64,000 bases of DNA from Thiobacillus denitrificans ATCC 25259. Lineage in GTDB: Bacteria; Pseudomonadota; Gammaproteobacteria; Burkholderiales; Thiobacillaceae. The stretch covers positions 2,046,001 through 2,110,000 of the forward strand of contig NC_007404.1 in the NCBI RefSeq assembly GCF_000012745.1. The letters run 5' to 3'. The notes under the pieces are model-generated. The model had not been told where the DNA came from. It saw only the letters and a program-made list of their open reading frames with translations, and searched no databases. Positions 1 to 64,000 of this stretch are shown in pieces (within the stretch, counting starts at the first letter, position 1; each line of letters begins with the position of its first letter). Made by a program: the position numbers and the translations under genes.

Positions 1-47
1 GCGGGCTGGCCGGATAATGCAGGCTGCGCAACAAAAGAAACCTCGCC

Positions 48-416
48 ATGCCCTTCATCCGCATCTTTCCGCTGCACGAAACCGAAGCTGTTCGTCCCGA
101 GGACTTCGGCCGCGGCAATCCGGCCCGCTGTGGCGCCCTGCGCCGCAGCGACGCCCGCGAGATCTGGCTCGCACTCCGTCAGATCGTCGCCTACGAGGAA
201 TGCCCGCTCTACCTCATCTGCGAGGCGGAGCCCAACGCGCTCGTGAACGGCATACGCATGCGTCTCGCCGACGGCGGCATGCTGGTCGTCGCGGACGATC
301 CTGAGGACGATGCGCTCGGCTTCGCGGCCGCCGTCGAACGCGCGGCGGGCGGACAGGTCGCGGAGATGGGGTGCTCGCGTTATCTCGGCGAGCTGACGCG
401 CAAGAATCTGATCTGA
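48..416 (+). CDS. hypothetical protein, 122 aa
   Basis: Not recognised. The frame opens with ATG at 48 and encodes an acidic soluble protein of 122 residues with no signal peptide and no membrane segment. Residues 40-75 (around IWLALRQIVAYEECPLYLIC) look like a folded alpha/beta core, and the C-terminus ends in a basic RKNLI tail. It has no clear Shine-Dalgarno sequence and converges on the CBS-GGDEF gene 70 bases downstream. Codon use and GC content match the surrounding genes, which is the main reason to accept it as real. No function is proposed. Confidence 0.55.
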   Translation: MPFIRIFPLHETEAVRPEDFGRGNPARCGALRRSDAREIWLALRQIVAYEECPLYLICEAEPNALVNGIRMRLADGGMLVVADDPEDDALGFAAAVERAAGGQVAEMGCSRYLGELTRKNLI

Positions 417-486
417 GCGACTGTGCGCGCGGACGCGCACGAAGCCGCTGGGCCGCGCTTTCCATGGCGGGGACGGTCCGCCTGCG

Positions 487-1851
487 TCATCTGCCCGGAT
501 CGGCCACGCGCTCATCCGTCGCGCGCGCCTGGACCACCTGATTGCGGCCTCGGCGCTTGGCCTCGTAAAGCGCGCCGTCCGCGCGCGCGAGCAGGGCCGC
601 GCCCGGCTCTCCCGACTCGATCGTGGCCACACCGAAGCTCGCTGTCACGGTTCCGACGCGCTCGAGCGGTACCTGCCCGAGCGCACCGCAAATCTTGTCG
701 GCGACCACGCGAGCCGCATCGAGATCGGTCCGCGGCAGCAGGACGGCGAATTCCTCGCCCCCCCAGCGCGCGAGCGTATCGGCCGTGCGCAGCAGGCCCT
801 GTACCTCGCGTGCGATGGTTTTGAGAACGTCGTCCCCCTGACCGTGTCCCCAGGTATCGTTGATCTGCTTGAAGCGATCGATATCGAACAGGATGACGGA
901 GAAAGGCTGACCCGGCACGCGCAGGCAGTGCTGTTGCTCCAATTGCAGCAATTCTTCGAAACGGGCCCGATTGGCAATGCCGGTCAAGGCATCCGTCGTC
1001 GCCATCCGCTCGAGCCGCGCGGCCTTGCGCTCGAGGATGTCGATGACCTCCTGCAACTCGAGTGCGTGGTGTCGCATCAAGTCCGCCCAGCGGCTATACG
1101 CGACGCCGATCAAGTCCTTCTGCGTGATGAGGCCGATGATTCTTCCGCTGTCGCTGTCCCTGACGACGAGGCGCTTGAAATGCTTCTCGTGCAGCGTCGC
1201 GATCGCCTCGCTCACCGTGAGGCCGTGGCCAACCGTGTGCAGCGGGGCGGACATGTGCGCCGCGACCGGGTCGGCCAAGGGCGCGTCGCTCTGCAGGATA
1301 CGGACCGCGTCCTGGGTCGTGAGGATGCCAATCTCTGCCTCCTGATCGATCACGATCACCGCATCGTCGGCCTGGACCAGTTGCACGAGCACGTCCGCGA
1401 GAGGCGTCGCCGCGTGCACGGTCTTGATCTCGTGACGCTTCAGCAGATCGCCCAGACACTGTCGCTGCAGCATGAGCTGCGGATCGAGGCTGCCCAGGAT
1501 GTCCGAATTGGAAACGATGCCGTACAGGTCGCCCGACCCGTCGACGACCGCCGCGTATCCCTGTGAGCCGTCGAGCTGGTCGAACATGTCGAGGATGTTG
1601 TAGTCCTGCGGGATGACGGGGAGCTCCGCGCACTCGACGTTTCCGACCGCGATGCCGAGGCCCTTCTCGCCAAAACGCAGTTTCACGACGTCCGGCGCGG
1701 TCAGTAGCCCATACCTCCCCTCGCCGCGCCGCACCACGATGTTGCGGACGTTCCGCGCAGCCATCTGCCGCAACGCCTCGCTCACGCTGACCTCCGACGA
1801 CACGCTCACGATGTCGGTCGTCGCCAATTCGGCTATCGGGGGAAAAAACAT
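487..1851 (-). CDS. diguanylate cyclase with two CBS-domain pairs
   Basis: Predicted cytoplasmic c-di-GMP synthase of 454 residues. The N-terminal ~260 residues contain four CBS motifs (two Bateman pairs; for example ATTDIVSVSSEVSVSEALRQ and the later VAAHMSAPLHTVGHGL). Such modules usually bind adenine nucleotides. The C-terminal GGDEF domain has an intact GGEEF active site (ARWGGEEFAVLLP) and an upstream RxxD inhibitory I-site (RTAD, five residues before GGEEF), so it should be catalytically competent and product-inhibited. I chose ATG 1851 because AGGA lies about 8 nt upstream and the CBS homology begins there; an in-frame ATG at 1965 would add 38 low-complexity residues. The ligand is not determined by sequence. 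Confidence 0.88.
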   Translation of the reverse strand: MFFPPIAELATTDIVSVSSEVSVSEALRQMAARNVRNIVVRRGEGRYGLLTAPDVVKLRFGEKGLGIAVGNVECAELPVIPQDYNILDMFDQLDGSQGYAAVVDGSGDLYGIVSNSDILGSLDPQLMLQRQCLGDLLKRHEIKTVHAATPLADVLVQLVQADDAVIVIDQEAEIGILTTQDAVRILQSDAPLADPVAAHMSAPLHTVGHGLTVSEAIATLHEKHFKRLVVRDSDSGRIIGLITQKDLIGVAYSRWADLMRHHALELQEVIDILERKAARLERMATTDALTGIANRARFEELLQLEQQHCLRVPGQPFSVILFDIDRFKQINDTWGHGQGDDVLKTIAREVQGLLRTADTLARWGGEEFAVLLPRTDLDAARVVADKICGALGQVPLERVGTVTASFGVATIESGEPGAALLARADGALYEAKRRGRNQVVQARATDERVADPGR

Positions 1852-2240
1852 GTGCCGGTTCCTGTCAGGGGTAAACGGCCGGGGCGCGAACGCCATCCTG
1901 ACCGTCCGATGCTCAACAAGGCCCAGCTCCGCTTCGGGTCGGCCGGAACCGAACCAGTCGCGCAACCGTCAAGCTGTGCCGGCCGAGAACTTACGACGAA
2001 CTGCCCCCGCGCGCAACAAGGGTTCCCGCGGCCAGCGGAACACCCCGCTTCCCGGTTTATAGCGTCGCACGTTCCCGCACGGGGTTCGATGTGGACAGCA
2101 ACGCTCCGACCCCAGTCGCCTCCACTACCCGGCGGACTTCTTCCGCCGGGGCCCTTGCCATGGATGTCCTAGGCCGGAAACCAATCAATTACCCGAGGCG
2201 ACCCGCTCGGACGAAAGAACCAGCCGCCTCTCGGTTCCAC
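1852..2240. other. intergenic region, no gene seen
   Basis: These 389 bases separate two minus-strand genes. Apart from a strong hairpin at 2128-2150 I see no coding signal: short frames here lack ribosome binding sites and family resemblance. It should hold the promoter of the CBS-GGDEF gene, but no convincing -35/-10 pair stands out. Confidence 0.5.
2128..2150 (-). terminator. possible terminator hairpin downstream of the lipoprotein gene
   Basis: A perfect 9-bp stem (CCCGGCGGA / TCCGCCGGG) encloses the 5-nt loop CTTCT. It lies 90 bases past the stop of the minus-strand lipoprotein gene. There is no U-tract on either strand, so it may be a non-canonical terminator or only an mRNA end structure. 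Confidence 0.35.
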
Positions 2241-2792
2241 TCAGCGCTGCGACACCATCGCGGGCTGCTGCTTGGCAAGTTCATTGACTGCCTCTTGGGC
2301 GAATTTCTCGTACAACCAGCCCATCCGCGCATCGTCCTGACCGCCGGCCAAGCCACCCAGTGCGTAGGACGCGGATACGACGAAACGATCCAATTCCTTG
2401 CCGCTCGTGTCGGTCAGCACGATATCGCCTTCGATGGAGTCCGCGCCCGCCATGAAGCCCCACATCACCGCTGAGAAATTCGAGCGCACGCGCATGCTTG
2501 TAACCACGATCTCGACCTTGGGCAAGGCCGCATCGTTCGCAACGATCAGCGACTTAGCTTCCAGCGCCCGGCGTACGTGATCGAGCAACTGGTCGGGATT
2601 GAATTTAAGGTTGTCGAGCGCCTTCGCCTTGGCATCTGGCGTCATCGACAGCGTCACCGAAGCGAACTGCGTATAAGCGGGTGCATTCGCCTGCTGAAGC
2701 GGGACCGCAGCGCTAGGCGTACGCGTCACCCCCGAGGCACATCCTGCGAGAACGAGCGCAGCGGCCACGGTCAACGTCAATTTCTTGTTCAT
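2241..2792 (-). CDS. outer-membrane-type lipoprotein, DUF4410-like
   Basis: A 183-residue lipoprotein precursor. Residues 1-17 form a lipoprotein signal peptide (MNKK, a hydrophobic run, then LAGC with the acylated Cys at 18). The mature part has one domain with alternating beta strands (VEIVVTSMRVRSNFSAVMWG, then IEGDIVLTDTSGKELDRFVV), which resembles DUF4410-type lipoproteins that may assist envelope assembly. A strong GGAGGA site precedes ATG 2792. It appears monocistronic. The function is unknown; the family call rests on pattern only. Confidence 0.75.
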   Translation of the reverse strand: MNKKLTLTVAAALVLAGCASGVTRTPSAAVPLQQANAPAYTQFASVTLSMTPDAKAKALDNLKFNPDQLLDHVRRALEAKSLIVANDAALPKVEIVVTSMRVRSNFSAVMWGFMAGADSIEGDIVLTDTSGKELDRFVVSASYALGGLAGGQDDARMGWLYEKFAQEAVNELAKQQPAMVSQR

Positions 2793-3150
2793 GATGAATC
2801 TCCTCCCTGGTTGGATATAAAACGTCTAATTCAAGAACGGGTCCGGTTAACCGCGCGCCCGATGAAAAACGGGGATCGACGAGCGCTTGCGCTAACGGCC
2901 GGGCTCAGCCTCCACCGTATAGCAGCCCTCGACTTGCCCCCTCGCCGTATGGTCGACGTATTTGTTATTGACCGCTCCGCGGGCGGATTATGGCACGTGG
3001 ATCTGGCCACAGCCTGCCTTCTCGGGGCCACACATCTTCAGAACAGCCCCGGGGGACAACGGGATCGCGTTTAGCGGGCAATCGTCCATCGCAGCGTTTC
3101 CGCGATCGGACCGGGGGGCCCTCAACCGCGACCTGCAGGTCCGTCGATTT
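2793..3150. other. intergenic region, no gene seen
   Basis: These 358 bases lie between the phosphoribulokinase 3' end and the lipoprotein gene. They contain the lipoprotein ribosome binding site near 2798-2806 but no other frame I would defend. Short open frames here are arginine-rich and lack start signals. Confidence 0.5.
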
Positions 3151-4131
3151 TCAAAGCTCCGATGGTACGCACGGGTCTGGCGCCCTTGATCCCGCCGCGG
3201 CGGGACCGCGGGCTTCCATGAAACCCGCCAGGATCGGGCTGCAAATCGCGGCAAGCGCAAGGCGCAGATTGTTGCTCGACACCACCATCGTGGTCGGCCG
3301 CGACATGTAGGCGTCGGGGATGCGCTTGAGCAAGGCGCGAAAATCGTGGCGCTCGCGGTCGCGGAAATGGATCACGCACAGCGATTCGTCGGGCAGGGGC
3401 ACGTCGCGCGCGATGAAGGGATCCGAGGTGTCGACCAGCGGCATGCGCTGGATGTTGATGTCGGTCAGGCCGAACTGGGGGACGATGTAATGGATGTAGT
3501 CGTCCATGCGGCGGAGGATCGTTTCCACCGCTTCTTCGGGCGTGCAGCCGTTCTTGCAGTCGCGGTGGATCTTCTGTATCCACTCGAGGTTGATCGCGGG
3601 CACCACGCCGATCAGCAGGTCCACGTGCCGAGCTACGTCGATGCCGGGGCGGCCGACGCGGCGGTCGATGCCGGGCGGAAAATGACGCGCGTCGACCTTG
3701 CGGCGCGTCCAGGTGTTGGCGACCAGGCCGCCGTGCTGCCCCTCGTAGAACAGCAGATCGCTGCCTTGCGGCAGCGGCGCCCAGGGCGTGAACTCGCCCG
3801 CCGGCACGCCGAGTTCCCCGCCGTGTTCGGCGTTGTGCGCGTACTGGCGATACACCCCGCTGCCGCATTCGCCGTAGGTACGAAAAAACGATTCGAGCTC
3901 CTGGAAATGATTGCACTCCGGGCCGAACCAGGAAATCTTGCGGCCGCTACGCCGCGCCTCGTCGAGCAAGGCCGTGAACTGGCGGTCGGTATACCGCCGG
4001 AAGCCGTCGCCATGAACGAGCGCGGGTTTGATGTTCAGGCGCTCGAAAATGAACTTGAACGCGTGGCGTATCGTGGACAGGCCGGCACCGGACGAGCCGG
4101 TGACAGCGACGATCGGGTGCTGACGGGACAT
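3151..4131 (-). CDS. prkB: phosphoribulokinase
   Basis: Phosphoribulokinase of the bacterial class I type. It phosphorylates ribulose 5-phosphate with ATP to ribulose 1,5-bisphosphate, the Calvin-cycle step before Rubisco. Residues 8-20 carry the family's P-loop variant (VTGSSGAGLSTIRHAF). The family hallmarks follow in order: HGDGFRRYTDRQF, FGPECNHFQELE, YRQYAHNAEHG, FYEGQHGG and the NLEWIQKIHRDCK segment. At 326 residues it exceeds the usual ~290; the extra part is a C-terminal tail (after ICSPILAGFMEARG) rich in Ala, Gly and Pro, perhaps from a lost stop. No Rubisco or other cbb gene is adjacent. It is direct evidence for autotrophic CO2 fixation. Confidence 0.95.
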   Translation of the reverse strand: MSRQHPIVAVTGSSGAGLSTIRHAFKFIFERLNIKPALVHGDGFRRYTDRQFTALLDEARRSGRKISWFGPECNHFQELESFFRTYGECGSGVYRQYAHNAEHGGELGVPAGEFTPWAPLPQGSDLLFYEGQHGGLVANTWTRRKVDARHFPPGIDRRVGRPGIDVARHVDLLIGVVPAINLEWIQKIHRDCKNGCTPEEAVETILRRMDDYIHYIVPQFGLTDINIQRMPLVDTSDPFIARDVPLPDESLCVIHFRDRERHDFRALLKRIPDAYMSRPTTMVVSSNNLRLALAAICSPILAGFMEARGPAAAGSRAPDPCVPSEL

Positions 4132-4468
4132 GGTCGGTCATTCCCCCAGGTTGGCCGGAAGGCAGCGGGACTGAAAGTTTACCCCTCCGTCCCCCAAAGA
4201 AGGAGCATCCGGCCGAAGGCGGAGCCGGACTCGGCTGCAGGGGCACGCACTCGATCGCCCTGCGCGTCGTTCCTCGGCAGTGGAAATGGGTCGCGACTGG
4301 CCTCCACGGCCTGCGCGAACTGCACGTCCATCAGAAAAGGGATTTTCCAGCCAAAGCGCGTCCGCGGGTTGGTGCGGTCCGCCGCGACGCCACTCGCCTC
4401 ACTGTCCGTGGTATCTACAATGGTCAGCACGGCTCGCGCCCGTCGACACTGAAGCGAAAGGAAGCGCC
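4132..4468. other. divergent intergenic region, no gene seen
   Basis: These 337 bases lie between the divergently transcribed phosphoribulokinase gene and the membrane-protein gene at 4469, so both promoters should be here. An 83-codon minus-strand frame (4179-4430) looks unlike any family I know and lacks a ribosome binding site. I did not identify a LysR (CbbR) type site with confidence. Confidence 0.45.
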
Positions 4469-5014
4469 ATGAACGAGGACGAGAAGAACGCGCTGGTCGC
4501 CGAGCTGAAGCACGGGATACCGGGTCTGGTCAGCGCACATCTGGCGGAAGCGTCGACCCGGCAGAAAGTCGCCGATGCCGTCGAGGCGATCCTGACCGGC
4601 AACCGCTCGCCGGACGACCCCTACCGGACAACCATCCACTTCCTGGCGGGCCTCCTCACTTTCTGCCTCGGGGTCATCGCCGCCATTTTCAGCGTTCTGA
4701 GCGACAGCAACACCGACCCGTATCGGCTGAGCTACAGAATGCTGGGCGGCGTGCTGGCGTCGATCGCATTCGTCGCCTGGCTATGCACGGTCGCCGTTGC
4801 ATTCGTTCAAACGGAGAAATACAGGCGTCGATCGGGGCGCCGCTACCGGGCGCCGCCGGTCTTCCTGCGCGCCGCACTGATGCTCGCGCTAACCCTCTTG
4901 GGCGGCGTGCCGGTCGCCTACTGCGTCCGCTATGGACACGCGATCCTCACCGGACTCGATGAACCGGTCGGGCTTTTGGATTCCTTGATCGGGGTGTGGA
5001 CGCTCGCGTTCTGA
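4469..5014 (+). CDS. hypothetical membrane protein
   Basis: A 181-residue protein not assigned to a family. The first ~55 residues are charged and cytoplasmic in character (MNEDEKNALVAELKHG onward). Three hydrophobic segments follow, near residues 57-76 (LAGLLTFCLGVIAAIFSVL), 91-115 (LGGVLASIAFVAWLCTVAVA) and 131-152 (AALMLALTLLGGVPVAYCV). A basic loop (YRRRSGRRYR) lies between the second and third. ATG 4469 was chosen because AAAGGAAG sits 6-12 nt upstream. It stands alone between phosphoribulokinase and a PilZ gene. No function is proposed. Confidence 0.7.
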   Translation: MNEDEKNALVAELKHGIPGLVSAHLAEASTRQKVADAVEAILTGNRSPDDPYRTTIHFLAGLLTFCLGVIAAIFSVLSDSNTDPYRLSYRMLGGVLASIAFVAWLCTVAVAFVQTEKYRRRSGRRYRAPPVFLRAALMLALTLLGGVPVAYCVRYGHAILTGLDEPVGLLDSLIGVWTLAF

Positions 5015-5114
5015 GGCTGTTGCCGAGAAGGCCGCCTGCAAGTCCTGCCGCCAGAGTGCCGGCATCCGAAAGTGACATCGCTGCGCTGGCAGATCGAAAG
5101 CGTCGAACCGGTCC

Positions 5115-6044
5115 TCAGCCCTTACGCAACTGCAGCCGGTACACCAGCGCCATGATCGCGAGGCTGGTCGACTTGGGCAGTTCCTTGAACTGCACGCTCA
5201 TCGTATGGACCGTCGTTTCCTTCCCCGTGCGCGACTCGGCGGAACACATCACGGCATCCGCGCGGATCGCCTCTTCGAGGTCGTCGCCGATCTTGATCCT
5301 GAAGCCGACCACGAACGGATCGCCCTTGGCGCATGTCACGGGCTCAGGCAGCACGATCTTGGCGCCGCCTACGCTCAGGTCTTTCAAAACGACGTCGCGG
5401 CTGTCGCCGCTCGCCGGGTTCAGCAGCGTGGCCGGCAGATCCGTGAGGGCGCGCAGCGCCTTCCTGATCTTGGTCTGGCAGACCAGCCGGGGATACTCAA
5501 GGTGAAGGTGCGGCATCGGATGGGAATGCGAGGCCAGCACGCGGGTGCGGAAGTTGTATAGGCTCGTCCCGGAAAATGTCTTGATATTGAAGAGCGTGCC
5601 GTCCTTCACCAGCAAGGGCTTGCCGGACACCATCGGCGTGGCCACCACGATGGCCCGGTCCTTGAGATAACCGATCAGCACCGCCGGCACGTCTGCCGCC
5701 ACTACTTCGAGAGCAGGATGCAGCTGCAGAACCTCGCCGGGCTGCATCGCAAGATCGTCGAACGGGATCGGGTCGCCCGTGAGCCTGGTCTTGCTCTCGT
5801 CCTCGGACGGCCCCAGACCCATCGGCGGAATGGCGGATTTGGATCCCGCGGCCCCGGCGCCAACGCCGGAGCCGGGCTGTCGGAATACTCCCCGCTGAAG
5901 CATCGCAATGATTTGTGCCTCGGTGGCAGGTGCCATCCCTTTGTTGAGTAGCAGCACGCCGTTTTCGTCGTAGACGGCCCAAGACAAAGGCCTGCCGACC
6001 TCGAGCTCCGAGGCATGCACTCGAATGCTTCTTGGGTTGTCCAT
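5115..6044 (-). CDS. PilZ-domain protein, YcgR-like c-di-GMP receptor
   Basis: A 309-residue protein with a C-terminal PilZ domain, which binds c-di-GMP. The PilZ signature is visible: RxxxR in KIRKALRALTDLPA, followed about 25 residues later by DLSVGGAKI (the [D/N]xSxxG motif). The central part (about residues 100-190) resembles the flagellar-brake YcgR-type N-domain. Residues 1-60 (ASELEVGRPLSWAVYDENGV) look like the small module often found at the start of c-di-GMP response proteins. ATG 6044 has GGAG 8 nt upstream. The output partner is unknown. With the diguanylate cyclase at 487-1851 it gives this window both a writer and a reader of c-di-GMP, but nothing links them directly. Confidence 0.85.
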   Translation of the reverse strand: MDNPRSIRVHASELEVGRPLSWAVYDENGVLLLNKGMAPATEAQIIAMLQRGVFRQPGSGVGAGAAGSKSAIPPMGLGPSEDESKTRLTGDPIPFDDLAMQPGEVLQLHPALEVVAADVPAVLIGYLKDRAIVVATPMVSGKPLLVKDGTLFNIKTFSGTSLYNFRTRVLASHSHPMPHLHLEYPRLVCQTKIRKALRALTDLPATLLNPASGDSRDVVLKDLSVGGAKIVLPEPVTCAKGDPFVVGFRIKIGDDLEEAIRADAVMCSAESRTGKETTVHTMSVQFKELPKSTSLAIMALVYRLQLRKG

Positions 6045-6543
6045 GGTTGTTCTCCGCGCCGCGGGCGTCGTTCTTGTGCGTTATCTACATACCCTCAACG
6101 AATAACGGCCTGTTCGCGGGTATGTTTAGGTCCGGCTTTTTGTGGAGGCCCGACGATTGAAGAACTGAAGGCGTCGCCATCGACGCGAGTTCCGCTGTGA
6201 AAAAGCGTCAGCGCAGCGACCAAGCGAAGCGACCGTCGTACTCAAGTGCCATAACCGCCGGTCGACCCGTAGAAGGCGGTGTCGCGCCCTCATGGTTTGA
6301 ACATCCGCTGGCGCAATGCACCTTCGGTCGCTCTGCGCTGAGGCGCGCCGCTTGTTGCGCCCCGGAAGAAAATTCAGACAAGCGCCACGCTCGCGATTCT
6401 CTGTTTCCTACAAAGGGGAATTCCCCTTTGCCTATGCTGGACTCTTGCCTCCCCGGCAGAGAGAGGATTTAGCGGCGCCAGGGGCCTACCGTCAATCAAC
6501 CCGACACATTTCACCGACTTGGCTTCTTAACAAAGGAGGGGGT
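6045..6543. other. intergenic region upstream of a PEP-CTERM gene
   Basis: These 499 bases lie between divergent genes. They contain the palindrome CAAAGGGGAATTCCCCTTTG at 6411-6430, whose role is unknown, and the strong AGGAGGGGG ribosome binding site just before 6544. A 91-codon frame starting at 6197 has no family resemblance and I do not call it a gene. Confidence 0.5.
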
Positions 6544-7458
6544 ATGAATAAATTTATAGAGATCCTGGGCGGCGGGGTTCTTGCGCTGTCCTCGGTGTGC
6601 GCCCACGCGGAAATATCCTATTTTCCCGACGCGGTTTTCGATAGCGAAAGCGGTTTGTATTGGCGCCTTTTTGAAACACTTGAGCAAGGGGAGGCGGCCG
6701 GCTTTAGCTGGGCTTCGGTGGATCAGACGGCGGATTTATTTCTTCATTACGCGCCGCCCGACGCCAATGGCACGCTTCCGGGTTATGACCCGGACTGGGG
6801 TGGCATTCTCAGTTACACGACAAGCGGGGACGGGATGTCCTACTCGTTTACCTGGGAGTCGAGCTACGATTACGACAACTATCTGCCACCCCTACTTTCG
6901 GATCCACTCGGATATAGCATTTCTTACGGAACTCCTGGACCGCACTCTCCCATGACCGACGCCTTGCTAGCTCAGGTATCGGGCGACAACCAAGAAGCTG
7001 TTACTGTGCTTCTCCGGGACGTCACACAAGCCGATCAATACGGTTGGATCGCTGGAGAGGTCGAAGGAATCATCGACCCGCCCTCGCAAAGCATCGACGA
7101 TTGCCCTTGTCCTTTTTACGATGAGCGCACCGCCGCGATTACGATGGTCGACTATTACAACGACGATGGCTCTCTCAATATCGCCGGGTACCTGATGGTC
7201 AGCAGTGTGCCTGAGCCCACTCCCCCCGCCCTCTTTCTTGCGGGAATCGCTGGCATAGCGTTGCGTCGCAAACTCACACAGGTCTGCGCCCCCCGACTGG
7301 GCCGTGGTAAGGGATGCGGTCACGCACGCCATGCGTGCCGCACCGCAGGCTTTCGCCTCGGCAATGCCAGAGCCGATCTCGAAGTTCGCCTGGACGCGAG
7401 CCGGTCTGAAACCCGACTCAGCGGATCGGAATGGTCACGAACATCGCGGTCGTATTGA
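6544..7458 (+). CDS. PEP-CTERM exosortase-substrate protein with an abnormal C-terminal extension
   Basis: A secreted protein of 304 residues. It has a signal peptide (MNKFIEILGGGVLALSSVCAHA, cleavage after AHA) and a Tyr/Asp-rich mature region. Near residues 220-245 it carries a PEP-CTERM sorting signal: VPEPTPP, a hydrophobic segment (ALFLAGIAGIA) and the basic cluster LRRK. Exosortase normally cleaves such proteins during export to the envelope or exopolysaccharide. PEP-CTERM proteins usually stop within a few residues of the basic cluster; here translation runs on for about 60 Arg/Cys-rich residues and overlaps the 3' end of the convergent gene by 41 bases. That suggests a lost stop or a frameshift near 7275. 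The start has a near-consensus ribosome binding site. Confidence 0.82.
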   Translation: MNKFIEILGGGVLALSSVCAHAEISYFPDAVFDSESGLYWRLFETLEQGEAAGFSWASVDQTADLFLHYAPPDANGTLPGYDPDWGGILSYTTSGDGMSYSFTWESSYDYDNYLPPLLSDPLGYSISYGTPGPHSPMTDALLAQVSGDNQEAVTVLLRDVTQADQYGWIAGEVEGIIDPPSQSIDDCPCPFYDERTAAITMVDYYNDDGSLNIAGYLMVSSVPEPTPPALFLAGIAGIALRRKLTQVCAPRLGRGKGCGHARHACRTAGFRLGNARADLEVRLDASRSETRLSGSEWSRTSRSY

Positions 7459-7921
7459 CCGAGTTGAAGTCGCTCACCTTGGGGAAATGGGTGAAATTCA
7501 CCGTCACGTGGTCGAAGCGCACCGCAAGCAGCGGGATCGGCGCGATGAAGGCGTCGCCGTTGTTGTAGGTGTCGCTATGGAACGCCGTCAGCGCGGCGCC
7601 GAGATTGAAGCGCCCCTCGCGATCGAGCGGCCACAGCAGCCCGGCCGCTCCGTACACCGCGGTGTTGCGCCCCGAGTCGTAATACGCGCCGGCGTCGGCG
7701 AAGGCCGAGGCGTTCAGCCATTCGCCAAAGGTATAGCGCAGGCCGAGGCCGGGGTTGAATTCATTGTCCCAGTCGTTTTCCTCGGCGGTATCGCGCTCCC
7801 AGTGATACGACAGGCCGTACAGGTTCACGCCCCACTCGGCTGAAGCAGTCGGCACGGCACAGGCCATGCCCAGCGTGAGCGCTACGGTGCGGACGATTCG
7901 ACACGTCGATTGCTTCGGCAT
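7418..7921 (-). CDS. outer-membrane beta-barrel protein, PagP-like
   Basis: A 167-residue precursor with a Sec signal peptide (residues 1-28, ending PTASA). The mature part alternates aromatic and polar residues as expected for a small beta barrel: WGVNLYGLSYHWERD, FNPGLGLRYTFGEWL, YGAAGLLWPLDREGRFNLGA and PIPLLAVRFDHVTVNFTHFP. The order of the LxRPL/W-like, RLGAG-like and PIPxL segments resembles the lipid A palmitoyltransferase PagP, although the length and C-terminus differ. If the resemblance is real it would be an acyltransferase or structural barrel of the outer membrane. ATG 7921 has AGGAAGAG about 6 nt upstream. The enzyme role is uncertain. Confidence 0.7.
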   Translation of the reverse strand: MPKQSTCRIVRTVALTLGMACAVPTASAEWGVNLYGLSYHWERDTAEENDWDNEFNPGLGLRYTFGEWLNASAFADAGAYYDSGRNTAVYGAAGLLWPLDREGRFNLGAALTAFHSDTYNNGDAFIAPIPLLAVRFDHVTVNFTHFPKVSDFNSVNTTAMFVTIPIR

Positions 7922-8097
7922 GGACTCTTCCTCTGAAGTTCGGACTCCCTCCACTATAGGTCGCGTGCCTACTGAGACAACGAACGTGCGCACGGCCATC
8001 GCTAATGAACAACGGACAGAGCACGACCGCTCGTAGCGCGAGACCGCACCTGTTCCAGCACCCACGGTGCTGCGGGCATGGCGACGACTCGGCCGGC

Positions 8098-8688
8098 TCA
8101 AATGGGGTGCAGGATCGCGTCGATGCGCTGCATGTCCGATTCGAGGATGGCCTCGACGTCGAGCGTGATCGCAACCTCGTCGCCGACGACCATGCCGCCG
8201 CGATCCATTGGCGCGTTCCAGCTCACGCCGAAGTCGTGCCGATTGATCACCGTGGTCGCGAGAAAGCCGATGCGCGTCGTCGGCCCCAGGTCCTTGTCGC
8301 CCTCCCAGTACGGGCACTGCCAGCGGCCTAGATAGCGCGAGTCGAGCACGACGCGACGGGTCACGCCGCGGAGCACGAGATCGCCCGCGACGCGGAGGTC
8401 GGCCTCGCCGACGCAGCGGACTTCGGTGCTGCGGAAGGCGATCTCCGGATAGGTCGCGACGTCCAAAAAATTCGGTCCACGCAGATGCGCGTCCCGCGCT
8501 TCGTCCCCGCTCCAGATCCCCGCGGCGTCGATCCTCGCCTCGACCGCCGCTGCGCCGGCCGGGTCATCCGGGTCGAAGTCGATGCTGCCGTGCACGTTCT
8601 TGAAGAGGCCGCGCATGTGCGACACCATCATGTGCCGCACCGCAAACTCGGCGCCCGAGTGTCCCGGTTCGAATATCCACTTGGCCAT
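8098..8688 (-). CDS. YceI family protein
   Basis: A 196-residue YceI/lipocalin-like protein. Hallmarks are the N-terminal WIFEPGHSGAEFAVRHMMVS, the GLFKNVHGSIDFDP strand, the SGDEARDAHLRGPNFLDVATYPEIAFRS block (family: the D-x-H-L...FLD...YP motif), and the later DLVLRGVTRRVVLD and ATTVINRHDFGVSWN. YceI proteins bind isoprenoid lipids such as polyprenyl diphosphates or quinones. Many are periplasmic, but this copy has no signal peptide and is probably cytoplasmic. It stands alone; no cytochrome b561 partner is adjacent. Confidence 0.9.
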   Translation of the reverse strand: MAKWIFEPGHSGAEFAVRHMMVSHMRGLFKNVHGSIDFDPDDPAGAAAVEARIDAAGIWSGDEARDAHLRGPNFLDVATYPEIAFRSTEVRCVGEADLRVAGDLVLRGVTRRVVLDSRYLGRWQCPYWEGDKDLGPTTRIGFLATTVINRHDFGVSWNAPMDRGGMVVGDEVAITLDVEAILESDMQRIDAILHPI

Positions 8689-8819
8689 TTTCCGTCCCTC
8701 CAGACATCCGGCTCCCTGACCAAACCGAAGTATAGGAAGCGGAGGATGCAGAGCGGCCCCGTCGCGCCCCTTGAGGAAGCGCGGGGCGAGGCGGCCCTCA
8801 GGTTTTAGCCCGCTCGGCG

Positions 8820-9113
8820 TCAGCTCTCGAATCCGCTTTCACGCTGCTGGCGGACGGCGAGCACGATCGCCACGTCCCGCTCGACGTCGTATCGATACAG
8901 CGCGACGTAGCCCGTGCGCCCGCGCGAAATCAGCAGTTCGCGGTAGCCCTGCTCCGCCGGCCGGCCAACAAGGGGATGCTCCTTCAGGATGCGCAGGCCG
9001 CCGTACAGCAGCTGAGCCGTCGCAGCGGCGACGTCGGGGTCTGATTCGATCAGGAACGCGGTCAGGCGCTCGACGTCCTGCAAGGCGCGCGGTGCGAAGA
9101 CAAGGCGAGCCAC
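8820..9113 (-). CDS. RelE/ParE family toxin
   Basis: A 97-residue toxin of the ParE/RelE fold, starting at GTG 9113. The family pattern is visible: an N-terminal strand (RLVFAPRALQDVERL), helices, HPLVGRP, then the strand block YRELLISRGRTGYVALYRYD and a C-terminal AIVLAVRQQRE. ParE-type members poison DNA gyrase and RelE-type members cleave mRNA; the sequence does not settle which. It lies 8 bases downstream of its antitoxin gene in the same operon. Confidence 0.88.
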   Translation of the reverse strand: MARLVFAPRALQDVERLTAFLIESDPDVAAATAQLLYGGLRILKEHPLVGRPAEQGYRELLISRGRTGYVALYRYDVERDVAIVLAVRQQRESGFES

Positions 9114-9121
9114 GTGCCGGC

Positions 9122-9400
9122 TCAGAGCTTGACAGCCTTGGGGCGCTTTGCGCGCTTGCCGGCGAGCGTGTCGTGCAGATAGCTGAACACCGCGTCGGCG
9201 TCGTACACCAAGCCGTACTCGGCGACCTCCTGCTCCGCCGTCATCGCCGCGTCGACGAAGGCGCGCCGCCGCTCGGCCAGCGCCGTCTGCGCCGCCAGCG
9301 CCTCGACCATGAAGGCATGGGGCGTCTTGCCAGCGTCGGCCGCGGCGATGGCAATACGTTCCTTCAAGTCGTCAGAAAGTTTGAGCGTGGTGGTGGACAT
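9122..9400 (-). CDS. ribbon-helix-helix antitoxin (CopG/ParD type)
   Basis: A 92-residue antitoxin. Residues 1-45 form a ribbon-helix-helix DNA-binding domain (TTTLKLSDDLKERIAIAAADAG, then KTPHAFMVEALAAQ). The C-terminal half is a longer helical region (FVDAAMTAEQEVAEYG) that should wrap the toxin, followed by a Lys-rich end. It comes first in the two-gene operon, as usual for parDE-like modules, and should repress its own promoter. That promoter probably overlaps ATG 9400; GTGACACCACGGTATCACC at 9419-9437, just upstream, holds a short inverted repeat (GTGACACC / GGTATCACC, imperfect) that may be the operator. Confidence 0.86.
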   Translation of the reverse strand: MSTTTLKLSDDLKERIAIAAADAGKTPHAFMVEALAAQTALAERRRAFVDAAMTAEQEVAEYGLVYDADAVFSYLHDTLAGKRAKRPKAVKL

Positions 9401-9468
9401 GATTCGCCCTCGGTTATGGGTGACACCACGGTATCACCCGCCACCAGGGGCGTCAACGCTTGATTATG

Positions 9469-9486
9469 GTGTCTGACCCCATTTGT
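9469..9486. repeat. dispersed short repeat, GGTGTCTGACCCC family
   Basis: The core GGTGTCTGACCCCATTT recurs near other mobile scars in this window: 14325-14340 as GGTGTCTGGCCCCAAT, 15097-15113 as AGTATCTGACCCCATTT, and reversed at 17976-17988 (GGGTCAGACACC). The shared GGGTCAG trinucleotide pattern also begins the RAYT inverted repeats. Confidence 0.55.
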
Positions 9487-9580
9487 ATAAATCTTGATCC
9501 ATATGGATGGCAGGCATGATTCGGTCGTAGCCAGCAATGAGGAAACGGGTTCGACCAGAACGACAAAGCAGGGTCGGATG

Positions 9581-9608
9581 TAAAAAACCCGCCATCAATG
9601 GTGGCGGG
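9581..9608 (-). terminator. intrinsic terminator of the lipoprotein gene at 9661
   Basis: Read on the minus strand, the stem CCCGCCA/TGGCGGG is followed directly by six U residues (six A on the plus strand at 9582-9587). It lies about 50 bases past the stop codon. Confidence 0.75.
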
Positions 9609-9660
9609 CGGTAAGCTATTCGCGTTTGACGACGGCCGGCTGATGGGTGGCCCCTTTAAT

Positions 9661-10199
9661 TCATTTGGTGTCTTTCCTAGTTGTCACCAGTTTTTTTGTT
9701 TCTATTGACGCAATCGCCTGATCTATTGAAGCGTTGATCGTCATACGTATATCTCCATCGCTTGGACCGGCATGGAAACTACGGTATGTCCCATACGAAA
9801 AATCTTTCTCACCAATCTTTCCCGCAATATCTACACGCACATACTTTTCCACAACAAAATATCCGAGCAGCCCGCTATTTGGAGGAAGCTCCGGTGTTGT
9901 TACCACAGTATCCGCACGGGTTAATGTTACTTGCTTGGTTCCGATCTCAGGCCCTAATTTTTGATACAGCCTGTGAAGAAACAGAGCCGCCGGGCTGGGG
10001 GAAATATGATCATCAGCATAATAAATACTGTGTTCCGTCTTATGGGTAAGCTTGTCGCTCTCAGGTCTTGCGTCGACATAGTTAGCTGGCAACGGAATGC
10101 TATTTCCCGTTCCTTGGATTTGTATATTCGATACTCCGCCACACCCACTCGTAAAAAGAATCAGGATGAAAGTGACGAGTGATAGGGTTGTTTTGGCAT
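9661..10199 (-). CDS. putative lipoprotein with a disrupted start codon
   Basis: Not assigned to a family. The reading frame is open from 10200 to 9661. It encodes a typical lipoprotein leader (KTTLSLVTFILILFTSGC, lipobox TSGC) followed by about 155 residues (PANYVDARPESDKLTHKTEH... through ASIETKKLVTTRKDTK). No ATG or GTG exists in this frame upstream of the lipobox. An ATG at 10199-10197 sits one base out of frame (it reads MPKQPYHSS and then stops), so a single-base loss just after the start would explain the picture. The alternative is a TTG start at 10092, which would drop the export signal and about 36 residues. The base composition is more AT-rich than its neighbours, which suggests horizontal origin. 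Confidence 0.55.
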
Positions 10200-10200
10200 T

Positions 10201-10572
10201 TTAGGATGAGGGGATTTCATTGGTTTTTTTGCTATTTGCTAGTGGAGATGGGGTCTGAGCTCATTTGTTCTTGGTGCTGCTTCCGGATTTTCCTGATCCG
10301 GTCTCGTGGGCGCGGTGGATTGCAGGGGGCATTTTAATTTGAGCCTAGCCCCTTTAATCCCCGATCAATATGCAGATGATCAGGCGAACTCAAACTGATT
10401 TCGCCGTAGGAATAATTCGAGCCTGGCCCCTTTGATTCCCTTGTTAGGGGAATCCGGTCGCTGACGCAAGGGGCCGTCCTACTGCTTGCTTGATTGGCCG
10501 GGCCAAGCCCCTCTGGTCCGAATGCTGGAAACCGTGGTCTGGCCCTATACCCTTTATTGTTTTCCAGCTGGG
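10201..10572. repeat. intergenic scar with short direct repeats
   Basis: This stretch has no gene. It holds two copies of a ~22-nt element starting GAGCCTRGCCCCTTTRAT (10341-10362 and 10419-10440), with a related piece at 9646-9661. A degenerate TGGGGTCTGAGCTCATTTG at 10249-10267 resembles the GGTGTCTGACCCC family. After the second copy, GATTCCC and GGGAATC form a small hairpin (10434-10454). It looks like accumulated ends of small non-autonomous elements. Confidence 0.5.
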
Positions 10573-11115
10573 TTATTCGCGCCGCTTGCGACGCACGGCC
10601 ACCACCAGCATCCCAAGTCCGGATGCCAGCATCGCGTATATGTCGGGTTCAGGCACAGCCGACACGGAAATTGAGACGTTTGTCGAATCGAAAATATCGT
10701 TCAAAGCTGCGACGCTGTAAGTGAAGCCTGCGAAATTCTGCGGATTGGCAAAGTCAGCCTGCAACATGAAATCGTCCGTGTTCGTGCTCACGCTGCGTGC
10801 ATCATCCCAACTTGTCGCCTTGTAGGCGCCCACGACGCCCGAAGACCCGGCAGGGTAATCCAGTGCAAAGTAACCGACCTCCGAGGGCGAATAAGTGCGA
10901 TCCCCGATGGTCAGATTAAGACCGGTGACGTTGGTGCCGTCGAGCGTCACATGACCCGAAATGGCGGCATAGGGCACGGGCGTACCGTTATACGAGGTGA
11001 AGTTGGACGCCGTAAAGGTATAAACCTGTGCCGCAGCCTGGGCGGTCTGGACAAACAGGGAACCAAGCACAACAAGGCCCACTGCACTGGCAGCAGCCCA
11101 AAACGAGTTTTTCAT
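10573..11115 (-). CDS. PEP-CTERM exosortase-substrate protein
   Basis: A 180-residue secreted protein. The signal peptide spans residues 1-27 (MKNSFWAAASAVGLVVLGSL, ending QTAQA). The mature part is rich in Thr, Ser and Asn (VYTFTASNFTSYNGTPVPYA), consistent with an extracellular beta-sandwich. The C-terminus carries a complete PEP-CTERM signal: AVPEPDIYAM, the hydrophobic LASGLGMLVVAV and the basic RRKRRE end. ATG 11115 is supported by GGGGGAGGT 6 nt upstream; an in-frame ATG at 11226 lacks a signal peptide context. It should be processed by an exosortase encoded elsewhere. Confidence 0.88.
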   Translation of the reverse strand: MKNSFWAAASAVGLVVLGSLFVQTAQAAAQVYTFTASNFTSYNGTPVPYAAISGHVTLDGTNVTGLNLTIGDRTYSPSEVGYFALDYPAGSSGVVGAYKATSWDDARSVSTNTDDFMLQADFANPQNFAGFTYSVAALNDIFDSTNVSISVSAVPEPDIYAMLASGLGMLVVAVRRKRRE

Positions 11116-11400
11116 AGTTACCTCCCCCTGGTTATTGTTGGCCGGGATATAAGCAAAACCTGTTCCCGTGGCGCTCTTAATGGCATATCCATGATTCATC
11201 AGGGAAACCTTTTCCAGAAAGCGCAAATCCCGCGTTCGATGTAAAGGATTTCGACAATCCAGCGAGCCTATACAGGCATGCAGTTCGCCGAACAGCCTGG
11301 AAATTCGAAGACGTGAAAATCGTGGCCTGGACTGACCCCCTTTAGTTACAGGTCCGGCCCCATCTGTTCCTGTTTATTTGTTGTCGCGGCGCAGCAGCGC

Positions 11401-11850
11401 CTATAGCCCCAGCACCGCACACGCCGCAAAGGCGACCAGCGCCCACACCGCAAGCGAGTAGCCGAAAATCAACAGCGACGTATCCTGCACACGCCGGGCG
11501 CATCGAACAGAACCGGAACCCGCTGACCCAGCCAGTACACGATGCCCTCGACGAAATTGGTCTCGGCGCCGCAGGAAAAAATGTTCGCAGGCTGGTGCTG
11601 CAGCCATACCTGATAGCCCGCCACGGCCGCGCCCGACAGCGCCGTCAGCACGGGTCAAGCCGCCGGCGATGCGCCCGGCAAGATTTCGATGCGTGAAGAA
11701 GGCGACCAGCGCCGCCACCCCCATCAGCATGAACAGCGTGCGCTGGGCGATGCACAGCGGGCAGGGTTGCGCTTCAGCCACGCCACCATGATGAAGCTTG
11801 CGGCGACGAGTGCCATGCCGGCCAGTGCAATGGCGAGCCAGAGGAGGGCA
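11401..11850 (-). pseudogene. dsbB: dsbB-like disulfide bond formation protein, frameshifted
   Basis: Remains of a DsbB-type inner-membrane quinone reductase that reoxidises DsbA. Family pieces occur in order but in different frames: the first membrane helix (LLWLAIALAGMALVAASF), then the redox motif in AQPCPLCIAQRTLFMLMG, the next helix ALVAFFTHRNLAGRIAGGL, then GYQVWLQHQPANIFSCGAET with the second Cys region, and the last helix LLIFGYSLAVWALVAFA. At least three one-base shifts (near 11770, 11655 and 11490) are needed to join them. The 5' end is missing and abuts the RAYT repeat. It is not expected to be functional. Confidence 0.8.
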
Positions 11851-11890
11851 ACAGCTGCGTGTGAACAGCTTCGGGGTCACAGAACAGCTT

Positions 11891-12812
11891 CGGGGTCAGG
11901 TCTTTCATTATCACATCAACCTCCCGCTGTTTTTTCATAAGCCTTCACCAGCCGGCTCACGGTTGTGTAGTGAACGCCAAAATGAGCAGCGATTGCTGCC
12001 ATCGTATGCTGTCCAGACAAATATGCGCGCGCTATCGCCTCGTTGCGATCGTGGCGTCGCTCGAAATCCGCCAACGGTTGCGTCAACGCACGACGCTGGG
12101 CACGCGGAATTTCATCCAGCGCCGGCTTCTTCTCGATAAGCGCCTGCATGTTCCGGACGAAGCTTTCCGATCCCAGATAAATCTGCCCCTGCAGTTGCGT
12201 CCACACGCTCGGCAGCCGCGCACCTTGATGCACAAACTCAACGTATTTGCGAATCGCCCCGGACCGCTGCCGCCCGAACTGCGCAAGAATCCATTCGGTA
12301 TGCAACCAATCAGGCGCATCTGTCTGACCGCAGGTGGCGAAATAACTACTCCAGGGCCAGGCTTCAAGTCTTTTCACCATCGCGGCACGCAGCGGGTTCA
12401 GCACAATGTAGCGAGCCAGCTCCAGCAGATAGCTGTCCCGTTCAACCAGGATGGCCTTGTAGCGCCCCTGGAACACATGCCCCACCCGGCCGTGCGCGCG
12501 GTTGAAGCTTTGCGTATACACCCCATTGAGCTGACGCATCCCCTTGGACAGATTGGCTTCGGGCGTCTCGATCAGCAGGTGGTAGTGATTGTCCATCTGG
12601 CACCAGGCGTGGCACACCCAGTTGAAGCGCTGGCAAACCTGTCCCACCACCATCAGCCATGTAGTCCGGTCTGTGTCGGTTCGGTAAATGTCTTCCCGAC
12701 CGTCGCCGCGCGAGGTGATGTGGTAAAGGCCTCCGGCCAATTCAAGTCTTAAAGGGCGTGCCATGGGCCTGAGTATGGCATTGGGAGTGTGATAATGAAA
12801 GACCTGACCCCG
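11891..12812 (-). mobile_element. RAYT unit 1 (REP-associated transposase plus terminal inverted repeats)
   Basis: A 922-bp unit bounded by a perfect 25-nt inverted repeat: 11891-11915 begins CGGGGTCAGGTCTTTC and ends ATTATCACA, and 12788-12812 is its reverse complement. One RAYT gene fills the interior. A second unit of identical length lies exactly 1056 bases downstream. Confidence 0.82.
11916..12764 (-). CDS. REP-associated tyrosine transposase (RAYT), copy 1
   Basis: A 282-residue Y1-type HUH transposase related to IS200/IS605 TnpA. The HUH metal site is visible in WCQMDNHYHLLIETP, and the candidate catalytic Tyr in FQGRYKAILVERDSYL. The N-terminus MARPLRLELAGGLYHITSRG is typical of RAYTs. 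The C-terminal ~45 residues form a helix-turn-helix (TMAAIAAHFGVHYTTVSRLV). RAYTs are thought to move or amplify REP-like palindromes, cutting single-stranded DNA. I chose ATG 12764, which matches the start of copy 2; an in-frame ATG at 12899 would read through the inverted repeat. It differs from copy 2 at about six residues (for example RAAMVKR versus RAGMVKK). Confidence 0.9.
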   Translation of the reverse strand: MARPLRLELAGGLYHITSRGDGREDIYRTDTDRTTWLMVVGQVCQRFNWVCHAWCQMDNHYHLLIETPEANLSKGMRQLNGVYTQSFNRAHGRVGHVFQGRYKAILVERDSYLLELARYIVLNPLRAAMVKRLEAWPWSSYFATCGQTDAPDWLHTEWILAQFGRQRSGAIRKYVEFVHQGARLPSVWTQLQGQIYLGSESFVRNMQALIEKKPALDEIPRAQRRALTQPLADFERRHDRNEAIARAYLSGQHTMAAIAAHFGVHYTTVSRLVKAYEKTAGG

Positions 12813-12946
12813 GGTGTGTGATGCTCCACTCACGTTCCACCTGGGCCGGTGGCCGTGGGCCTGCTGGAGACGGCGCCGCTTGCCGAGGCGGTGATGCAAT
12901 CCTTCGTGGCTATGCCCGAGAGCTACCTGAACACGGGCCGGTGCTT
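12813..12946. other. 134-bp spacer between the RAYT units
   Basis: This segment is not part of the repeated unit. On the plus strand it can encode VAVGLLETAPLAEAVMQSF, which looks like coding sequence of unknown family cut off by the flanking units. I could not assign it. Confidence 0.4.
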
Positions 12947-13868
12947 CGGGGTCAGGTCTTTCATTATCACATCAACCTCCCGCCGTTTTTTCATAAGCCT
13001 TCACCAGCCGGCTCACGGTTGTGTAGTGAACGCCAAAATGAGCAGCGATTGCTGCCATCGTATGCTGTCCAGACAAATATGCGCGCGCTATCGCCTCGTT
13101 GCGATCGTGGCGTCGCTCGAAATCCGCCAACGGTTGCGTCAACGCACGACGCTGGGCACGCGGAATTTCATCCAGCGCCGGCTTCTTCTCGATAAGCGCC
13201 TGCATGTTCCGGACGAAGCTTTCCGATCCCAGATAAATCTGCCCCTGCAGTTGCGCCCACACGCTCGGCAGCCGCGCACCTTGATGCACAAACTCAACGT
13301 ATTTGCGAATCGCCCCGGACCGCTGCCGCCCGAATTGCGCAAGAATCCAGTCGGTGCGTAACCAATCCGGCGCATCTGCCTGGCCGCAGGTGGCGAAATA
13401 ACTACTCCAGGGCCAGGCTTCAAGTTTTTTCACCATCCCGGCACGCAGTGGGTTCAGCACAATGTAACGGGCCAGTTCCAGCAGATAGCTGTCCCGTTCA
13501 ACCAGGATGGCCTTGTAGCGCCCCTGGAACACATGCCCCACCCGGCCGTGCGCGCGGTTGAAGCTTTGCGTATACACGCCATTGAGCTGCCGCATCCCCT
13601 TGGACAGATTGGCTTCGGGCGTCTCGATCAGCAGGTGGTAGTGATTGTCCATCTGGCACCAGGCGTGGCACACCCAGTTGAAGCGCTGGCAAACCTGTCC
13701 CACCACCATCAGCCATGTAGTCCGGTCTGTGTCGGTTCGGTAAATGTCTTCCCGACCGTCGCCGCGCGAGGTGATGTGGTAAAGGCCTCCGGCCAATTCA
13801 AGTCTTAAAGGGCGTGCCATGGGCCTGAGTATGGCATTAGGAGTGTGATAATGAAAGACCTGACCCCG
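12947..13868 (-). mobile_element. RAYT unit 2, tandem copy of unit 1
   Basis: A second 922-bp unit with the same perfect 25-nt terminal inverted repeats (12947-12971 and 13844-13868). The shared identity continues slightly beyond both ends (GCTT before, GGTG after), as expected if the copies arose by duplication or targeted the same sequence. Confidence 0.82.
12972..13820 (-). CDS. REP-associated tyrosine transposase (RAYT), copy 2
   Basis: A 282-residue RAYT, nearly identical to copy 1. It keeps the HUH motif (NHYHLL), the Tyr of GRYKAILV and the C-terminal helix-turn-helix ending AYEKTAGG, so both copies look intact. The stop codon lies at the inner edge of the left inverted repeat and the start 23 bases inside the right one. 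Two intact tandem copies suggest recent duplication. Confidence 0.9.
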   Translation of the reverse strand: MARPLRLELAGGLYHITSRGDGREDIYRTDTDRTTWLMVVGQVCQRFNWVCHAWCQMDNHYHLLIETPEANLSKGMRQLNGVYTQSFNRAHGRVGHVFQGRYKAILVERDSYLLELARYIVLNPLRAGMVKKLEAWPWSSYFATCGQADAPDWLRTDWILAQFGRQRSGAIRKYVEFVHQGARLPSVWAQLQGQIYLGSESFVRNMQALIEKKPALDEIPRAQRRALTQPLADFERRHDRNEAIARAYLSGQHTMAAIAAHFGVHYTTVSRLVKAYEKTAGG

Positions 13869-14289
13869 GGTGCGTGTTGTGCAAGGGCATCACCGTCAGC
13901 CCGGGCACCAGACCGGGCAGCCATCGCATGGACGCGGTATCCAGCCGCACCGCCGCCGTATCTTCCGCGTCGAAAGCCAGGCGCTTGATGAACAGCACGC
14001 ACCCCGTCTCGCTGTGCAGGGGTATCTCCGATCCCGGCGGATTGCGCAGATAGGCACCCGCCCCCCACACGCCGCGCGCATCCGTCAGCGTGCCATCGAG
14101 CACGAGGATTTCCTCGCCCAGTGCGCCGCCCGGCGCGGCGAACACCGCACCCGCCGGCGCCTGCACCAGGCTGGTCGTGCCCGCCTCCAGGCTGTCGAGC
14201 GGCTTGCAGGCCCCCTCGCCGTCCGCCGTCGCGAGCCAGGGCGCCGTTTGCGTCGCCACCGCCACGCGCTCGTTCAGATCTGCATGCAT
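13837..14289 (-). pseudogene. ChrR-type cupin anti-sigma protein, 3' truncated
   Basis: The 5' two-thirds of a cupin protein of the ChrR anti-sigma type. Visible family features are LGEEILVLDGTLTDARG and AGAYLRNPPGSEIPLHSETG, followed by CVLFIKRL and PGLVPGLTVMPLH. The frame then runs into the right inverted repeat of RAYT unit 2 and stops at 13837, so the usual continuation after PLH is missing. No ECF sigma gene is adjacent. The start ATG 14289 opens MHADLNERVAVAT. It is probably inactivated by the element. Confidence 0.72.
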
Positions 14290-14324
14290 GTCATTTTCAC
14301 CGTGGCTAACAATTGCAGGGACAT

Positions 14325-14340
14325 GGTGTCTGGCCCCAAT
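14325..14340. repeat. dispersed short repeat, GGTGTCTGRCCCC family
   Basis: GGTGTCTGGCCCCAAT, one mismatch from the core at 9469. It lies between the cupin remnant and the degenerate RAYT-like end at 14362. Confidence 0.5.
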
Positions 14341-14361
14341 TGTTGATTTCAGAGGGGAGAA

Positions 14362-14386
14362 TGTGATTTTGCAAGACCTGACCCTG
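14362..14386. repeat. diverged RAYT-type terminal repeat
   Basis: Starts TGTGATTTTGCAAGACCTGA and matches the right-hand RAYT inverted repeat at 21 of 25 positions. It has no RAYT gene beside it and joins the cupin 5' region to a truncated IS4-type transposase. It looks like the remaining end of another subfamily member. Confidence 0.6.
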
Positions 14387-15073
14387 AGGTATTCCGCCGC
14401 TGCCTTTGCCTTCGCAGGCGCTAACTGCATGGCCCAGTACCGCTCCGCTGGCCAGTCCGATCAATCCGCTCAAACGCGCAACCGGGAAGCCCAGTCCGGG
14501 CTGCTGCTCCGCGCTTTGGGGGAAAGCGCACTGGCTCGCGAGCGTATCCGGCATTGACACCGTGGTGCCATCAAACAGCACCAGCCGCCGTCCGCGCCAA
14601 CGCCACGACTTCGGCAGGCGGGTTTCCAGCCGTTCGCCCGTGGTCCGATACAGCCGATCCACCATCTCCTGCGGCAGACGTTGCCGCGCCTGGCAGTAGG
14701 CTGACGTGTTCAAGCTGCAGGTGCTTTGCCTTTGGCCGACCCGTTCCGAGAGGCGGCGGCCAACCACGTCCTGGCACGCTTGGTCTTCGGAAAGCACCTG
14801 TTCGATGAAGTGGCGCAAGGTCGTCAACGGGGGATAGTGCCGATGACGAAAGACTGGCGCGGATTCCTCGATCGTCCCCATGATCTCCTCCGTCGGCAAT
14901 ACTTGTTCGAACACTCCTTGCCCGCCTTGGGCAAATCGATGTCGCAGTTCCCACACTTCGCGGCGCAGTCGCCTTGTACGTCTGCTACGATCCATTTGGC
15001 TGACCTCCGTCGTTGCCGTCCTGTCGTCGTCAAACTTCAGTAAAGCAACTTTCGGCTCGGTCAGCCTCCCCAT
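14387..15073 (-). pseudogene. IS4-type DDE transposase, 3' truncated
   Basis: The N-terminal ~220 residues of an IS4-family transposase: FEQVLPTEEIMGTIEES, YPPLTTLRHFIEQVLSEDQAC, then the first catalytic Asp in LVLFDGTTVSMPDT. Sequence homologous to the family ends at the RAYT-type repeat, so the second Asp and the Glu are absent. The frame stays open to 14306 through unrelated sequence. The likely original start is ATG 14995 (MDRSRRTRRLRREVWEL). It is inactive. Confidence 0.75.
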
Positions 15074-15096
15074 CGGGAGCTTAACTTAGCGCCATG

Positions 15097-15113
15097 AGTA
15101 TCTGACCCCATTT
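15097..15113. repeat. dispersed short repeat, TCTGACCCCATTT family
   Basis: AGTATCTGACCCCATTT marks the right edge of the mobile scar region, just upstream of the norE-like gene. It shares TCTGACCCCATTT with the 9469 copy. Confidence 0.5.
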
Positions 15114-15325
15114 TCACTATTGGCGCGTTCATCCTTTATTTCGTTGCGCTGGCGCCGCTTGTCCTCTCCGTAACCACCGGCCGGCGCTGAGCCGTCGCCG
15201 ACGTTATACGGACCGCCTGCGGGCACGCGCTTGCGTTGTCTGTGCCGGTCGGGATTCGTCTTTTCTGTGTCTGCACCGTTTTGATAGGGCGGGGACAATA
15301 TCGAAGAAAGGCAATGGAGGGAAAA

Positions 15326-15931
15326 ATGACAACTCTCGCTATTGAAGCGCCATCCCGGCCGCAAGTGCGCACGGTGACCGGCCGAATACCGGGCAACAGG
15401 GGCATGTGGGCGGGGATCACGTGCGAATTCGTCGAGTTCATCGTTCTCTTCGCTGTCTATTTCGTCGCGCGTGCCCACTTTCCGGACGCGTTCGAGCAGG
15501 GCGCGCAGCGCCTTTCGCTCGCTTCGGGCACCGCGATTACGTTGATCATGGTCACCAGCAGCTTTTTCATCGCCTGCTCGGTGGCAACGATACGCGCCGG
15601 TCGACGCCGGCAGTCGTTCTGGTGGCTGGTCGCCGGACTGGTCGTGGCGCTCGGTTATCCCGTCGTGAAGTTTTTCGAAGTCCAGGCGAACCTCGCGCAA
15701 GGGATCAATGGCGAGGCGGGGATTTTCTTCACCGTCTATTACTACCTGACGATCAACCATCTGGTGCACTCGTTCTGGGGGATTCTCGGCATTTTCTGGG
15801 TTCTGGCACGCCACCTCGGCGGGGCGTATTCGTCCGACGATTACAGCGGCCTGGAGGCGCTGGCGAGCTATTGGCACGCGACCGACATCATCTGGCTGGT
15901 CATCTTCCAACTCTGCTACGTATTGGCCTGA
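15326..15931 (+). CDS. norE: NorE-like cytochrome c oxidase subunit III family protein
   Basis: A 201-residue membrane protein of the heme-copper oxidase subunit III family, in the short five-helix form typical of NorE. Helices can be seen near residues 28-48 (WAGITCEFVEFIVLFAVYFV), 67-88, 98-118, 137-158 and 178-200. Conserved features include E in CEFVEF, the VKFFEVQANLAQG segment and the NHLVHSFWG histidine region. NorE is required for full nitric oxide reductase activity or maturation. ATG 15326 was chosen over ATG 15314 because GGAGGG lies 5 nt upstream. The norF-like gene follows 3 bases later. No norCB is in the window. Confidence 0.82.
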   Translation: MTTLAIEAPSRPQVRTVTGRIPGNRGMWAGITCEFVEFIVLFAVYFVARAHFPDAFEQGAQRLSLASGTAITLIMVTSSFFIACSVATIRAGRRRQSFWWLVAGLVVALGYPVVKFFEVQANLAQGINGEAGIFFTVYYYLTINHLVHSFWGILGIFWVLARHLGGAYSSDDYSGLEALASYWHATDIIWLVIFQLCYVLA

Positions 15932-15934
15932 ACC

Positions 15935-16243
15935 ATGAGCACAATCGAAAAACAGCCCATCTCCCGGTTGGCGCCGCTCACCTTCGCGTGGGCCGGACTG
16001 GTCGCGCTGACCCTGTTCAGCGTTGTCGCCGGGCGGTGGTTCGACGGCGGCGTCTGGCTGCAGCTCTTCGTGGCCGGCACCGTCTGGCTGAAGGGCGTGC
16101 TCGTCGCCCGCGGGTTCATCGAAGTCGAGCTGGCCCATCCATTCATCCGCCGGGTGGTGCTGGCGTTCGTCGCCTTCGCGCCGCTTGCGCTGATCGGCAT
16201 CGCCTTTTTCGGCGACCAGTTCGCCCGTTGGGCGACGCTATAA
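15935..16243 (+). CDS. norF: NorF-like / cytochrome c oxidase subunit IV family protein
   Basis: A 102-residue protein with three hydrophobic segments (about residues 15-32, 42-60 and 72-92). It has the subunit IV-type pattern LTFAWAGLVALTLFSVV and VAGTVWLKGVLVARGFIEVE. NorF accompanies NorE in denitrifiers and supports NO reductase. It begins 3 bases after norE and so is cotranscribed. Its last 6 bases overlap the 3' end of the convergent MocR gene. Confidence 0.78.
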   Translation: MSTIEKQPISRLAPLTFAWAGLVALTLFSVVAGRWFDGGVWLQLFVAGTVWLKGVLVARGFIEVELAHPFIRRVVLAFVAFAPLALIGIAFFGDQFARWATL

Positions 16244-17650
16244 CTGTTCGGCGATCAATTGCCCCAGCGTCACCATCGCATCCTGCTGGCGCTGCGAGTC
16301 CGAATGGCCGAAATTCAGCCGCAGATGGTGGGTGAATTCCCGCTTCGCCGAAAAAATGGGGCCGGGCGCGGTGCTGATGCCTCGCGCCAGCGTGCGTTGA
16401 TGCAAGACCAGCGTGTCGATCTGCGGCGGTAGTTCCAGCCACAGGAAATAGCCGCCGTCGGGCCGCGCCAGGCGCGTGCCTTCCGGAAAATTCGGCTCGA
16501 TCGCCGCGGCCAGTGCGGCTTCCTGTTCGGCGAGCTTGCGCCGCAAGTGCCGCAGGTGGTTCTCGTAGCCGCCGTGTTTCAGATATTCCGCGAGCGCGAT
16601 TTGCACGGGAATCGTCGTCGCCAGCGTCGTCGAGAATTTTTGCCGCTGGACGCGCTCGGCGAAGCGCCCGGCCGCGACCCAGCCTACGCGGTATCCGGGC
16701 GCGAGATTTTTCGAGAACGACGAAACGTGCATCACCATCCCGTGCGGATCCACGGCTTTGGTGCACAAGGGCGCCTGGCGGCCGAAATAAAGCTCCGCGT
16801 AGACGTCGTCTTCGATGAGCGGCACGTCGTGACGATGCAGCAATTCGACGAGTTCCTTTCTCCGCTCGTCCGGAACGAGGCTGCCTGTCGGATTCGAGAA
16901 ATTGAGCATGAACAGGCAGGCTTTGACCGGATGGCGCTGCAGCGTCTCCGCCAGGGCGGCCATGCTGATGCCCTCGCGCGGGTGGGTCGGGATTTCGATC
17001 ACCTTCAACCCGAGCCGCTCGCTCGCCTGCAGCCCGGCGTAAAAGGCCGGCGATTCGATGGCGATCAGGTCGCCGGGCCGGGCGACCGCCTGCAGACAGA
17101 GGTTGAGCGCCTCCATCGCGCCGCACGTGATGACGATTTCGTCGGGCGAAACGGACGCGCCGGACGCGAGGTAGCGCAAGGCCAGTTGCCGCCGCAACTC
17201 CTCGTTTCCGGGCGGCAGGTCGATGACCGTGGCGAGCGGGTCGAGCTTGCGTGCGGCGCTCGCCAGAAAACGCCCGAGCTTGTCGAGCGGAAACAGAAAC
17301 GGGCTCGGGAAGCTCGAACCCAGCGGCACGACCGACGGATCGCGGACGCTTTCGAGAATCTGGAAAATGAAATCGCTGACCTGCAACTGTGTCGAGCTGG
17401 CGACCGGGCGCGTCATGTCCGGCTCGCGCAGGTTCTGCCGGAGCCGCGCGCGCACGAAATAGCCCGACTTCGGCCGCGCCTCGATCAGGCCGCGGCTCTC
17501 CAGCAGGTAGTAAGCCTGCGTGACGGTAACGGGACTCACATCATGGATGCGGCAGGCCTGGCGCACCGAAGGCAGGCGGTCGCCCGCGCGCAGCACGCCG
17601 TCGACGATCAGTTTCTCTGTGTGCTCGGCAATGTCGTGATAGCGGCTCAT
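16238..17650 (-). CDS. MocR-type PLP-dependent transcriptional regulator
   Basis: A 470-residue MocR/PdxR-type regulator. Residues 1-70 form a GntR winged helix (YHDIAEHTEKLIVDGVLRAG, then LPSVRQACRIHDVSPVTVTQ). The rest is a fold-type I aminotransferase-like domain that binds pyridoxal phosphate. The expected PLP lysine is the K of HVSSFSKNLAPGYRVGWV, and FMLNFSNPTGSLVPDERRKEL carries the NPTG motif. Such proteins usually sense PLP or an amino acid and regulate neighbouring metabolic genes, but the target here is not evident. It converges on norF. Confidence 0.9.
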   Translation of the reverse strand: MSRYHDIAEHTEKLIVDGVLRAGDRLPSVRQACRIHDVSPVTVTQAYYLLESRGLIEARPKSGYFVRARLRQNLREPDMTRPVASSTQLQVSDFIFQILESVRDPSVVPLGSSFPSPFLFPLDKLGRFLASAARKLDPLATVIDLPPGNEELRRQLALRYLASGASVSPDEIVITCGAMEALNLCLQAVARPGDLIAIESPAFYAGLQASERLGLKVIEIPTHPREGISMAALAETLQRHPVKACLFMLNFSNPTGSLVPDERRKELVELLHRHDVPLIEDDVYAELYFGRQAPLCTKAVDPHGMVMHVSSFSKNLAPGYRVGWVAAGRFAERVQRQKFSTTLATTIPVQIALAEYLKHGGYENHLRHLRRKLAEQEAALAAAIEPNFPEGTRLARPDGGYFLWLELPPQIDTLVLHQRTLARGISTAPGPIFSAKREFTHHLRLNFGHSDSQRQQDAMVTLGQLIAEQL

Positions 17651-18055
17651 ACGCAGATGCTATCAGCGTTGGCGGCGGCGCTTTCACCCGGTGGCTTCGC
17701 CTGATCCGTTGTCTTCGAAATCTTCAGCCGCCGCACCGCCGCGAGCCGGTCGCGCGCCGCTTTTCCATGGCCCGCTCCGCACGCCGTGTCCTTCTCCCTC
17801 CTACACACGGAACAGAGATGACAAATATGGAACGTGGAGTCGTTGACGCGCAGGTTTCGCCGACGGGGCGGATGGAGGTGCTATCGCGGACAGAGGCGGC
17901 GGCGTTGTCGAATCAGGGGCGAGGGGGGCTGCACGCAGGTGCACGCAGATACAAAACAGGGACACCATTTCTGCAGGGTCAGACACCATTTCAGCATCGT
18001 CCAGCCCGATCCGCTGGCAGCGTCGATAGCGATGAAGCGTGGGACAAAACAAGCA
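17651..18055. other. intergenic scar with short repeats and an nrdB relic
   Basis: These 405 bases contain no gene I support. They hold a reversed dispersed repeat (GGGTCAGACACCATTT, 17976-17991), a partial copy of it at 17959-17970, and at 17997-18039 a diverged copy of an internal nrdB segment. Short arginine-rich frames here look non-coding. Confidence 0.55.
17997..18039 (-). repeat. relic of nrdB 3' coding sequence
   Basis: The segment starting TCGTCCAGCCCGATCCGCTG matches nrdB positions 18651-18694 (TCGTCCAGCCCGATCTGCTG onward) at most positions, with a one-base length difference. On the minus strand it still reads RFIAIDAASG where nrdB reads [10 protein letters not shown]. It lies on the far side of hicAB from nrdB. 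Confidence 0.6.
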
Positions 18056-18271
18056 TCAGGCATAGGCGAGGCGTCTGCCCTTCGGGGTCGGCACGGATCT
18101 TCCGAGTTCCTCGGCAGTCGCAATCCAGAGCGCGATCGCCTCGTTGACGCTGGCGAGCGCGGATGCCTGCGAATCGCCATGCGCCATGCAGCCGGGCAGT
18201 TCGGGCACTTCGGCGACGAAGGCCTGGTCGTCCTCGCTCCAGTACAGAATGATTTCGTACTTCGGATTCAT
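18056..18271 (-). CDS. hicB: HicB-type antitoxin
   Basis: A 71-residue single-domain HicB protein. The family core is plain: YEIILYWSEDDQAFVAEVPE, LPGCMAHGDSQASALASVNE and AIALWIATAEELG. It has no extra DNA-binding domain, so it may act mainly by binding the toxin. Its ATG overlaps the hicA stop by 4 bases (ATGA), indicating translational coupling. The C-terminus VPTPKGRRLAYA is typical. Confidence 0.9.
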   Translation of the reverse strand: MNPKYEIILYWSEDDQAFVAEVPELPGCMAHGDSQASALASVNEAIALWIATAEELGRSVPTPKGRRLAYA

Positions 18272-18522
18272 TCCTCGGCTCCAAGTTTGTATTGAAGGAT
18301 TATGGCGCGGACTTGCCGAACCTGGTAGGGCTTGGCCTTGCCGCCATCGCGCTGGAGGTTGATCAATTCCAGAACGTCAGGATGGCTGAAAATGTGATGG
18401 CTGCCCCGTGTGCGCTGCGAAAAACCCAGGCTGGTCAGGACCTGGCACAGCTCGTCGAAGCCGATATTGGCATCGCTGCGGCCGAGCAGGATCTGCTCGA
18501 TCAGCTTCGCGAGCTTCGCCAT
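18268..18522 (-). CDS. hicA: HicA-type mRNA interferase toxin
   Basis: An 84-residue HicA-like toxin with a dsRBD-like fold. The catalytic His region is visible in GFSQRTRGSHHIFSHPDV, followed by INLQRDGGKAKPYQVRQVRA. The ~15 extra N-terminal residues (MAKLAKLIEQILLGRSDANI) make it longer than the classical ~60-residue HicA. Its ATG lies one base after the nrdB stop, so it is probably translated from the nrdAB transcript, which is unusual for a toxin-antitoxin module. Confidence 0.88.
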   Translation of the reverse strand: MAKLAKLIEQILLGRSDANIGFDELCQVLTSLGFSQRTRGSHHIFSHPDVLELINLQRDGGKAKPYQVRQVRAIILQYKLGAEE

Positions 18523-18523
18523 G

Positions 18524-19654
18524 TCAATCCCAGCTCAACGCCCCGCCCGTCTGATACTCGGTGACGCGCGTCTCGAAGAAGTTCTTCTCCTTCTTCAGGT
18601 CGATCATCTCGGCCATCCAGGGGAAGGGGTTGCTGACGCCGGGGAACATCTCGTCCAGCCCGATCTGCTGGCAGCGGCGGTTGGAGATGAAGCGCAGGTA
18701 TTCCTTGAACTGAGCGGAGTTGAGGCCCAGCACGCCGCGCGGCATGGTGTCTTCGGCGTAGCGGAATTCGAGCTCGACGCCCTTCTGGATCAGGGTGCGG
18801 ATCTCGGCCTTGAACTCGCTGGTCCAGAGGTGCGGGTTTTCCTGCTTGATGGTGTTGATGAGGTCGATGCCGAAGTTGCAGTGCATGGACTCGTCGCGCA
18901 GGATGTACTGGTACTGCTCGGCGGCGCCGGTCATCTTGTTCTGGCGGCCGAGCGCGAGGATCTGCACGAAGCCGACATAGAAGAAGATGCCTTCCATGAT
19001 GCAGGCGAAGACGATCAGCGACTTCAGCAGTTTCTGGTCGTTCTCCGGCGTGCCGGTCTTGAATTCGGGGTTGGTGAGCGTATCGATGAAGGGGATGAGG
19101 AAGTCGTCCTTGTCGCGGATGCTCTCGATCTCGTGGTAGGCGTTGAAGATTTCCGCCTCGTCGAGGCCCAGGCTTTCGACGATGTACTGGTAGGCGTGGG
19201 TGTGGATCGCCTCTTCGAAGGCCTGGCGCAGCAGGTACTGGCGGCACTCGGGCGCTGTGATGTGGCGGTAGGTGCCGAGCACGATGTTGTTGGCGGCGAG
19301 CGAATCGGCCGTCACGAAGAAGCCGAGGTTGCGCTTGACGATGCGGCGCTCGTCCTCGGTCAGCGCGGTCGGGTCCTTCCACTGCGCGATGTCGCGGCTC
19401 ATGTTCACTTCCTGCGGCATCCAGTGGTTGGCGCAGCCGGCGAGGTATTTCTCCCACGCCCACTTGTACTTGAAGGGAACGAGCTGGTTCACGTCGGTGG
19501 CGCCGTTGATGACACGCTTATCGGAGGCGCGCACGCGAGTCGTCGCGGCCGGCTGGGCGGCAGGCGCAGCGGCGGCGGCCGGCACATACGCGGGCTCGGG
19601 CACGCGCGGCACGAGTTGCGGGGCGGGCGTGAAGTCGTCTTCAAAGTTCAGCAT
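18524..19654 (-). CDS. nrdB: ribonucleotide reductase beta subunit (class I)
   Basis: A 376-residue R2 protein that carries the diiron centre and radical for deoxyribonucleotide synthesis with NrdA. Ligands are visible: Asp in [12 protein letters not shown], Glu and His in [13 protein letters not shown], and later Glu/His in [15 protein letters not shown]. Overall it resembles the Chlamydia-type R2 subgroup ([33 protein letters not shown]). Where Chlamydia has Glu and Phe, however, this protein has the conventional first-ligand Asp and the Tyr four residues after the His, so a tyrosyl radical is expected. ATG 19654 has AAGGAGAG upstream. hicA follows one base after the stop. Confidence 0.95.
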
Positions 19655-20036
19655 CGTTTTTTCTCTCCTTTGGGTTTCCCAAAGTGGGCCGGGGCCCACA
19701 CTACATATTCATCTTTACGGTCGGCCGGAAGGGCTTCGATCCCCTGCGCCCCACCTTCGTAAGCGGCCCGCTTTTCCCCCTTCTGCGCCACCTCGACTGG
19801 GCCGAGCCGACGGGGGAATTCGGCGAGCACTGTCTGAGCGACGAAGGAGCGAGTTGCGCAGCCGCCCCGGCGGATCGGTTCAGTCGAGGCCCGCCCCGGA
19901 GGGGTGGCGCAGCAGGGTCGCCTTCTTTTGGTTACTTTTCTTGGCGAGACAAGAAAAGTAACTTGCCGCCGGGCAACCCCCGGCCAACGAACGCCCGCTC
20001 ATCGCAAAGCTATCCATCTGCCGGTTGCAGCCGCCC
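19655..20036. other. nrdA-nrdB intergenic region
   Basis: These 382 bases between two genes of one operon are unusually long for such a gap. They contain a perfect 13-bp stem hairpin at 19931-19962 and no coding frame that I support. Confidence 0.5.
19931..19962. repeat. 13-bp stem hairpin, GTTACTTTTCTTG repeat
   Basis: GTTACTTTTCTTG (19931-19943), a six-base loop (GCGAGA) and the exact reverse complement (19950-19962). There is no U-tract after the stem on the minus strand, so it is not a classical terminator. Similar AAGAAAAGTAAC palindromes occur as dispersed intergenic repeats in betaproteobacteria. It could stabilise the nrdA mRNA end. Confidence 0.6.
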
Positions 20037-22928
20037 TTACTGACAAGCCTCACACTCCTCGAACCCCGGATCCCCCGGCCGCATCGTGCAGACCTTGCCC
20101 TCGATCTCCGGCACCGGCAGGTTGGCCGCCGCCGCATCCATCGCGCTCATCCCGCCGCCGACGTGCGCCGACACCGCATTCAACTCGCCGCCCTTGCCGG
20201 TGGATTTCTCCGCCGAGGTGGCACCGAGCGTGCGCAGGTAGTAGGTCGTCTTCAGGCCGCGCAGCCACGCGAGCTTGTAGATGTCGTCGAGCTTCTTGCC
20301 CGAGGCGCCGGCCATGTAGATGTTGAGGCTCTGCGCCTGGTCGATCCATTTCTGGCGGCGGCTCGCGCACTCGACGAGCCAGGACGGCTCCATCTCGAAC
20401 GCGGTCGCGTAGAGCGCGCGCAGCTCGGCCGGGATGCGGTCGATGCGCGCAAGGCTGCCGTCGAAGTACTTGATGTCCGCGACCATGACCTCGTCCCACA
20501 TGCCGAGCTTTTTCAGGTCGGCAACGAGGTACTTGTTGGCGACGGTGAATTCGCCCGACAGGTTCGACTTCACGTAGAGGTTCTGGTAGGTCGGCTCGAT
20601 CGACGCGGAGACGCCGACGATGTTGGCGATGGTCGCGGTCGGCGCGATCGCGAGGCAGTTCGAGTTGCGCATGCCGTACTGGGCGATCCTTTGACGCAGG
20701 CTGTCCCAGTCGAGCGTGGCCGAGCTGTCGACCTCGAGGTAGCCGCCGCGCTCCTCCAACAAAAGACGATTCGAATCGTGCGGCAGGATGCCTTTGCTCC
20801 ACAGGCTGCCTTCGTAGCTCGAATAGCGGCCGCGCTCCTGCGCGAGTTCGGTCGACGCCCAGTAGGCATAGTAGGCGACGGCTTCCATCGAGCGGTCGGC
20901 GAATTCGACGGCGTCGTTCGACGCGTAGGCGACGCGCAGTTCCTGCAGCGCGTCCTGGAAGCCCATGATGCCGAGGCCCACCGGACGGTGCTTGAGGTTG
21001 GAGTTGCGCGCTTTGCCGACGGCGTAGTAGTTCACGTCGACGACGTTGTCGAGCATGCGCATCGCGGTGTGGATCGTGTTCTTCAGCTTGTCCAGATCGA
21101 GCTTGCCGTCTTTCAGATGATTGACGAGGTTGACGGAACCGAGGTTGCACACGGCGACTTCGTGGTCGTTGGTGTTCAGCGTGATCTCGGTGCACAGGTT
21201 GGACGAGTGCACGACGCCGACGTGCTGCTGCGGGCTGCGGATATTGCACGGGTCCTTGAACGTGATCCAGGGGTGGCCGGTCTCGAACAGCATCGACAGC
21301 ATCTTGCGCCACAGCTGCAGGGCGGGAATTCGCTTGTAGAGCTTGAGCTCGCCGCGGTCGGCTTTGCGCTCGTATTCGGTGTACGCCTCGGCGAACTTGC
21401 GGCCGTAGAGGTCGTGCAGGTCGGGCACGTCGTTGGGCGAGAAGAGCGTCCAGTCGCCGCCTTCCATCACGCGCTGCATGAAGAGGTCCGGAATCCAGTT
21501 CGCGGTGTTCATGTCGTGGGTGCGGCGGCGGTCGTCGCCGGTGTTCTTCCTGAGGTCGAGGAATTCCTCGATGTCGAGGTGCCAGGTCTCCAGATACGCA
21601 CAGACCGCACCCTTGCGCTTGCCGCCCTGGTTCACCGCGACGGCGGTGTCGTTGACGACCTTGAGGAAGGGGACGACGCCCTGCGACTTGCCGTTGGTGC
21701 CCTTGATGCGGGCGCCCATCGCGCGCACCGGGGTCCAGTCGTTGCCCAGGCCGCCGGCGTACTTCTGCAGCATGGCGTTTTCCTTGATCGCCTGGTAGAT
21801 GCCGTCGAGGTCGTCGGTGACGGTGGTCAGGTAGCAGGAAGACAGCTGGCTGTGGCGGGTGCCCGAGTTGAAGAGCGTCGGCGTCGAACTCATGAAGTCG
21901 AACGACGACAGCACTTGGTAGAACTCGATCGCACGCGACTCGCGGTCGATTTCGTTGATCGCGAGGCCCATTGCGACGCGCATGAAGAAGGCCTGCGGCA
22001 GTTCGATGCGGTTTTCCTCGATGTGCAGGAAGTAGCGGTCATACAGGGTCTGCAGGCCGAGGTAGCCGAACTGGTAGTCGCGGCCGGCGTCGAGCACGCG
22101 GGCGAGCCGCGCGAGGTCGAACTGGCCGAGCTTCTCGTCGAGCAGCTCGGCGGCGATGCCCTTCTTGATGAACGCGGGAAAGTATTCGGCGTAGCGCTCG
22201 CTCATCTGCGCCTGCGTCACGGCTTCGCCGAGCACCTCGTGGCGAATCGAATTGAGCAGCAGGCGGGCGGTGACCAGCGAATACGCCGGGTCCTGCTCGA
22301 TCATCGAGCGGGCGGCAAGCACGAGCGCCTTTTCGACTTCGGCCATCGGCACGCCATCGTAGAGGTCGCGCAGCACGGTGTGCATGATCGGCTCGGCCTT
22401 GACGCTCTCGCCGAGGTCCGAGCACGCGTCGGCCAGCAGGCCGGCGAGGCGCGCGGTGTCGAGCGGCTTCCTGACGCCGTCCTCGATCACGTGAAGCTGG
22501 ACTTCGGGGACGCCGGCGGCCTTCTGTGCGGCGCGCTCCTGGGCGCGTTTTTCGCGGTAGAGCACGTAGGCGCGGGCGACTTCGTGTTCGCCCGAGCGCA
22601 TGAGCGCGAGTTCGACCTGGTCCTGGACGTCTTCGATGTGGAAGGTGCCGCCAGCCGGGTTGCGCCGCAACAGCGCGGCGGTCACCTGGCTCGTGATCGC
22701 CTCGACGAGCTCGCGGATGCGCGCCGACGCCGCTGCCTGCCCGCCCTGCACCGCGATGAACGCCTTGGTCACGGCGACGGCGATCTTGTTCGGCGCGAAG
22801 CCGACGACCGCGCCGTTGCGGCGAATGATCTTGTAGTCGGCGTAGCGCGCGTCGATTGCGGGCGCGTCGGCGGCGTCGCTCGGCGGAATGGCGACGGGTA
22901 CGGCGGATTCGGTGGCGACGTTCAACAT
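20037..22928 (-). CDS. nrdA: ribonucleotide reductase alpha subunit (class I)
   Basis: A 963-residue catalytic subunit that reduces ribonucleoside diphosphates. Residues ~30-130 hold an ATP-cone (IIRRNGAVVGFAPNKIAVAV), the overall activity switch. Active-site features include SSCYLTTVTDDLDGIYQ (first Cys), NLCTEITLNTNDHEVAVCNLGS (NxCxE radical Cys/Glu) and TATIANIVGVSASIEP. The C-terminal tail ends with the CxxC pair used for thioredoxin reduction (FEECEACQ). ATG 22928 has AGGAGAG upstream; further in-frame ATG codons lie upstream but lack such a site. nrdB and hicAB follow on the same strand. Confidence 0.95.
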   Translation of the reverse strand: MLNVATESAVPVAIPPSDAADAPAIDARYADYKIIRRNGAVVGFAPNKIAVAVTKAFIAVQGGQAAASARIRELVEAITSQVTAALLRRNPAGGTFHIEDVQDQVELALMRSGEHEVARAYVLYREKRAQERAAQKAAGVPEVQLHVIEDGVRKPLDTARLAGLLADACSDLGESVKAEPIMHTVLRDLYDGVPMAEVEKALVLAARSMIEQDPAYSLVTARLLLNSIRHEVLGEAVTQAQMSERYAEYFPAFIKKGIAAELLDEKLGQFDLARLARVLDAGRDYQFGYLGLQTLYDRYFLHIEENRIELPQAFFMRVAMGLAINEIDRESRAIEFYQVLSSFDFMSSTPTLFNSGTRHSQLSSCYLTTVTDDLDGIYQAIKENAMLQKYAGGLGNDWTPVRAMGARIKGTNGKSQGVVPFLKVVNDTAVAVNQGGKRKGAVCAYLETWHLDIEEFLDLRKNTGDDRRRTHDMNTANWIPDLFMQRVMEGGDWTLFSPNDVPDLHDLYGRKFAEAYTEYERKADRGELKLYKRIPALQLWRKMLSMLFETGHPWITFKDPCNIRSPQQHVGVVHSSNLCTEITLNTNDHEVAVCNLGSVNLVNHLKDGKLDLDKLKNTIHTAMRMLDNVVDVNYYAVGKARNSNLKHRPVGLGIMGFQDALQELRVAYASNDAVEFADRSMEAVAYYAYWASTELAQERGRYSSYEGSLWSKGILPHDSNRLLLEERGGYLEVDSSATLDWDSLRQRIAQYGMRNSNCLAIAPTATIANIVGVSASIEPTYQNLYVKSNLSGEFTVANKYLVADLKKLGMWDEVMVADIKYFDGSLARIDRIPAELRALYATAFEMEPSWLVECASRRQKWIDQAQSLNIYMAGASGKKLDDIYKLAWLRGLKTTYYLRTLGATSAEKSTGKGGELNAVSAHVGGGMSAMDAAAANLPVPEIEGKVCTMRPGDPGFEECEACQ

Positions 22929-23405
22929 CGATGAGCTCTCCTTGGTGGGTATAACGGACATGCCGGGGGCCGTGCCGGGGCGCCCTAGGCCCACTTATGC
23001 ACAGCTTTCCCCAAGCGCCGCCAACAGTTTTATTCACAACATCTTGTGGTGCCGGCGGCAGCTGGGTACAAATTCTAGGTCCGGATTCGATCAAGTCAAC
23101 CGGAAAACGTTCTGCGCGCGAAGGGTTTTTAAAGCCGCGAAAAATCCCGCGCCAAATCAAGCGCGTCAGGGCATGCGCTGCCTAAATAGTGGGCGACCCC
23201 CCGTCCGAATGCGACTCGGCGCAACGAAACGCGTGGTGCGCGCGGCGACGCCGCGAAATTCAGTTTATTAGCAAGCTCGGAAGCAGACCCGACGGCGCGC
23301 AAAAACTGCTGAATCTTTACGCGGCCGCGGTTCGCGCCCCGTAAAGGGCGGACCGAATATTGGTTATTATTGCGGCAAAAACCACAACGGGAACGTTCCT
23401 CCGCC
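22929..23405. other. divergent nrdA-purU intergenic region
   Basis: These 477 bases lie between divergent genes and hold both promoters. A candidate NrdR box lies at 23034-23049. The remainder contains no credible frame. Confidence 0.5.
23034..23049. promoter_or_regulatory. candidate NrdR box upstream of nrdA
   Basis: TCACAACATCTTGTGG contains the inverted repeat CACAA-N4-TTGTG, close to the NrdR consensus (ACACWATATATWGTGT). It lies about 106 bases upstream of the nrdA start. NrdR boxes normally come in pairs; I did not find a clear second one. Confidence 0.4.
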
Positions 23406-24260
23406 ATGCGCCACACCGCCGTCCTGCTGATTTCCTGCCCCGACCAGCGCGGCCTGGTCGCGGCCATCGCCGACTTTCTGCTCGCCCACCGCGCCAACAT
23501 CCTGCACGCCGACCAGCACCAGGACGCGGAACTCAAGCTGTTCCTTATGCGGGTGGAATGGGACCTGGCCGGCTTCAACCTCGACCTGCGCGACTTCGCC
23601 ACGGCCTTCCAGCCCATCGCCGAGCGCTTCGGCATGACCTGGCGGCTCGCCGAATCGAGCCGCAAGCCGCGCATGGCGGTGTTCGTGTCGAAGTTCGACC
23701 ATTGCCTCGCCGACCTGCTCTACCGCTACCAGAGCGGCGAACTGCACTGCGAACTACCGATCATCCTGTCCAACCATGAAGACACGCGCTGGCTGGCCGA
23801 CGCCTACCGCGTGCCCTACCAGCACATGGCGGTAACAAAGGAAAGCAAGCACGAGACCGAGCAGATCCAGCTGGCGATCCTTCGCGATCAGAAGATCGAC
23901 TTCATCGTGCTCGCGCGCTACATGCAGGTGCTGTCGGGTGACTTCATCCGCCATTTCCCCAACCGCATCATCAACATCCACCATTCCTTCCTGCCGGCAT
24001 TTCACGGCGCCAAGCCCTACCACCGCGCTTTCGAGCGCGGCGTCAAGCTGATCGGCGCGACCGCGCACTACGTCACCGAGACGCTCGACGACGGCCCGAT
24101 CATCGAGCAGGACGTCGCGCGCATCTCGCACCGCGACCACATCGACGACCTCATTCACAAGGGGGCGGACCTCGAGAAGGTCGTGCTGTCGCGTGCCGTG
24201 AAATGGCATCTCGACAACCGGGTGCTGGTCTACGCGAACAAGACCGTCGTCTTCGACTGA
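23406..24260 (+). CDS. purU: formyltetrahydrofolate deformylase
   Basis: A 284-residue PurU that hydrolyses 10-formyl-THF to THF and formate, balancing one-carbon pools and supplying formate for purine synthesis. Residues 1-80 form an ACT regulatory domain (TAVLLISCPDQRGLVAAIAD). The catalytic formyltransferase-like domain follows, with SNHEDTRWLADAYRVPYQHM, VLARYMQVLSGDFIRHFPNRIINIHHSFLPAFHGAKPYHRAFERGVKLIGATAHYV regions (Asn/His/Asp triad area) and LDDGPIIEQDVARI. ATG 23406 matches the usual N-terminus. Confidence 0.95.
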   Translation: MRHTAVLLISCPDQRGLVAAIADFLLAHRANILHADQHQDAELKLFLMRVEWDLAGFNLDLRDFATAFQPIAERFGMTWRLAESSRKPRMAVFVSKFDHCLADLLYRYQSGELHCELPIILSNHEDTRWLADAYRVPYQHMAVTKESKHETEQIQLAILRDQKIDFIVLARYMQVLSGDFIRHFPNRIINIHHSFLPAFHGAKPYHRAFERGVKLIGATAHYVTETLDDGPIIEQDVARISHRDHIDDLIHKGADLEKVVLSRAVKWHLDNRVLVYANKTVVFD

Positions 24261-24262
24261 GA

Positions 24263-26427
<2,165 letters not shown>

Positions 26428-26487
26428 GCGCCTTCGCGCTCACCCGAGAAAAACCGATCTTTGATGAAGTCAGGCCGAGGCCGAACG

Positions 26488-26835
26488 ATGAAATTCCTGC
26501 AGTACGTCGCGAGCGCGAGCCTGATCGCGCTGATCTTCCTGTCGCTGGTCTGGGAGTTGTGGCTGGCGCCGATTCGCCCGGGCGGCTCGTCGCTCGCGTT
26601 CAAGGCGCTGCCGCTGCTGCTGCCGCTGATGGGCATTCTCAAGGGCCGCCGCTATACCTACCAGTGGGCGCCGATGCTGATGCTCGCGTACTTCACCGAG
26701 GGCGTCGTGCGCGCCTGGGCGGAGACCGGTATCTCGGCGCAACTGGCAGCGGCCGAGATCGCGTTGTCGGTCGTGTTCTTCCTCGCCGCGATCTATTACG
26801 CCAAGTTCAGCGCGCCGTCGCGGCAGGCCGGCTAG
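26488..26835 (+). CDS. DUF2069 family inner-membrane protein
   Basis: A 115-residue protein with four hydrophobic segments (LQYVASASLIALIFLSLVWE, FKALPLLLPLMGIL, WAPMLMLAYFTEGVVRAW, AAEIALSVVFFLAAIYYA). It fits the DUF2069 family, whose function is unknown. The position directly after wrbA, 60 bases away and on the same strand, suggests cotranscription. ATG 26488 gives the standard length. Confidence 0.85.
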   Translation: MKFLQYVASASLIALIFLSLVWELWLAPIRPGGSSLAFKALPLLLPLMGILKGRRYTYQWAPMLMLAYFTEGVVRAWAETGISAQLAAAEIALSVVFFLAAIYYAKFSAPSRQAG

Positions 26836-26874
26836 GCGCGCTGTGCCCGCGCCGGCCGTTTCTGGCCGGCCGTT

Positions 26875-27297
26875 TCAGTAGGTCGCCTCGTGCTCCTGAG
26901 GCAGACCGTCGGACACCCAGCGCGTGTAGCCGCCGTCCATGTTCAGCACGTTCGTGAAGCCCATCATCTGCAACACGGCGGCGGCCATCGCCGAACGTCC
27001 GCTGGTCGCGCAGTAGACGACGACCTGGCGCTCACGGGCGGCCGCGAGTTCGGGCAGGTGCTTGGGATAGGCGGGATCTGCGGCAGCCTCCAGAATGCCG
27101 CGCGGCACCAGATGGGCACCCTTGATGTGGCCTGCTTCGTATTCTCCGTGCTCGCGCACGTCAATCAGCAGCAGGTCTTCCCGCGCGTTGAGTTTGTCCA
27201 GCAGCACCTGCGGGGGAATCTCCTTGACGCAGGATTTGGCGGCGCGGACGAAGTCCATGAGACCCAGGGGCTGGGCGGGTTTGAAGGTGTCGTACAT
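26875..27297 (-). CDS. rhodanese-like sulfurtransferase
   Basis: A 140-residue single-domain rhodanese. It has the N-side signature LLLIDVREHGEYEAGHIKGA and the active-site loop VVYCATSGRSAMAAAVLQ with the persulfide-forming Cys. A conserved C-terminal NVLNMDGGYTRWVSDGLP follows. The first ~30 residues are an extra helical lead. It is the last gene of the dsrE-tusA-orf76-rhd operon. In sulfur oxidisers, Rhd, TusA and DsrE2 hand persulfide sulfur from one protein to the next in the cytoplasm, so it is probably the entry-point transferase. Confidence 0.92.
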   Translation of the reverse strand: MYDTFKPAQPLGLMDFVRAAKSCVKEIPPQVLLDKLNAREDLLLIDVREHGEYEAGHIKGAHLVPRGILEAAADPAYPKHLPELAAARERQVVVYCATSGRSAMAAAVLQMMGFTNVLNMDGGYTRWVSDGLPQEHEATY

Positions 27298-27358
27298 CGA
27301 AGTGCTCCAGGAGGGATGGTCAAAGCATTACGGGCATTGCCCGGCCCGCCGCGCGCGA

Positions 27359-27589
27359 TTACGCGTCGCCGCGGCGGGCCGGTGTTTCAAGCGCATTCAG
27401 ATCCACGAGGCTGCAGGAGGTCTTGCGTGATGCGGCACAGCCGGCGTCGCCCGGAAGATGCTCGAACGAACAGCTGCGCTGCTGCAACATGTCCCAATCT
27501 TCCTCGGCGTAGCAGCGCCGCGGAAGATTGGGCGGGAAGTACACGCAACCCACGCACAGCTCGTGGGGCTCAGCGATCTTTTCTGACAT
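27359..27589 (-). CDS. small cysteine-rich protein in the sulfur-transfer operon
   Basis: A 76-residue protein I cannot assign to a family. It has seven cysteines: a CVGC pair at residues 12-15, then CYAEEDW, QRSC, GDAGC and KTSC with their surrounding residues. The PPNLPRRCYAEEDWDML segment is Pro/Arg then acidic, and the last ~18 residues are polar. Its first 20 bases overlap the end of tusA and it has no ribosome binding site of its own, so translation is probably coupled to tusA. The Cys pattern would fit a metal or Fe-S site or a sulfur acceptor, but no function can be stated. Confidence 0.7.
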   Translation of the reverse strand: MSEKIAEPHELCVGCVYFPPNLPRRCYAEEDWDMLQQRSCSFEHLPGDAGCAASRKTSCSLVDLNALETPARRGDA

Positions 27590-27809
27590 GGTAATGGAAA
27601 ACGCCGTTTTCTTCGGTCATCGACAACAGGGTCTGGCCGGTGCGCTCGCACCAGGACGGGATGTCCTTCTGCGTTCCCTTGTCCGTGGCGATGATCTCGA
27701 GAATCTCGCCTTGAGCGAGGGCCTTGATCGCCCTGCCCGTCTCGACGATGGGCATGGGGCAGCATTTCCCGGACGTGTCGAGCGTCGCGGTGACGATAGA
27801 TTCGCGCAT
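27570..27809 (-). CDS. tusA: TusA family sulfur carrier
   Basis: A 79-residue TusA-type sulfur carrier. The active Cys lies in the family CPxP motif (TSGKCCPMPIVETGRAIKAL), here preceded by a second Cys. The rest follows the two-layer alpha/beta fold (EILEIIATDKGTQKDIPSWC, then LLSMTEENGVFHYHVRK). In sulfur oxidisers TusA accepts persulfide sulfur from rhodanese and passes it to DsrE2 or the Hdr-like or Dsr system. It starts 10 bases after dsrE and overlaps the Cys-rich gene by 20 bases. Confidence 0.92.
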   Translation of the reverse strand: MRESIVTATLDTSGKCCPMPIVETGRAIKALAQGEILEIIATDKGTQKDIPSWCERTGQTLLSMTEENGVFHYHVRKDR

Positions 27810-27819
27810 GTTCGTCTCC

Positions 27820-28236
27820 TCAGAAGTACTGGCAGTGGTCGGCCTTGGCGGCCTTCTCGTTGAGGAACCACGACGCGCCGACGATGCCCTCGGCCTCGGG
27901 AATCAGATTGCCCTCGTCGACGCCGAAAATCGCGCCGGCGAGACTGCACGCATACAGGTTCACGCAGCCGGTCGCCTTCAGCGCCTTGAGGATCTCGTAA
28001 ACGTCGTTCGGCAGCCCGGCCTTGGCGACGGCGTCACGCACCCGCTGCTCGTCCCCAGCGTGTCGTCCGTCCATGCGAAGACCCGCGGCACCCTCCGCGG
28101 TGAGCGCCTTGACCGCCCAGTTGACGAAAAGCATGTCGACCTGGGTCTGTTCCGCCGAAGCGAGGTAGGCGAATACCAGCGGGGTGAGCAGCTTGTCGTA
28201 CGCATCCTCACGTATCACGATTGCCATGGATTTCAT
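27820..28236 (-). CDS. DsrE/DsrF-like sulfur-transfer protein
   Basis: A 138-residue protein of the DsrE/DsrE2 type. Characteristic blocks are MAIVIREDAYDKLLTPLVFA, VDMLFVNWAVKALTAEGAAG and ALKATGCVNLYACSLAGAIFGV, which holds the two Cys expected to carry sulfur (C-x5-C). It should be the first gene of the operon; ATG 28236 has AAAGGAGTTG upstream. The TetR operator lies 15 bases before the start. Membrane segments are not obvious, so it may be the soluble form. Confidence 0.86.
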   Translation of the reverse strand: MKSMAIVIREDAYDKLLTPLVFAYLASAEQTQVDMLFVNWAVKALTAEGAAGLRMDGRHAGDEQRVRDAVAKAGLPNDVYEILKALKATGCVNLYACSLAGAIFGVDEGNLIPEAEGIVGASWFLNEKAAKADHCQYF

Positions 28237-28250
28237 TTGCAACTCCTTTC

Positions 28251-28266
28251 GAATGAACATTCGTTC
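28251..28266. promoter_or_regulatory. TetR operator, copy 1 (dsrE side)
   Basis: GAATGAACATTCGTTC, a 16-base inverted repeat of form GAAnGAAnnTTCnTTC. It sits 15 bases upstream of the dsrE start and is identical to the copy before tetR. Confidence 0.75.
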
Positions 28267-28276
28267 GGTATGAACG

Positions 28277-28305
28277 AAAAAAAACGCCGCCGATGTTAGG
28301 CGGCG
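28277..28305 (-). terminator. intrinsic terminator of the tetR gene
   Basis: On the minus strand the stem CGCCGCC/GGCGGCG is followed by eight U residues (plus-strand A run 28277-28284). The hairpin overlaps the tetR stop codon. It lies between tetR and the dsrE promoter, so read-through should be low. Confidence 0.8.
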
Positions 28306-28886
28306 ATCCCACGCCAGGCACAGGCCCAGACCTCGTCGAGCTTTGCGGGCAGCGGCTCGGCGAGAACCCCGTCGAGCCGCGCGGTAATCAGTCGGATGGC
28401 GCCGCCGAAAAGGCAGGACGTCGCCACCATGACGTCCATTCCGCGGATCTCGCCGCGCGCCATGCCTTCCTGAACGAATTTGCGCATGGTCTCGAAAGGC
28501 TTGGAAGAACAGACCGGCCGCTCGGAAGGAAGGAAGTCCCGATGCTTCGCGTAGAGCATGAAATCCATGGCGTCGCGATCCGATTCGGTCAGCTCGAACA
28601 GCATCGCCATCACCGCCCGGCAACGGTCGTGCGCGCTCGCGTGCCCGCCCGCGATCTCGGTCAGCGCCTGCTGCATGCGCGCGATCAAGTCGAGATACAG
28701 CGCCCGCGCGACGTCTTCTTTATCCTTGAAATGGTGGTAGATCGAGCCGACGCTGACTTGCGCGGCGCGCGCGACATCGGGCACTGTCGTATTGAAGTAG
28801 CCGCGCTCGGTGAAAAGGCGTAGCGCCGCGTCGACGATGCGCTCGTAGACCTCTCCCGATGGGACCTTTGCGGGCGTGCGCGCCAT
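28296..28886 (-). CDS. TetR family transcriptional regulator
   Basis: A 196-residue TetR-type repressor. The DNA-binding domain spans residues ~14-60: ERIVDAALRLFTERGYFNTT, then VPDVARAAQVSVGSIYHHFKDKEDV. The ligand domain is alpha-helical, with several Met/Cys (DAMDFMLYAKHRDFLPSERPVC; TSCLFGG) that could sense an oxidant, sulfur species or small ligand, but the ligand is unknown. Identical operators precede this gene (28901-28916) and the dsrE operon (28251-28266), so it probably represses itself and the sulfur-transfer genes. Confidence 0.9.
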   Translation of the reverse strand: MARTPAKVPSGEVYERIVDAALRLFTERGYFNTTVPDVARAAQVSVGSIYHHFKDKEDVARALYLDLIARMQQALTEIAGGHASAHDRCRAVMAMLFELTESDRDAMDFMLYAKHRDFLPSERPVCSSKPFETMRKFVQEGMARGEIRGMDVMVATSCLFGGAIRLITARLDGVLAEPLPAKLDEVWACAWRGIAA

Positions 28887-28900
28887 GGCGATTTAATATC

Positions 28901-28916
28901 GAATGAACATTCGTTC
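28901..28916. promoter_or_regulatory. TetR operator, copy 2 (autoregulatory)
   Basis: The same 16 bases, GAATGAACATTCGTTC, 15 bases upstream of the tetR start. The match with copy 1 is 16 of 16. Confidence 0.75.
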
Positions 28917-29045
28917 AATATAGGGATCGGGAATTCGCATGTCAAGACGACTGTCGCGGCCAGGGAGGCCTGGGGCCTCGTCGCAGCGACGGCCTCAGTC
29001 GGCCAACGCAAGACGGCTCCCGGCCCGGCAATGGGGCCACTCGCT

Positions 29046-29972
29046 TTACGCCCGTGTACGTCGGCTATTCAAACTCACGAGGAGCACGCCCGCGAGCACC
29101 AGTGCGGACCCGGCGATCTGCAGCAAGGACAGCCCTTCCTGCAGGAACACATACGCCATGAGAATCGTGCTGATCGGCCCGATCGAGCCGATCAGCGAGG
29201 TGCTGCCGGAGCCGATGCGGCGGATCGCGTACGACAGAAGGAATACCGGCAGCACGGTCGAGAAAATCGCCATCGCCAGGGCGAGCTCGTACACCCGCAG
29301 CGGTAGCCCGAGCGCCTCGATCGGGTGGGTGAACGCGAACCGAAGCAGGCTCGCAAGGGTTGCCACGATCATCGCGTAGGCCGTGAAGCGCGCCGCACCG
29401 ATCCGCGCGATCGCGTGGCCCGCGCCGACCAGGTAGACCGAGTAGCTCAGCGTGCTGGCGAATACGAGCGACGCCCCGAGCACGATGCCGCCCTGCAGCG
29501 TGCCCAGGTCATGGAAGAACACCAGCGCGATTCCCGCGTAGCACACCCCCATCGCCACCATGACGGTCCGGCCGATCGCGCGCTTGTAGACGAGCGCCGA
29601 CAGGACGACGGTCATCGTCGGATAGAGGAACAGGATCAGTCGCTCGAGCCCGGCCGAGATGTATTGCAGCCCGAGGAAATCGAGAAAACTGGAGAGGTAA
29701 TAGCCGAGCAGCCCCAGTCCGAGCACGAGCACCCGGTCGCGGGGGCTGAGCGGATCCGCGTGCTGGCGGCGGGCCCACAGCGCGACGCCGATGAAGAACG
29801 GCGCCGAAAACGCCATGCGCAACGCCAGCAAGGTCACCGCGTCGACGCGATCCAGATAAGCGAGCTTGACCAGGATGGCCTTGGCCGAAAAGCCGATCGC
29901 AGCGAGCAGCGCGAAGAGCACGCCGACCAGGGCGTTCCGCGTGATGAACCCAGCGTGGGAGGTGTTTGCCAT
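29046..29972 (-). CDS. EamA/DMT-family transporter
   Basis: A 308-residue inner-membrane protein with ten predicted helices in two EamA repeats (GVLFALLAAIGFSAKAILVK starts the first; LGASLVFASTLSYSVYLVGA the second). EamA proteins export amino acids or metabolites; the substrate cannot be told. ATG 29972 places the first helix close to the N-terminus; an upstream in-frame ATG at 30053 would add 27 polar residues. It stands alone between tetR and leuA. Confidence 0.88.
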   Translation of the reverse strand: MANTSHAGFITRNALVGVLFALLAAIGFSAKAILVKLAYLDRVDAVTLLALRMAFSAPFFIGVALWARRQHADPLSPRDRVLVLGLGLLGYYLSSFLDFLGLQYISAGLERLILFLYPTMTVVLSALVYKRAIGRTVMVAMGVCYAGIALVFFHDLGTLQGGIVLGASLVFASTLSYSVYLVGAGHAIARIGAARFTAYAMIVATLASLLRFAFTHPIEALGLPLRVYELALAMAIFSTVLPVFLLSYAIRRIGSGSTSLIGSIGPISTILMAYVFLQEGLSLLQIAGSALVLAGVLLVSLNSRRTRA

Positions 29973-30227
29973 GATCGAGACCCTGAGAGGGCTACGGCGG
30001 ATCGTCGGCAAACAGGATGCAATGCGGTCAGACCCGCAGTGCCCCGTGAACAAAAATCAAATTAGAAGAGGAGCGGACTGCGACAAGGGGCGCGCGTCCC
30101 CCGCCACATCGTTTGGCGAAGCCGGTTGTAGAAGTCGTGAAGCATTGCGTGGTCATGGCCGGAAGCCTACCCGGGGGAGCCAGCCGGATCAAGCGAAACG
30201 CCCCCGAGTCGAGTTCACGGAGCCGCC

Positions 30228-31763
30228 TCACACCTGGGGATGCGCGCGCTCGCGTTTGCTGTGCAGCTTGTTGAGCGCATGCAGATAGGCCTTCGCCGAG
30301 GCGACGACGATGTCGGTGTCGGCACCCTGTCCGTTGACCACGCGGCCATCCTGCGCGAGCCGGACGGTCACCTCGCCCTGCGCATCGGTGCCGCTGGTGA
30401 TGTTGTTGACCGAATAGAGCAAGAGATCGGCGCCGCTGTGCACGACCGATTCGAGCGCCTTGAAGGTCGCGTCGACCGGGCCCGAGCCCTCGCCGCTGGC
30501 CTGCTTTTCGGCGCCGTCGTCGGTGAACACGAGCTGAGCGCGCGGCACTTCGCCGGTCTCCGAACACACCTTCATCGACAGGAGCTTGAAGCGCTCGTCC
30601 TCGGTCGCGTAGCCTTCGTCGGAGACGAGCGCCTGCAGATCCTCGTCGAAGATTTCGCGCTTCTTGTCGGCGAGGTCCTTGAAGCGCGCGAACGCGGCGT
30701 TGAGTGCCTCCTCGCTGTCTAGCACGATGCCGAGCTCGGCGAGCTTGGTCTTGAAGGCGTTGCGGCCGGAGAGCTTGCCGAGCGTGAGGCGGTTCGCGTT
30801 CCAGCCGACGTCCTCGGCGCGCATGATCTCGTAGGTTTCGCGGTGCTTCAAAACGCCGTCCTGGTGAATGCCCGACTCGTGGGCGAACGCGTTGGCGCCG
30901 ACGATGGCCTTGTTCGGCTGCACCGGATAGCCGGTGATGGTCGAGACGAGTTTCGACGACGGGACGATCTGCGTGGCGTCGATGCGGGTGTCGCAGCCGA
31001 ACACGTCGCGACGCGTGCGCACCGCCATCACGATCTCTTCCAGCGACGCGTTGCCGGCGCGCTCGCCAAGGCCGTTGATCGTGCACTCGACCTGGCGCGC
31101 GCCGTTCATGACGGCGGCGAGCGAGTTGGCGACCGCCATGCCGAGGTCGTTGTGGCAGTGCGTCGACCAGATCACCTTGTCGGACCCCGGCACGCGCTCG
31201 ATGAGCGCTTTCATGCGCTCGCCCCACAGCGCGGGAATCGAGTAGCCGACCGTGTCGGGCACGTTGATCGTCTTCGCGCCCGCCTTGATCACTTCATCGA
31301 AGATCCGCACGAGGAAATCCATGTCGGAGCGCACCGCGTCTTCGGCCGAGAATTCGACGTCGTCGGTGTATTCGCGCGCGAGCTTGACCGCTTTGACCGC
31401 CGCCTCGACGACCTGGTCGGGCTGCATGCGCAGCTTCTTTTCCATGTGGATCGGGCTGGTCGCGATGAAGGTATGGATGCGCCCGGACTTTGCCGGCTTG
31501 ATCGCGCCGCCAGCGGCATGGATGTCGCGCTCGTTGGCGCGCGCGAGCGAACAGACCGTGGAATTGCGGACCGTCTCGGCGATCGCACGGATTGCGTCGG
31601 CGTCGCCGGGACTCGCAGCCGCGAAACCCGCCTCGATGACGTCGACGCCGAGCTTCTCGAGCTGACGCGCGATGCGCAGCTTCTCGTCCTTGGTCATGGA
31701 GGCGCCCGGGCTCTGCTCCCCGTCGCGCAAGGTCGTGTCGAAAATAAACAAGCGGTCGTTCAT
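30228..31763 (-). CDS. leuA: 2-isopropylmalate synthase
   Basis: A 511-residue enzyme that condenses 2-ketoisovalerate with acetyl-CoA, the first committed step to leucine. The HMGL-like catalytic domain begins [20 protein letters not shown] (metal-binding Asp and catalytic Arg). It has [20 protein letters not shown] (metal His pair) and [19 protein letters not shown]. The C-terminal ~130 residues are the LeuA allosteric domain (leucine feedback). ATG 31763 gives the standard length with GGAGTCCACC upstream. It is the last gene of the ilvI-ilvH-ilvC-psd-pssA-leuA array, and its own -10 lies at 31815. Confidence 0.96.
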
Positions 31764-31814
31764 GGTGGACTCCATGGTGGGTCGGCGTCGCGAGCGGTCG
31801 CGAAATGCCGACGC

Positions 31815-31820
31815 ATTATA
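31815..31820 (-). promoter_or_regulatory. possible -10 element upstream of leuA
   Basis: TATAAT on the minus strand, about 50 bases before the leuA start, in the context CCCTATATAATGCG. No good -35 lies at the standard distance, so this is a weak prediction of a private leuA promoter. Confidence 0.4.
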
Positions 31821-31874
31821 TAGGGCTGCCGCATGCAACTCGCGGCGCGTGGTACTGCTCTGGGGGAGGGGGGT

Positions 31875-31964
31875 TCAGTGTGCGCGCGCGACGCGCAGCA
31901 GCAGGCTGCCGAACAGGAGGCTCGACAGGCAGAGGAGGAAGGAGGGTTGCGACCAATTGGACAT
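31875..31964 (-). CDS. 29-residue Leu-rich small ORF upstream of leuA
   Basis: An ATG 15 bases after the pssA stop opens a frame reading MSNWSQPSFLLCLSSLLF and on, with about 8 Leu in 29 codons, ending in ARAH. It could be a leucine attenuator leader, a small membrane peptide or chance. The ribosome binding site is weak (TTTGGACC). I see no clear terminator/antiterminator pair between it and leuA. Confidence 0.3.
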   Translation of the reverse strand: MSNWSQPSFLLCLSSLLFGSLLLRVARAH

Positions 31965-31978
31965 GGTCCAAATTCTAT

Positions 31979-32767
31979 CTATTTTTGTTCGCCCTGCAAG
32001 CCCGCTGCGGAGGCCTTGCGGCGCTGCCACAGCAACCATACCGCGTAACCGTAGCCCGAGAGGCCGTAGAGCAGGAACACGCCGAACAGCACTTCGGGCG
32101 GGCTCGTCGAGATCAGGATGAAGGCGAGCACGATCAGCAGGATGACGAAGAAGGGCACGCTTTTGCGCAGGTTGATTTCCTTGCCGCTGTAGTAGCGGAA
32201 GTTGCTGACCATCGTCAGCCCGCCGAAGAGCGCGATGATGGCGGCGAGCCAGCGCACGTCCTCGCCGACGACCCCGTACTCGACCATGACCCAGACGAAA
32301 CCCGCGATCAGCGCGGCGGCCGACGGGCTCGGCAGGCCCTGGAAAAAGCGCTTGTCGGTGACGACATCCAGCTGGGTGTTGAAGCGCGCGAGGCGCAGGG
32401 CAGCGCCCGCACAGTAGACAAAAGCGGCGATCCAGCCGAGCTTTCCCATACCCTGTAGCGCGAATTCGTAGATCACGAGCGCCGGCGCGACGCCGAATGA
32501 CACCATGTCGGAGAGGCTGTCGTACTCGGCGCCGAAGGCGCTCTGCGTGCGGGTCATCCGCGCGACCCGGCCGTCGAGTCCGTCGAGCACCATGGCGATA
32601 AAGATCGCGACCGCCGCGTGTTCGAAGCGGCCATTCATCGCCTGCACGACGGCGTAGAAGCCCGCGAACAGCGCGCCGGTCGTGAAGAGATTGGGCAGCA
32701 GATAGATGCCGCGGTCGCGCATCCGGGTGTGGCGTGATTCGGTCTTGCGATGGTGGTATTCGAGCAT
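31979..32767 (-). CDS. pssA: CDP-diacylglycerol--serine O-phosphatidyltransferase
   Basis: A 262-residue membrane enzyme that makes phosphatidylserine from CDP-diacylglycerol and serine. The CDP-alcohol transferase motif is complete: DGLDGRVARMTRTQSAFGAE followed by YDSLSDMVSFG (DGx2ARx8Gx3Dx3D). About six to seven membrane helices follow. ATG 32767 (MLEYHHRKTESRHT) was chosen over an upstream in-frame ATG at 32791 because no ribosome binding site supports the latter. psd is directly upstream, so PS synthesis and decarboxylation are encoded together. Confidence 0.93.
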   Translation of the reverse strand: MLEYHHRKTESRHTRMRDRGIYLLPNLFTTGALFAGFYAVVQAMNGRFEHAAVAIFIAMVLDGLDGRVARMTRTQSAFGAEYDSLSDMVSFGVAPALVIYEFALQGMGKLGWIAAFVYCAGAALRLARFNTQLDVVTDKRFFQGLPSPSAAALIAGFVWVMVEYGVVGEDVRWLAAIIALFGGLTMVSNFRYYSGKEINLRKSVPFFVILLIVLAFILISTSPPEVLFGVFLLYGLSGYGYAVWLLWQRRKASAAGLQGEQK

Positions 32768-32861
32768 GACGAACCCAGGGCGTGTTGACACAAATATCGC
32801 GGCGGTGCTGCCGCGACAAACCGGGACCGCTAGGTGGGGCGCGCGTGAAGGCCGCGCCGCG

Positions 32862-33488
32862 CTAAAAGCGAGCGAGTATGGTACGCCCGCCGGTCACTTT
32901 CTGACCAATCGAGACCGCGGCGCGCGCGCTCGTCGGAAGATAGACGTCGACCCGCGAGCCGAAGCGGATGAAGCCGTAGCGCTGGCCACGCAGGAGTCGG
33001 TCGCCTGTCCGTACGTAACAAAGGATGCGGCGCGCGATCAGGCCAGCGATCTGCACGGCGACGACATCGCCGCGTTCGCTCTGGATCCACAGCGCGTTGC
33101 GCTCGTTCTCAGTCGACGCCTTGTCGAGGTCGGCATTGACGAAGCTGCCGGGGGTATACCAGCGCGCCTTGATCTCGCCGTCGACCGGACTCTTGTTGGA
33201 ATGGACGTTGAAGACGTTCATGAACACGCTGATCTTGAGCGCGTCGCGTTCGAGGTGAGGATCACGCACCTTCTCGACCGAGACGATACGACCATCGGCC
33301 GGCGAGATCACGGCGTCCGCGTCGGCGGGCGGCACGCGCGCGGGATCGCGGAAGAACTGCAGGGCGAACACCGCCCAGATCCAGAACGGCACCGACCACC
33401 AGCCGATGAGCCAGGTAGCGATCAGCGCGGCGCCGAACGCCGCCAGCAGAACGAGCCAGCCCTCGCGGGCGATGATGGGATTTTTCAT
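32862..33488 (-). CDS. psd: phosphatidylserine decarboxylase (short form)
   Basis: A 208-residue proenzyme of the short (archaeal-type) Psd family. It decarboxylates phosphatidylserine to phosphatidylethanolamine after self-cleavage creates a pyruvoyl group. An N-terminal hydrophobic pair of helices ([18 protein letters not shown]) anchors it. The core includes [33 protein letters not shown] and [20 protein letters not shown]. The self-cleavage site is in [11 protein letters not shown] (the Ser of GS becomes pyruvoyl). It sits between pssA and ilvC, as in many betaproteobacteria. Confidence 0.93.
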
Positions 33489-33492
33489 AGGA

Positions 33493-33520
33493 TTCAGGGT
33501 TCAGGATTCAGGATTCAGGG
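33493..33520. repeat. four tandem 7-bp repeats (TTCAGGR)
   Basis: Four adjacent copies of TTCAGGG or TTCAGGA lie in the 103-base psd-ilvC gap. The rest of the gap is rich in GATCC and GACCCC words (for example CTGATCCCAGATCCCCGACC). Such stretches are typical low-complexity intergenic repeats. No gene is present. Confidence 0.7.
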
Positions 33521-33591
33521 ATCCGGGGGGAAGAGGCCGGCGCAGCCGCACACCCCCTGATCCCAGATCCCCGACCCCTGACCCCTGCCCC

Positions 33592-34647
<1,056 letters not shown>

Positions 34648-35145
34648 TCAGACTTTGAGGCTGCGCTCACCGCGTCCGATGCCGGACGCTCCGGTGCGCA
34701 CGGTCTCGATGATCAGGGCAGGATCGATCGCCTCGAGAAAGGCGTCGAGCTTGGAACCGGTGCCGGTCAGTTCGATCGTGTAGGTCGAATCGGTGACGTC
34801 GATGATGCGCCCGCGGAAGATGTCGGCGGTGCGCTTCATCTCCTCGCGCCCGAGGCCCGTCGCCTTGACCTTGACCAGCATGAGCTCGCGCTCGATGTGA
34901 CGGCCTTCGGTCAGATCCATGACCTTGATGACGTCGACGAGCTTGTTCAGCTGCTTGGTGATCTGCTCGATGATGTCTTCCGAGCCGACCGTGACGATGG
35001 TCATGCGCGAGAGCGTGGCATCCTCGGTCGGTGCGACCGTGAGCGATTCGATGTTGTAGGCGCGCGCGGAGAAGAGACCGGCGACGCGCGACAGCGCACC
35101 CGCCTCGTTCTCCATCAAGAGCGAAATGATATGGCGGGTGCTCAT
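34648..35145 (-). CDS. ilvH: acetolactate synthase small (regulatory) subunit
   Basis: A 165-residue regulatory subunit that confers valine feedback on IlvI. The ACT domain lies at residues 3-75 (HIISLLMENEAGALSRVAGL, then FSARAYNIESLTVAPT) and the C-terminal domain includes DIFRGRIIDVTDSTYTIELT. ATG 35145 overlaps the ilvI stop by one base (TGATG), so the subunits are translationally coupled. Confidence 0.95.
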   Translation of the reverse strand: MSTRHIISLLMENEAGALSRVAGLFSARAYNIESLTVAPTEDATLSRMTIVTVGSEDIIEQITKQLNKLVDVIKVMDLTEGRHIERELMLVKVKATGLGREEMKRTADIFRGRIIDVTDSTYTIELTGTGSKLDAFLEAIDPALIIETVRTGASGIGRGERSLKV

Positions 35146-36857
35146 CACAGCTCCTCCGCCAGAATCATTTCCGACAGGCCCTTGCCGCCTTCGACCATCG
35201 GGAAGACGTTCTCGGTCTGGTCGGTCTGGAAGTCCATGAACACCATTCTTTCCTTGAGTACAGGCGAGAAGGCTTCCTTGAGCGCCGCTTCGACGTCCTC
35301 GGGCTTGTCGATGCGCATGCCGACGTGGCCGTAGGCTTCGGCGAGCTTGACGAAGTCGGGCAGCGACTCCATGTACGACTCGGCGTAGCGGCTGCCGTAG
35401 AAGAACTCCTGCCACTGCCTCACCATGCCCATGTAGCGGTTATTGAGCGTGACGACCTTGACCGGAATGCGGTACTGCTTGCAGGTCGAAAGCTCCTGGA
35501 TGTTCATCTGGATCGACGACTCGCCGGTGATGCAGGCGACCTGCGCCTCCGGATGCGCGAGTTGCACGCCCATTGCATACGGCAGGCCGACGCCCATGGT
35601 GCCGAGGCCACCGGAATTGATCCAGCGGCGCGGCTTGTCGAACTTGTAGTACTGGGCCGCCCACATCTGGTGCTGGCCGACGTCGGAGGTGATGAAGGCG
35701 TCGCCCTTGGTGACTTCCCACAGCTTTTCGACCACATACTGCGGCTTGATGATCGGGCTGTTGCGGTTGTACTTGAGGCAGTTCTTCGAGCGCCACAATT
35801 CGATCTGCGTCCACCACGCGTTGAGCGCCGCAGCGTCGGGCACTTCCTTGGCCTGCTTCAGCAGGCTCAGCATGTCGCGCAGCACGTTCCTGACGTCGCC
35901 GACGATGGGCACGTCGACCTTGACGCGCTTCGAGATCGAAGACGGGTCGATGTCGATGTGGATGATGCGACGCTGCTCCTTGGCGAAGTGCGCGGGGTTG
36001 CCGATCACGCGGTCGTCGAAGCGCGCGCCGACGGCCAGCAGCACGTCGCAGTGCTGCATCGCCATGTTCGCTTCATAGGTGCCGTGCATGCCGAGCATGC
36101 CGAGGTTCTGCCTGTCGGTCGCAGGATAACCGCCGAGACCCATCAGCGTATTGGTGCAGGGAAAGCCGAGCAGGCGCGCGAGTTCGGTCAGCTGCGCCGA
36201 CGCGTCGCCGAGGACGACGCCGCCGCCCGCGTAGATCATCGGGCGCTTGGCTTCGAGCAGCATCTGCACGGCGCGCTTCAACTGACCGCTGTGGCCTTTG
36301 ACAACGGGGTTGTACGAACGCATCTCGACCGTGGCCGGATATTCGAACTCGGTCACGTGGTAGGTCACGTCCTTGGGTACGTCGACGACCACCGGGCCGG
36401 GGCGACCGGTGGCTGCGATGATGAAGGCCTTCTTCATCGTCGCGGCCAGATCCTTGACGTCCTTGACGAGGAAATTGTGTTTGACGCAGGGCCGTGTGAT
36501 GCCGACGGTGTCGACTTCCTGGAAGGCGTCGAGCCCGATCGCGGGCGTCGGCACCTGGCCGGTGACGACGACGATCGGCACCGAATCCATATACGCCGTG
36601 GCGATGCCGGTCACAGCGTTGGTGACGCCGGGCCCCGAGGTGACGAGCGCCACGCCGACGCGGCCGGTCGAGCGCGCATAGGCGTCGGCAGCGTGGACGG
36701 CCGCCTGTTCGTGGCGCACCAGCACGTGCTTGAACCTGTTCTGCTTGAAGATCTCGTCGTAGATGTTGAGCACGGCTCCGCCGGGATAGCCGAAGACGAA
36801 CTCGACCCCCTCTTCAGCCAGACAACGTACGACGATCTCGGCGCCCGTGGCTTCCAT
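35145..36857 (-). CDS. ilvI: acetolactate synthase large (catalytic) subunit
   Basis: A 570-residue TPP enzyme that makes acetolactate and acetohydroxybutyrate. The N-domain has EEGVEFVFGYPGGAVLNIYD and the catalytic Glu in VRHEQAAVHAADAYAR. The FAD-binding middle domain follows. The TPP motif in the C-domain reads ITGESSIQMNIQELSTCK and ends TLNN; Glu replaces the Asp of GDG, a variant that is common in betaproteobacterial enzymes. ATG 36857 starts MEATGAEIVVRCL, the standard family N-terminus; the frame is open further upstream without homology. Confidence 0.95.
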   Translation of the reverse strand: MEATGAEIVVRCLAEEGVEFVFGYPGGAVLNIYDEIFKQNRFKHVLVRHEQAAVHAADAYARSTGRVGVALVTSGPGVTNAVTGIATAYMDSVPIVVVTGQVPTPAIGLDAFQEVDTVGITRPCVKHNFLVKDVKDLAATMKKAFIIAATGRPGPVVVDVPKDVTYHVTEFEYPATVEMRSYNPVVKGHSGQLKRAVQMLLEAKRPMIYAGGGVVLGDASAQLTELARLLGFPCTNTLMGLGGYPATDRQNLGMLGMHGTYEANMAMQHCDVLLAVGARFDDRVIGNPAHFAKEQRRIIHIDIDPSSISKRVKVDVPIVGDVRNVLRDMLSLLKQAKEVPDAAALNAWWTQIELWRSKNCLKYNRNSPIIKPQYVVEKLWEVTKGDAFITSDVGQHQMWAAQYYKFDKPRRWINSGGLGTMGVGLPYAMGVQLAHPEAQVACITGESSIQMNIQELSTCKQYRIPVKVVTLNNRYMGMVRQWQEFFYGSRYAESYMESLPDFVKLAEAYGHVGMRIDKPEDVEAALKEAFSPVLKERMVFMDFQTDQTENVFPMVEGGKGLSEMILAEEL

Positions 36858-36893
36858 AAACTGGCAAAAAATCAATTCGTTGGTGAACCCGTG

Positions 36894-36923
36894 AGGGTAA
36901 TCGTTTTGCCGCGTTTCGGTCAA
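36894..36923 (-). promoter_or_regulatory. putative promoter of the ilvI operon
   Basis: On the minus strand TTGACC (36923-36918) and TACCCT (36899-36894) are separated by 18 bases, 37 bases before the ilvI start. The -35 is good and the -10 weak. Confidence 0.4.
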
Positions 36924-37026
36924 GAAAACGCCTTCGCGTGGCGCGTTTCCAGCTGTGGGAATGGAAAAAAATGCTGGCGACGGCAAAAGACCCGGTCGGC
37001 GGGCTTTTTGCCGGGGACGCAGGCGG

Positions 37027-37362
37027 CTACTCGTGGGCCGCTTCGGCCAGCGCCTGCATGATCTGGTTCAACGACGCGTCGGCGTTTTCGACGAGACAGA
37101 CGGTATTGCCCACGCTGCAGACCGTCGTCTCGGCGCCCCGCACGATCCAGCCCTGCGACGGAGACCAGCCGCGCATTTGCGAAAACAGCGACAAGAGATC
37201 GGTATTGCCCGAGACCATGCGCCGGTACCACTGCGCGAATTTCGCCAGCCGCGTCATCAGTTCGGGCGAGAGCTGGCCCTCGGCCTCCATCACCACGCCG
37301 TCGTCGCGAAAGCGGCACACGGTCATCACCCCGTCGAGCACCAGGATCTTCTTCAGCGACAT
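37027..37362 (-). CDS. DUF2173 protein, third gene of a paralogous trio
   Basis: A 111-residue protein of the DUF2173 (roadblock-like) family. The shared core is plain: LKKILVLDGVMTVCRFRDDG, MRGWSPSQGWIVRGAETTVC, then SVGNTVCLVENADASLNQIM. The fold should be a small alpha/beta domain that could dimerise or bind a GTPase-like partner, but none is encoded nearby. The function is unknown; members are frequent in sulfur-oxidising autotrophs. It follows the middle paralogue by 9 bases with a strong GAGGAGG site, so the three form one operon. Confidence 0.82.
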   Translation of the reverse strand: MSLKKILVLDGVMTVCRFRDDGVVMEAEGQLSPELMTRLAKFAQWYRRMVSGNTDLLSLFSQMRGWSPSQGWIVRGAETTVCSVGNTVCLVENADASLNQIMQALAEAAHE

Positions 37363-37371
37363 GGAGCCTCC

Positions 37372-37710
37372 TCAGGCGACTTGCAGCGCGGCGAACGCGG
37401 CTTCGTAGTCGACGTCGCGGTTGCGTATGACCACGCCGCTATTGCCGTTCACGACGACCGACCATTCGAGGCCGACCACCGAAAAGCCTTTCAGCGGCTG
37501 AAAGCCGCTCTGTCCGGTGACCGCTTCCCAGCCGCGCGCCTCCATGCCGGCAATCGCGAGATTGGCGACACAGGAACGGCTCAACAGATCGAGCATCTGC
37601 GGAGTGATTTCGGTGCCTTCGCGCAGTTCGTGCGCCTGCAGGTCCCCGCGATCGCTGTAGGTGAATGCGGCGAGCGCACCCGGCAACTCCATCAGTTTTT
37701 GCAGATCCAT
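37372..37710 (-). CDS. DUF2173-like protein, middle gene of the trio
   Basis: A 112-residue paralogue, the most diverged of the three. It keeps the N-terminal LQKLMELPGALAAFTYSDRG and a core at GFQPLKGFSVVGLEWSVVVN followed by GNSGVVIRNRDVD. Where its partners have GWIVRGAE-TVC it has GFSVVGLEWSVVV, so the shared Cys is lost. A strong GGGAGGGG site precedes ATG 37710, 25 bases after the first gene. It may be the asymmetric partner of a mixed complex, which is inference only. Confidence 0.8.
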   Translation of the reverse strand: MDLQKLMELPGALAAFTYSDRGDLQAHELREGTEITPQMLDLLSRSCVANLAIAGMEARGWEAVTGQSGFQPLKGFSVVGLEWSVVVNGNSGVVIRNRDVDYEAAFAALQVA

Positions 37711-37735
37711 ACCCCTCCCTTGTTGATATCGGACT

Positions 37736-38140
37736 TCAGTACAGCGCTTCGCGCGCGTCGCCGCCGATCCGCGCGTAAAGATTCACGAGCAGATCGTCCT
37801 CGATGTCGCCGATCTTGGCGCGCATGATCGTCATCACGTCGTTGAGCAGATCGTGACGGTTTTCGATGAAGGCAAAATAGTTTCCGACGACGCAGACCGT
37901 GATCTCGGCGCCGCGCACGATCCAGCCCTGGACCGGGCGACAGCCGCAATTTTCGGCAAAGGAATCGAAGATCTCCGACTGCATGTTGACCGACAGCGTG
38001 TTGGCGCGGCAGAGAATCGACGCCATGCGTGCGAACTCGTCGGTCAGTGCGCCCTGGTAGGAGAAGCGATCACCGCGGTACGCGTATTCGCCGGCAGCGA
38101 CCACCCCGGGAATGGCCATGAGCTGCTTTATGATGTGCAT
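37736..38140 (-). CDS. DUF2173 protein, first gene of the trio
   Basis: A 134-residue protein with the DUF2173 core: IIKQLMAIPGVVAAGEYAYR, CGCRPVQGWIVRGAEITVCV and VGNYFAFIENRHDLLNDVMT. It carries an extra ~25-residue helical C-terminus (GDIEDDLLVNLYARIGGDAR) absent from its partners. ATG 38140 follows GGAGGGG by 5 nt; an upstream in-frame ATG at 38185 is less likely. The divergent RDD gene starts 76 bases away, so both promoters share this gap. Confidence 0.82.
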   Translation of the reverse strand: MHIIKQLMAIPGVVAAGEYAYRGDRFSYQGALTDEFARMASILCRANTLSVNMQSEIFDSFAENCGCRPVQGWIVRGAEITVCVVGNYFAFIENRHDLLNDVMTIMRAKIGDIEDDLLVNLYARIGGDAREALY

Positions 38141-38216
38141 CGAGCCCCTCCGTTGTTCTGATTCGTGTGCGGCGCGGTGTGGCAAAGTGTCGCACCGGTT
38201 TCAATATAGAGCGACC

Positions 38217-38654
38217 ATGCAAGACAACGCAACAACCTTCGTCCCCGCCTCCTTGCCGGTCCGCGTGGCTGCGATGATCTACGAATCCCTGCTCGTCATC
38301 GCGGTCTTTTTCGTCGCCTCGTTCATCGTTCTGCCGGTCGTCGGCGACCTCCACAGGGGCTGGCAGCGGCATCTGTTCCAGGCCTATCTCGTCGTCGTGC
38401 TGTTCGCGTATTTCGCCACGTTCTGGCTGCGCAGCGGACAGACGCTCGCGATGAAGACCTGGCGCATCCGCCTCGACGACCGCTCGGGCGGCAGGGTCTC
38501 GTTCCGCCAGGCCGTGCTTCGCTTCGCGCTCGCGCTCGCCGGCGCGCTGCTGGTCGGCGCGGGATACTGGTGGGCGCTGTTCGACCGCGAGCGCCAGTTC
38601 TTCCACGACCGGGTCGCCGGCACGCGCCTCGTCCGCGTGCCGCCGAAAACCTGA
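38217..38654 (+). CDS. RDD family membrane protein
   Basis: A 145-residue inner-membrane protein of the RDD family, named for conserved Arg/Asp residues (ASLPVRVAAMIYESLLVIAV and RERQFFHDRVAGTRLV carry them). Three hydrophobic segments are visible, near residues 20-42, 58-78 and 101-121. The function of most RDD proteins is unknown; some act as Na+/H+ antiporters. The next gene starts 2 bases after this stop. Confidence 0.88.
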   Translation: MQDNATTFVPASLPVRVAAMIYESLLVIAVFFVASFIVLPVVGDLHRGWQRHLFQAYLVVVLFAYFATFWLRSGQTLAMKTWRIRLDDRSGGRVSFRQAVLRFALALAGALLVGAGYWWALFDRERQFFHDRVAGTRLVRVPPKT

Positions 38655-38656
38655 GC

Positions 38657-39088
38657 GTGAACTGGCCCGCGCACGTGGAAGCCCTGCTGCGTGAAGCAAA
38701 GCCCGCAAGCGTGTGCGCGCTCGATCCTGCCGCGCTCGAACTGGCCGCGGCCGCCCTGCCGGACCTGACGATCCAGCGCTACCACGAGTCTGAGCCGCCG
38801 CGCTGCGTCGTGGCACTCGGGGTCGACGCGCTGAACGGACTCGCCGCCAACGCGATCGAACAACTGATCGGCCGCATCCGCACCTATTCGGCGCAACGCC
38901 TGCTGCTGGTCGCCCATGCCGGGTGCGCGCTCGACGAGGCCGGATTCCGGGCGCTCGGCTTCGTCGTTTCGCTGGTCGACGTTGAGACCGGAACCCGCGT
39001 CTACGATTACGACATCGATACCTACAAGAGCGTCCCTGACTGGCTCAACGCGCGTTTCTGGGCGCATCCCGAACGCTGGGAACCCTGA
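38657..39088 (+). CDS. DUF6231-like hypothetical protein
   Basis: A 143-residue soluble protein starting at GTG 38657. It shows a Rossmann-like alternation: ASVCALDPAALELAAAALPD, RCVVALGVDALNGLAANAIE, AQRLLLVAHAGCALDEAGFR and the C-terminal YKSVPDWLNARFWAHPERWE, which ends in conserved-looking aromatics. It resembles a SAM-methyltransferase-like fold without a clear SAM motif. It is cotranscribed with the RDD gene. No function is known. Confidence 0.72.
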   Translation: MNWPAHVEALLREAKPASVCALDPAALELAAAALPDLTIQRYHESEPPRCVVALGVDALNGLAANAIEQLIGRIRTYSAQRLLLVAHAGCALDEAGFRALGFVVSLVDVETGTRVYDYDIDTYKSVPDWLNARFWAHPERWEP

Positions 39089-39163
39089 GCCCTCGCGCCT
39101 GCCGGACTGGCAAGGCGCGTGGCTTACGTTACACTGCGCTTAACCCTGCAGAATTCCCCGACC

Positions 39164-39583
39164 ATGAACTTCGTCCCGCATAACGCGCTTGAAGAACAGC
39201 TCGTCGCCGTCCACGTCGGCAAGCTCGATCCCGAATCCTTCGCACGGTCGCTCGCCGATCAGCAGCTGTTCATGCCCGTGCGCGACGAAAAGGATCAGAT
39301 CCAGGGCTTCCAGCGCACGACTCAGGCCGAGCCGCTGATCATCGAGGACGACGACGGTGAACGCGTGCTCGTGGTCTTCACGAGCCCCGAACGCGCGAAG
39401 CCCATCGTCGAACACTTCCCCGACTTTTCCGGTGGCATCCTCACAGAGTTTTCCTGGCTGCTCCGGCGCATCGGCGGCGGCGTGCCGATCTCGATCAATC
39501 CCGGCTGGGACATCGGGATGGATTTCGACGCCGAGATGATCGGCCAGTTGATTCTGCAGCTCCCCCCGGAAAACCCGGCCTGA
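39164..39583 (+). CDS. SseB domain protein
   Basis: A 139-residue protein with an SseB N-terminal-type domain. The pattern is NALEEQLVAVHVGKLDPESF, then LADQQLFMPVRDEKDQIQGF, VLVVFTSPERAKPIVEHFPD and GGGVPISINPGWDIGMDFDA. SseB-like domains occur in secretion-related and stress proteins, and the function here is unknown. ATG 39164 was chosen over the in-frame ATG at 39119, which precedes any homology. Confidence 0.82.
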   Translation: MNFVPHNALEEQLVAVHVGKLDPESFARSLADQQLFMPVRDEKDQIQGFQRTTQAEPLIIEDDDGERVLVVFTSPERAKPIVEHFPDFSGGILTEFSWLLRRIGGGVPISINPGWDIGMDFDAEMIGQLILQLPPENPA

Positions 39584-39605
39584 CCCTTACGTCTTTGCTT
39601 CCGCC

Positions 39606-40988
39606 ATGCTGTCCGACACCGCGCTTGCCGCCTTCCGTTCCGCGCTCGGGGGCGAGCGCGTATTCGACGACGCCGCGACGCGCGCGCTCTATGCGAGCGA
39701 CGAGACCCCGCGCCGGGTAGACCCCGACGCCGTTCTGTTTCCCGGCTCGCACGACGACGTGGTCGCGCTCGTGCGCGTCGCAGTCGAGCACCGCGTCGCG
39801 ATAACGCCGCGCGGCGCCGGCTCCGGCAACGTCGGCGGCGCGCTGCCCTCGCCGGGCAGCGTCGTCGTCAGCTTCGAGTGCATGCGCTGGGTGAAGGAAT
39901 TCGACCCGGTCAATCGCCTCGTCGTCGTCGAGCCCGGCGTGGTCACGGAGGAGATCGATCGCCTCGCGCGCAGCGCCGGGCTCTTCTATCCGCCCGATCC
40001 CGGCAGCGCCGCCTACAGCCGCATCGGCGGCAACCTCGCGATGAACGCCGCCGGACCGCGCGCCGTCAAATACGGCGTCACGCGCGACTACGTGCTCGGC
40101 CTGCGCGCGGTGACCGGCACCGGCGAGGAAATCTGCACCGGCTGCCGCACCACGAAGGGTGTGACCGGCTACGACCTGACGCGTCTGCTCGTCGGCTCGG
40201 GCGGCACGCTCGCCCTCGTCACCGAAGCCACGCTCAAGCTGCTGCCAGCGCCCGAAGGCGTCGCGACGCTGCGCGTGTGCTTCGCGAGCAACCACGCCGC
40301 GCTCGAGGCGGTCAGCCGGGTGATGCGCCAGGCGGTGACACCGTGTGCGCTCGAATTCATGGACCAGCATGCGATCGACGCGATCCGCCCCACCGGCGCC
40401 GCGGACGATCTCCCGGACGGCACGCGCGCGCTCCTGATGGTCGAGGCCGACGGCCGGGCGGACGACCTCCCCCGCCAGATCGAAGCGCTCGAGCATGCCC
40501 TCGCCGGCGACGGCATGCTCGAAATGCGCAGCGGTTTCGACCGCGACGCGATCGCTCAGCTCTGGGCAGCGCGGCGTTCGCTCTCGCATGCGGTCAAACG
40601 CATCGCCCCGCTCAAGCTCAACGAGGACGTCGTCGTGCCGGTGTCGGCTCTCGCCGACTTCGTCGATTTCATCGATCACGTCGCCGGCGCGCAACGCTTG
40701 CCGATCGTATCCTTCGGCCACGCCGGCAACGGCAACCTGCACGTCAACGTGATGGTCGATCCTGACGACGGGGACGCGCTCGCGCGCGCCCACCTCGCCC
40801 TCGAATCGATCATGCTGCGCGTGATCGCACTCGGTGGCACGCTCTCGGGCGAGCACGGAATCGGCACCGAGAAGCGCAAGTTCGTGCCGCTCGAAATCGC
40901 GCCCGCGACGCTCGAGTTGATGCGCGCCATCAAGCGTCAGTTCGATCCGCACGGTCTGCTCAACCCCGGCAAGCTTTTTCCCGATTGA
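39606..40988 (+). CDS. glcD: FAD-linked oxidase, GlcD / D-lactate dehydrogenase type
   Basis: A 460-residue FAD enzyme that oxidises a 2-hydroxy acid such as glycolate or D-lactate. The N-terminal FAD_binding_4 domain has VAITPRGAGSGNVGGALPSP and RIGGNLAMNAAGPRAVKYGV. The C-terminal oxidase domain has IVSFGHAGNGNLHVNVMVDP and LGGTLSGEHGIGTEKRKFVP with catalytic His residues. The partner subunits GlcE and GlcF are not adjacent, so it may act alone or with distant partners. In an autotroph, glycolate from Rubisco oxygenation is a plausible substrate. Confidence 0.88.
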   Translation: MLSDTALAAFRSALGGERVFDDAATRALYASDETPRRVDPDAVLFPGSHDDVVALVRVAVEHRVAITPRGAGSGNVGGALPSPGSVVVSFECMRWVKEFDPVNRLVVVEPGVVTEEIDRLARSAGLFYPPDPGSAAYSRIGGNLAMNAAGPRAVKYGVTRDYVLGLRAVTGTGEEICTGCRTTKGVTGYDLTRLLVGSGGTLALVTEATLKLLPAPEGVATLRVCFASNHAALEAVSRVMRQAVTPCALEFMDQHAIDAIRPTGAADDLPDGTRALLMVEADGRADDLPRQIEALEHALAGDGMLEMRSGFDRDAIAQLWAARRSLSHAVKRIAPLKLNEDVVVPVSALADFVDFIDHVAGAQRLPIVSFGHAGNGNLHVNVMVDPDDGDALARAHLALESIMLRVIALGGTLSGEHGIGTEKRKFVPLEIAPATLELMRAIKRQFDPHGLLNPGKLFPD

Positions 40989-41046
40989 TAATTGCCGCAA
41001 ACGCTTTACAAGCGCGCAAGGCATCTATAGAATGCGCGGCTTCGTT

Positions 41047-41122
<76 letters not shown>

Positions 41123-41139
41123 ACTTGACAGGAAGTACC

Positions 41140-41325
41140 GTGCATACGCTTGGCGTCATCACCACGTTAATGGGGTTGATACTGAGCATCGTCGGACTGA
41201 TCGTCGGGTTCTGGAAGATGACGAATGGCGGTGAGCAGGCGCAATTCTGGCTGGCACTGGTACCATTGGGCTTCGTCGGTTTACTGCTCGGCGTCGCCCT
41301 GACTCAGCTCTTCAGGAAGCAGTAA
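41140..41325 (+). CDS. small two-helix membrane protein
   Basis: A 61-residue protein starting at GTG 41140, with AGGA 6 nt upstream. Two hydrophobic helices are separated by a short polar loop: VITTLMGLILSIVGLIVGFW and FWLALVPLGFVGLLLGVALT, and the C-terminus is LFRKQ. It lies between two tRNA genes and may share their transcript. No family is recognised. Confidence 0.6.
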   Translation: MHTLGVITTLMGLILSIVGLIVGFWKMTNGGEQAQFWLALVPLGFVGLLLGVALTQLFRKQ

Positions 41326-41353
41326 AAAGTTGGCGGTTCATTCCGTCGTCCGG

Positions 41354-41429
41354 GTCCCCATCGTCTAGAGGCCTAGGACATCGCCCTTTCACGGCGGTAA
41401 CCGGGGTTCGAATCCCCGTGGGGACGCCA
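41354..41429 (+). tRNA. tRNA-Glu(TTC)
   Basis: 76 bases with an encoded CCA end. The acceptor GTCCCCA pairs with TGGGGAC. The anticodon loop CTTTCAC gives anticodon TTC. The T-loop is GGTTCGAATCC. Confidence 0.96.
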
Positions 41430-41478
41430 CCTCCATGCGTGAGGTGCATCCAGGTCATCCGACCTCGGCACAAAACAC

Positions 41479-41510
41479 CATCGAAAAAACATAGCGGCCT
41501 GCGCCGCTAT
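41479..41510 (-). terminator. intrinsic terminator of the J-domain gene
   Basis: The stem ATAGCGGC/GCCGCTAT with loop CTGC (41491-41510) is followed on the minus strand by GTTTTTT (A run at 41484-41489). It lies 52 bases past the stop of the minus-strand J-domain gene. The plus side also has a short T-rich end, so it may act in both directions for the tRNA transcript. Confidence 0.7.
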
Positions 41511-41561
41511 TGTTCATTTCCGTCGCTCGCGCTGCGCGATGCGACACACCAGGGACGACTT

Positions 41562-42746
41562 TCAGTTTCGTTCGGCTTCCGAAGACGCGATGTCTTCGCC
41601 CGCGTGCAGGGTGACCTTGACGTTCGTGGGACGCGCAGCGCCGTCCGCTTCCTCCTCGCGAAGGTCGAACACGCGGCCGAGCGCGTGCCAGTCGCAGTTC
41701 GATTTCCTCGCGCGATACAGCACCTTGTACTTGCCGTGGCCGAGTTGTTCGGCGGTGAAACTGGAATTCGCCCTGACCTGGAAGCTTCGCGCGAAGGTCG
41801 GATTGCCGACGTCGACGAGCTTGACCAGAACGTCCTCGTCGACATGCATGTTGTCCACCGTGAATGTCGAGCGCCCGCTCACGTTCATCGCCGGCTGGCC
41901 GGGAAGATAGCCGCTGTAGGACTCTTTCGGGAAGGGGTCACCTTCCGACGCGGCACAGGCGGCGGGCTTCTCCTTGCCGGGAGAACGGTCAGCCTTCGCG
42001 TCGGGCTTGTCGGACGCGGACGCGGGCGCGGTTTCCGGAGACGGGGTTTCCACGCCTGCCTCTTCGGCCGCAAGCGTTGCGCCGCGTGCGTCCTTCGCTT
42101 CAAGGGGGGGCGGCAGCGCCGGGCCCGGGGCCGGGTCGGCAATCGCCAGTGTCACCTCCTCTTCCGGCTCTGGGCGGGCGGACTCGGCAGCCGGGCCGGG
42201 CACGATGGCCGGGCTTTCGTACGCCGGCGCGTTGCCCATCGCAAGTGCCGACACCGGGGGCGGCGCGTTCGAGGCGACGGTCGTGCGATCCTCCCGCACG
42301 TGAGCCGCCCACTGCGCCTCCATCGCGTCCTCCTTCTCCTGCGCCTTTGCAAGAATTCCCCCGACCAGGGCGGAAATTACAAAAACGCCGCCGAAGGCTA
42401 GCAGAAGCGCGCCGCGCGTACCGAGCCGGGTACGCACTAGGATCGGGAGCACGAACGCGAGGCGTGGACTGTCTTCTTCAGGCTCGGAGATTGGCGGCTC
42501 GTCGCCCGCATCGTCCGGCGCGTCGAGCGACGCGTCGTACTCGGCCCGGCGCACCGGATCCATCAGCACGTCATAGGACTGATTCAACAGCGTCATGACG
42601 CGCGCGGCTTCGCTGTCGCCCGGATTCTTGTCCGGATGGTATTTCTGGCTGAGCGCCTTGTAGGCCGCGCGTATCACTTCGGGCGGCGCATCGCGGGAAA
42701 CGGCAAGGCGTTCGTAATGGGTGTAGGTTGCGTCCATGTCCTGCAT
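41562..42746 (-). CDS. J-domain (DnaJ-like) membrane protein
   Basis: A 394-residue protein. Residues ~5-70 form a J-domain with an intact HPD motif (YKALSQKYHPDKNPGD), so it should stimulate a DnaK-type Hsp70. A single membrane segment follows (LLLAFGGVFVISALVGGIL, about residues 113-132). A long Ala/Pro/Glu-rich linker and a C-terminal domain come next (YSGYLPGQPAMNVSGRSTFT, NSSFTAEQLGHGKYKVLYRA). It is probably anchored in the inner membrane with the J-domain in the cytoplasm. ATG 42746 or 42737 starts the domain; the upstream frame has no homology. Confidence 0.88.
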   Translation of the reverse strand: MQDMDATYTHYERLAVSRDAPPEVIRAAYKALSQKYHPDKNPGDSEAARVMTLLNQSYDVLMDPVRRAEYDASLDAPDDAGDEPPISEPEEDSPRLAFVLPILVRTRLGTRGALLLAFGGVFVISALVGGILAKAQEKEDAMEAQWAAHVREDRTTVASNAPPPVSALAMGNAPAYESPAIVPGPAAESARPEPEEEVTLAIADPAPGPALPPPLEAKDARGATLAAEEAGVETPSPETAPASASDKPDAKADRSPGKEKPAACAASEGDPFPKESYSGYLPGQPAMNVSGRSTFTVDNMHVDEDVLVKLVDVGNPTFARSFQVRANSSFTAEQLGHGKYKVLYRARKSNCDWHALGRVFDLREEEADGAARPTNVKVTLHAGEDIASSEAERN

Positions 42747-42863
42747 GACGGGCAAAAACCGGGCCAGTTCGCTTGACTCGCGGCCCACGTCCGGCCATTC
42801 GGCATCGGGCCTGCGCGCGCGATCTCTGTCGGAGGCTGTGTCAAGTGTACGCTTGGGGACGGA

Positions 42864-42887
42864 ATGGCGCCCGGAGACGAATCGAAC
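42864..42887. other. attachment site (distal), tRNA-Arg 3' copy
   Basis: ATGGCGCCCGGAGACGAATC and the next four bases match the 3' end of the tRNA-Arg gene (47604-47628) except for one missing C and one substitution. The orientation is the same. It marks the end of the integrative element away from the intact tRNA. Confidence 0.78.
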
Positions 42888-43031
42888 ATAACGCCACAAG
42901 CCTTTCTATCGCTTGTTATGTGATTTGCGGATTACTCAACTACCGCCACAACTACCGCCACCCCATAGCCGTTGTCGCTCCGTCTTCCAATCATTTGCAT
43001 GTAAGCTCTCGCCTTAAAAGGGGAGAGAATA

Positions 43032-43667
43032 ATGCTTGTCAGAGCAACACAAATTACTGTGGCAGTAATGTTATCTGGGGCGTGTCTCTTGGCAGACGCG
43101 GCAACCCTCGTTGACACAGGGTCACCCGAGCTAACTCAAAACGGCGCGATTTCTGTAATAAATTACCCCTACGCGCACCAGTCAGTAGGCGCCGGCTTCT
43201 CTCTGTCAGGCTCATATAACATCACGGACATCGCTAGTTATTTCTGGATTGGCAATCCAGGAACGCTGACGCTGTCTCTCTACAGCGAACGCTCAGGTTT
43301 GCCGGGGGATCAACTCTTCTCAAACGAGTTTTCTATTGACGGCAGCCCCTCCATCAAAGGCTGGTTTGGTCTAAGTGGCTTAAATTGGTTTGTTGCGTCG
43401 GGGAATTACTGGGTGACCTACGAAATCCGGGGTACCCAGACGTTCAATGGAGCGCTTGAATTTCCCCCCCCGTTTCCCACGAAAATGGCTGTGAGGAATG
43501 ATTACTACACCGACTGGACTTCCCACCCGAGCGGTTTTGGTTTGATTGTTGAGGGCACGCCCGCCAGCGTCCCAGAACCCCATTCCTTCATAATGTTTTT
43601 AGCGGGATTGAGCTTGCTCGGTGGCATGGTGCGAGGCCGCAAGCAAGTATCGGCCTGGTTTAGATAA
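43032..43667 (+). CDS. PEP-CTERM protein carried by the integrative element
   Basis: A 211-residue secreted protein. The signal peptide is residues 1-23 (MLVRATQITVAVMLSGACLL, then ADA). The mature region is beta-rich with many Ser, Gly and aromatic residues (ASYFWIGNPGTLTLSLYSER, VASGNYWVTYEIRG). The C-terminus has a complete sorting signal: VPEPHSFI, the hydrophobic MFLAGLSLLGGM and the basic VRGRKQ. GGGGAGAG precedes ATG 43032. It is the only plus-strand gene of the element and is more AT-rich than the chromosome. It would require the host exosortase. Confidence 0.88.
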   Translation: MLVRATQITVAVMLSGACLLADAATLVDTGSPELTQNGAISVINYPYAHQSVGAGFSLSGSYNITDIASYFWIGNPGTLTLSLYSERSGLPGDQLFSNEFSIDGSPSIKGWFGLSGLNWFVASGNYWVTYEIRGTQTFNGALEFPPPFPTKMAVRNDYYTDWTSHPSGFGLIVEGTPASVPEPHSFIMFLAGLSLLGGMVRGRKQVSAWFR

Positions 43668-44292
43668 GAACGCCCAATCGCCCCAACAAGGAAGCGGCCT
43701 GAGTCTCGAACACTTCATCCCTCCGCATTTCCAGTTCCCATATCTGATTACGCAGGCGATCAAAGGTCTTCTGGTGCATCCCCTTGGGCCGCTCCCAACC
43801 GTTCCACTCATCAGCGCCCTCAGCCAACTTGCGTTCAAGCTTGCGCTGCCTGCGCCATAACCGCGCCATTTCATCGTCGCATTGGCTGAGGTAGGTAACA
43901 CGAACGCAGCGACGACACGCATAGCGCCCGCCAGGTGCGCCGTAATAGACCAAGGCGCAGCGCCGCCCGCATGAAGGGCACAGAAACCACGGACGGGAAC
44001 CGCCGTAATTGCATGGCGAGTGCGCTATCCATAGCGAGCATTCAACATGGCGCGGCTCGCCGTTATAGGGCGTCCACTGGTAAGCAAGGATAACTCGCTC
44101 GGGATCACCAGCAACACGCACGCCCACGCTGCCGATTTTCTCCCCGTAGTTATTTGACCATTGCCATGAAAAAGCCCCCCGCCGCAGCAGCCCTTTCTTG
44201 GCGATCTGCCGCACGTCGAATGCCAACGACTGTTCGGCCTTTCGCTTCCATCCCGGACGGCCTGCGCCGTATCTCATGCCGCCAGTACCCAT
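43660..44292 (-). CDS. zinc-ribbon protein of the integrative element
   Basis: A 210-residue protein of unknown function. It has two CxxC pairs in WFLCPSCGRRCALVYYGAPG and RYACRRCVRVTYLSQC, which look like a zinc ribbon. The N-terminal ~85 residues include FDVRQIAKKGLLRRGAFSWQ and a Trp-rich strand. The C-terminal part is a charged coiled-coil-like helix (MARLWRRQRKLERKLAEG). Such proteins occur in small mobile elements of proteobacteria, perhaps binding DNA. Its 3' end overlaps the convergent PEP-CTERM gene by 8 bases. Confidence 0.7.
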   Translation of the reverse strand: MGTGGMRYGAGRPGWKRKAEQSLAFDVRQIAKKGLLRRGAFSWQWSNNYGEKIGSVGVRVAGDPERVILAYQWTPYNGEPRHVECSLWIAHSPCNYGGSRPWFLCPSCGRRCALVYYGAPGGRYACRRCVRVTYLSQCDDEMARLWRRQRKLERKLAEGADEWNGWERPKGMHQKTFDRLRNQIWELEMRRDEVFETQAASLLGRLGVLI

Positions 44293-44387
44293 TATTCAGC
44301 CCTCACAGAATACGAAATCATTAGGAAGAAAATCTGGATACCGAACTCGAACCGGCTCGAAATCCGCGCCATTAAAGGGCTTCCACT

Positions 44388-45401
44388 TCATCCAAGCTGT
44401 GTTTGTCGAGTGGGCACTGCCGGCAGTCGGTACTCCCCGCGCTCACTATCCCAGTACGCCGAAGGAACATCGTCGTGGCAACGGGTAAACTCTTCGCTGC
44501 TAGTCTCCTCAGGATGACTTTCAGGGTCGGGCAAAGGTGACGGCTTTCTAGCGAACCCTACACAGGATAGGGATCGACGTTTTTTGGGTGACACCTCCGC
44601 AAACCCTATAGGCTTGGAATCGCGACCAAGCCCTATAGGCTTCTCAGGTTTGCAAGGCTTGGTCATGATTCCGACAAACGTTTGTCGCTCCATTTCCCGC
44701 AGCGGCATCGGCAAACTCAATGCCGTGAGCATGGGCGCAGGATTAGGCTTCAGAAGATCCAGCAAGGCGTTTTCGACTTCTGGCCGCAACAACATCTCCG
44801 GGCTGCTCTGGAGCGCCGTCATAATCAACGAGGCGGCTTTATTCCTTGTCGCCGGATTCAAACGCTTCTGCACTTTCGGACGGGTCAGCCCGTACCCGCG
44901 TCCCACCTGTTCGAAGAAACTCGTTTGCATAGCGTGTAGGCGGGTTCTGTTGCCCACGAGGTCGCTTCCGGCCATACGCCCGTCAACCAGCGGCAGCAGC
45001 AATACATGGAAATGCGGCGCAGCTTCGTCGAGGTGAATCACAGCGGACAAGACCGGCACGGAGAAGAAACCCTGCACCCAAGCCAGCGACTCGGAAAAAA
45101 AGGACTCGGGGTCGATGGTCGATGACGACGGCAGGCTGACGATTATTTCAACGCCGCGAACCGCGTCGCGTCGCAGCCGTGCTACCCCGGCGCTGTGCAT
45201 CAGCCGTTCCGCCTCGGCCGCAACATCGTCAGCACGGTCCGGCCCAGCTACGACCCGATTAAGGCCAATACGGGTGTGGTCGATATGGCTTCCTGCCCCC
45301 AACTCGGCCTGAAGCTCTCGTAGGTTGTGTTTCGAAGCGACGCGAACAATATCCCTGCCCACCAATTTCTTGAGGCGCAGATATTGCCGGTCTGAGCTCA
45401 T
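44388..45401 (-). CDS. MobV/Pre-type plasmid relaxase
   Basis: A 337-residue relaxase that should nick the element's oriT for conjugal mobilization. The HUH metal motif is present in VIHLDEAAPHFHVLLLPLVD, with the preceding Glu/Asp as in MobV proteins. The N-terminal QYLRLKKLVGRDIVRVASKH and IDHTRIGLNRVVAGP segments fit the Pre/Mob fold. The C-terminal ~130 residues are Pro/Ser rich and less conserved. Its start overlaps the stop of the winged-helix gene (ATGA), so the two form an operon. I could not point to the oriT. Confidence 0.86.
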   Translation of the reverse strand: MSSDRQYLRLKKLVGRDIVRVASKHNLRELQAELGAGSHIDHTRIGLNRVVAGPDRADDVAAEAERLMHSAGVARLRRDAVRGVEIIVSLPSSSTIDPESFFSESLAWVQGFFSVPVLSAVIHLDEAAPHFHVLLLPLVDGRMAGSDLVGNRTRLHAMQTSFFEQVGRGYGLTRPKVQKRLNPATRNKAASLIMTALQSSPEMLLRPEVENALLDLLKPNPAPMLTALSLPMPLREMERQTFVGIMTKPCKPEKPIGLGRDSKPIGFAEVSPKKRRSLSCVGFARKPSPLPDPESHPEETSSEEFTRCHDDVPSAYWDSERGEYRLPAVPTRQTQLG

Positions 45402-45685
45402 GGCGCCACCTTCATCAACACATAGCGGGCAACGCGATGCCTACGCCCGCACTCGGTCGGCGCATTCGTCCATATCGTTACAATCTCGAAGCCCCTCGCG
45501 CTCAGCTCGAACACGCGGGCGGCCGACATCAGAATATCGAGATCGCCTCTCGCTTCAATGGTCGTTACCGAGCGTCGAGCTTCAAACGCTGCGAGCAAGC
45601 GCATGCTTTGTGAGTGGGCTGAATTGTCGTTGTGGTCGGGTTGGGTGTTTTGGGCTGCCTGCGGGTGGCCTTTCTCTTTTTCCAT
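45398..45685 (-). CDS. winged-helix DNA-binding protein of the element
   Basis: A 95-residue protein. The central segment MRLLAAFEARRSVTTIEARG, then LDILMSAARVFELSARGFEI and VTIWTN, matches a small winged helix: a recognition helix (AARVFELSARG) followed by a wing. The first ~27 residues are polar (HPQAAQNTQPDHNDNSAH). It is cotranscribed with the relaxase and could regulate mobilization genes. Confidence 0.7.
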   Translation of the reverse strand: MEKEKGHPQAAQNTQPDHNDNSAHSQSMRLLAAFEARRSVTTIEARGDLDILMSAARVFELSARGFEIVTIWTNAPTECGRRHRVARYVLMKVAP

Positions 45686-45697
45686 CAGCGCCTCCGC

Positions 45698-45904
45698 TCA
45701 GCCTGCTAGGCTGGCAAGCGCCGCCCGGACTTCGCCGACGTTCCAACGGGTTGTACCTTTACCCAATTTGCGCGGGGCAGGCAGTCTCCCCGCCTTTGCC
45801 CAACGCCAAACAGTGACTTGCGAAACTCCAAGCCATGCCGCCAGTGAGCGCACCGCAACGAAGCCGCAGTCCGGCATGGCGTCTAGATTCTGGATACCGT
45901 TCAT
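45698..45904 (-). CDS. AlpA/MerR-like excisionase or regulator
   Basis: A 68-residue protein with a MerR-like helix-turn-helix: VAVRSLAAWLGVSQVTVWRW, then AKAGRLPAPRKLGKGTTRWN. This is the AlpA/Xis-type fold that often assists a P4-type integrase in excision. It lies 12 bases upstream of the winged-helix gene. Confidence 0.8.
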   Translation of the reverse strand: MNGIQNLDAMPDCGFVAVRSLAAWLGVSQVTVWRWAKAGRLPAPRKLGKGTTRWNVGEVRAALASLAG

Positions 45905-45920
45905 TTTCTGGTCTCAAATG

Positions 45921-45941
45921 AAAAAACCGCCCGAAGGCGGC
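45921..45941 (-). terminator. first of two tandem terminators in the element
   Basis: On the minus strand the stem CCGCC/GGCGG with loop TTCG is followed by six U. It lies between the integrase stop and the excisionase start. Confidence 0.7.
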
Positions 45942-45956
45942 TGGTTGCTAAAGACG

Positions 45957-45979
45957 AAAAAAAACCGCCCGAAGGCGGC
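45957..45979 (-). terminator. second tandem terminator in the element
   Basis: The same CCGCC-TTCG-GGCGG stem-loop, now with eight U. It duplicates the structure at 45921, 36 bases away. Confidence 0.75.
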
Positions 45980-46075
45980 TTGCTTGGTGCTTGGTGTGAA
46001 CGAAGAAAACCCGAGCTCGGGAGCGTACTGGGCTTTGAGCCACAACCTACGAGTAATGATGCGGTCAGCGGACGC

Positions 46076-46100
46076 GAAAAAACCGGCTTATGGCCGGTTT
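46076..46100. terminator. third, bidirectional terminator hairpin in the element
   Basis: The stem AACCGGC/GCCGGTT with loop TTATG is flanked by an A run on the left and a T-rich stretch on the right. It would stop integrase transcripts before they reach the excisionase-relaxase operon. Confidence 0.65.
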
Positions 46101-46193
46101 GCGGTTTTTCTGGATTTCAAAAGGACGCAATGGCCCCTACCCCGAACCATAAAGCACATTTCACCGACTTTCAACCCTGTTCACGCAAAAACA

Positions 46194-47423
46194 TTAAGCC
46201 GTCCGAGGCAGCAGGATAATTTCCGCCCCGGTTTCCAGCGCGTCGCAAGTGTCCGCCCACGCCTGCATCATATTGCGTCGCTCGGGCAGATGCTCGGATC
46301 TCGCGTAGGCGGCTACAGTGCTATCCGTCTCCTTGTGGTCTAGCTGGCGTTCCATCGCCTCGCGGCTCCATCCCTGCTCACTCAGGATCGAGCGCGCCGA
46401 GGCCCGAAACCCATGCACGCACTGGCGCCCTTGATACCCCATCTTGTTCAGCATCTTGCCGACGGTGTTCTCGGATATGACTTCCGCGTCGCCGTAGCCT
46501 TTCACCTTGGGAAACAGGTAGGGCGAATGCCCGGTGAGGTTCTTCAATTCGGTTAACAGCGCGAGCGCCTGCTGCGACAGGGGCACGGTATGGGCTGGCA
46601 AGGCCTTGCCGGTCTTCATGCGCTTGGCCGGGACTTTCCATTCCTTGGCCTGCCAGTCGATTTCTTCCCACTTGGCGTAACGAAATTCCTGGGCGCGAAC
46701 AAACGTCAACAACGCGAAATAAGCCGCGTGGCGGGTGACGGCATCGTAGCCGGTGGCCTCTCTCAGATCGCGCAGGAAGGCGCCAAAGCCGCGCCGATCG
46801 GTGATGGCCGGCCGGTGATTGACCTCGGGCTTATGCAGGGCGCCTAGAAGGTGCGCCGCGGGGTTGTCTTCCGCCCTGCCGGTCGCCACGCCATAGCGGA
46901 ATATCTGCCCGCACACTTCGCGTAGACGGACGGCAGTGTAGGCAATGCCGCGATTCTCCACTTTGCGTAGCATCGCCAGCAATTGCGAAGCCTTCACGCT
47001 GGCGATGGGCAGGTGTCCCATCTCAGGAAAGACATAGGCCTCGAGCTGCGCCATGGTCTTGTCCGCGGTCGATTGCGTCCACTTCCGCTTGAGTTTCATC
47101 GCGTGCCATTCCCGTGCCACGGCCTCGAACGAGTTGGCTTGCGCTGCCTGGTTGGCGCGCTTGGTTTCCTTGCGCTGCTCGCCGGGGTCCGTGCCATCGG
47201 CCAGCATCGCCCGCGCGTCGTCGCGTTTCTGGCGGGCGCGGGCAAGGCTCACGTCGGAGTACACCCCCAGCGCCAGCGTCTTGCGCTTGCCTAGAAAGCG
47301 GTAATCCATACGCCAGTACTTCCCGGCCTGGTTCACCAGCAAGTACAGTCCCTTTTCGTCGGCCATCTTGTAGGGCTTGTCGCCCGGCTTGGCCTTCTTG
47401 ACGGCGGTATCGGTCAGCGCCAC
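46194..47423 (-). CDS. P4-type tyrosine integrase
   Basis: A 409-residue site-specific recombinase. The N-terminal DUF4102-like arm-binding domain is TDTAVKKAKPGDKPYKMADE, then LYLLVNQAGKYWRMDYRFLG. The catalytic core has the Arg in FVRAQEFRYAKWEEIDW, HxxR in CVHGFRASARSIL and the nucleophile Tyr in TVAAYARSEHLPERR. The start GTG 47423 has AAGGAG 6 nt upstream. It lies next to the tRNA-Arg 3' end, the expected target. Confidence 0.94.
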   Translation of the reverse strand: MALTDTAVKKAKPGDKPYKMADEKGLYLLVNQAGKYWRMDYRFLGKRKTLALGVYSDVSLARARQKRDDARAMLADGTDPGEQRKETKRANQAAQANSFEAVAREWHAMKLKRKWTQSTADKTMAQLEAYVFPEMGHLPIASVKASQLLAMLRKVENRGIAYTAVRLREVCGQIFRYGVATGRAEDNPAAHLLGALHKPEVNHRPAITDRRGFGAFLRDLREATGYDAVTRHAAYFALLTFVRAQEFRYAKWEEIDWQAKEWKVPAKRMKTGKALPAHTVPLSQQALALLTELKNLTGHSPYLFPKVKGYGDAEVISENTVGKMLNKMGYQGRQCVHGFRASARSILSEQGWSREAMERQLDHKETDSTVAAYARSEHLPERRNMMQAWADTCDALETGAEIILLPRTA

Positions 47424-47603
47424 GGCGCGCTCCTTTCGTGTGACGGTATGTGACTTTTGACAGTCCCGCATACCGTATGAACTACCGTCAGTCTGACGGT
47501 GTTTCGATGCTACGCCGTGAAATGAAATGACACAACAGAAAAGGCGATAGTCGCTTATTTTCTTGGGTTTTCTTGACCGGGTGATACTGGATGAAATGCT
47601 TGG

Positions 47604-47628
47604 ATGGCGCCCCGGAGACGAGTCGAAC
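47604..47628. other. attachment site (proximal) in tRNA-Arg
   Basis: Begins ATGGCGCCCCGGAGACGAGT. It covers the tRNA 3' end and repeats at 42864-42887 with two differences. Confidence 0.78.
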
Positions 47629-47680
47629 GTCCGACCTACCCCTTAGGAGGGGGTTGCTCTATCCACTGAGCTACCGGGGC
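47605..47680 (-). tRNA. tRNA-Arg(CCT)
   Basis: 76 bases with CCA encoded. The acceptor GCCCCGG pairs with CCGGGGC. The anticodon stem ACCCC/GGGGT encloses the loop CTCCTAA, giving anticodon CCT. The 3' end is the target of the integrative element and is kept intact here. Confidence 0.95.
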
Positions 47681-47762
47681 GTGGCGCGCATTCTACCGAA
47701 TCCCGCATCGATCGCCGAACGCGCGCGACCCCACGCGCTATGATGCGCGCGGAGGACGGAAC

Positions 47763-48332
47763 ATGCTGACGCTGACACTGGGACTGCTCGCCGGACTGTT
47801 GCTGCTCGCAAGTGCGGTGATGTGGATGAGGCGTCCGCGCGGGCAGGCGGTCGAGGGCGGCGCGGCCCCAGACTTTGCGCTGCGCGACCAAAACGGCCTG
47901 ACGCGAAGCCTCGGCGACTACGCGGGGCGCTGGCTCGTACTTTACTTCTACCCACGCGACGACACGCCGCACTGCACGCGCGAGGCATGCGCGTTTCGGG
48001 ACGCGCGGGCGACGCTCGAAGAACGCGGCGCCTCCGTGCTCGGAATCAGCGTCGACACCTCCGCTCGCCACGCCGACTTCGCGCGCAAACACGATCTGAC
48101 GTTTCCGCTGCTCGCAGACACCGAGGGCGGGATCGCCCGCGCCTACGGCAGTGCGCTCGATCTCGGATTCACCCGGCTGGCACGGCGCAAGACCTTCATC
48201 ATCGCGCCGGACGGGCGCATCGCGGCCCGCTTCGATGCGGTCGACGTCGCCACGCACGCCGACGAGGTGACGCGGACCCTCGACGCGCTGCGGCGCGCCT
48301 GGTCGTACCCCACGGCACCACCAGCGCGTTGA
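47763..48332 (+). CDS. peroxiredoxin, PrxQ/BCP type, membrane anchored
   Basis: A 189-residue thiol peroxidase that reduces H2O2 or lipid hydroperoxides. An N-terminal hydrophobic segment (LGLLAGLLLLASAVMWM) anchors it, probably with the catalytic domain in the periplasm. The peroxidatic Cys is in YFYPRDDTPHCTREACAFRD, with the resolving Cys five residues later (CTREAC), the PrxQ/BCP hallmark. The domain begins APDFALRDQNGLTRSLGDYA. Confidence 0.92.
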   Translation: MLTLTLGLLAGLLLLASAVMWMRRPRGQAVEGGAAPDFALRDQNGLTRSLGDYAGRWLVLYFYPRDDTPHCTREACAFRDARATLEERGASVLGISVDTSARHADFARKHDLTFPLLADTEGGIARAYGSALDLGFTRLARRKTFIIAPDGRIAARFDAVDVATHADEVTRTLDALRRAWSYPTAPPAR

Positions 48333-48361
48333 ATCAACCAAGGCGGGCAGCCTTGAGTGGG

Positions 48362-48955
48362 TTACGGTTCCAGGCCCTCGCTGCCGGCCTTGAAGACGGC
48401 ATCCTGCCGCTCGCGCCTCGCCCGGCCGCCCCATATCCAGACGTATTGCACGCCCGAGGCGACGGCGATTCCGAATACGGCCGCGAATAGCGGCGTTTGC
48501 CAGGCGCCGAGCGCGAGCAGGTCGGCACGCGTGCCCAGCACGAGCGCAAGCATCGCGAACGCGACGAACATGTGCGCCTTGCCGAGCCAGGTCGGATGGA
48601 TGTCGAGGTGACCCGCGAGGCCGCGATAGCACAGCGCGCCGAGGACGATCACGCTGTCGCGCAGCAGGATCGCGACGGCCACCCAGACGGGGATCGCGCC
48701 GGCCTGCGTCAGCAGCACGAGCGTCACCAGGCCCAGCGCCTTGTCGGCGACACTATCGAGCGCCGCGCCGAGCGGCGTCGTCTGCTCGAGCCAGCGTGCG
48801 AGCAGGCCGTCGATCGCGTCGGAGACAGCCGCCGCGAGAAACAGCAGGCAGGCTGCGAACCAGTGCTGTTGCAGAATCAGCCAGGCGACGAGCGGCACGG
48901 CCGCCAGGCGCAGCAGGCTGATGCTGTTCGGCAGATTCAAAACGCGCGTCTCCAC
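48362..48955 (-). CDS. CDP-alcohol phosphatidyltransferase family protein
   Basis: A 197-residue membrane enzyme with the motif DAIDGLLARWLEQTTPLGAA followed by LDSVADK (DGx2ARx8Gx3Dx3D). Five or more hydrophobic helices are present. It resembles PgsA-like phosphatidylglycerophosphate or cardiolipin synthases; the acceptor alcohol cannot be told from sequence. It lies just downstream of hrpA on the same strand. Confidence 0.88.
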   Translation of the reverse strand: METRVLNLPNSISLLRLAAVPLVAWLILQQHWFAACLLFLAAAVSDAIDGLLARWLEQTTPLGAALDSVADKALGLVTLVLLTQAGAIPVWVAVAILLRDSVIVLGALCYRGLAGHLDIHPTWLGKAHMFVAFAMLALVLGTRADLLALGAWQTPLFAAVFGIAVASGVQYVWIWGGRARRERQDAVFKAGSEGLEP

Positions 48956-48964
48956 GCGCCTACC

Positions 48965-51900
48965 CTACTGATCGAGCGGCTGCCTGGCAAGCGTGTCCCA
49001 GACCTTGTCGAGCCGCTTGACCGAGACCGGGTACGGCGTCTTCAGCTCCTGCGCGAACAGCGAGACCCGCAGTTCCTCGAGTTGCCAGCGGAAATCGTCG
49101 AGCGCGGCGGGAAGCTCGCCGCGTACCTGCGCCCGTCGTGCCTGATATTTATTCTGCAGCGTCAGCACGCCGGCCATGGCGCGCGCGTCGCGCTGCTCGG
49201 CCGCCGGCAGCTTCTCCAAGCGCTTGAGGATGCCGCGCAGGTACCGCGGCAGGTCTTTCAGCCGCGGCCACGGCGTGGCGGTGATGAAATCGGACGGAAC
49301 CAGCGCCGCGAGGTGGGCCGTCTCATCGCGCATCACCGCCGTGAACTGCGGCTTGGCCGCGAGGCGCGCCGCCACCTGCGCGTGCAGGTCGAGGATCTCC
49401 GCGACGTCGCGCAGTAGGGCCTGCTTCACGACGGCGACACGCGGCTTGGCGCGCTCCTTCTGCCTGGCGAAAGCCTTTGCGTCGCGCGGCGTCTCGTCGT
49501 CGCCGAGCAGCGCGCGGGCGGCGATCGCGTCGAGCAAGTGCGCGCGCAGGGTTTCGGGACTGCCGAGCGTGCGGAATTTCAACGCGAGCGCCGTCTCGCG
49601 CCCAAGGTCCTTGTCGAGCTGCTTGAACTGCGCGGCGAGCGCGAGTCGCAGCAGGCGGATCACGCCGCGTCGCGTCTCGCCCCGCGCCGCCTCGGCCGTG
49701 TCGATGAGACGCAGGTCGACGCTCGTGCCGGTGTCGACGAGCGCGGGATAGCCGGTCAGCTCGCGGCCGCCGCGCTTGAATTTGACTTGCTCCGGCAGGT
49801 CGCCGAAATCCCATTCGAGCAGCCCGGTACGCTCGAACTCGCTGTCGGCGGCCCCGCCCCCGTAGGTGATGCGCGCAGCGCCGCCGAGCTGCTGACGCAG
49901 CGCGCCAAGGTCGCGGCCGCTCGCGAGTTCCTGTCCGCTGTCGTCGACGACGCAGAGGTTCATTTTGAGGTGGGCGGGCAATTCGCCGCGCCAGTCGTCG
50001 GGATGGATGTCGGCGCCGGTTTTTTTGCGAACGAAGGCGGCCAGCGCCTCGGTCAGCACCCGCTCGCCGGGCTGCGCGCTCGACAGAAACGCCGTGACCG
50101 TATCGGGCAGTGGAATCAGCGGCCGGCGCTTGTCCTTGGGCAGGAACTTGAGCAGCGCGGTCAATTTCTCGCGGATCAGGCCGGGAACGAGCCAGTCGAT
50201 CTGCGGCGCTTCGATCCGGTTGAGCAGATACAGCGGCACGCGCAGCGTGACGCCGTCGAGCGGGTGACCCGGCTCGAAGCGGTATTTGAGCGCGCACATC
50301 ACGCCATCGACCTGCATCGACTCCGGGAAGAGCGTGTGATCGGCGCCGAGCCCCTCGCCGAGGATGTCCTCGCGGCGCAGAAACAGGGTGCGGGGGTCGG
50401 CGGCCTCCGCCTCGGCCCGCCACTTCTCGAACGCCACGCCATTGTGGATGCCGGCCGGAACGCGCGCGTCGAAGATGCCGTAAATGCGGGCCTCGTCGAG
50501 CCAGACACCGGATTTTCTGGCCTTGTGCTCGAGGTCCTCGATTTCCTGGATCAGCGCGCGGTTGTGTGCGAACCACGGCGCGCGCGTGTCGTAATCGCCG
50601 GCGACAAGCGCACCGCGGATGAAGAGTTCACGCGCAAGCTCGGGATCGATCGGGCCGTAGTGGATCTTGCGCCGCGGCACGAGCGTGATGCCGTAGAGGC
50701 TCACGCGCTCCCAGGCGACGACGCGCGCGCCGTCCTTCTCCCAGTGCGGCTCGATGTACATGCGCGTGAGCAGGTGGCGGCCCGCGCCCTCGATCCACTC
50801 GGGACGGACCTCGGCGACGGTGCGCGCGAGCAGGCGGCCGGTGTCGGTGAGCTCGGCGGCCATGATCCATTTCGGGCCCTTCTTCGCCAGCGCCGAGCCG
50901 GGGTGGATCGAGAGCTTGATGCCGCGGGCGCCCAGGTAGTTGCCTTCACCGGGCTTCGGCCGCCCCGCGCCGGTCTTTGCGCGGCCGTCGTCGGATTTGA
51001 AACCGATATTGCCGAGCAGGCCGCTCAGCAGCGCCTGATGGATCGCGTCGTAGCCGGCGTCCTTCTCGTTCTCGCGCAGCCCCAGCTCGGCGACCTGCGC
51101 GTGCAACTGCCCATGGATGTCGCGCCACTCACGCATGCGCCGTGGCGACAGGAAATGATCCTGCAACAGCGTCTGCAGCTGGCGGTTGGTCTTCTTGTGC
51201 TGCACCTGCTCCTCGTACCAGCGCCACAGCCTGAGCCAGCCCATGAAGTCGGAACGCTCGTCCTGGAAAAGCTTGTGCTTCTCGTCGGCCGCCTGCGCGC
51301 GCTCCATCGGGCGGTCGCGCGGGTCCTGCACCGAGAGCGCGCTCGCGATGATCAGGATTTCGCGCACGCAGCGCTGCTGCTCGGCGGCCAGCAGCATGCG
51401 CGCGATGCGCGGGTCGAGCGGCAGCTTCGCGAGCTGCCGGCCGATCTTCGTCAATTGCCCCTGCTCGTCGAGTGCGTGAAGCTCGCCGAGCAATTGATAG
51501 CCGTCGGTCACGAGCCGGCTGCTCGGCGGGTCGATGAAGGGAAAGCCGACGACGTCGCCGAGGCCGAGCGACTTCATGCGCAGGATGACGCCGGCGAGCG
51601 AGGAACGCAGCAGTTCGGGGTCGGTGAAGCGTGGCCGGTTAGAAAAATCCGCCTCGTCGTAAAGCCGGATGCACACCCCGTCGGCGACGCGGCCGCAGCG
51701 TCCCGCGCGCTGGTTGGCCGACGCCTGCGACACCTTCTCGATCAATAGCTGCTCGACCTTGTTGCGCGCCGAATAGCGCTTGACTCGCGCCGTGCCGGGG
51801 TCGATCACATAGCGGATGCCGGGAACGGTCAGCGAGGTTTCGGCGACGTTGGTCGCGAGCACGATGCGCCGCAGCGCCGACGTCGGCTTGAAGATCGCGT

Positions 51901-52792
51901 CCTGTTCGGCGACCGACAGGCGCGAGAACAGCGGCAGGATTTCGGTTCCGGGCGGGTGATGCTTACGCAGCGCCTCGGCGGTGTCGCGGATTTCGCGCTC
52001 ACCCGGCAGGAAAACGAGGATGTCGCCGGGCCCGAGCCGCGCCAGTTCGTCGGTCGCGTCGAGGATGGCGGCGATCTGGTCGGGGCCGTCCTTGTACGTC
52101 CGGCCGGGCTTTTCCGCCTCGCGCTTGTTCCCGGGCGCGCCCGCCTCGTCGTCGCGCGCGATCGGACGCCAGCGGATTTCGACCGGATAGAGCCGTCCCG
52201 ACACTTCGATCACAGGCGCGTCGTCGAAGTGCTTCGAGAAGCGTTCGGCGTCGATCGTCGCCGAGGTGACGAGTACGCGCAGATCGGCGCGCTTGTCGAG
52301 CAGGGTCTTGAGGTAGCCGAGCAGAAAGTCGATGTTGAGGCTGCGCTCGTGCGCCTCGTCGAGGATGATCGTGTCGTAGCGCGAGAGCAGTGGGTCGCCC
52401 TGGCTTTCCGCGAGCAGGATGCCGTCGGTCATGACCTTGATTGCGGTATCCGGACGCACCTTGTCGCTGAAACGCACCTTGTAGCCGACCAGCCCGCCGA
52501 GTTCGCTGCCGAGTTCCTGGGCGATGCGCGCCGCGACCGAGCGCGCGGCGATGCGCCGCGGCTGGGTGCAGCCGATCAGCTTGCCGGGCGGAATACCCGC
52601 CTCGAGGCACATCTTGGGAATCTGCGTCGTCTTGCCCGAGCCGGTTTCGCCGCAGAGGATCAGCACGCGGTGGCGCTCGAGCGCGGCGAGGATGTCGTCG
52701 CGCCGCGCGGCGACGGGCAGGTCAGGGTAGGTGATCCGCAGGCCGGGCGACGTGCCGGCGGGTTTATTTGTCGCGGAGATACTTGAGGTCAT
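48965..52792 (-). CDS. hrpA: ATP-dependent RNA helicase HrpA
   Basis: A 1275-residue DEAH-box RNA helicase, close to the ~1300 residues usual for HrpA. Motif I is ILCGETGSGKTTQIPKMCLE, motif II TIILDEAHERSLNIDFLLGY, motif III VTSATIDAERFSKHF and motif VI NQRAGRCGRVADGVCIRL. A helicase-associated HA2 and OB-fold follow, then the long C-terminal HrpA extension (DUF3418). HrpA rescues stalled ribosomes and processes mRNAs. The 5' end overlaps the permease gene by 29 bases. Confidence 0.95.
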   Translation of the reverse strand: MTSSISATNKPAGTSPGLRITYPDLPVAARRDDILAALERHRVLILCGETGSGKTTQIPKMCLEAGIPPGKLIGCTQPRRIAARSVAARIAQELGSELGGLVGYKVRFSDKVRPDTAIKVMTDGILLAESQGDPLLSRYDTIILDEAHERSLNIDFLLGYLKTLLDKRADLRVLVTSATIDAERFSKHFDDAPVIEVSGRLYPVEIRWRPIARDDEAGAPGNKREAEKPGRTYKDGPDQIAAILDATDELARLGPGDILVFLPGEREIRDTAEALRKHHPPGTEILPLFSRLSVAEQDAIFKPTSALRRIVLATNVAETSLTVPGIRYVIDPGTARVKRYSARNKVEQLLIEKVSQASANQRAGRCGRVADGVCIRLYDEADFSNRPRFTDPELLRSSLAGVILRMKSLGLGDVVGFPFIDPPSSRLVTDGYQLLGELHALDEQGQLTKIGRQLAKLPLDPRIARMLLAAEQQRCVREILIIASALSVQDPRDRPMERAQAADEKHKLFQDERSDFMGWLRLWRWYEEQVQHKKTNRQLQTLLQDHFLSPRRMREWRDIHGQLHAQVAELGLRENEKDAGYDAIHQALLSGLLGNIGFKSDDGRAKTGAGRPKPGEGNYLGARGIKLSIHPGSALAKKGPKWIMAAELTDTGRLLARTVAEVRPEWIEGAGRHLLTRMYIEPHWEKDGARVVAWERVSLYGITLVPRRKIHYGPIDPELARELFIRGALVAGDYDTRAPWFAHNRALIQEIEDLEHKARKSGVWLDEARIYGIFDARVPAGIHNGVAFEKWRAEAEAADPRTLFLRREDILGEGLGADHTLFPESMQVDGVMCALKYRFEPGHPLDGVTLRVPLYLLNRIEAPQIDWLVPGLIREKLTALLKFLPKDKRRPLIPLPDTVTAFLSSAQPGERVLTEALAAFVRKKTGADIHPDDWRGELPAHLKMNLCVVDDSGQELASGRDLGALRQQLGGAARITYGGGAADSEFERTGLLEWDFGDLPEQVKFKRGGRELTGYPALVDTGTSVDLRLIDTAEAARGETRRGVIRLLRLALAAQFKQLDKDLGRETALALKFRTLGSPETLRAHLLDAIAARALLGDDETPRDAKAFARQKERAKPRVAVVKQALLRDVAEILDLHAQVAARLAAKPQFTAVMRDETAHLAALVPSDFITATPWPRLKDLPRYLRGILKRLEKLPAAEQRDARAMAGVLTLQNKYQARRAQVRGELPAALDDFRWQLEELRVSLFAQELKTPYPVSVKRLDKVWDTLARQPLDQ

Positions 52793-53447
52793 CGAAGGTT
52801 TCCAGCCACTGCGGGCGGTAGACCGCCATCACCGTGACGGCCATGCCCGTCGAGAAGGCCTCGGCCCAACTCAGCAGCAGGCTCGCGTAAGGCGTGTAGT
52901 GCGAGAGCAGGTAGTCGAGCGTGTAGGCGCCGGACCAGGCGACGACCGCCGTCGTCGCCAGCCCGATCGCGGCGACCGCCAGGGCGGCGCCGAAGAAGCC
53001 GTTTCCCAGCACGTAGACGAAGAAATGCTTCGGCAGATAGCGCTCGAGGGCGCCGAGGACGCCCCAGCTCAGGCCCGCGGGCAGCGCGGCCAGAAGCAGC
53101 GCGTCGGCCCCGAGCCCGGCCCAACTGCCGCGTCCGAACGCAGCATTGGCGACTAGGATCAGCACGCCGGCAACGGTCGCCCGCCAGAAGCCGAACATCA
53201 GCGTCAGCGCGCTGATGCCATAGAGGTGAAAGCTGAGTCCGGGCCGCACGCCGGTGCGAATCTGCCACAATGCCAGTATGGTTACCGTTGCCCCGAGAAA
53301 CAGGTTCAGCCGGGCCGGTTCCGCGAGGCGACGCCAGTCTCCGGACATCATCCAGCGCCAGGCGAGGACCGCCAATCCGATCCAGCCGACGAGGCGAAAT
53401 GATTCCGGAAGCAACGATGCCGTAAGATCCGGCGCGGTAAAATCCAT
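52764..53447 (-). CDS. ECF-type ABC transporter permease, CbiM-like
   Basis: A 227-residue membrane protein with about six helices (RLVGWIGLAVLAWRWMMSGD, ISALTLMFGFWRATVAGVLI, FFVYVLGNGFFGAALAVAAI and WAEAFSTGMAVTVMAVYRPQ). It fits the proteobacterial group of predicted energy-coupling-factor permeases related to CbiM/NikM (metal or cobalt uptake). No CbiQ or CbiO partner is adjacent. The C-terminal VYRPQWLETFDDLKYL is typical. No riboswitch precedes it. Confidence 0.82.
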   Translation of the reverse strand: MDFTAPDLTASLLPESFRLVGWIGLAVLAWRWMMSGDWRRLAEPARLNLFLGATVTILALWQIRTGVRPGLSFHLYGISALTLMFGFWRATVAGVLILVANAAFGRGSWAGLGADALLLAALPAGLSWGVLGALERYLPKHFFVYVLGNGFFGAALAVAAIGLATTAVVAWSGAYTLDYLLSHYTPYASLLLSWAEAFSTGMAVTVMAVYRPQWLETFDDLKYLRDK

Positions 53448-53498
53448 GCCCGGATTTTACGCGATGGCCCGGCTGCTTTTCCTACCACGAGCCCACAC

Positions 53499-54167
53499 AT
53501 GCCCACACCGAACACCCCCCCTGCGCCGCTGAGCGATGCGGAGGTCGACGAGCTGGCCGACCTCATCGACCTTCTCGACGAGCGTACCGACGTGCCGATC
53601 TCGCTCGAAGGCGTGGACGGCTTCATCACGGCGCTCGCCTGCAGCCCGCGCGCGATCCCGGACACCGAATACCTTCCGGTGCTGCTCGACCGCGACGAGG
53701 GACTCGCGAGCGTGTACGAGAACGAGGCCGACGAGCGGCGTTTTCTCGCGCTGTTCGCCCGGCGGCGCGACGAGGTCGCCCGCGCACTTGCCGCGCCGAT
53801 CGAGAACCTTGCCGACCCGCGCGCGCTTTCGCCGCTGGTCATGGACTGGGAAGCGCTGCTCGCCGACCTCCCCAAGGACGAGGCTACACGGCTGCGTGCC
53901 GCCGGGGTCCCGCCCTACGCCCAGATGTGGGCCGCAGGCTTTCTGCTCGCGGTCGAGCACTGGGAAGACGACTGGACGCTGCCCGGCGGCAGCAAGGACG
54001 AGGCCTTCGTCGACGAGGTGCTCGACCCGTTCTACATCCTGGCTGCACCGCTCGAGGAACTCAGCGCCGAGGAGCGCGACACGCGCCGCGAGGACCACCT
54101 CGCGCTCGCCGTCTGGGGCGCCTACGAATTGCGCGAGTTCTGGCGCGACCGCGGACAGGGCGCCTGA
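53499..54167 (+). CDS. YecA/UPF0149 family protein
   Basis: A 222-residue soluble protein of the UPF0149 family. The N-terminal LSDAEVDELADLIDLLDERT, then SLEGVDGFITALACSPRAIP, is the family signature, and the mid-part has YAQMWAAGFLLAVEHWEDDW. No C-terminal SEC-C metal motif is present. The function is unknown. It is divergent from the permease gene. Confidence 0.88.
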   Translation: MPTPNTPPAPLSDAEVDELADLIDLLDERTDVPISLEGVDGFITALACSPRAIPDTEYLPVLLDRDEGLASVYENEADERRFLALFARRRDEVARALAAPIENLADPRALSPLVMDWEALLADLPKDEATRLRAAGVPPYAQMWAAGFLLAVEHWEDDWTLPGGSKDEAFVDEVLDPFYILAAPLEELSAEERDTRREDHLALAVWGAYELREFWRDRGQGA

Positions 54168-54208
54168 ACCACGTCGTCCCGTACCCCGAATCTTGTAACC
54201 TACCGCTG

Positions 54209-54877
54209 ATGAAACTCGTCCTTTTCGACCTCGACAACACGCTGCTCGCCGGCGATTCCGATTATGAGTGGGGGCAGTTCCTGATCGCCAAGGGGGCTGT
54301 CGACGGCCCCGATTACGAGGCCAAGAACAAGGCGTTCTACGAGGCCTACAAGGCGGGCGGCCTCGATATTTACGCCTTCCTCGCTTTCGCCCTGCACCCG
54401 CTCGCCACCCACCCGCGCGCGCAGCTCGACGCCTGGCGTGCCGAATATATCGAGACGCGCGTGCGAACGATGATTCCGCAGGCAGCCCGCGATCTCGTGC
54501 GCAGACACCTGGACGAAGCCGATCTCGTCGCCGTCATCACCGCGACCAACAGTTTCATCACCGCACCGATCGCGCAGGAGCTCGGGGTCGAGCACCTGAT
54601 CGCGACCGAGCCCGAGCAGGTCGATGGCCGCTTCACCGGCAAGGTCGCCGGCACGCCGTGCTTTCGCGAAGGCAAGATCGTCCGCCTCGGGCAATTCCTC
54701 GAGGCGCATGACACCCGCCTGGACGACCTCGACACGAGCTGGTTCTACAGCGATTCGCACAACGACCTGCCGCTGCTGGAAAAAGTCCGGTACCCAGTCG
54801 CTGTCGACCCCGACCCCCTGTTACGCGCCCGCGCGCTGGAACGGGCGTGGCCGGTGATCTCGTTGCGGCAGCCGTAA
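54209..54877 (+). CDS. HAD-IB family phosphatase
   Basis: A 222-residue haloacid dehalogenase-type phosphatase. Motif I is KLVLFDLDNTLLAGDSDYEW with the nucleophile Asp, motif II VAVITATNSFITAP, and motifs III/IV are in GKIVRLGQFL and WFYSDSHNDLPLLEKVRYPV. It resembles the phosphoserine-phosphatase-like subgroup IB, in which substrates are varied phosphomonoesters. ATG 54209 is supported by the homology. It lies 41 bases after the YecA gene. Confidence 0.9.
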   Translation: MKLVLFDLDNTLLAGDSDYEWGQFLIAKGAVDGPDYEAKNKAFYEAYKAGGLDIYAFLAFALHPLATHPRAQLDAWRAEYIETRVRTMIPQAARDLVRRHLDEADLVAVITATNSFITAPIAQELGVEHLIATEPEQVDGRFTGKVAGTPCFREGKIVRLGQFLEAHDTRLDDLDTSWFYSDSHNDLPLLEKVRYPVAVDPDPLLRARALERAWPVISLRQP

Positions 54878-55035
54878 CCGGCTCCGTGCCCGCGGGGCGC
54901 GCCTGCGCCCGGGCTGATACTTGATGGTTAATTCGTACCACGCCTGCGGCATAAACGGAATAAACGGGATTTGAGCCCCGTCCTTACGATGTGAGCCCTG
55001 TGCCTAGGGTTCGACATCCGAGGGAGGAGAACCCG

Positions 55036-57177
55036 ATGACTACGCACGACGCCGTTAGGGGGCTGGTCGCGCAGCCCCGTGCGCGCAACAAGCGCTTCAA
55101 CAAACTGTGTGCTGGGACAGTGCTTGCCTCGGCAAGCCTGATTTCGGCGGCCGCCCTGGCAAGCAGCGCGCCGGCGCCCCGCGGCGGTTCGGGCGAAGTC
55201 ACCCTGATCCACACCGGCGACATCCATGGCCATCTCGTGCCGCGGCCCAATTTGCGCAGTGACGCTCTCGGCTACCGAGGCGTCAGCATGGAAGGCGGCG
55301 TAGCGCGCATGTATACCGTCATCAAGGCACTGCGGGCCCTGGCGACAAAGGACGGGGTCGACCGTTCGCTTCTGATCAACACCGGGGATACCCTGCAAGG
55401 CTCGGGCGAGGCGCTGTTCAGCCGGGGCCAGGCCATGATCGATGTGCTGAATGCGTTCGGCTTTGTGGCCCACGCGCCCGGCAACTGGGACTTCCTGTAC
55501 GGCACGGGCCGCTTCGAGGAAACCTTCAAGGGTTCCGCGACCGCGCCGCCGCTGGCGAACTGGAACGCGCTCGCGTCCAACCTCTATTACGCCAACCAGT
55601 TCGACGACACCGCCCTATGCGGCGCGAAGGCCACGGATCCCGCGACCGGTGTGCCGCGCCCGCTCAGACGCGTCCTGCCGACACACAGCATCAGGCAGGT
55701 CGGCAAGGTGAAGGTCGGCATCCTCGGCATGACGACGGCGCGGGCGATCGCGGCCGTCGGGACAAGCGTCACGCAGAACTACCTGTTCACCGACGCCAAG
55801 GCCGAAGTGCCCTGCCTGGTCGATAAGCTGCGTACGGTCGACAAGGTGGACGTGGTCGTGATGATTTCCGAACTCGAGATGGCGCGCGACATCGAGATCG
55901 CCGAGACCCTCGCTCCCAGCCCTGATGTGATCCTGAATTCGGACATGCACGAACGCACCACCGCGCCGATCGTCGTCGACCACGCCGACGGCCGCAACAC
56001 CTTGATCGTGGAGGAGGGTCAGGACGGCACCGCGGTTGGAAACCTCAAGCTTCGGGTCAAGAACGGCAGAGTCGCGGACTGGAGCTTCAAACAGATCATC
56101 GTGGCGGAGGGAATCCCGGAGGACAAGACCATTGCCGCCAAGGTCGCCAAGGCGCGCGCGCCCTTCGTGGCGGGAAGCTTCGTGCCGGGCCAGAAAGTCA
56201 CGGTGGGCGGCAACACCACTGAACTCCTGCGTCCCGTGGACGAGACCATCGCCTTCACCGAAGTCGACCTGCACCGCTCAAATTTCGTCGATGAGGACAT
56301 GCCGGGGGTGGTCGAAGGCTCCTCCCATAACCTGATCGCGGATGCCATGGCCGCCGTATCCGGGGCCGAAAGCGCCTCGGTCCGGGGTTTCCGCTACGGC
56401 ACCCACGTTCCCGCAGGCTGGCCCATCACCATGGAGGACATCTACCATTACGTGCCCATCGCGGCCAAGCTGGGGCGAACCACCAAGGCATGCGGCGCCG
56501 ACCTCAAGTTCGCTATCGAGCAGTCCACTCAAGGTACCTTCGCCTCAGATCCCAGCCTGTGGGCGGGAGGCTGGATGTTCGGCTACAACGGCGTGAGCTT
56601 TGACCTCGACGCCTGCGACGGACTCCTGGGTACGACGCCAGCGCCGATCAACGGACCGACCCTCGCGTTCCCGACCCGGCCCTGGGGCACCAACCGCGGC
56701 AGCAACATCAAGGTGAATGGCCTGCCGCTCAAGGAGATGGACATCTACGACGGCCGCGCGACCATAGACGGTGCGCCCAACCCGACTTACCAGCAATGTC
56801 TGAGCGCAGAGGGTGGTCCGGCCTACGAAGGCTACCGGGTTGCCGGCTACTGGTATGCCGACGACAAAACCACGATCAACAACTGTAACCCCTGCCGCGG
56901 CCGCCAGGTCCAGGTCGTCAAGACCGACGGGTCGATCGTCCAGGTCGCAGGCCCGGGCGCATCCGCCACGCTGCCGCCGAGCGAGCAGCTCATGGACATC
57001 ACCGAAGCCGTCGTCAAGTATCTGCGTGAAAACCTCGGGGGAACGGTGACTGCGGCCAACCTGCCGAGCCACCGCCTCACCGTGAAGCGGCTGCCGACGA
57101 TCAGCCCAGCTGGCTACAACTTCAAGATGATCCAACCGTTGAAGGGCGCCTCAACGGCAACCTGCCCGACGCTGTAA
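55036..57177 (+). CDS. SoxB-like periplasmic metallophosphatase / 5'-nucleotidase
   Basis: A 713-residue exported protein. A signal peptide (about residues 1-48, ending ISAAALASS) precedes a calcineurin-like phosphoesterase domain: VTLIHTGDIHGHLVPRPNLR, LINTGDTLQGSGEALFSRGQ, HAPGNWDFLYG and LNSDMHERTTAP, each a metal-binding block. A 5'-nucleotidase C-terminal domain follows (residues ~390-700). The GDTLQGSGEALFSRGQ and GNWDF blocks resemble SoxB, which hydrolyses sulfate from SoxY, but this protein is longer and lies outside a sox cluster. Its role may be phosphate or nucleotide hydrolysis. GGAGGAGA precedes ATG 55036. Confidence 0.85.
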   Translation: MTTHDAVRGLVAQPRARNKRFNKLCAGTVLASASLISAAALASSAPAPRGGSGEVTLIHTGDIHGHLVPRPNLRSDALGYRGVSMEGGVARMYTVIKALRALATKDGVDRSLLINTGDTLQGSGEALFSRGQAMIDVLNAFGFVAHAPGNWDFLYGTGRFEETFKGSATAPPLANWNALASNLYYANQFDDTALCGAKATDPATGVPRPLRRVLPTHSIRQVGKVKVGILGMTTARAIAAVGTSVTQNYLFTDAKAEVPCLVDKLRTVDKVDVVVMISELEMARDIEIAETLAPSPDVILNSDMHERTTAPIVVDHADGRNTLIVEEGQDGTAVGNLKLRVKNGRVADWSFKQIIVAEGIPEDKTIAAKVAKARAPFVAGSFVPGQKVTVGGNTTELLRPVDETIAFTEVDLHRSNFVDEDMPGVVEGSSHNLIADAMAAVSGAESASVRGFRYGTHVPAGWPITMEDIYHYVPIAAKLGRTTKACGADLKFAIEQSTQGTFASDPSLWAGGWMFGYNGVSFDLDACDGLLGTTPAPINGPTLAFPTRPWGTNRGSNIKVNGLPLKEMDIYDGRATIDGAPNPTYQQCLSAEGGPAYEGYRVAGYWYADDKTTINNCNPCRGRQVQVVKTDGSIVQVAGPGASATLPPSEQLMDITEAVVKYLRENLGGTVTAANLPSHRLTVKRLPTISPAGYNFKMIQPLKGASTATCPTL

Positions 57178-57206
57178 AAAAGCGTTGCCTCGCACGCCGA
57201 ATCCGG

Positions 57207-57232
57207 CCCGGCGCAAGCCGGGATTTTCTTTT
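57207..57232 (+). terminator. intrinsic terminator after the SoxB-like gene
   Basis: The stem CCCGGC/GCCGGG with loop GCAA (57207-57222) is followed by ATTTTCTTTT. It lies 30 bases after the stop and ends this transcription unit. Confidence 0.85.
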
Positions 57233-57337
57233 GATGTGCAACCGGCGTCAACGCGAGGCGTCAATCGTCTGTCATACTGCCCCGCCATACTCGGCGCGGC
57301 TTGCCCCTGCGGGCAAACCCGGTTACCGTTGTCGCAG

Positions 57338-58378
57338 ATGGGCGATAAGCTAAAAATTCCGCCTCTGCGCCCGTCCTTCGCCAGCCAGCCCGACATGCAG
57401 CCTCCCGAGCCCGTACCCGCCGCGCGCACCACCCTCCAGGAAAGCGTCGCCCATCAACGTGAGGCCCTCGCCAACCTGCTGCGCGAACCGCTGGCCTTGG
57501 CGGCGCAGGCATGCAGCCGGGTATGGGCGAATCGTGCAGCGCTCAATGCGGCCCTGGGCCACGCGCTGGCGGACCTGCCCGCCTGCAAGTATCTGTACGC
57601 GCTCGACACCCGCGCGATCCAGCTTTCCGACAACATCAGCCGCGAGGGCCTGATCGAGACGGACTACGGCCGCGATCGCTCCGACCGCCCCTACATGCGT
57701 GAAGCGGTGCCGAACCAGGGCTTCCTGCTGTCTCAGGCCTACATTAGCCTGCGCGTCAAGCGCCCTTCGCTCACCGCGATCCAGATCGTGCGCGGCGAAG
57801 ACGACAAAGCGCTCGGTTTCGTCGGCGCCGACTTCGACCTGCGTGACCTGCCGATCACCGCGAAGCTCTACGACGAGCCGACGTACTGGCGCCAGATCAA
57901 GGGCGACCCGGCGATTCGCGGCGCGGTCTTCCACCAGACGCGCAGCGAGAGCCAGATGGATCTCCACGTCGACACCGTGCTCGGTGTGATGACCGAATTG
58001 ATGGAGGACCACGGCGTCTTCCACGGCAAGCTGCATTTCTCGAGCAGCCGCGCGACGGTCTGGCTCGTCGACGATCCCTACCGCTACCGTCTGCTCGACA
58101 TCGACGCGCTGACCGACCCCGACACCTGCCTGATCTACCCGCACCATCTCTATCCGGATGACGCGGTCGTGCCGAAGGACAAGATTCGCCCGGTGCTCGA
58201 CAACCTGCGCGCCCTGCGTTTCATGGACGAAACCTTCTACCTGCGGGCCGGCTCGCTCAATATCTTCAATGGCATGGTCGGCCTCACGTTCTCGTGCGAC
58301 GGCTCGCACTACCTGCCGTGGGACGAGTTTCTGAGCAAAGGCTACGACTTCTGGGCGAGCGGCAGCACGCTCGGCTGA
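57338..58378 (+). CDS. PDC-sensor domain protein
   Basis: A 346-residue protein (327 if ATG 57395 is used). Its body resembles a PDC/Cache-type sensor fold without a signal peptide: ADLPACKYLYALDTRAIQLS, then GRDRSDRPYMREAVPNQGFL and SQAYISLRVKRPSLTAIQIV. The C-terminal part includes VDTVLGVMTELMEDHGVFHG and LHFSSSRATVWLVDDPYRYR. It could sense a small ligand in the cytoplasm, but no output domain is seen. The start is uncertain because neither ATG has a good ribosome binding site. Confidence 0.75.
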   Translation: MGDKLKIPPLRPSFASQPDMQPPEPVPAARTTLQESVAHQREALANLLREPLALAAQACSRVWANRAALNAALGHALADLPACKYLYALDTRAIQLSDNISREGLIETDYGRDRSDRPYMREAVPNQGFLLSQAYISLRVKRPSLTAIQIVRGEDDKALGFVGADFDLRDLPITAKLYDEPTYWRQIKGDPAIRGAVFHQTRSESQMDLHVDTVLGVMTELMEDHGVFHGKLHFSSSRATVWLVDDPYRYRLLDIDALTDPDTCLIYPHHLYPDDAVVPKDKIRPVLDNLRALRFMDETFYLRAGSLNIFNGMVGLTFSCDGSHYLPWDEFLSKGYDFWASGSTLG

Positions 58379-58398
58379 AACGGCCGCGCGGCGCCGCT

Positions 58399-58869
58399 TC
58401 AGGCCGCGACTTTAGGCTTCTTGGCAGCCGGATAGACCTGGATCGGCGCGGTCTTTTTCCTGCCGCGCCCCCCTCCGACGAGATCCCCGAGCGTCACCTT
58501 GTCGAGGACGCCGAGGTAGGCAAGCGTCGCCGAACTCAGCACGTCCTTGAGCACGCAGGCCGGCGAATACAGACACCGGTCGCCCGAGGGGTCGAAACAC
58601 TCGGCCATGTCGAAGTCGGTCTCGGTGCTGCGCACGACCTCGCCGACCGTGATCTCCGTGGGCTCGCGCTTGAGACGCAAGCCGCCGTTGCGGCCGCGCA
58701 GTGTATCGACGAGTCCCGACAGGCCAAGCTGGTACACCACTTTCATCAAATGGTTCTTGGAAATCCCGTGGACCTCGGCGATCTCGGAAATCGTGACCAG
58801 GCGATCGCGATGGGTGGCGAGATACATCAGCGTACGAAGGGCGTAGTCGGTATAGGTCGTGAGTCTCAT
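58399..58869 (-). CDS. nsrR: Rrf2 family regulator, NsrR type
   Basis: A 156-residue Rrf2 regulator. The winged helix is MRLTTYTDYALRTLMYLATH, then VTISEIAEVHGISKNHLMKV. Three cysteines (AECFDPSGDRCLYSPACVLK, spaced C-x7-C-x5-C) are placed to bind an Fe-S cluster as in NsrR, which senses nitric oxide and derepresses NO-detoxification genes. It is divergent from rnfA. Other Rrf2 members (IscR, CymR) have different spacing. Confidence 0.8.
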   Translation of the reverse strand: MRLTTYTDYALRTLMYLATHRDRLVTISEIAEVHGISKNHLMKVVYQLGLSGLVDTLRGRNGGLRLKREPTEITVGEVVRSTETDFDMAECFDPSGDRCLYSPACVLKDVLSSATLAYLGVLDKVTLGDLVGGGRGRKKTAPIQVYPAAKKPKVAA

Positions 58870-58928
58870 GGCGGCGTCCTGCGGCAGGGGCTGCCGAATC
58901 CTGCGGATCGGCAACAAATCATTCATCC

Positions 58929-58934
58929 ATTATA
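58929..58934 (-). promoter_or_regulatory. -10 element of the nsrR-like gene
   Basis: TATAAT on the minus strand, about 60 bases before ATG 58869. The candidate -35 (GCTGAC at 16-base spacing) is weak, which suits a regulated promoter. Confidence 0.45.
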
Positions 58935-59102
58935 TAGGTTAAAGGCTCGCGTCAGCGACCCTGCCCGTGGCGCCTGCAGCGCCGGGAAACCGGGCGTTGC
59001 GCGGCTTTCAAGGGGCCGGCTTCACGGGCCGGACGGCGCGCCGCCGCTTGAGTCGCGCGGCCTCCATGGCGGATAATACGACACCCCCTCAGGCCGCACG
59101 TT

Positions 59103-59678
59103 GTGGAAACCTATATCCTCATTCTCATCTCCACGGTGTTCGTGAACAACATCGTGATGGCCAAGATTCTCGGCTTGTGTCCCTTCATGGGGGTGTCGAA
59201 GAAACTCGAAACGGCGATCGGCATGGGGCTCGCGACCACCTTCGTGCTGACGCTGGCCTCGGGGTCGAGCTACCTGATCAACGAATACCTGCTCGGCACC
59301 GACCTGTTCTATCTGCGCACGCTGTCCTTCATCGTCGTGATTGCGGGCATCGTGCAGTTCACCGAGATGTTCATCCACAAGACGAGCCCGGTGCTGTATC
59401 AGGTACTCGGGATCTATCTCCCGCTCATCACGACGAACTGCGCCGTGCTCGGAATTCCGCTCCTCAACGTCCAGGCGCAGAACGGCTTCGTCGAATCGCT
59501 GTTCTTCGGCGCCGGCGGCGCGATCGGATTCACGCTCGTGCTGATCCTTTTCGCCGGCATCCGCGAGCGTCTCGACACCTGTGACGTGCCTGCCCCGTTC
59601 AAGGGCACGAGCATCGCGATGGTCACCGCGGGACTGATGTCGCTCGCCTTCATGGGCTTCTCGGGCCTGGTCAAGTAA
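59103..59678 (+). CDS. rnfA: Rnf complex subunit A
   Basis: A 191-residue inner-membrane protein of the RnfA/NqrE family with six helices ([20 protein letters not shown] begins the first). The FVNN and [16 protein letters not shown] segments hold the cysteines for the membrane Fe-S centre shared with RnfE. The start is GTG 59103. The Rnf complex couples ferredoxin-NAD electron transfer to ion movement. It begins the rnfABCDGE operon. Confidence 0.95.
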
Positions 59679-60244
59679 TGTTCACCGCAATCTGGGTCAT
59701 GGTCGGCCTGGCCATCGCGATCGGGCTGATACTCGGCTGGTCGGCGATCCGCTTCAAGGTCGAGGGCAATCCGCTCGCCGAGAAGATCGACGCGATTCTG
59801 CCGCAGACGCAGTGCGGGCAGTGCGGCTTTCCCGGCTGCCGGCCCTACGCCGAGGCGATCGCGAAAGGCGAGGCGGACATCAACCAGTGTCCGCCCGGCG
59901 GCGAGGAAGGGGTCAAAAAACTTGCCGAACTGCTCGGCGTCGAGCCCAAGCCGCTCGACGAGGCCCACGGCACACCGAAGCCGAAATCGGTCGCCTTCAT
60001 CGACGAACAGACCTGCATCGGCTGCACGCTGTGCATCCAGGCCTGCCCGGTCGATGCGATCTCCGGCGCAGCCAAGCAGATGCATACCATCATCGCGGAC
60101 GAATGCACGGGCTGCGAACTGTGTCTCGCCCCCTGTCCCGTCGACTGCATCTCGATGGTGCCGATCGCCGAGGACCTGCCGCACTGGAAATGGAAGCACC
60201 CCGTGGTGATGATGAAACAGGTCGGCGAGAGCACACGCGTATGA
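59678..60244 (+). CDS. rnfB: Rnf complex subunit B
   Basis: A 188-residue ferredoxin subunit. It has an N-terminal membrane helix ([20 protein letters not shown]), then a 4Fe-4S motif [20 protein letters not shown] with a further Cys (NQCPPGG). Two ferredoxin motifs follow: [16 protein letters not shown] and [16 protein letters not shown]. It receives electrons from soluble ferredoxin. The ATG shares one base with the rnfA stop. Confidence 0.95.
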
Positions 60245-61917
60245 GCCGTCCGCTGTTCCAGTTCAAGGGCGGCGTGCACCCGCCGGGGCACAAGGCCGAG
60301 TCGAACACGCGGCCGATCCACGCGGCGCCGCTGCCGAAAAAGCTCGTCATCCCGCTGCGTCAGCACATCGGAAATCCGGCCAAGCCGGTCGTCAGCGTCG
60401 GTGACCACGTCAGGAAAGGCCAGATCATCGGCGAAGCCGACGGCTATATCTCGACGGCCGTGCACGCGTCGAGCTCGGGCATCGTCACGGCCGTCGACCT
60501 GCAGCCGGTTCCCCACGTCTCCGGACTCGCCGATCTCTGCGTCACGATCGAAACCGACGGTCGCGACGAATGGGTCGCCCGCGAGCCGCTCGATCTCGGC
60601 GCACCGCCCGCCGAGTTGCGCATGCGCCTGCGCGATCTGGGCATCGTCGGCCTCGGCGGGGCGGTCTTCCCGAGCGCCGTCAAGCTCGACCCCGGCGCCG
60701 CCCAGGTCTGCCCCACGCTGATCATCAACGGCGGCGAATGCGAGCCGTGGATCACCTGCGACGACGTGCTCATGCGCCATTTCGCCGACGAAATCCTGCA
60801 GGGCGTGGCGGTGATGCGGCTGCTCCTCGGCAGCAGCGAAATCCTGATCGGCATCGAGGACAACAAGCCCGAAGCCATCGCCGCGATGCAGGCCGCAGCC
60901 GCCAAGCTCGACTTCGCGGTCGAGATCGTCGCGGTGCCCGCGCGCTACCCGGCTGGCGGCGCCAAGCAGATGATCGAGACGCTGACCGGCAAGCAGGTCC
61001 CGTCCGGCAAGCTGTCGACCGACATCGGCATCCAGGTCTTCAACGTCGGCACCGCGCGTGCGCTCGCCCGCGCTGCCTGTCACGGCGAACCGCTGATCTC
61101 CCGCCTCGTGACCGTCACGGGCCACGTGTTGCGACCACAGAACTTCGAGGTGCTGATCGGCACGCCTATGCACACGCTCATCACGCTCGCCGGGGAGCGC
61201 GACGGCAATACCGGCGTGCTCATGGGCGGACCGATGATGGGCGTGCCGATGCCCAACCTCGACGTTCCGGTGGTGAAGGCCACGAACTGCGTCCTTGTGA
61301 AATCGAAGGAACTCTTCCCGCCGCTGCCCAAGGCCTTGCCGTGCATTCGCTGCACGCGTTGCGCCGATGCGTGCCCGGCGGAACTGCAGCCGCAGGAACT
61401 GTTCCGTTTCGCCAAGGCCGGCGACTTCGGCCGCGCCCAGGAATACCATCTGTTCGACTGCATCGAATGCGGCTGCTGCAGCTACGTCTGCCCGAGCCAC
61501 ATCCCGCTCGTCGATTTCTACCGCTACGCGAAGAGCGAAATCTGGGCCCGCGAGAAGGACAAGCGCGCGTCCGATCTCGCGCGCGAGCGTCACGAGTTCC
61601 GCCAATTCCGCATCGAGCGCGAGAAGAAGGAAAAAGCCGAGAAGCTCGCGGCGAAGGCCCAGGCCAAGCGCGCCGAACTCGCCGCGGGCGCCGATACGGC
61701 GACTCCCGCCGCAGCCGACGCCGACGCCAACGCCAAGAAGGCGCTGATCGCCGCGGCGCTGGCGCGGGCGCAGGCGAAGAAGGACGAAGTCGCCCCGAAG
61801 AACATCGACAACCTGTCGCCCGACACCCGGCACGAGATCGAAGAGATCGAAGCGCGCCGCGCAAAAATTCGCGAACTGGCCCGCCAGCCGCTGGAATCCG
61901 AAGAGAAGAATTCCTGA
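60241..61917 (+). CDS. rnfC: Rnf complex subunit C
   Basis: A 558-residue subunit that binds FMN, NADH and two 4Fe-4S clusters. The flavin/NADH region includes [20 protein letters not shown] and [20 protein letters not shown]. The cluster motifs are [20 protein letters not shown] and [17 protein letters not shown]. The last ~120 residues are a charged, Ala/Lys-rich helical extension, shorter than in E. coli RsxC. Its ATG overlaps the rnfB stop (ATGA). Confidence 0.94.
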
Positions 61918-62945
61918 TGCCGTCTCCTTACATCCTCGATCGCACGAGCGTCACCGTCGTCATGGCCTGGGTGCTGGCCGCCCTGCTTCCGGGCATCGGG
62001 GTCTACGTCTGGCTGTTCGGGCCCGGCATCCTGCTGACGCTGTCGATTGCGACCGTCACCGCCGTCGCGGCCGAGGCCGGGATGCTCAAGGCGCGCGGCT
62101 ACCCGATCAAGCCTTTCCTCGGCGATCTCTCGGCGGTCGTCACGGCCTGGCTGCTCGCGCTCTCGCTGCCCTCGCTCGCGCCCTGGTGGCTGATCGTCAC
62201 CGGGACCCTGTTCGCGATCGTCGTCGCCAAGCACCTGTACGGCGGGCTGGGCCAGAACGTGTTCAATCCGGCGATGGTCGGCTACGCGGTGCTGATCGTG
62301 TCGTTTCCGGTCCAGATGACGCAGTGGGCGGGCCCGCTCGAACTGACCGCGACGCCGCTCGGGATCGGCCAGAGCGCCGCGATCATTTTCGGCGCGGACG
62401 TGCCGAAGAGCCTGCTCGACGCCGTGACCATGGCGACGCCGCTCGACACGCTGCGGACCGGCCTGCTGCAGCAGCACACGGTCGACGAGGTCGTGCGGCA
62501 GCCGATTTTCGGCTACCTCGGCGGCACCGGCTTCGAATGGCTGGCCGCGGCCTTCCTGCTCGGTGGCCTGCTGCTGTGGGCCCTGCGCATCATCAGCTGG
62601 CAGGTGCCGCTCGCTTTTCTGGTCGGCGTGTGGCTGACCGCCGGCTTCCTGCACTTCTTCGACGCCGGCCGCTTCGGCGCGCCCTGGTTCCATGTCTTCG
62701 CCCCGTCGGTCATGCTCGGCGCCTTCTTCATCGCGACCGATCCGGTGTCGGGCGCGACGACGCCGCGCGGCAAGGTGGTCTTCGGTCTCGGCGCCGGATT
62801 CCTGACCATCGTGATCCGGACCTGGGGCGGCTTCCCCGACGGTGTCGCGTTCGCCATCCTGCTCATGAACCTGTGCGTGCCGCTGATCGATCAGTACACC
62901 CAGCCGCGCGTCTACGGTGAAGTCCGCAAGGAGCCGCGCGCGTGA
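61917..62945 (+). CDS. rnfD: Rnf complex subunit D
   Basis: A 342-residue membrane subunit of the NqrB/RnfD family with about eight to nine helices. The covalent FMN site is the Thr in ATDPVSGATTPRGKVVFGLG, and GGLGQNVFNPAMVGYAVLIV is the family core. The ATG shares one base with the rnfC stop (TGATG). Confidence 0.94.
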   Translation: MPSPYILDRTSVTVVMAWVLAALLPGIGVYVWLFGPGILLTLSIATVTAVAAEAGMLKARGYPIKPFLGDLSAVVTAWLLALSLPSLAPWWLIVTGTLFAIVVAKHLYGGLGQNVFNPAMVGYAVLIVSFPVQMTQWAGPLELTATPLGIGQSAAIIFGADVPKSLLDAVTMATPLDTLRTGLLQQHTVDEVVRQPIFGYLGGTGFEWLAAAFLLGGLLLWALRIISWQVPLAFLVGVWLTAGFLHFFDAGRFGAPWFHVFAPSVMLGAFFIATDPVSGATTPRGKVVFGLGAGFLTIVIRTWGGFPDGVAFAILLMNLCVPLIDQYTQPRVYGEVRKEPRA

Positions 62946-63592
62946 GCATGAGCGGAGCCGCCCGCAACGCGCTACGCGCGGGCACCGTACTCGTCGTCTT
63001 CGCCGTCGTCGGAACCGCGATGCTCGCGTTCACCCACGGCCGCACCGAACCCGTCATCGCCCGCAGCCGGCAGGCCGAACAACTCGCGTTCATCGAGCAG
63101 GTCCTGCCGTCCCGGCTCTACGACAACGACCTGCTCGCGAGCGAACGCCGGGTGCCGCGTGACGCCATGCTCGGTACCCGGCGACCCTCGGCGGTCTGGG
63201 TCGCGCGGCGAGGCGACGCGTTCGCCGGCGTCGTCCTCGAAGCGGTCGCGCCCGACGGCTACAGCGGGGACATCGGCCTGCTGGTCGGCATCGACGCGGC
63301 CGGAACGGTCACCGGCGTGCGCGTCACGGGCCATCGCGAAACACCGGGGCTCGGCGACTACATCGACCGCGCGAAGAGCCCCTGGATCGAGCAGTTCACC
63401 GGCAAATCGCTCGACAATCCGCCGCCCCGCGCCTGGCGTGTCGCCAAGGACGGCGGCACCTTCGACACGCGCGCCGGCGCGACGATCACGCCGCGCGCGG
63501 TGGTCAAGGCGGTTCGCGGCGCGCTGGAATATTTTGCCCGGCACCGCAAGACCCTCGCGGCGCCGGTGACCCGAGAGGAGAAAGACGCATGA
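62942..63592 (+). CDS. rnfG: Rnf complex subunit G
   Basis: A 216-residue subunit with one N-terminal membrane helix ([20 protein letters not shown]) and a periplasmic FMN-binding domain. The flavin Thr lies in [20 protein letters not shown], where the usual SGAT is AGAT. The GTG start overlaps the rnfD stop (GTGA); an ATG 6 bases later is an alternative. Confidence 0.92.
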
Positions 63593-64000
63593 TGACCCTG
63601 AGCGAATTCCGCAGCCTCTTCCACAACGGCCTCGTCAAGCAGAACACGGGACTCGTGCAACTGCTCGGCCTGTGCCCGCTGCTCGCGATCAGCAACACCG
63701 TCGTCAACGCCCTGTCGCTCGGCCTGGCGACGATGCTCGTGATGGCGGCGTCGAGCGGCGCGGTTTCGGCCGCCCGCAATTTCGTTCCGAACGAAATCCG
63801 CATCCCGGTCTTCGTCCTCATCATCGCGGCGCTGGTGACCGTGATCGACCTCGCGATGAACGCCTTCGTCCATCCGCTCTACCTCGTGCTCGGCATTTTC
63901 ATTCCGCTCATCACGACCAACTGCATCGTGCTCGCCCGCGCCGACGCCTTCGCCGCCAAGAACCGGCCGCTGCACAGCGTCGTCGACGCGGTCGCGATGG
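63589..64000 (+). CDS. rnfE: Rnf complex subunit E, 5' part
   Basis: The first ~137 residues of RnfE, cut by the window end. Helices and the TNC segment are visible: [20 protein letters not shown], then [19 protein letters not shown], mirrored by RnfA. Its ATG overlaps the rnfG stop; a second ATG lies one codon on. The gene order A-B-C-D-G-E matches the rsx/rnf1 arrangement of proteobacteria. Confidence 0.93.

Follow-up and report, generated by a model that had tools for sequence, protein, structure and literature searches.

A stretch of approximately 4.76 kb (from att to att) in the chromosome of Thiobacillus denitrificans ATCC 25259 is quite probably an integrative mobilizable element, which is inserted into a tRNA-Arg(CCT) gene and has a terminal slot for exchangeable genes, loaded here with the gene of a PEP-CTERM protein that is predicted to be sorted by the host. 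It is best read as belonging to a family of compact islands that target tRNA genes in Thiobacillus, in which the terminal slot is often occupied by genes for exported, frequently exosortase-dependent proteins. The support comes from the att repeats, from arm-type sites repeated at either end, and from an integrase gene that is intact, an excisionase-type regulator, a MobV-type relaxase and the presence of the empty site in congeners. The window analyzed here is the whole 64-kb stretch comprising positions 2,046,001-2,110,000 of the single 2,909,809-bp contig of this genome, and the coordinates in Table 1 are those of the window.

Integration site and element ends

The 3' end of the tRNA-Arg gene, ATGGCG(C)CCCGGAGACGARTCGAAC, is repeated nearly exactly some 4.7 kb away, as was already noticed in a sequence-only reading of the window. 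The two copies (24/25 nt) differ by one substitution and one 1-nt deletion. Their alignment score is 38, compared to the best score of 26 and the mean of 19.4 in 300 shuffles of the interval, and no further copy of the repeat was found within the window. In addition, a short arm-type sequence has three exact matches in the 64 kb, each of them at an element end. Judging by their place and repetition, these sites are probably bound by the integrase. Ends resembling the distal arm-site end are also found in four other elements (L083, L101, L105, and L128). The PEP-CTERM gene is bracketed by the arm-type sites and is thus located inside both these sites and the att repeats, which places it within the functional ends, beyond merely lying between two scars.

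Table 1. Features of the tRNA-Arg hotspot and the integrated element (window coordinates)
Feature	Position	Strand	Basis or remark
tRNA-Glu(TTC), native neighbour, far edge of the integration hotspot	41354-41429	+	ARAGORN
Stem ATAGCGGC...GCCGCTAT adjoining tRNA-Glu	41491-41510		Matches the hairpin after tRNA-Arg in empty congeners
J-domain protein gene, unique to this genome	41562-42737	-	PF00226
attR	42864-42887		Copy of the tRNA-Arg 3' end, one acceptor-stem nucleotide short
Two presumed integrase arm-type sites AACTACCGCCA, 12 bp apart	42938-42960 (starts 42938, 42950)	+	Distal element end
Cargo gene, exported PEP-CTERM protein, 211 aa	43032-43667	+	PF07589, N-terminal hydrophobic segment
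ORF210, zinc-ribbon-like, two CxxC pairs, 210 aa	43660-44292	-	Outside classified families
MobV-type relaxase (Mob_Pre), 337 aa	44388-45401	-	PF01076, 5e-16
HTH_39 winged-helix protein, 95 aa	45398-45685	-	PF14090, 2e-27
AlpA-like/HTH_17 excisionase-type regulator, 68 aa	45698-45904	-	Profile matches
Three terminator-like hairpins between int and alpA	45925-46100
Tyrosine integrase, P4/AlpA-associated type, 425 aa	46194-47471	-	PF13356, PF22022, PF00589
Third presumed arm-type site AACTACCGTCA	47480-47490	+	Integrase end of the element
attL	47604-47628		Overlaps the intact tRNA-Arg gene at its 3' end
tRNA-Arg(CCT), integration target	47605-47680	-	ARAGORN

The empty site was found in six congeners of other species (G063, G015, G079, G072, G023, and G014), where convergent tRNA-Glu and tRNA-Arg genes are separated by 112-250 bp. 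Such a site had been predicted from the window, but as a junction of tRNA-Arg with the region upstream of the J-domain gene; the native neighbour turned out to be tRNA-Glu. As judged by the hairpin match listed in Table 1, native DNA resumes at the stem next to this tRNA gene. The J-domain gene region was also considered as the ancestral flank and was rejected, since no ortholog of the gene (beyond the J domain itself) was found in 55 congeners; the accretion therefore exceeds 4.7 kb. Being placed between attR and the native hairpin, i.e., inside the hotspot and outside the att repeats, the J-domain gene is probably an older accretion, and the DNA accumulated at the hotspot probably has two layers.

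In other congeners, the tRNA-Arg/tRNA-Glu interval is filled with unrelated DNA. Integrases 82-86% identical to that of the window are found at the same tRNA-Arg in G064, G035, and G024. The accompanying genes are of the phage-satellite type. Going by sequence resemblance and not by family scans, G064 and G035 encode primase-like proteins; capsid/protease-like ones are encoded in G064 and G024. The same hotspot in G066 (L093:15379-17946) contains a 344-aa PEP-CTERM-like gene with a score of 20.5 bits, just below the Pfam cut-off; integrase or att remnants were not found there.

Genes of the element

Starting from the tRNA gene, the element consists of attL, an arm-type site, the integrase gene, the three hairpins, the genes for AlpA/HTH_17, HTH_39, MobV, and ORF210, and, after ORF210, the convergent PEP-CTERM gene, two arm-type sites and attR. 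All of the ORFs in the element are open, and among the ORFs of 42864-47628 integrase and relaxase are encoded without any mating-pair formation genes. The sequence-only reading had described an integrase, an AlpA-like protein, a MobV-type relaxase and little else; the three assignments hold, and what the description passed over are the 95-aa winged-helix protein and the 210-aa ORF. Both of these are backbone genes, common to the sister elements described below. The HTH_39 protein is 66-78% identical to its copies in six sister elements, and its gene overlaps the relaxase start by 4 nt. ORF210 shows 84 and 81% identity to its counterparts in L101 and L102, respectively, and has further relatives on small plasmids. 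Relatives of both HTH_39 (35%) and ORF210 (39%) are found on pDCAR2, a 10.5-kb plasmid of Solidesulfovibrio carbinolicus (L174), which suggests that the two genes may also travel together on plasmids.

The relaxase scores 59.6 bits with PF01076 (cut-off 25.5) and 79.6 bits with NCBIfam NF041497 (cut-off 100). The MobV motifs KHNLRE, HIDHTRIGLN and HLDEAAPHFH are all intact; the first and the last agree with the patterns HNxR and HxDExxPHxH and are kept in L128 and L123. No relatives of the relaxase were found in viral contigs. When the DNA upstream of the MobV gene was compared by homology in search of a common oriT, only coding similarity emerged, and no oriT was recognized.

PEP-CTERM cargo and its predicted sorting by the host

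The cargo protein has a signal peptide and a 24-residue PEP-CTERM tail, which scores 26.5 bits with PF07589 (cut-off 20.7) and 14.9 with TIGR02595, just under the cut-off of 16. The GC content of the gene is 0.52, compared to 0.59 in the backbone. When phages, plasmids, viral contigs and 369 genomes of the class were searched for relatives of the mature domain, only one weak partial match was obtained, and among the congeners searched the chromosomal relatives share the tail only. An AlphaFold model computed without an alignment was too poor for use (mean pLDDT 39.5), and a search of a defence library with the cargo proteins gave a single weak match (E 0.005). At the DNA level the window resembles L101 (85% over 632 bp) from the ORF210 stop codon onwards, and this similarity does not reach the PEP-CTERM gene. 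This homology break, taken together with the outer position of the arm-type sites, argues that the PEP-CTERM gene is a genuine internal cargo. The view of the sequence-only reading that the gene is carried by the element is thereby borne out: the gene is inside the att and arm-type sites, the closest sister element does not have it, and in related elements its place is taken by other proteins, most of them exported.

Two exosortase genes (PF09721) are present in this genome, at 308285 and 1893117, both outside the window, and at least one was found in each of the 27 good congener genomes. Since no exosortase gene resides within the element, the cargo protein is predicted to need the host system and would be sorted by a host exosortase. 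We found 19 PEP-CTERM proteins in this genome; 21 such proteins and two EpsH genes have been reported for T. denitrificans ATCC 25259 (Haft 2006; PMC1569441). Another PEP-CTERM protein gene of the window (10573-11226, minus strand) is located outside any element examined.

Sister elements and the cargo slot

Four query proteins (integrase, HTH_39, initiator-like protein, and ORF210) and a reading of the DNA flanking the matches were used to gather the sister elements. The family comprises elements of 5-7 kb at tRNA-Thr, tRNA-Leu, and tRNA-Arg genes with the common order int, alpA, HTH_39 (missing from some), a 170-aa initiator-like protein, ORF210 or small genes, cargo, and attR. The 170-aa protein resembles O-type replication initiators (phrog_345, E 1e-4), and in most of the sister elements, which lack a relaxase, its gene takes the relaxase position. 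MobV replaces the initiator-like gene in the window and in L128 of G065. The latter, residing at the same tRNA-Arg hotspot, has AlpA, HTH_39 and a MobV 69% identical over 337 aa, and lacks both ORF210 and a PEP-CTERM gene. Because the contig of L128 begins within the element, the integrase is outside view. G297 likewise has MobV adjoining HTH_39, as does G170 in a truncated contig. From this distribution, conjugal mobilization appears to belong to the MobV-bearing branch and not to the whole family. A second element-like region is found in the T. denitrificans genome itself (L169:1872-7356, within 2,749,000-2,766,000). It shows a partial match to the integrase and encodes an initiator-like protein and a relative of ORF210 (35%), after which comes a large gene resembling type I restriction-modification methylases.

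PEP-CTERM genes fill the same terminal slot in three elements at tRNA-Thr or tRNA-Leu (L105, L112, and L132). Elsewhere the slot holds a 217-aa exported protein with two small membrane proteins (L116), a 161-aa exported protein (L115), a 127-aa membrane protein (L111) or a PDZ protein with no evident signal (L104), and the satellite-like L082 has a surface-adhesin-E domain protein at the corresponding place. Yet another PEP-CTERM gene borders an outer attR in L083, the remnant of an element, whose 94-bp flank matches the element end of the window (E 1e-8). The region L083:7484-9019 (G024) is a tandem accretion at the tRNA-Arg hotspot, in which the outer attR of a window-like element comes first, the PEP-CTERM gene second and the attR of a satellite-like element last. 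The PF07589 cut-off is passed by the proteins of the window, L112, L132, and L083, and that of L105 scores 18.0 against 20.7. Only the tail is common to the proteins encoded in the window, in L105, in L083, and in L112 and L132; the last two form a pair, being 29% identical to each other, both with a Lcl_C-type domain.

PEP-CTERM genes are thus a recurrent type of cargo and not a one-off of the window element. The sequence-only reading had regarded the cargo strategy as unusual and had proposed to look for the same gene in other elements. The cargo itself stands, its uniqueness to this copy does not, and the sister elements carry other PEP-CTERM genes in the slot, none of them with the mature domain of the window. 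The 159.7 Mb of the genus contain 790 PEP-CTERM motifs, so that 0.36 would be expected in the 50.3 kb of nine compact elements; four are present (Poisson P 5e-4). Three remain against 0.33 expected when the window is left out (P 0.005), and two when the sub-cut-off L105 is left out as well (P 0.04). Because the family was assembled post hoc, after the first case had been seen, these figures are supportive and do not constitute a test. In ten control islands borne by tRNA or tmRNA genes (96.5 kb) none was found, with 0.52 expected, a contrast that on its own is low in power.

Proposed life cycle and alternative explanations

In the proposed cycle, Int and AlpA would excise the element as a circle, MobV would nick a putative oriT, a helper conjugation system would carry the strand into a recipient, and Int would reinsert it at tRNA-Arg, remaking the tRNA gene. 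The terminal slot, flanked by the stop codon of ORF210 on one side and the arm sites on the other, is where cargo genes are exchanged. The cargo protein is expected to be sorted by one of the two chromosomal exosortases and so to reach the cell surface or the matrix, and the likely gain of the element would be a changed surface in any exosortase-bearing host. More tentatively, and with doubts somewhat outweighing our confidence, the slot could be specialized for one exported protein at a time, in recurrent cases an exosortase substrate. The elements would then swap surface or matrix proteins among hosts that have a sorting system in common, and would load a host-dependent surface trait as other elements load resistance or defence genes.

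The nearest integrases at this tRNA are encoded by elements (L081-L083) that also carry primase-like and HK97-protease/capsid-like genes. The relaxase-less sisters, where an O-like replication initiator takes the place of the relaxase, are similar to minimal satellites, PICMIs among them (int, alpA and a replication gene; PMC10803314). The window element could accordingly be a phage satellite or a derivative of one, spread in helper phage particles with the relaxase as a secondary passenger. This is unlikely in view of its gene content, as profile searches of the element revealed no primase, capsid, terminase or packaging gene, while the MobV motifs are intact and conserved along with HTH_39 in G065, G297 and, in part, G170. 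We know of no helper phage for this family. It is still less probable that the region is a decayed, immobile island, in which a chromosomal PEP-CTERM gene without any cargo role became trapped between att scars. It is true that attR is one nucleotide short and that the PEP-CTERM gene reads towards the backbone and shows no apparent connection with the element genes. However, every gene is open with its motifs intact, the congeners searched have no chromosomal relatives of the gene beyond the tail, and other PEP-CTERM genes occupy this slot in other elements. The shortened attR, moreover, recurs in 16 of 18 alignments and is therefore a family trait rather than decay.

Relation to known systems

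The element shares with the integrative mobilizable elements of the MobV type (PMC5704250) the tyrosine integrase, the AlpA/Xis-like regulator, the relaxase, the att repeats in a tRNA gene and the absence of mating-pair genes. It differs from them in being very compact and in its cargo, an exosortase-dependent protein in place of the resistance or metabolic genes usually reported. PICMIs and other minimal phage satellites are alike in size, the int-alpA core, the small number of genes and the variable content, and the sister elements come close to the PICMI plan; the target, however, is a tRNA gene and not fis, and a relaxase or an O-like initiator is found in place of the primase (PMC10803314). 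The cargo protein has the hallmarks of the PEP-CTERM/exosortase system: signal peptide, PEP motif, hydrophobic helix and basic tail (PMC1569441). In a description of that system, PEP-CTERM proteins were presented as paralogous families expanded within lineages, and its text uses none of the terms "mobile", "horizontal" or "lateral transfer" (Haft 2006; PMC1569441). Among the open-access papers searched, no report of PEP-CTERM genes as mobile-element cargo was found.

The mature domains of PEP-CTERM proteins vary widely and the function is known for few. Repeated carriage by mobile elements would give these genes a direct route of spreading and provide a selectable handle on their functions, which might include surface identity, floc formation or shielding from phage. 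Should the present reading be right, host-sorted surface proteins would join the cargo types of small mobilizable elements. As a general claim, specialization of the terminal slot for exported, exosortase-dependent proteins is plausible.

Recurrent deletion in attR

Exactly one nucleotide is missing from attR in 16 of the 18 attL/attR pairs of this integrase family (the window, L104, L105, L107, L110, L111, L112, L114, L115, L116, L083, L129, L130, L132, L133, and L138). The missing nucleotide corresponds to approximately tRNA position 70, three before the discriminator, whichever tRNA or tmRNA is used, and we know of no reason for this fixed deletion. As for the other two pairs, L082 can be aligned only up to a larger loss, and L134 has two sites, one that matches without the deletion and another that carries it. 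The attR copies at tRNA-Thr have element-specific T-arm bases in common, while the host tRNAs differ. The T-arm copy therefore seems to be a part of attP, and strand exchange seems to take place within the final six nucleotides of the tRNA gene.
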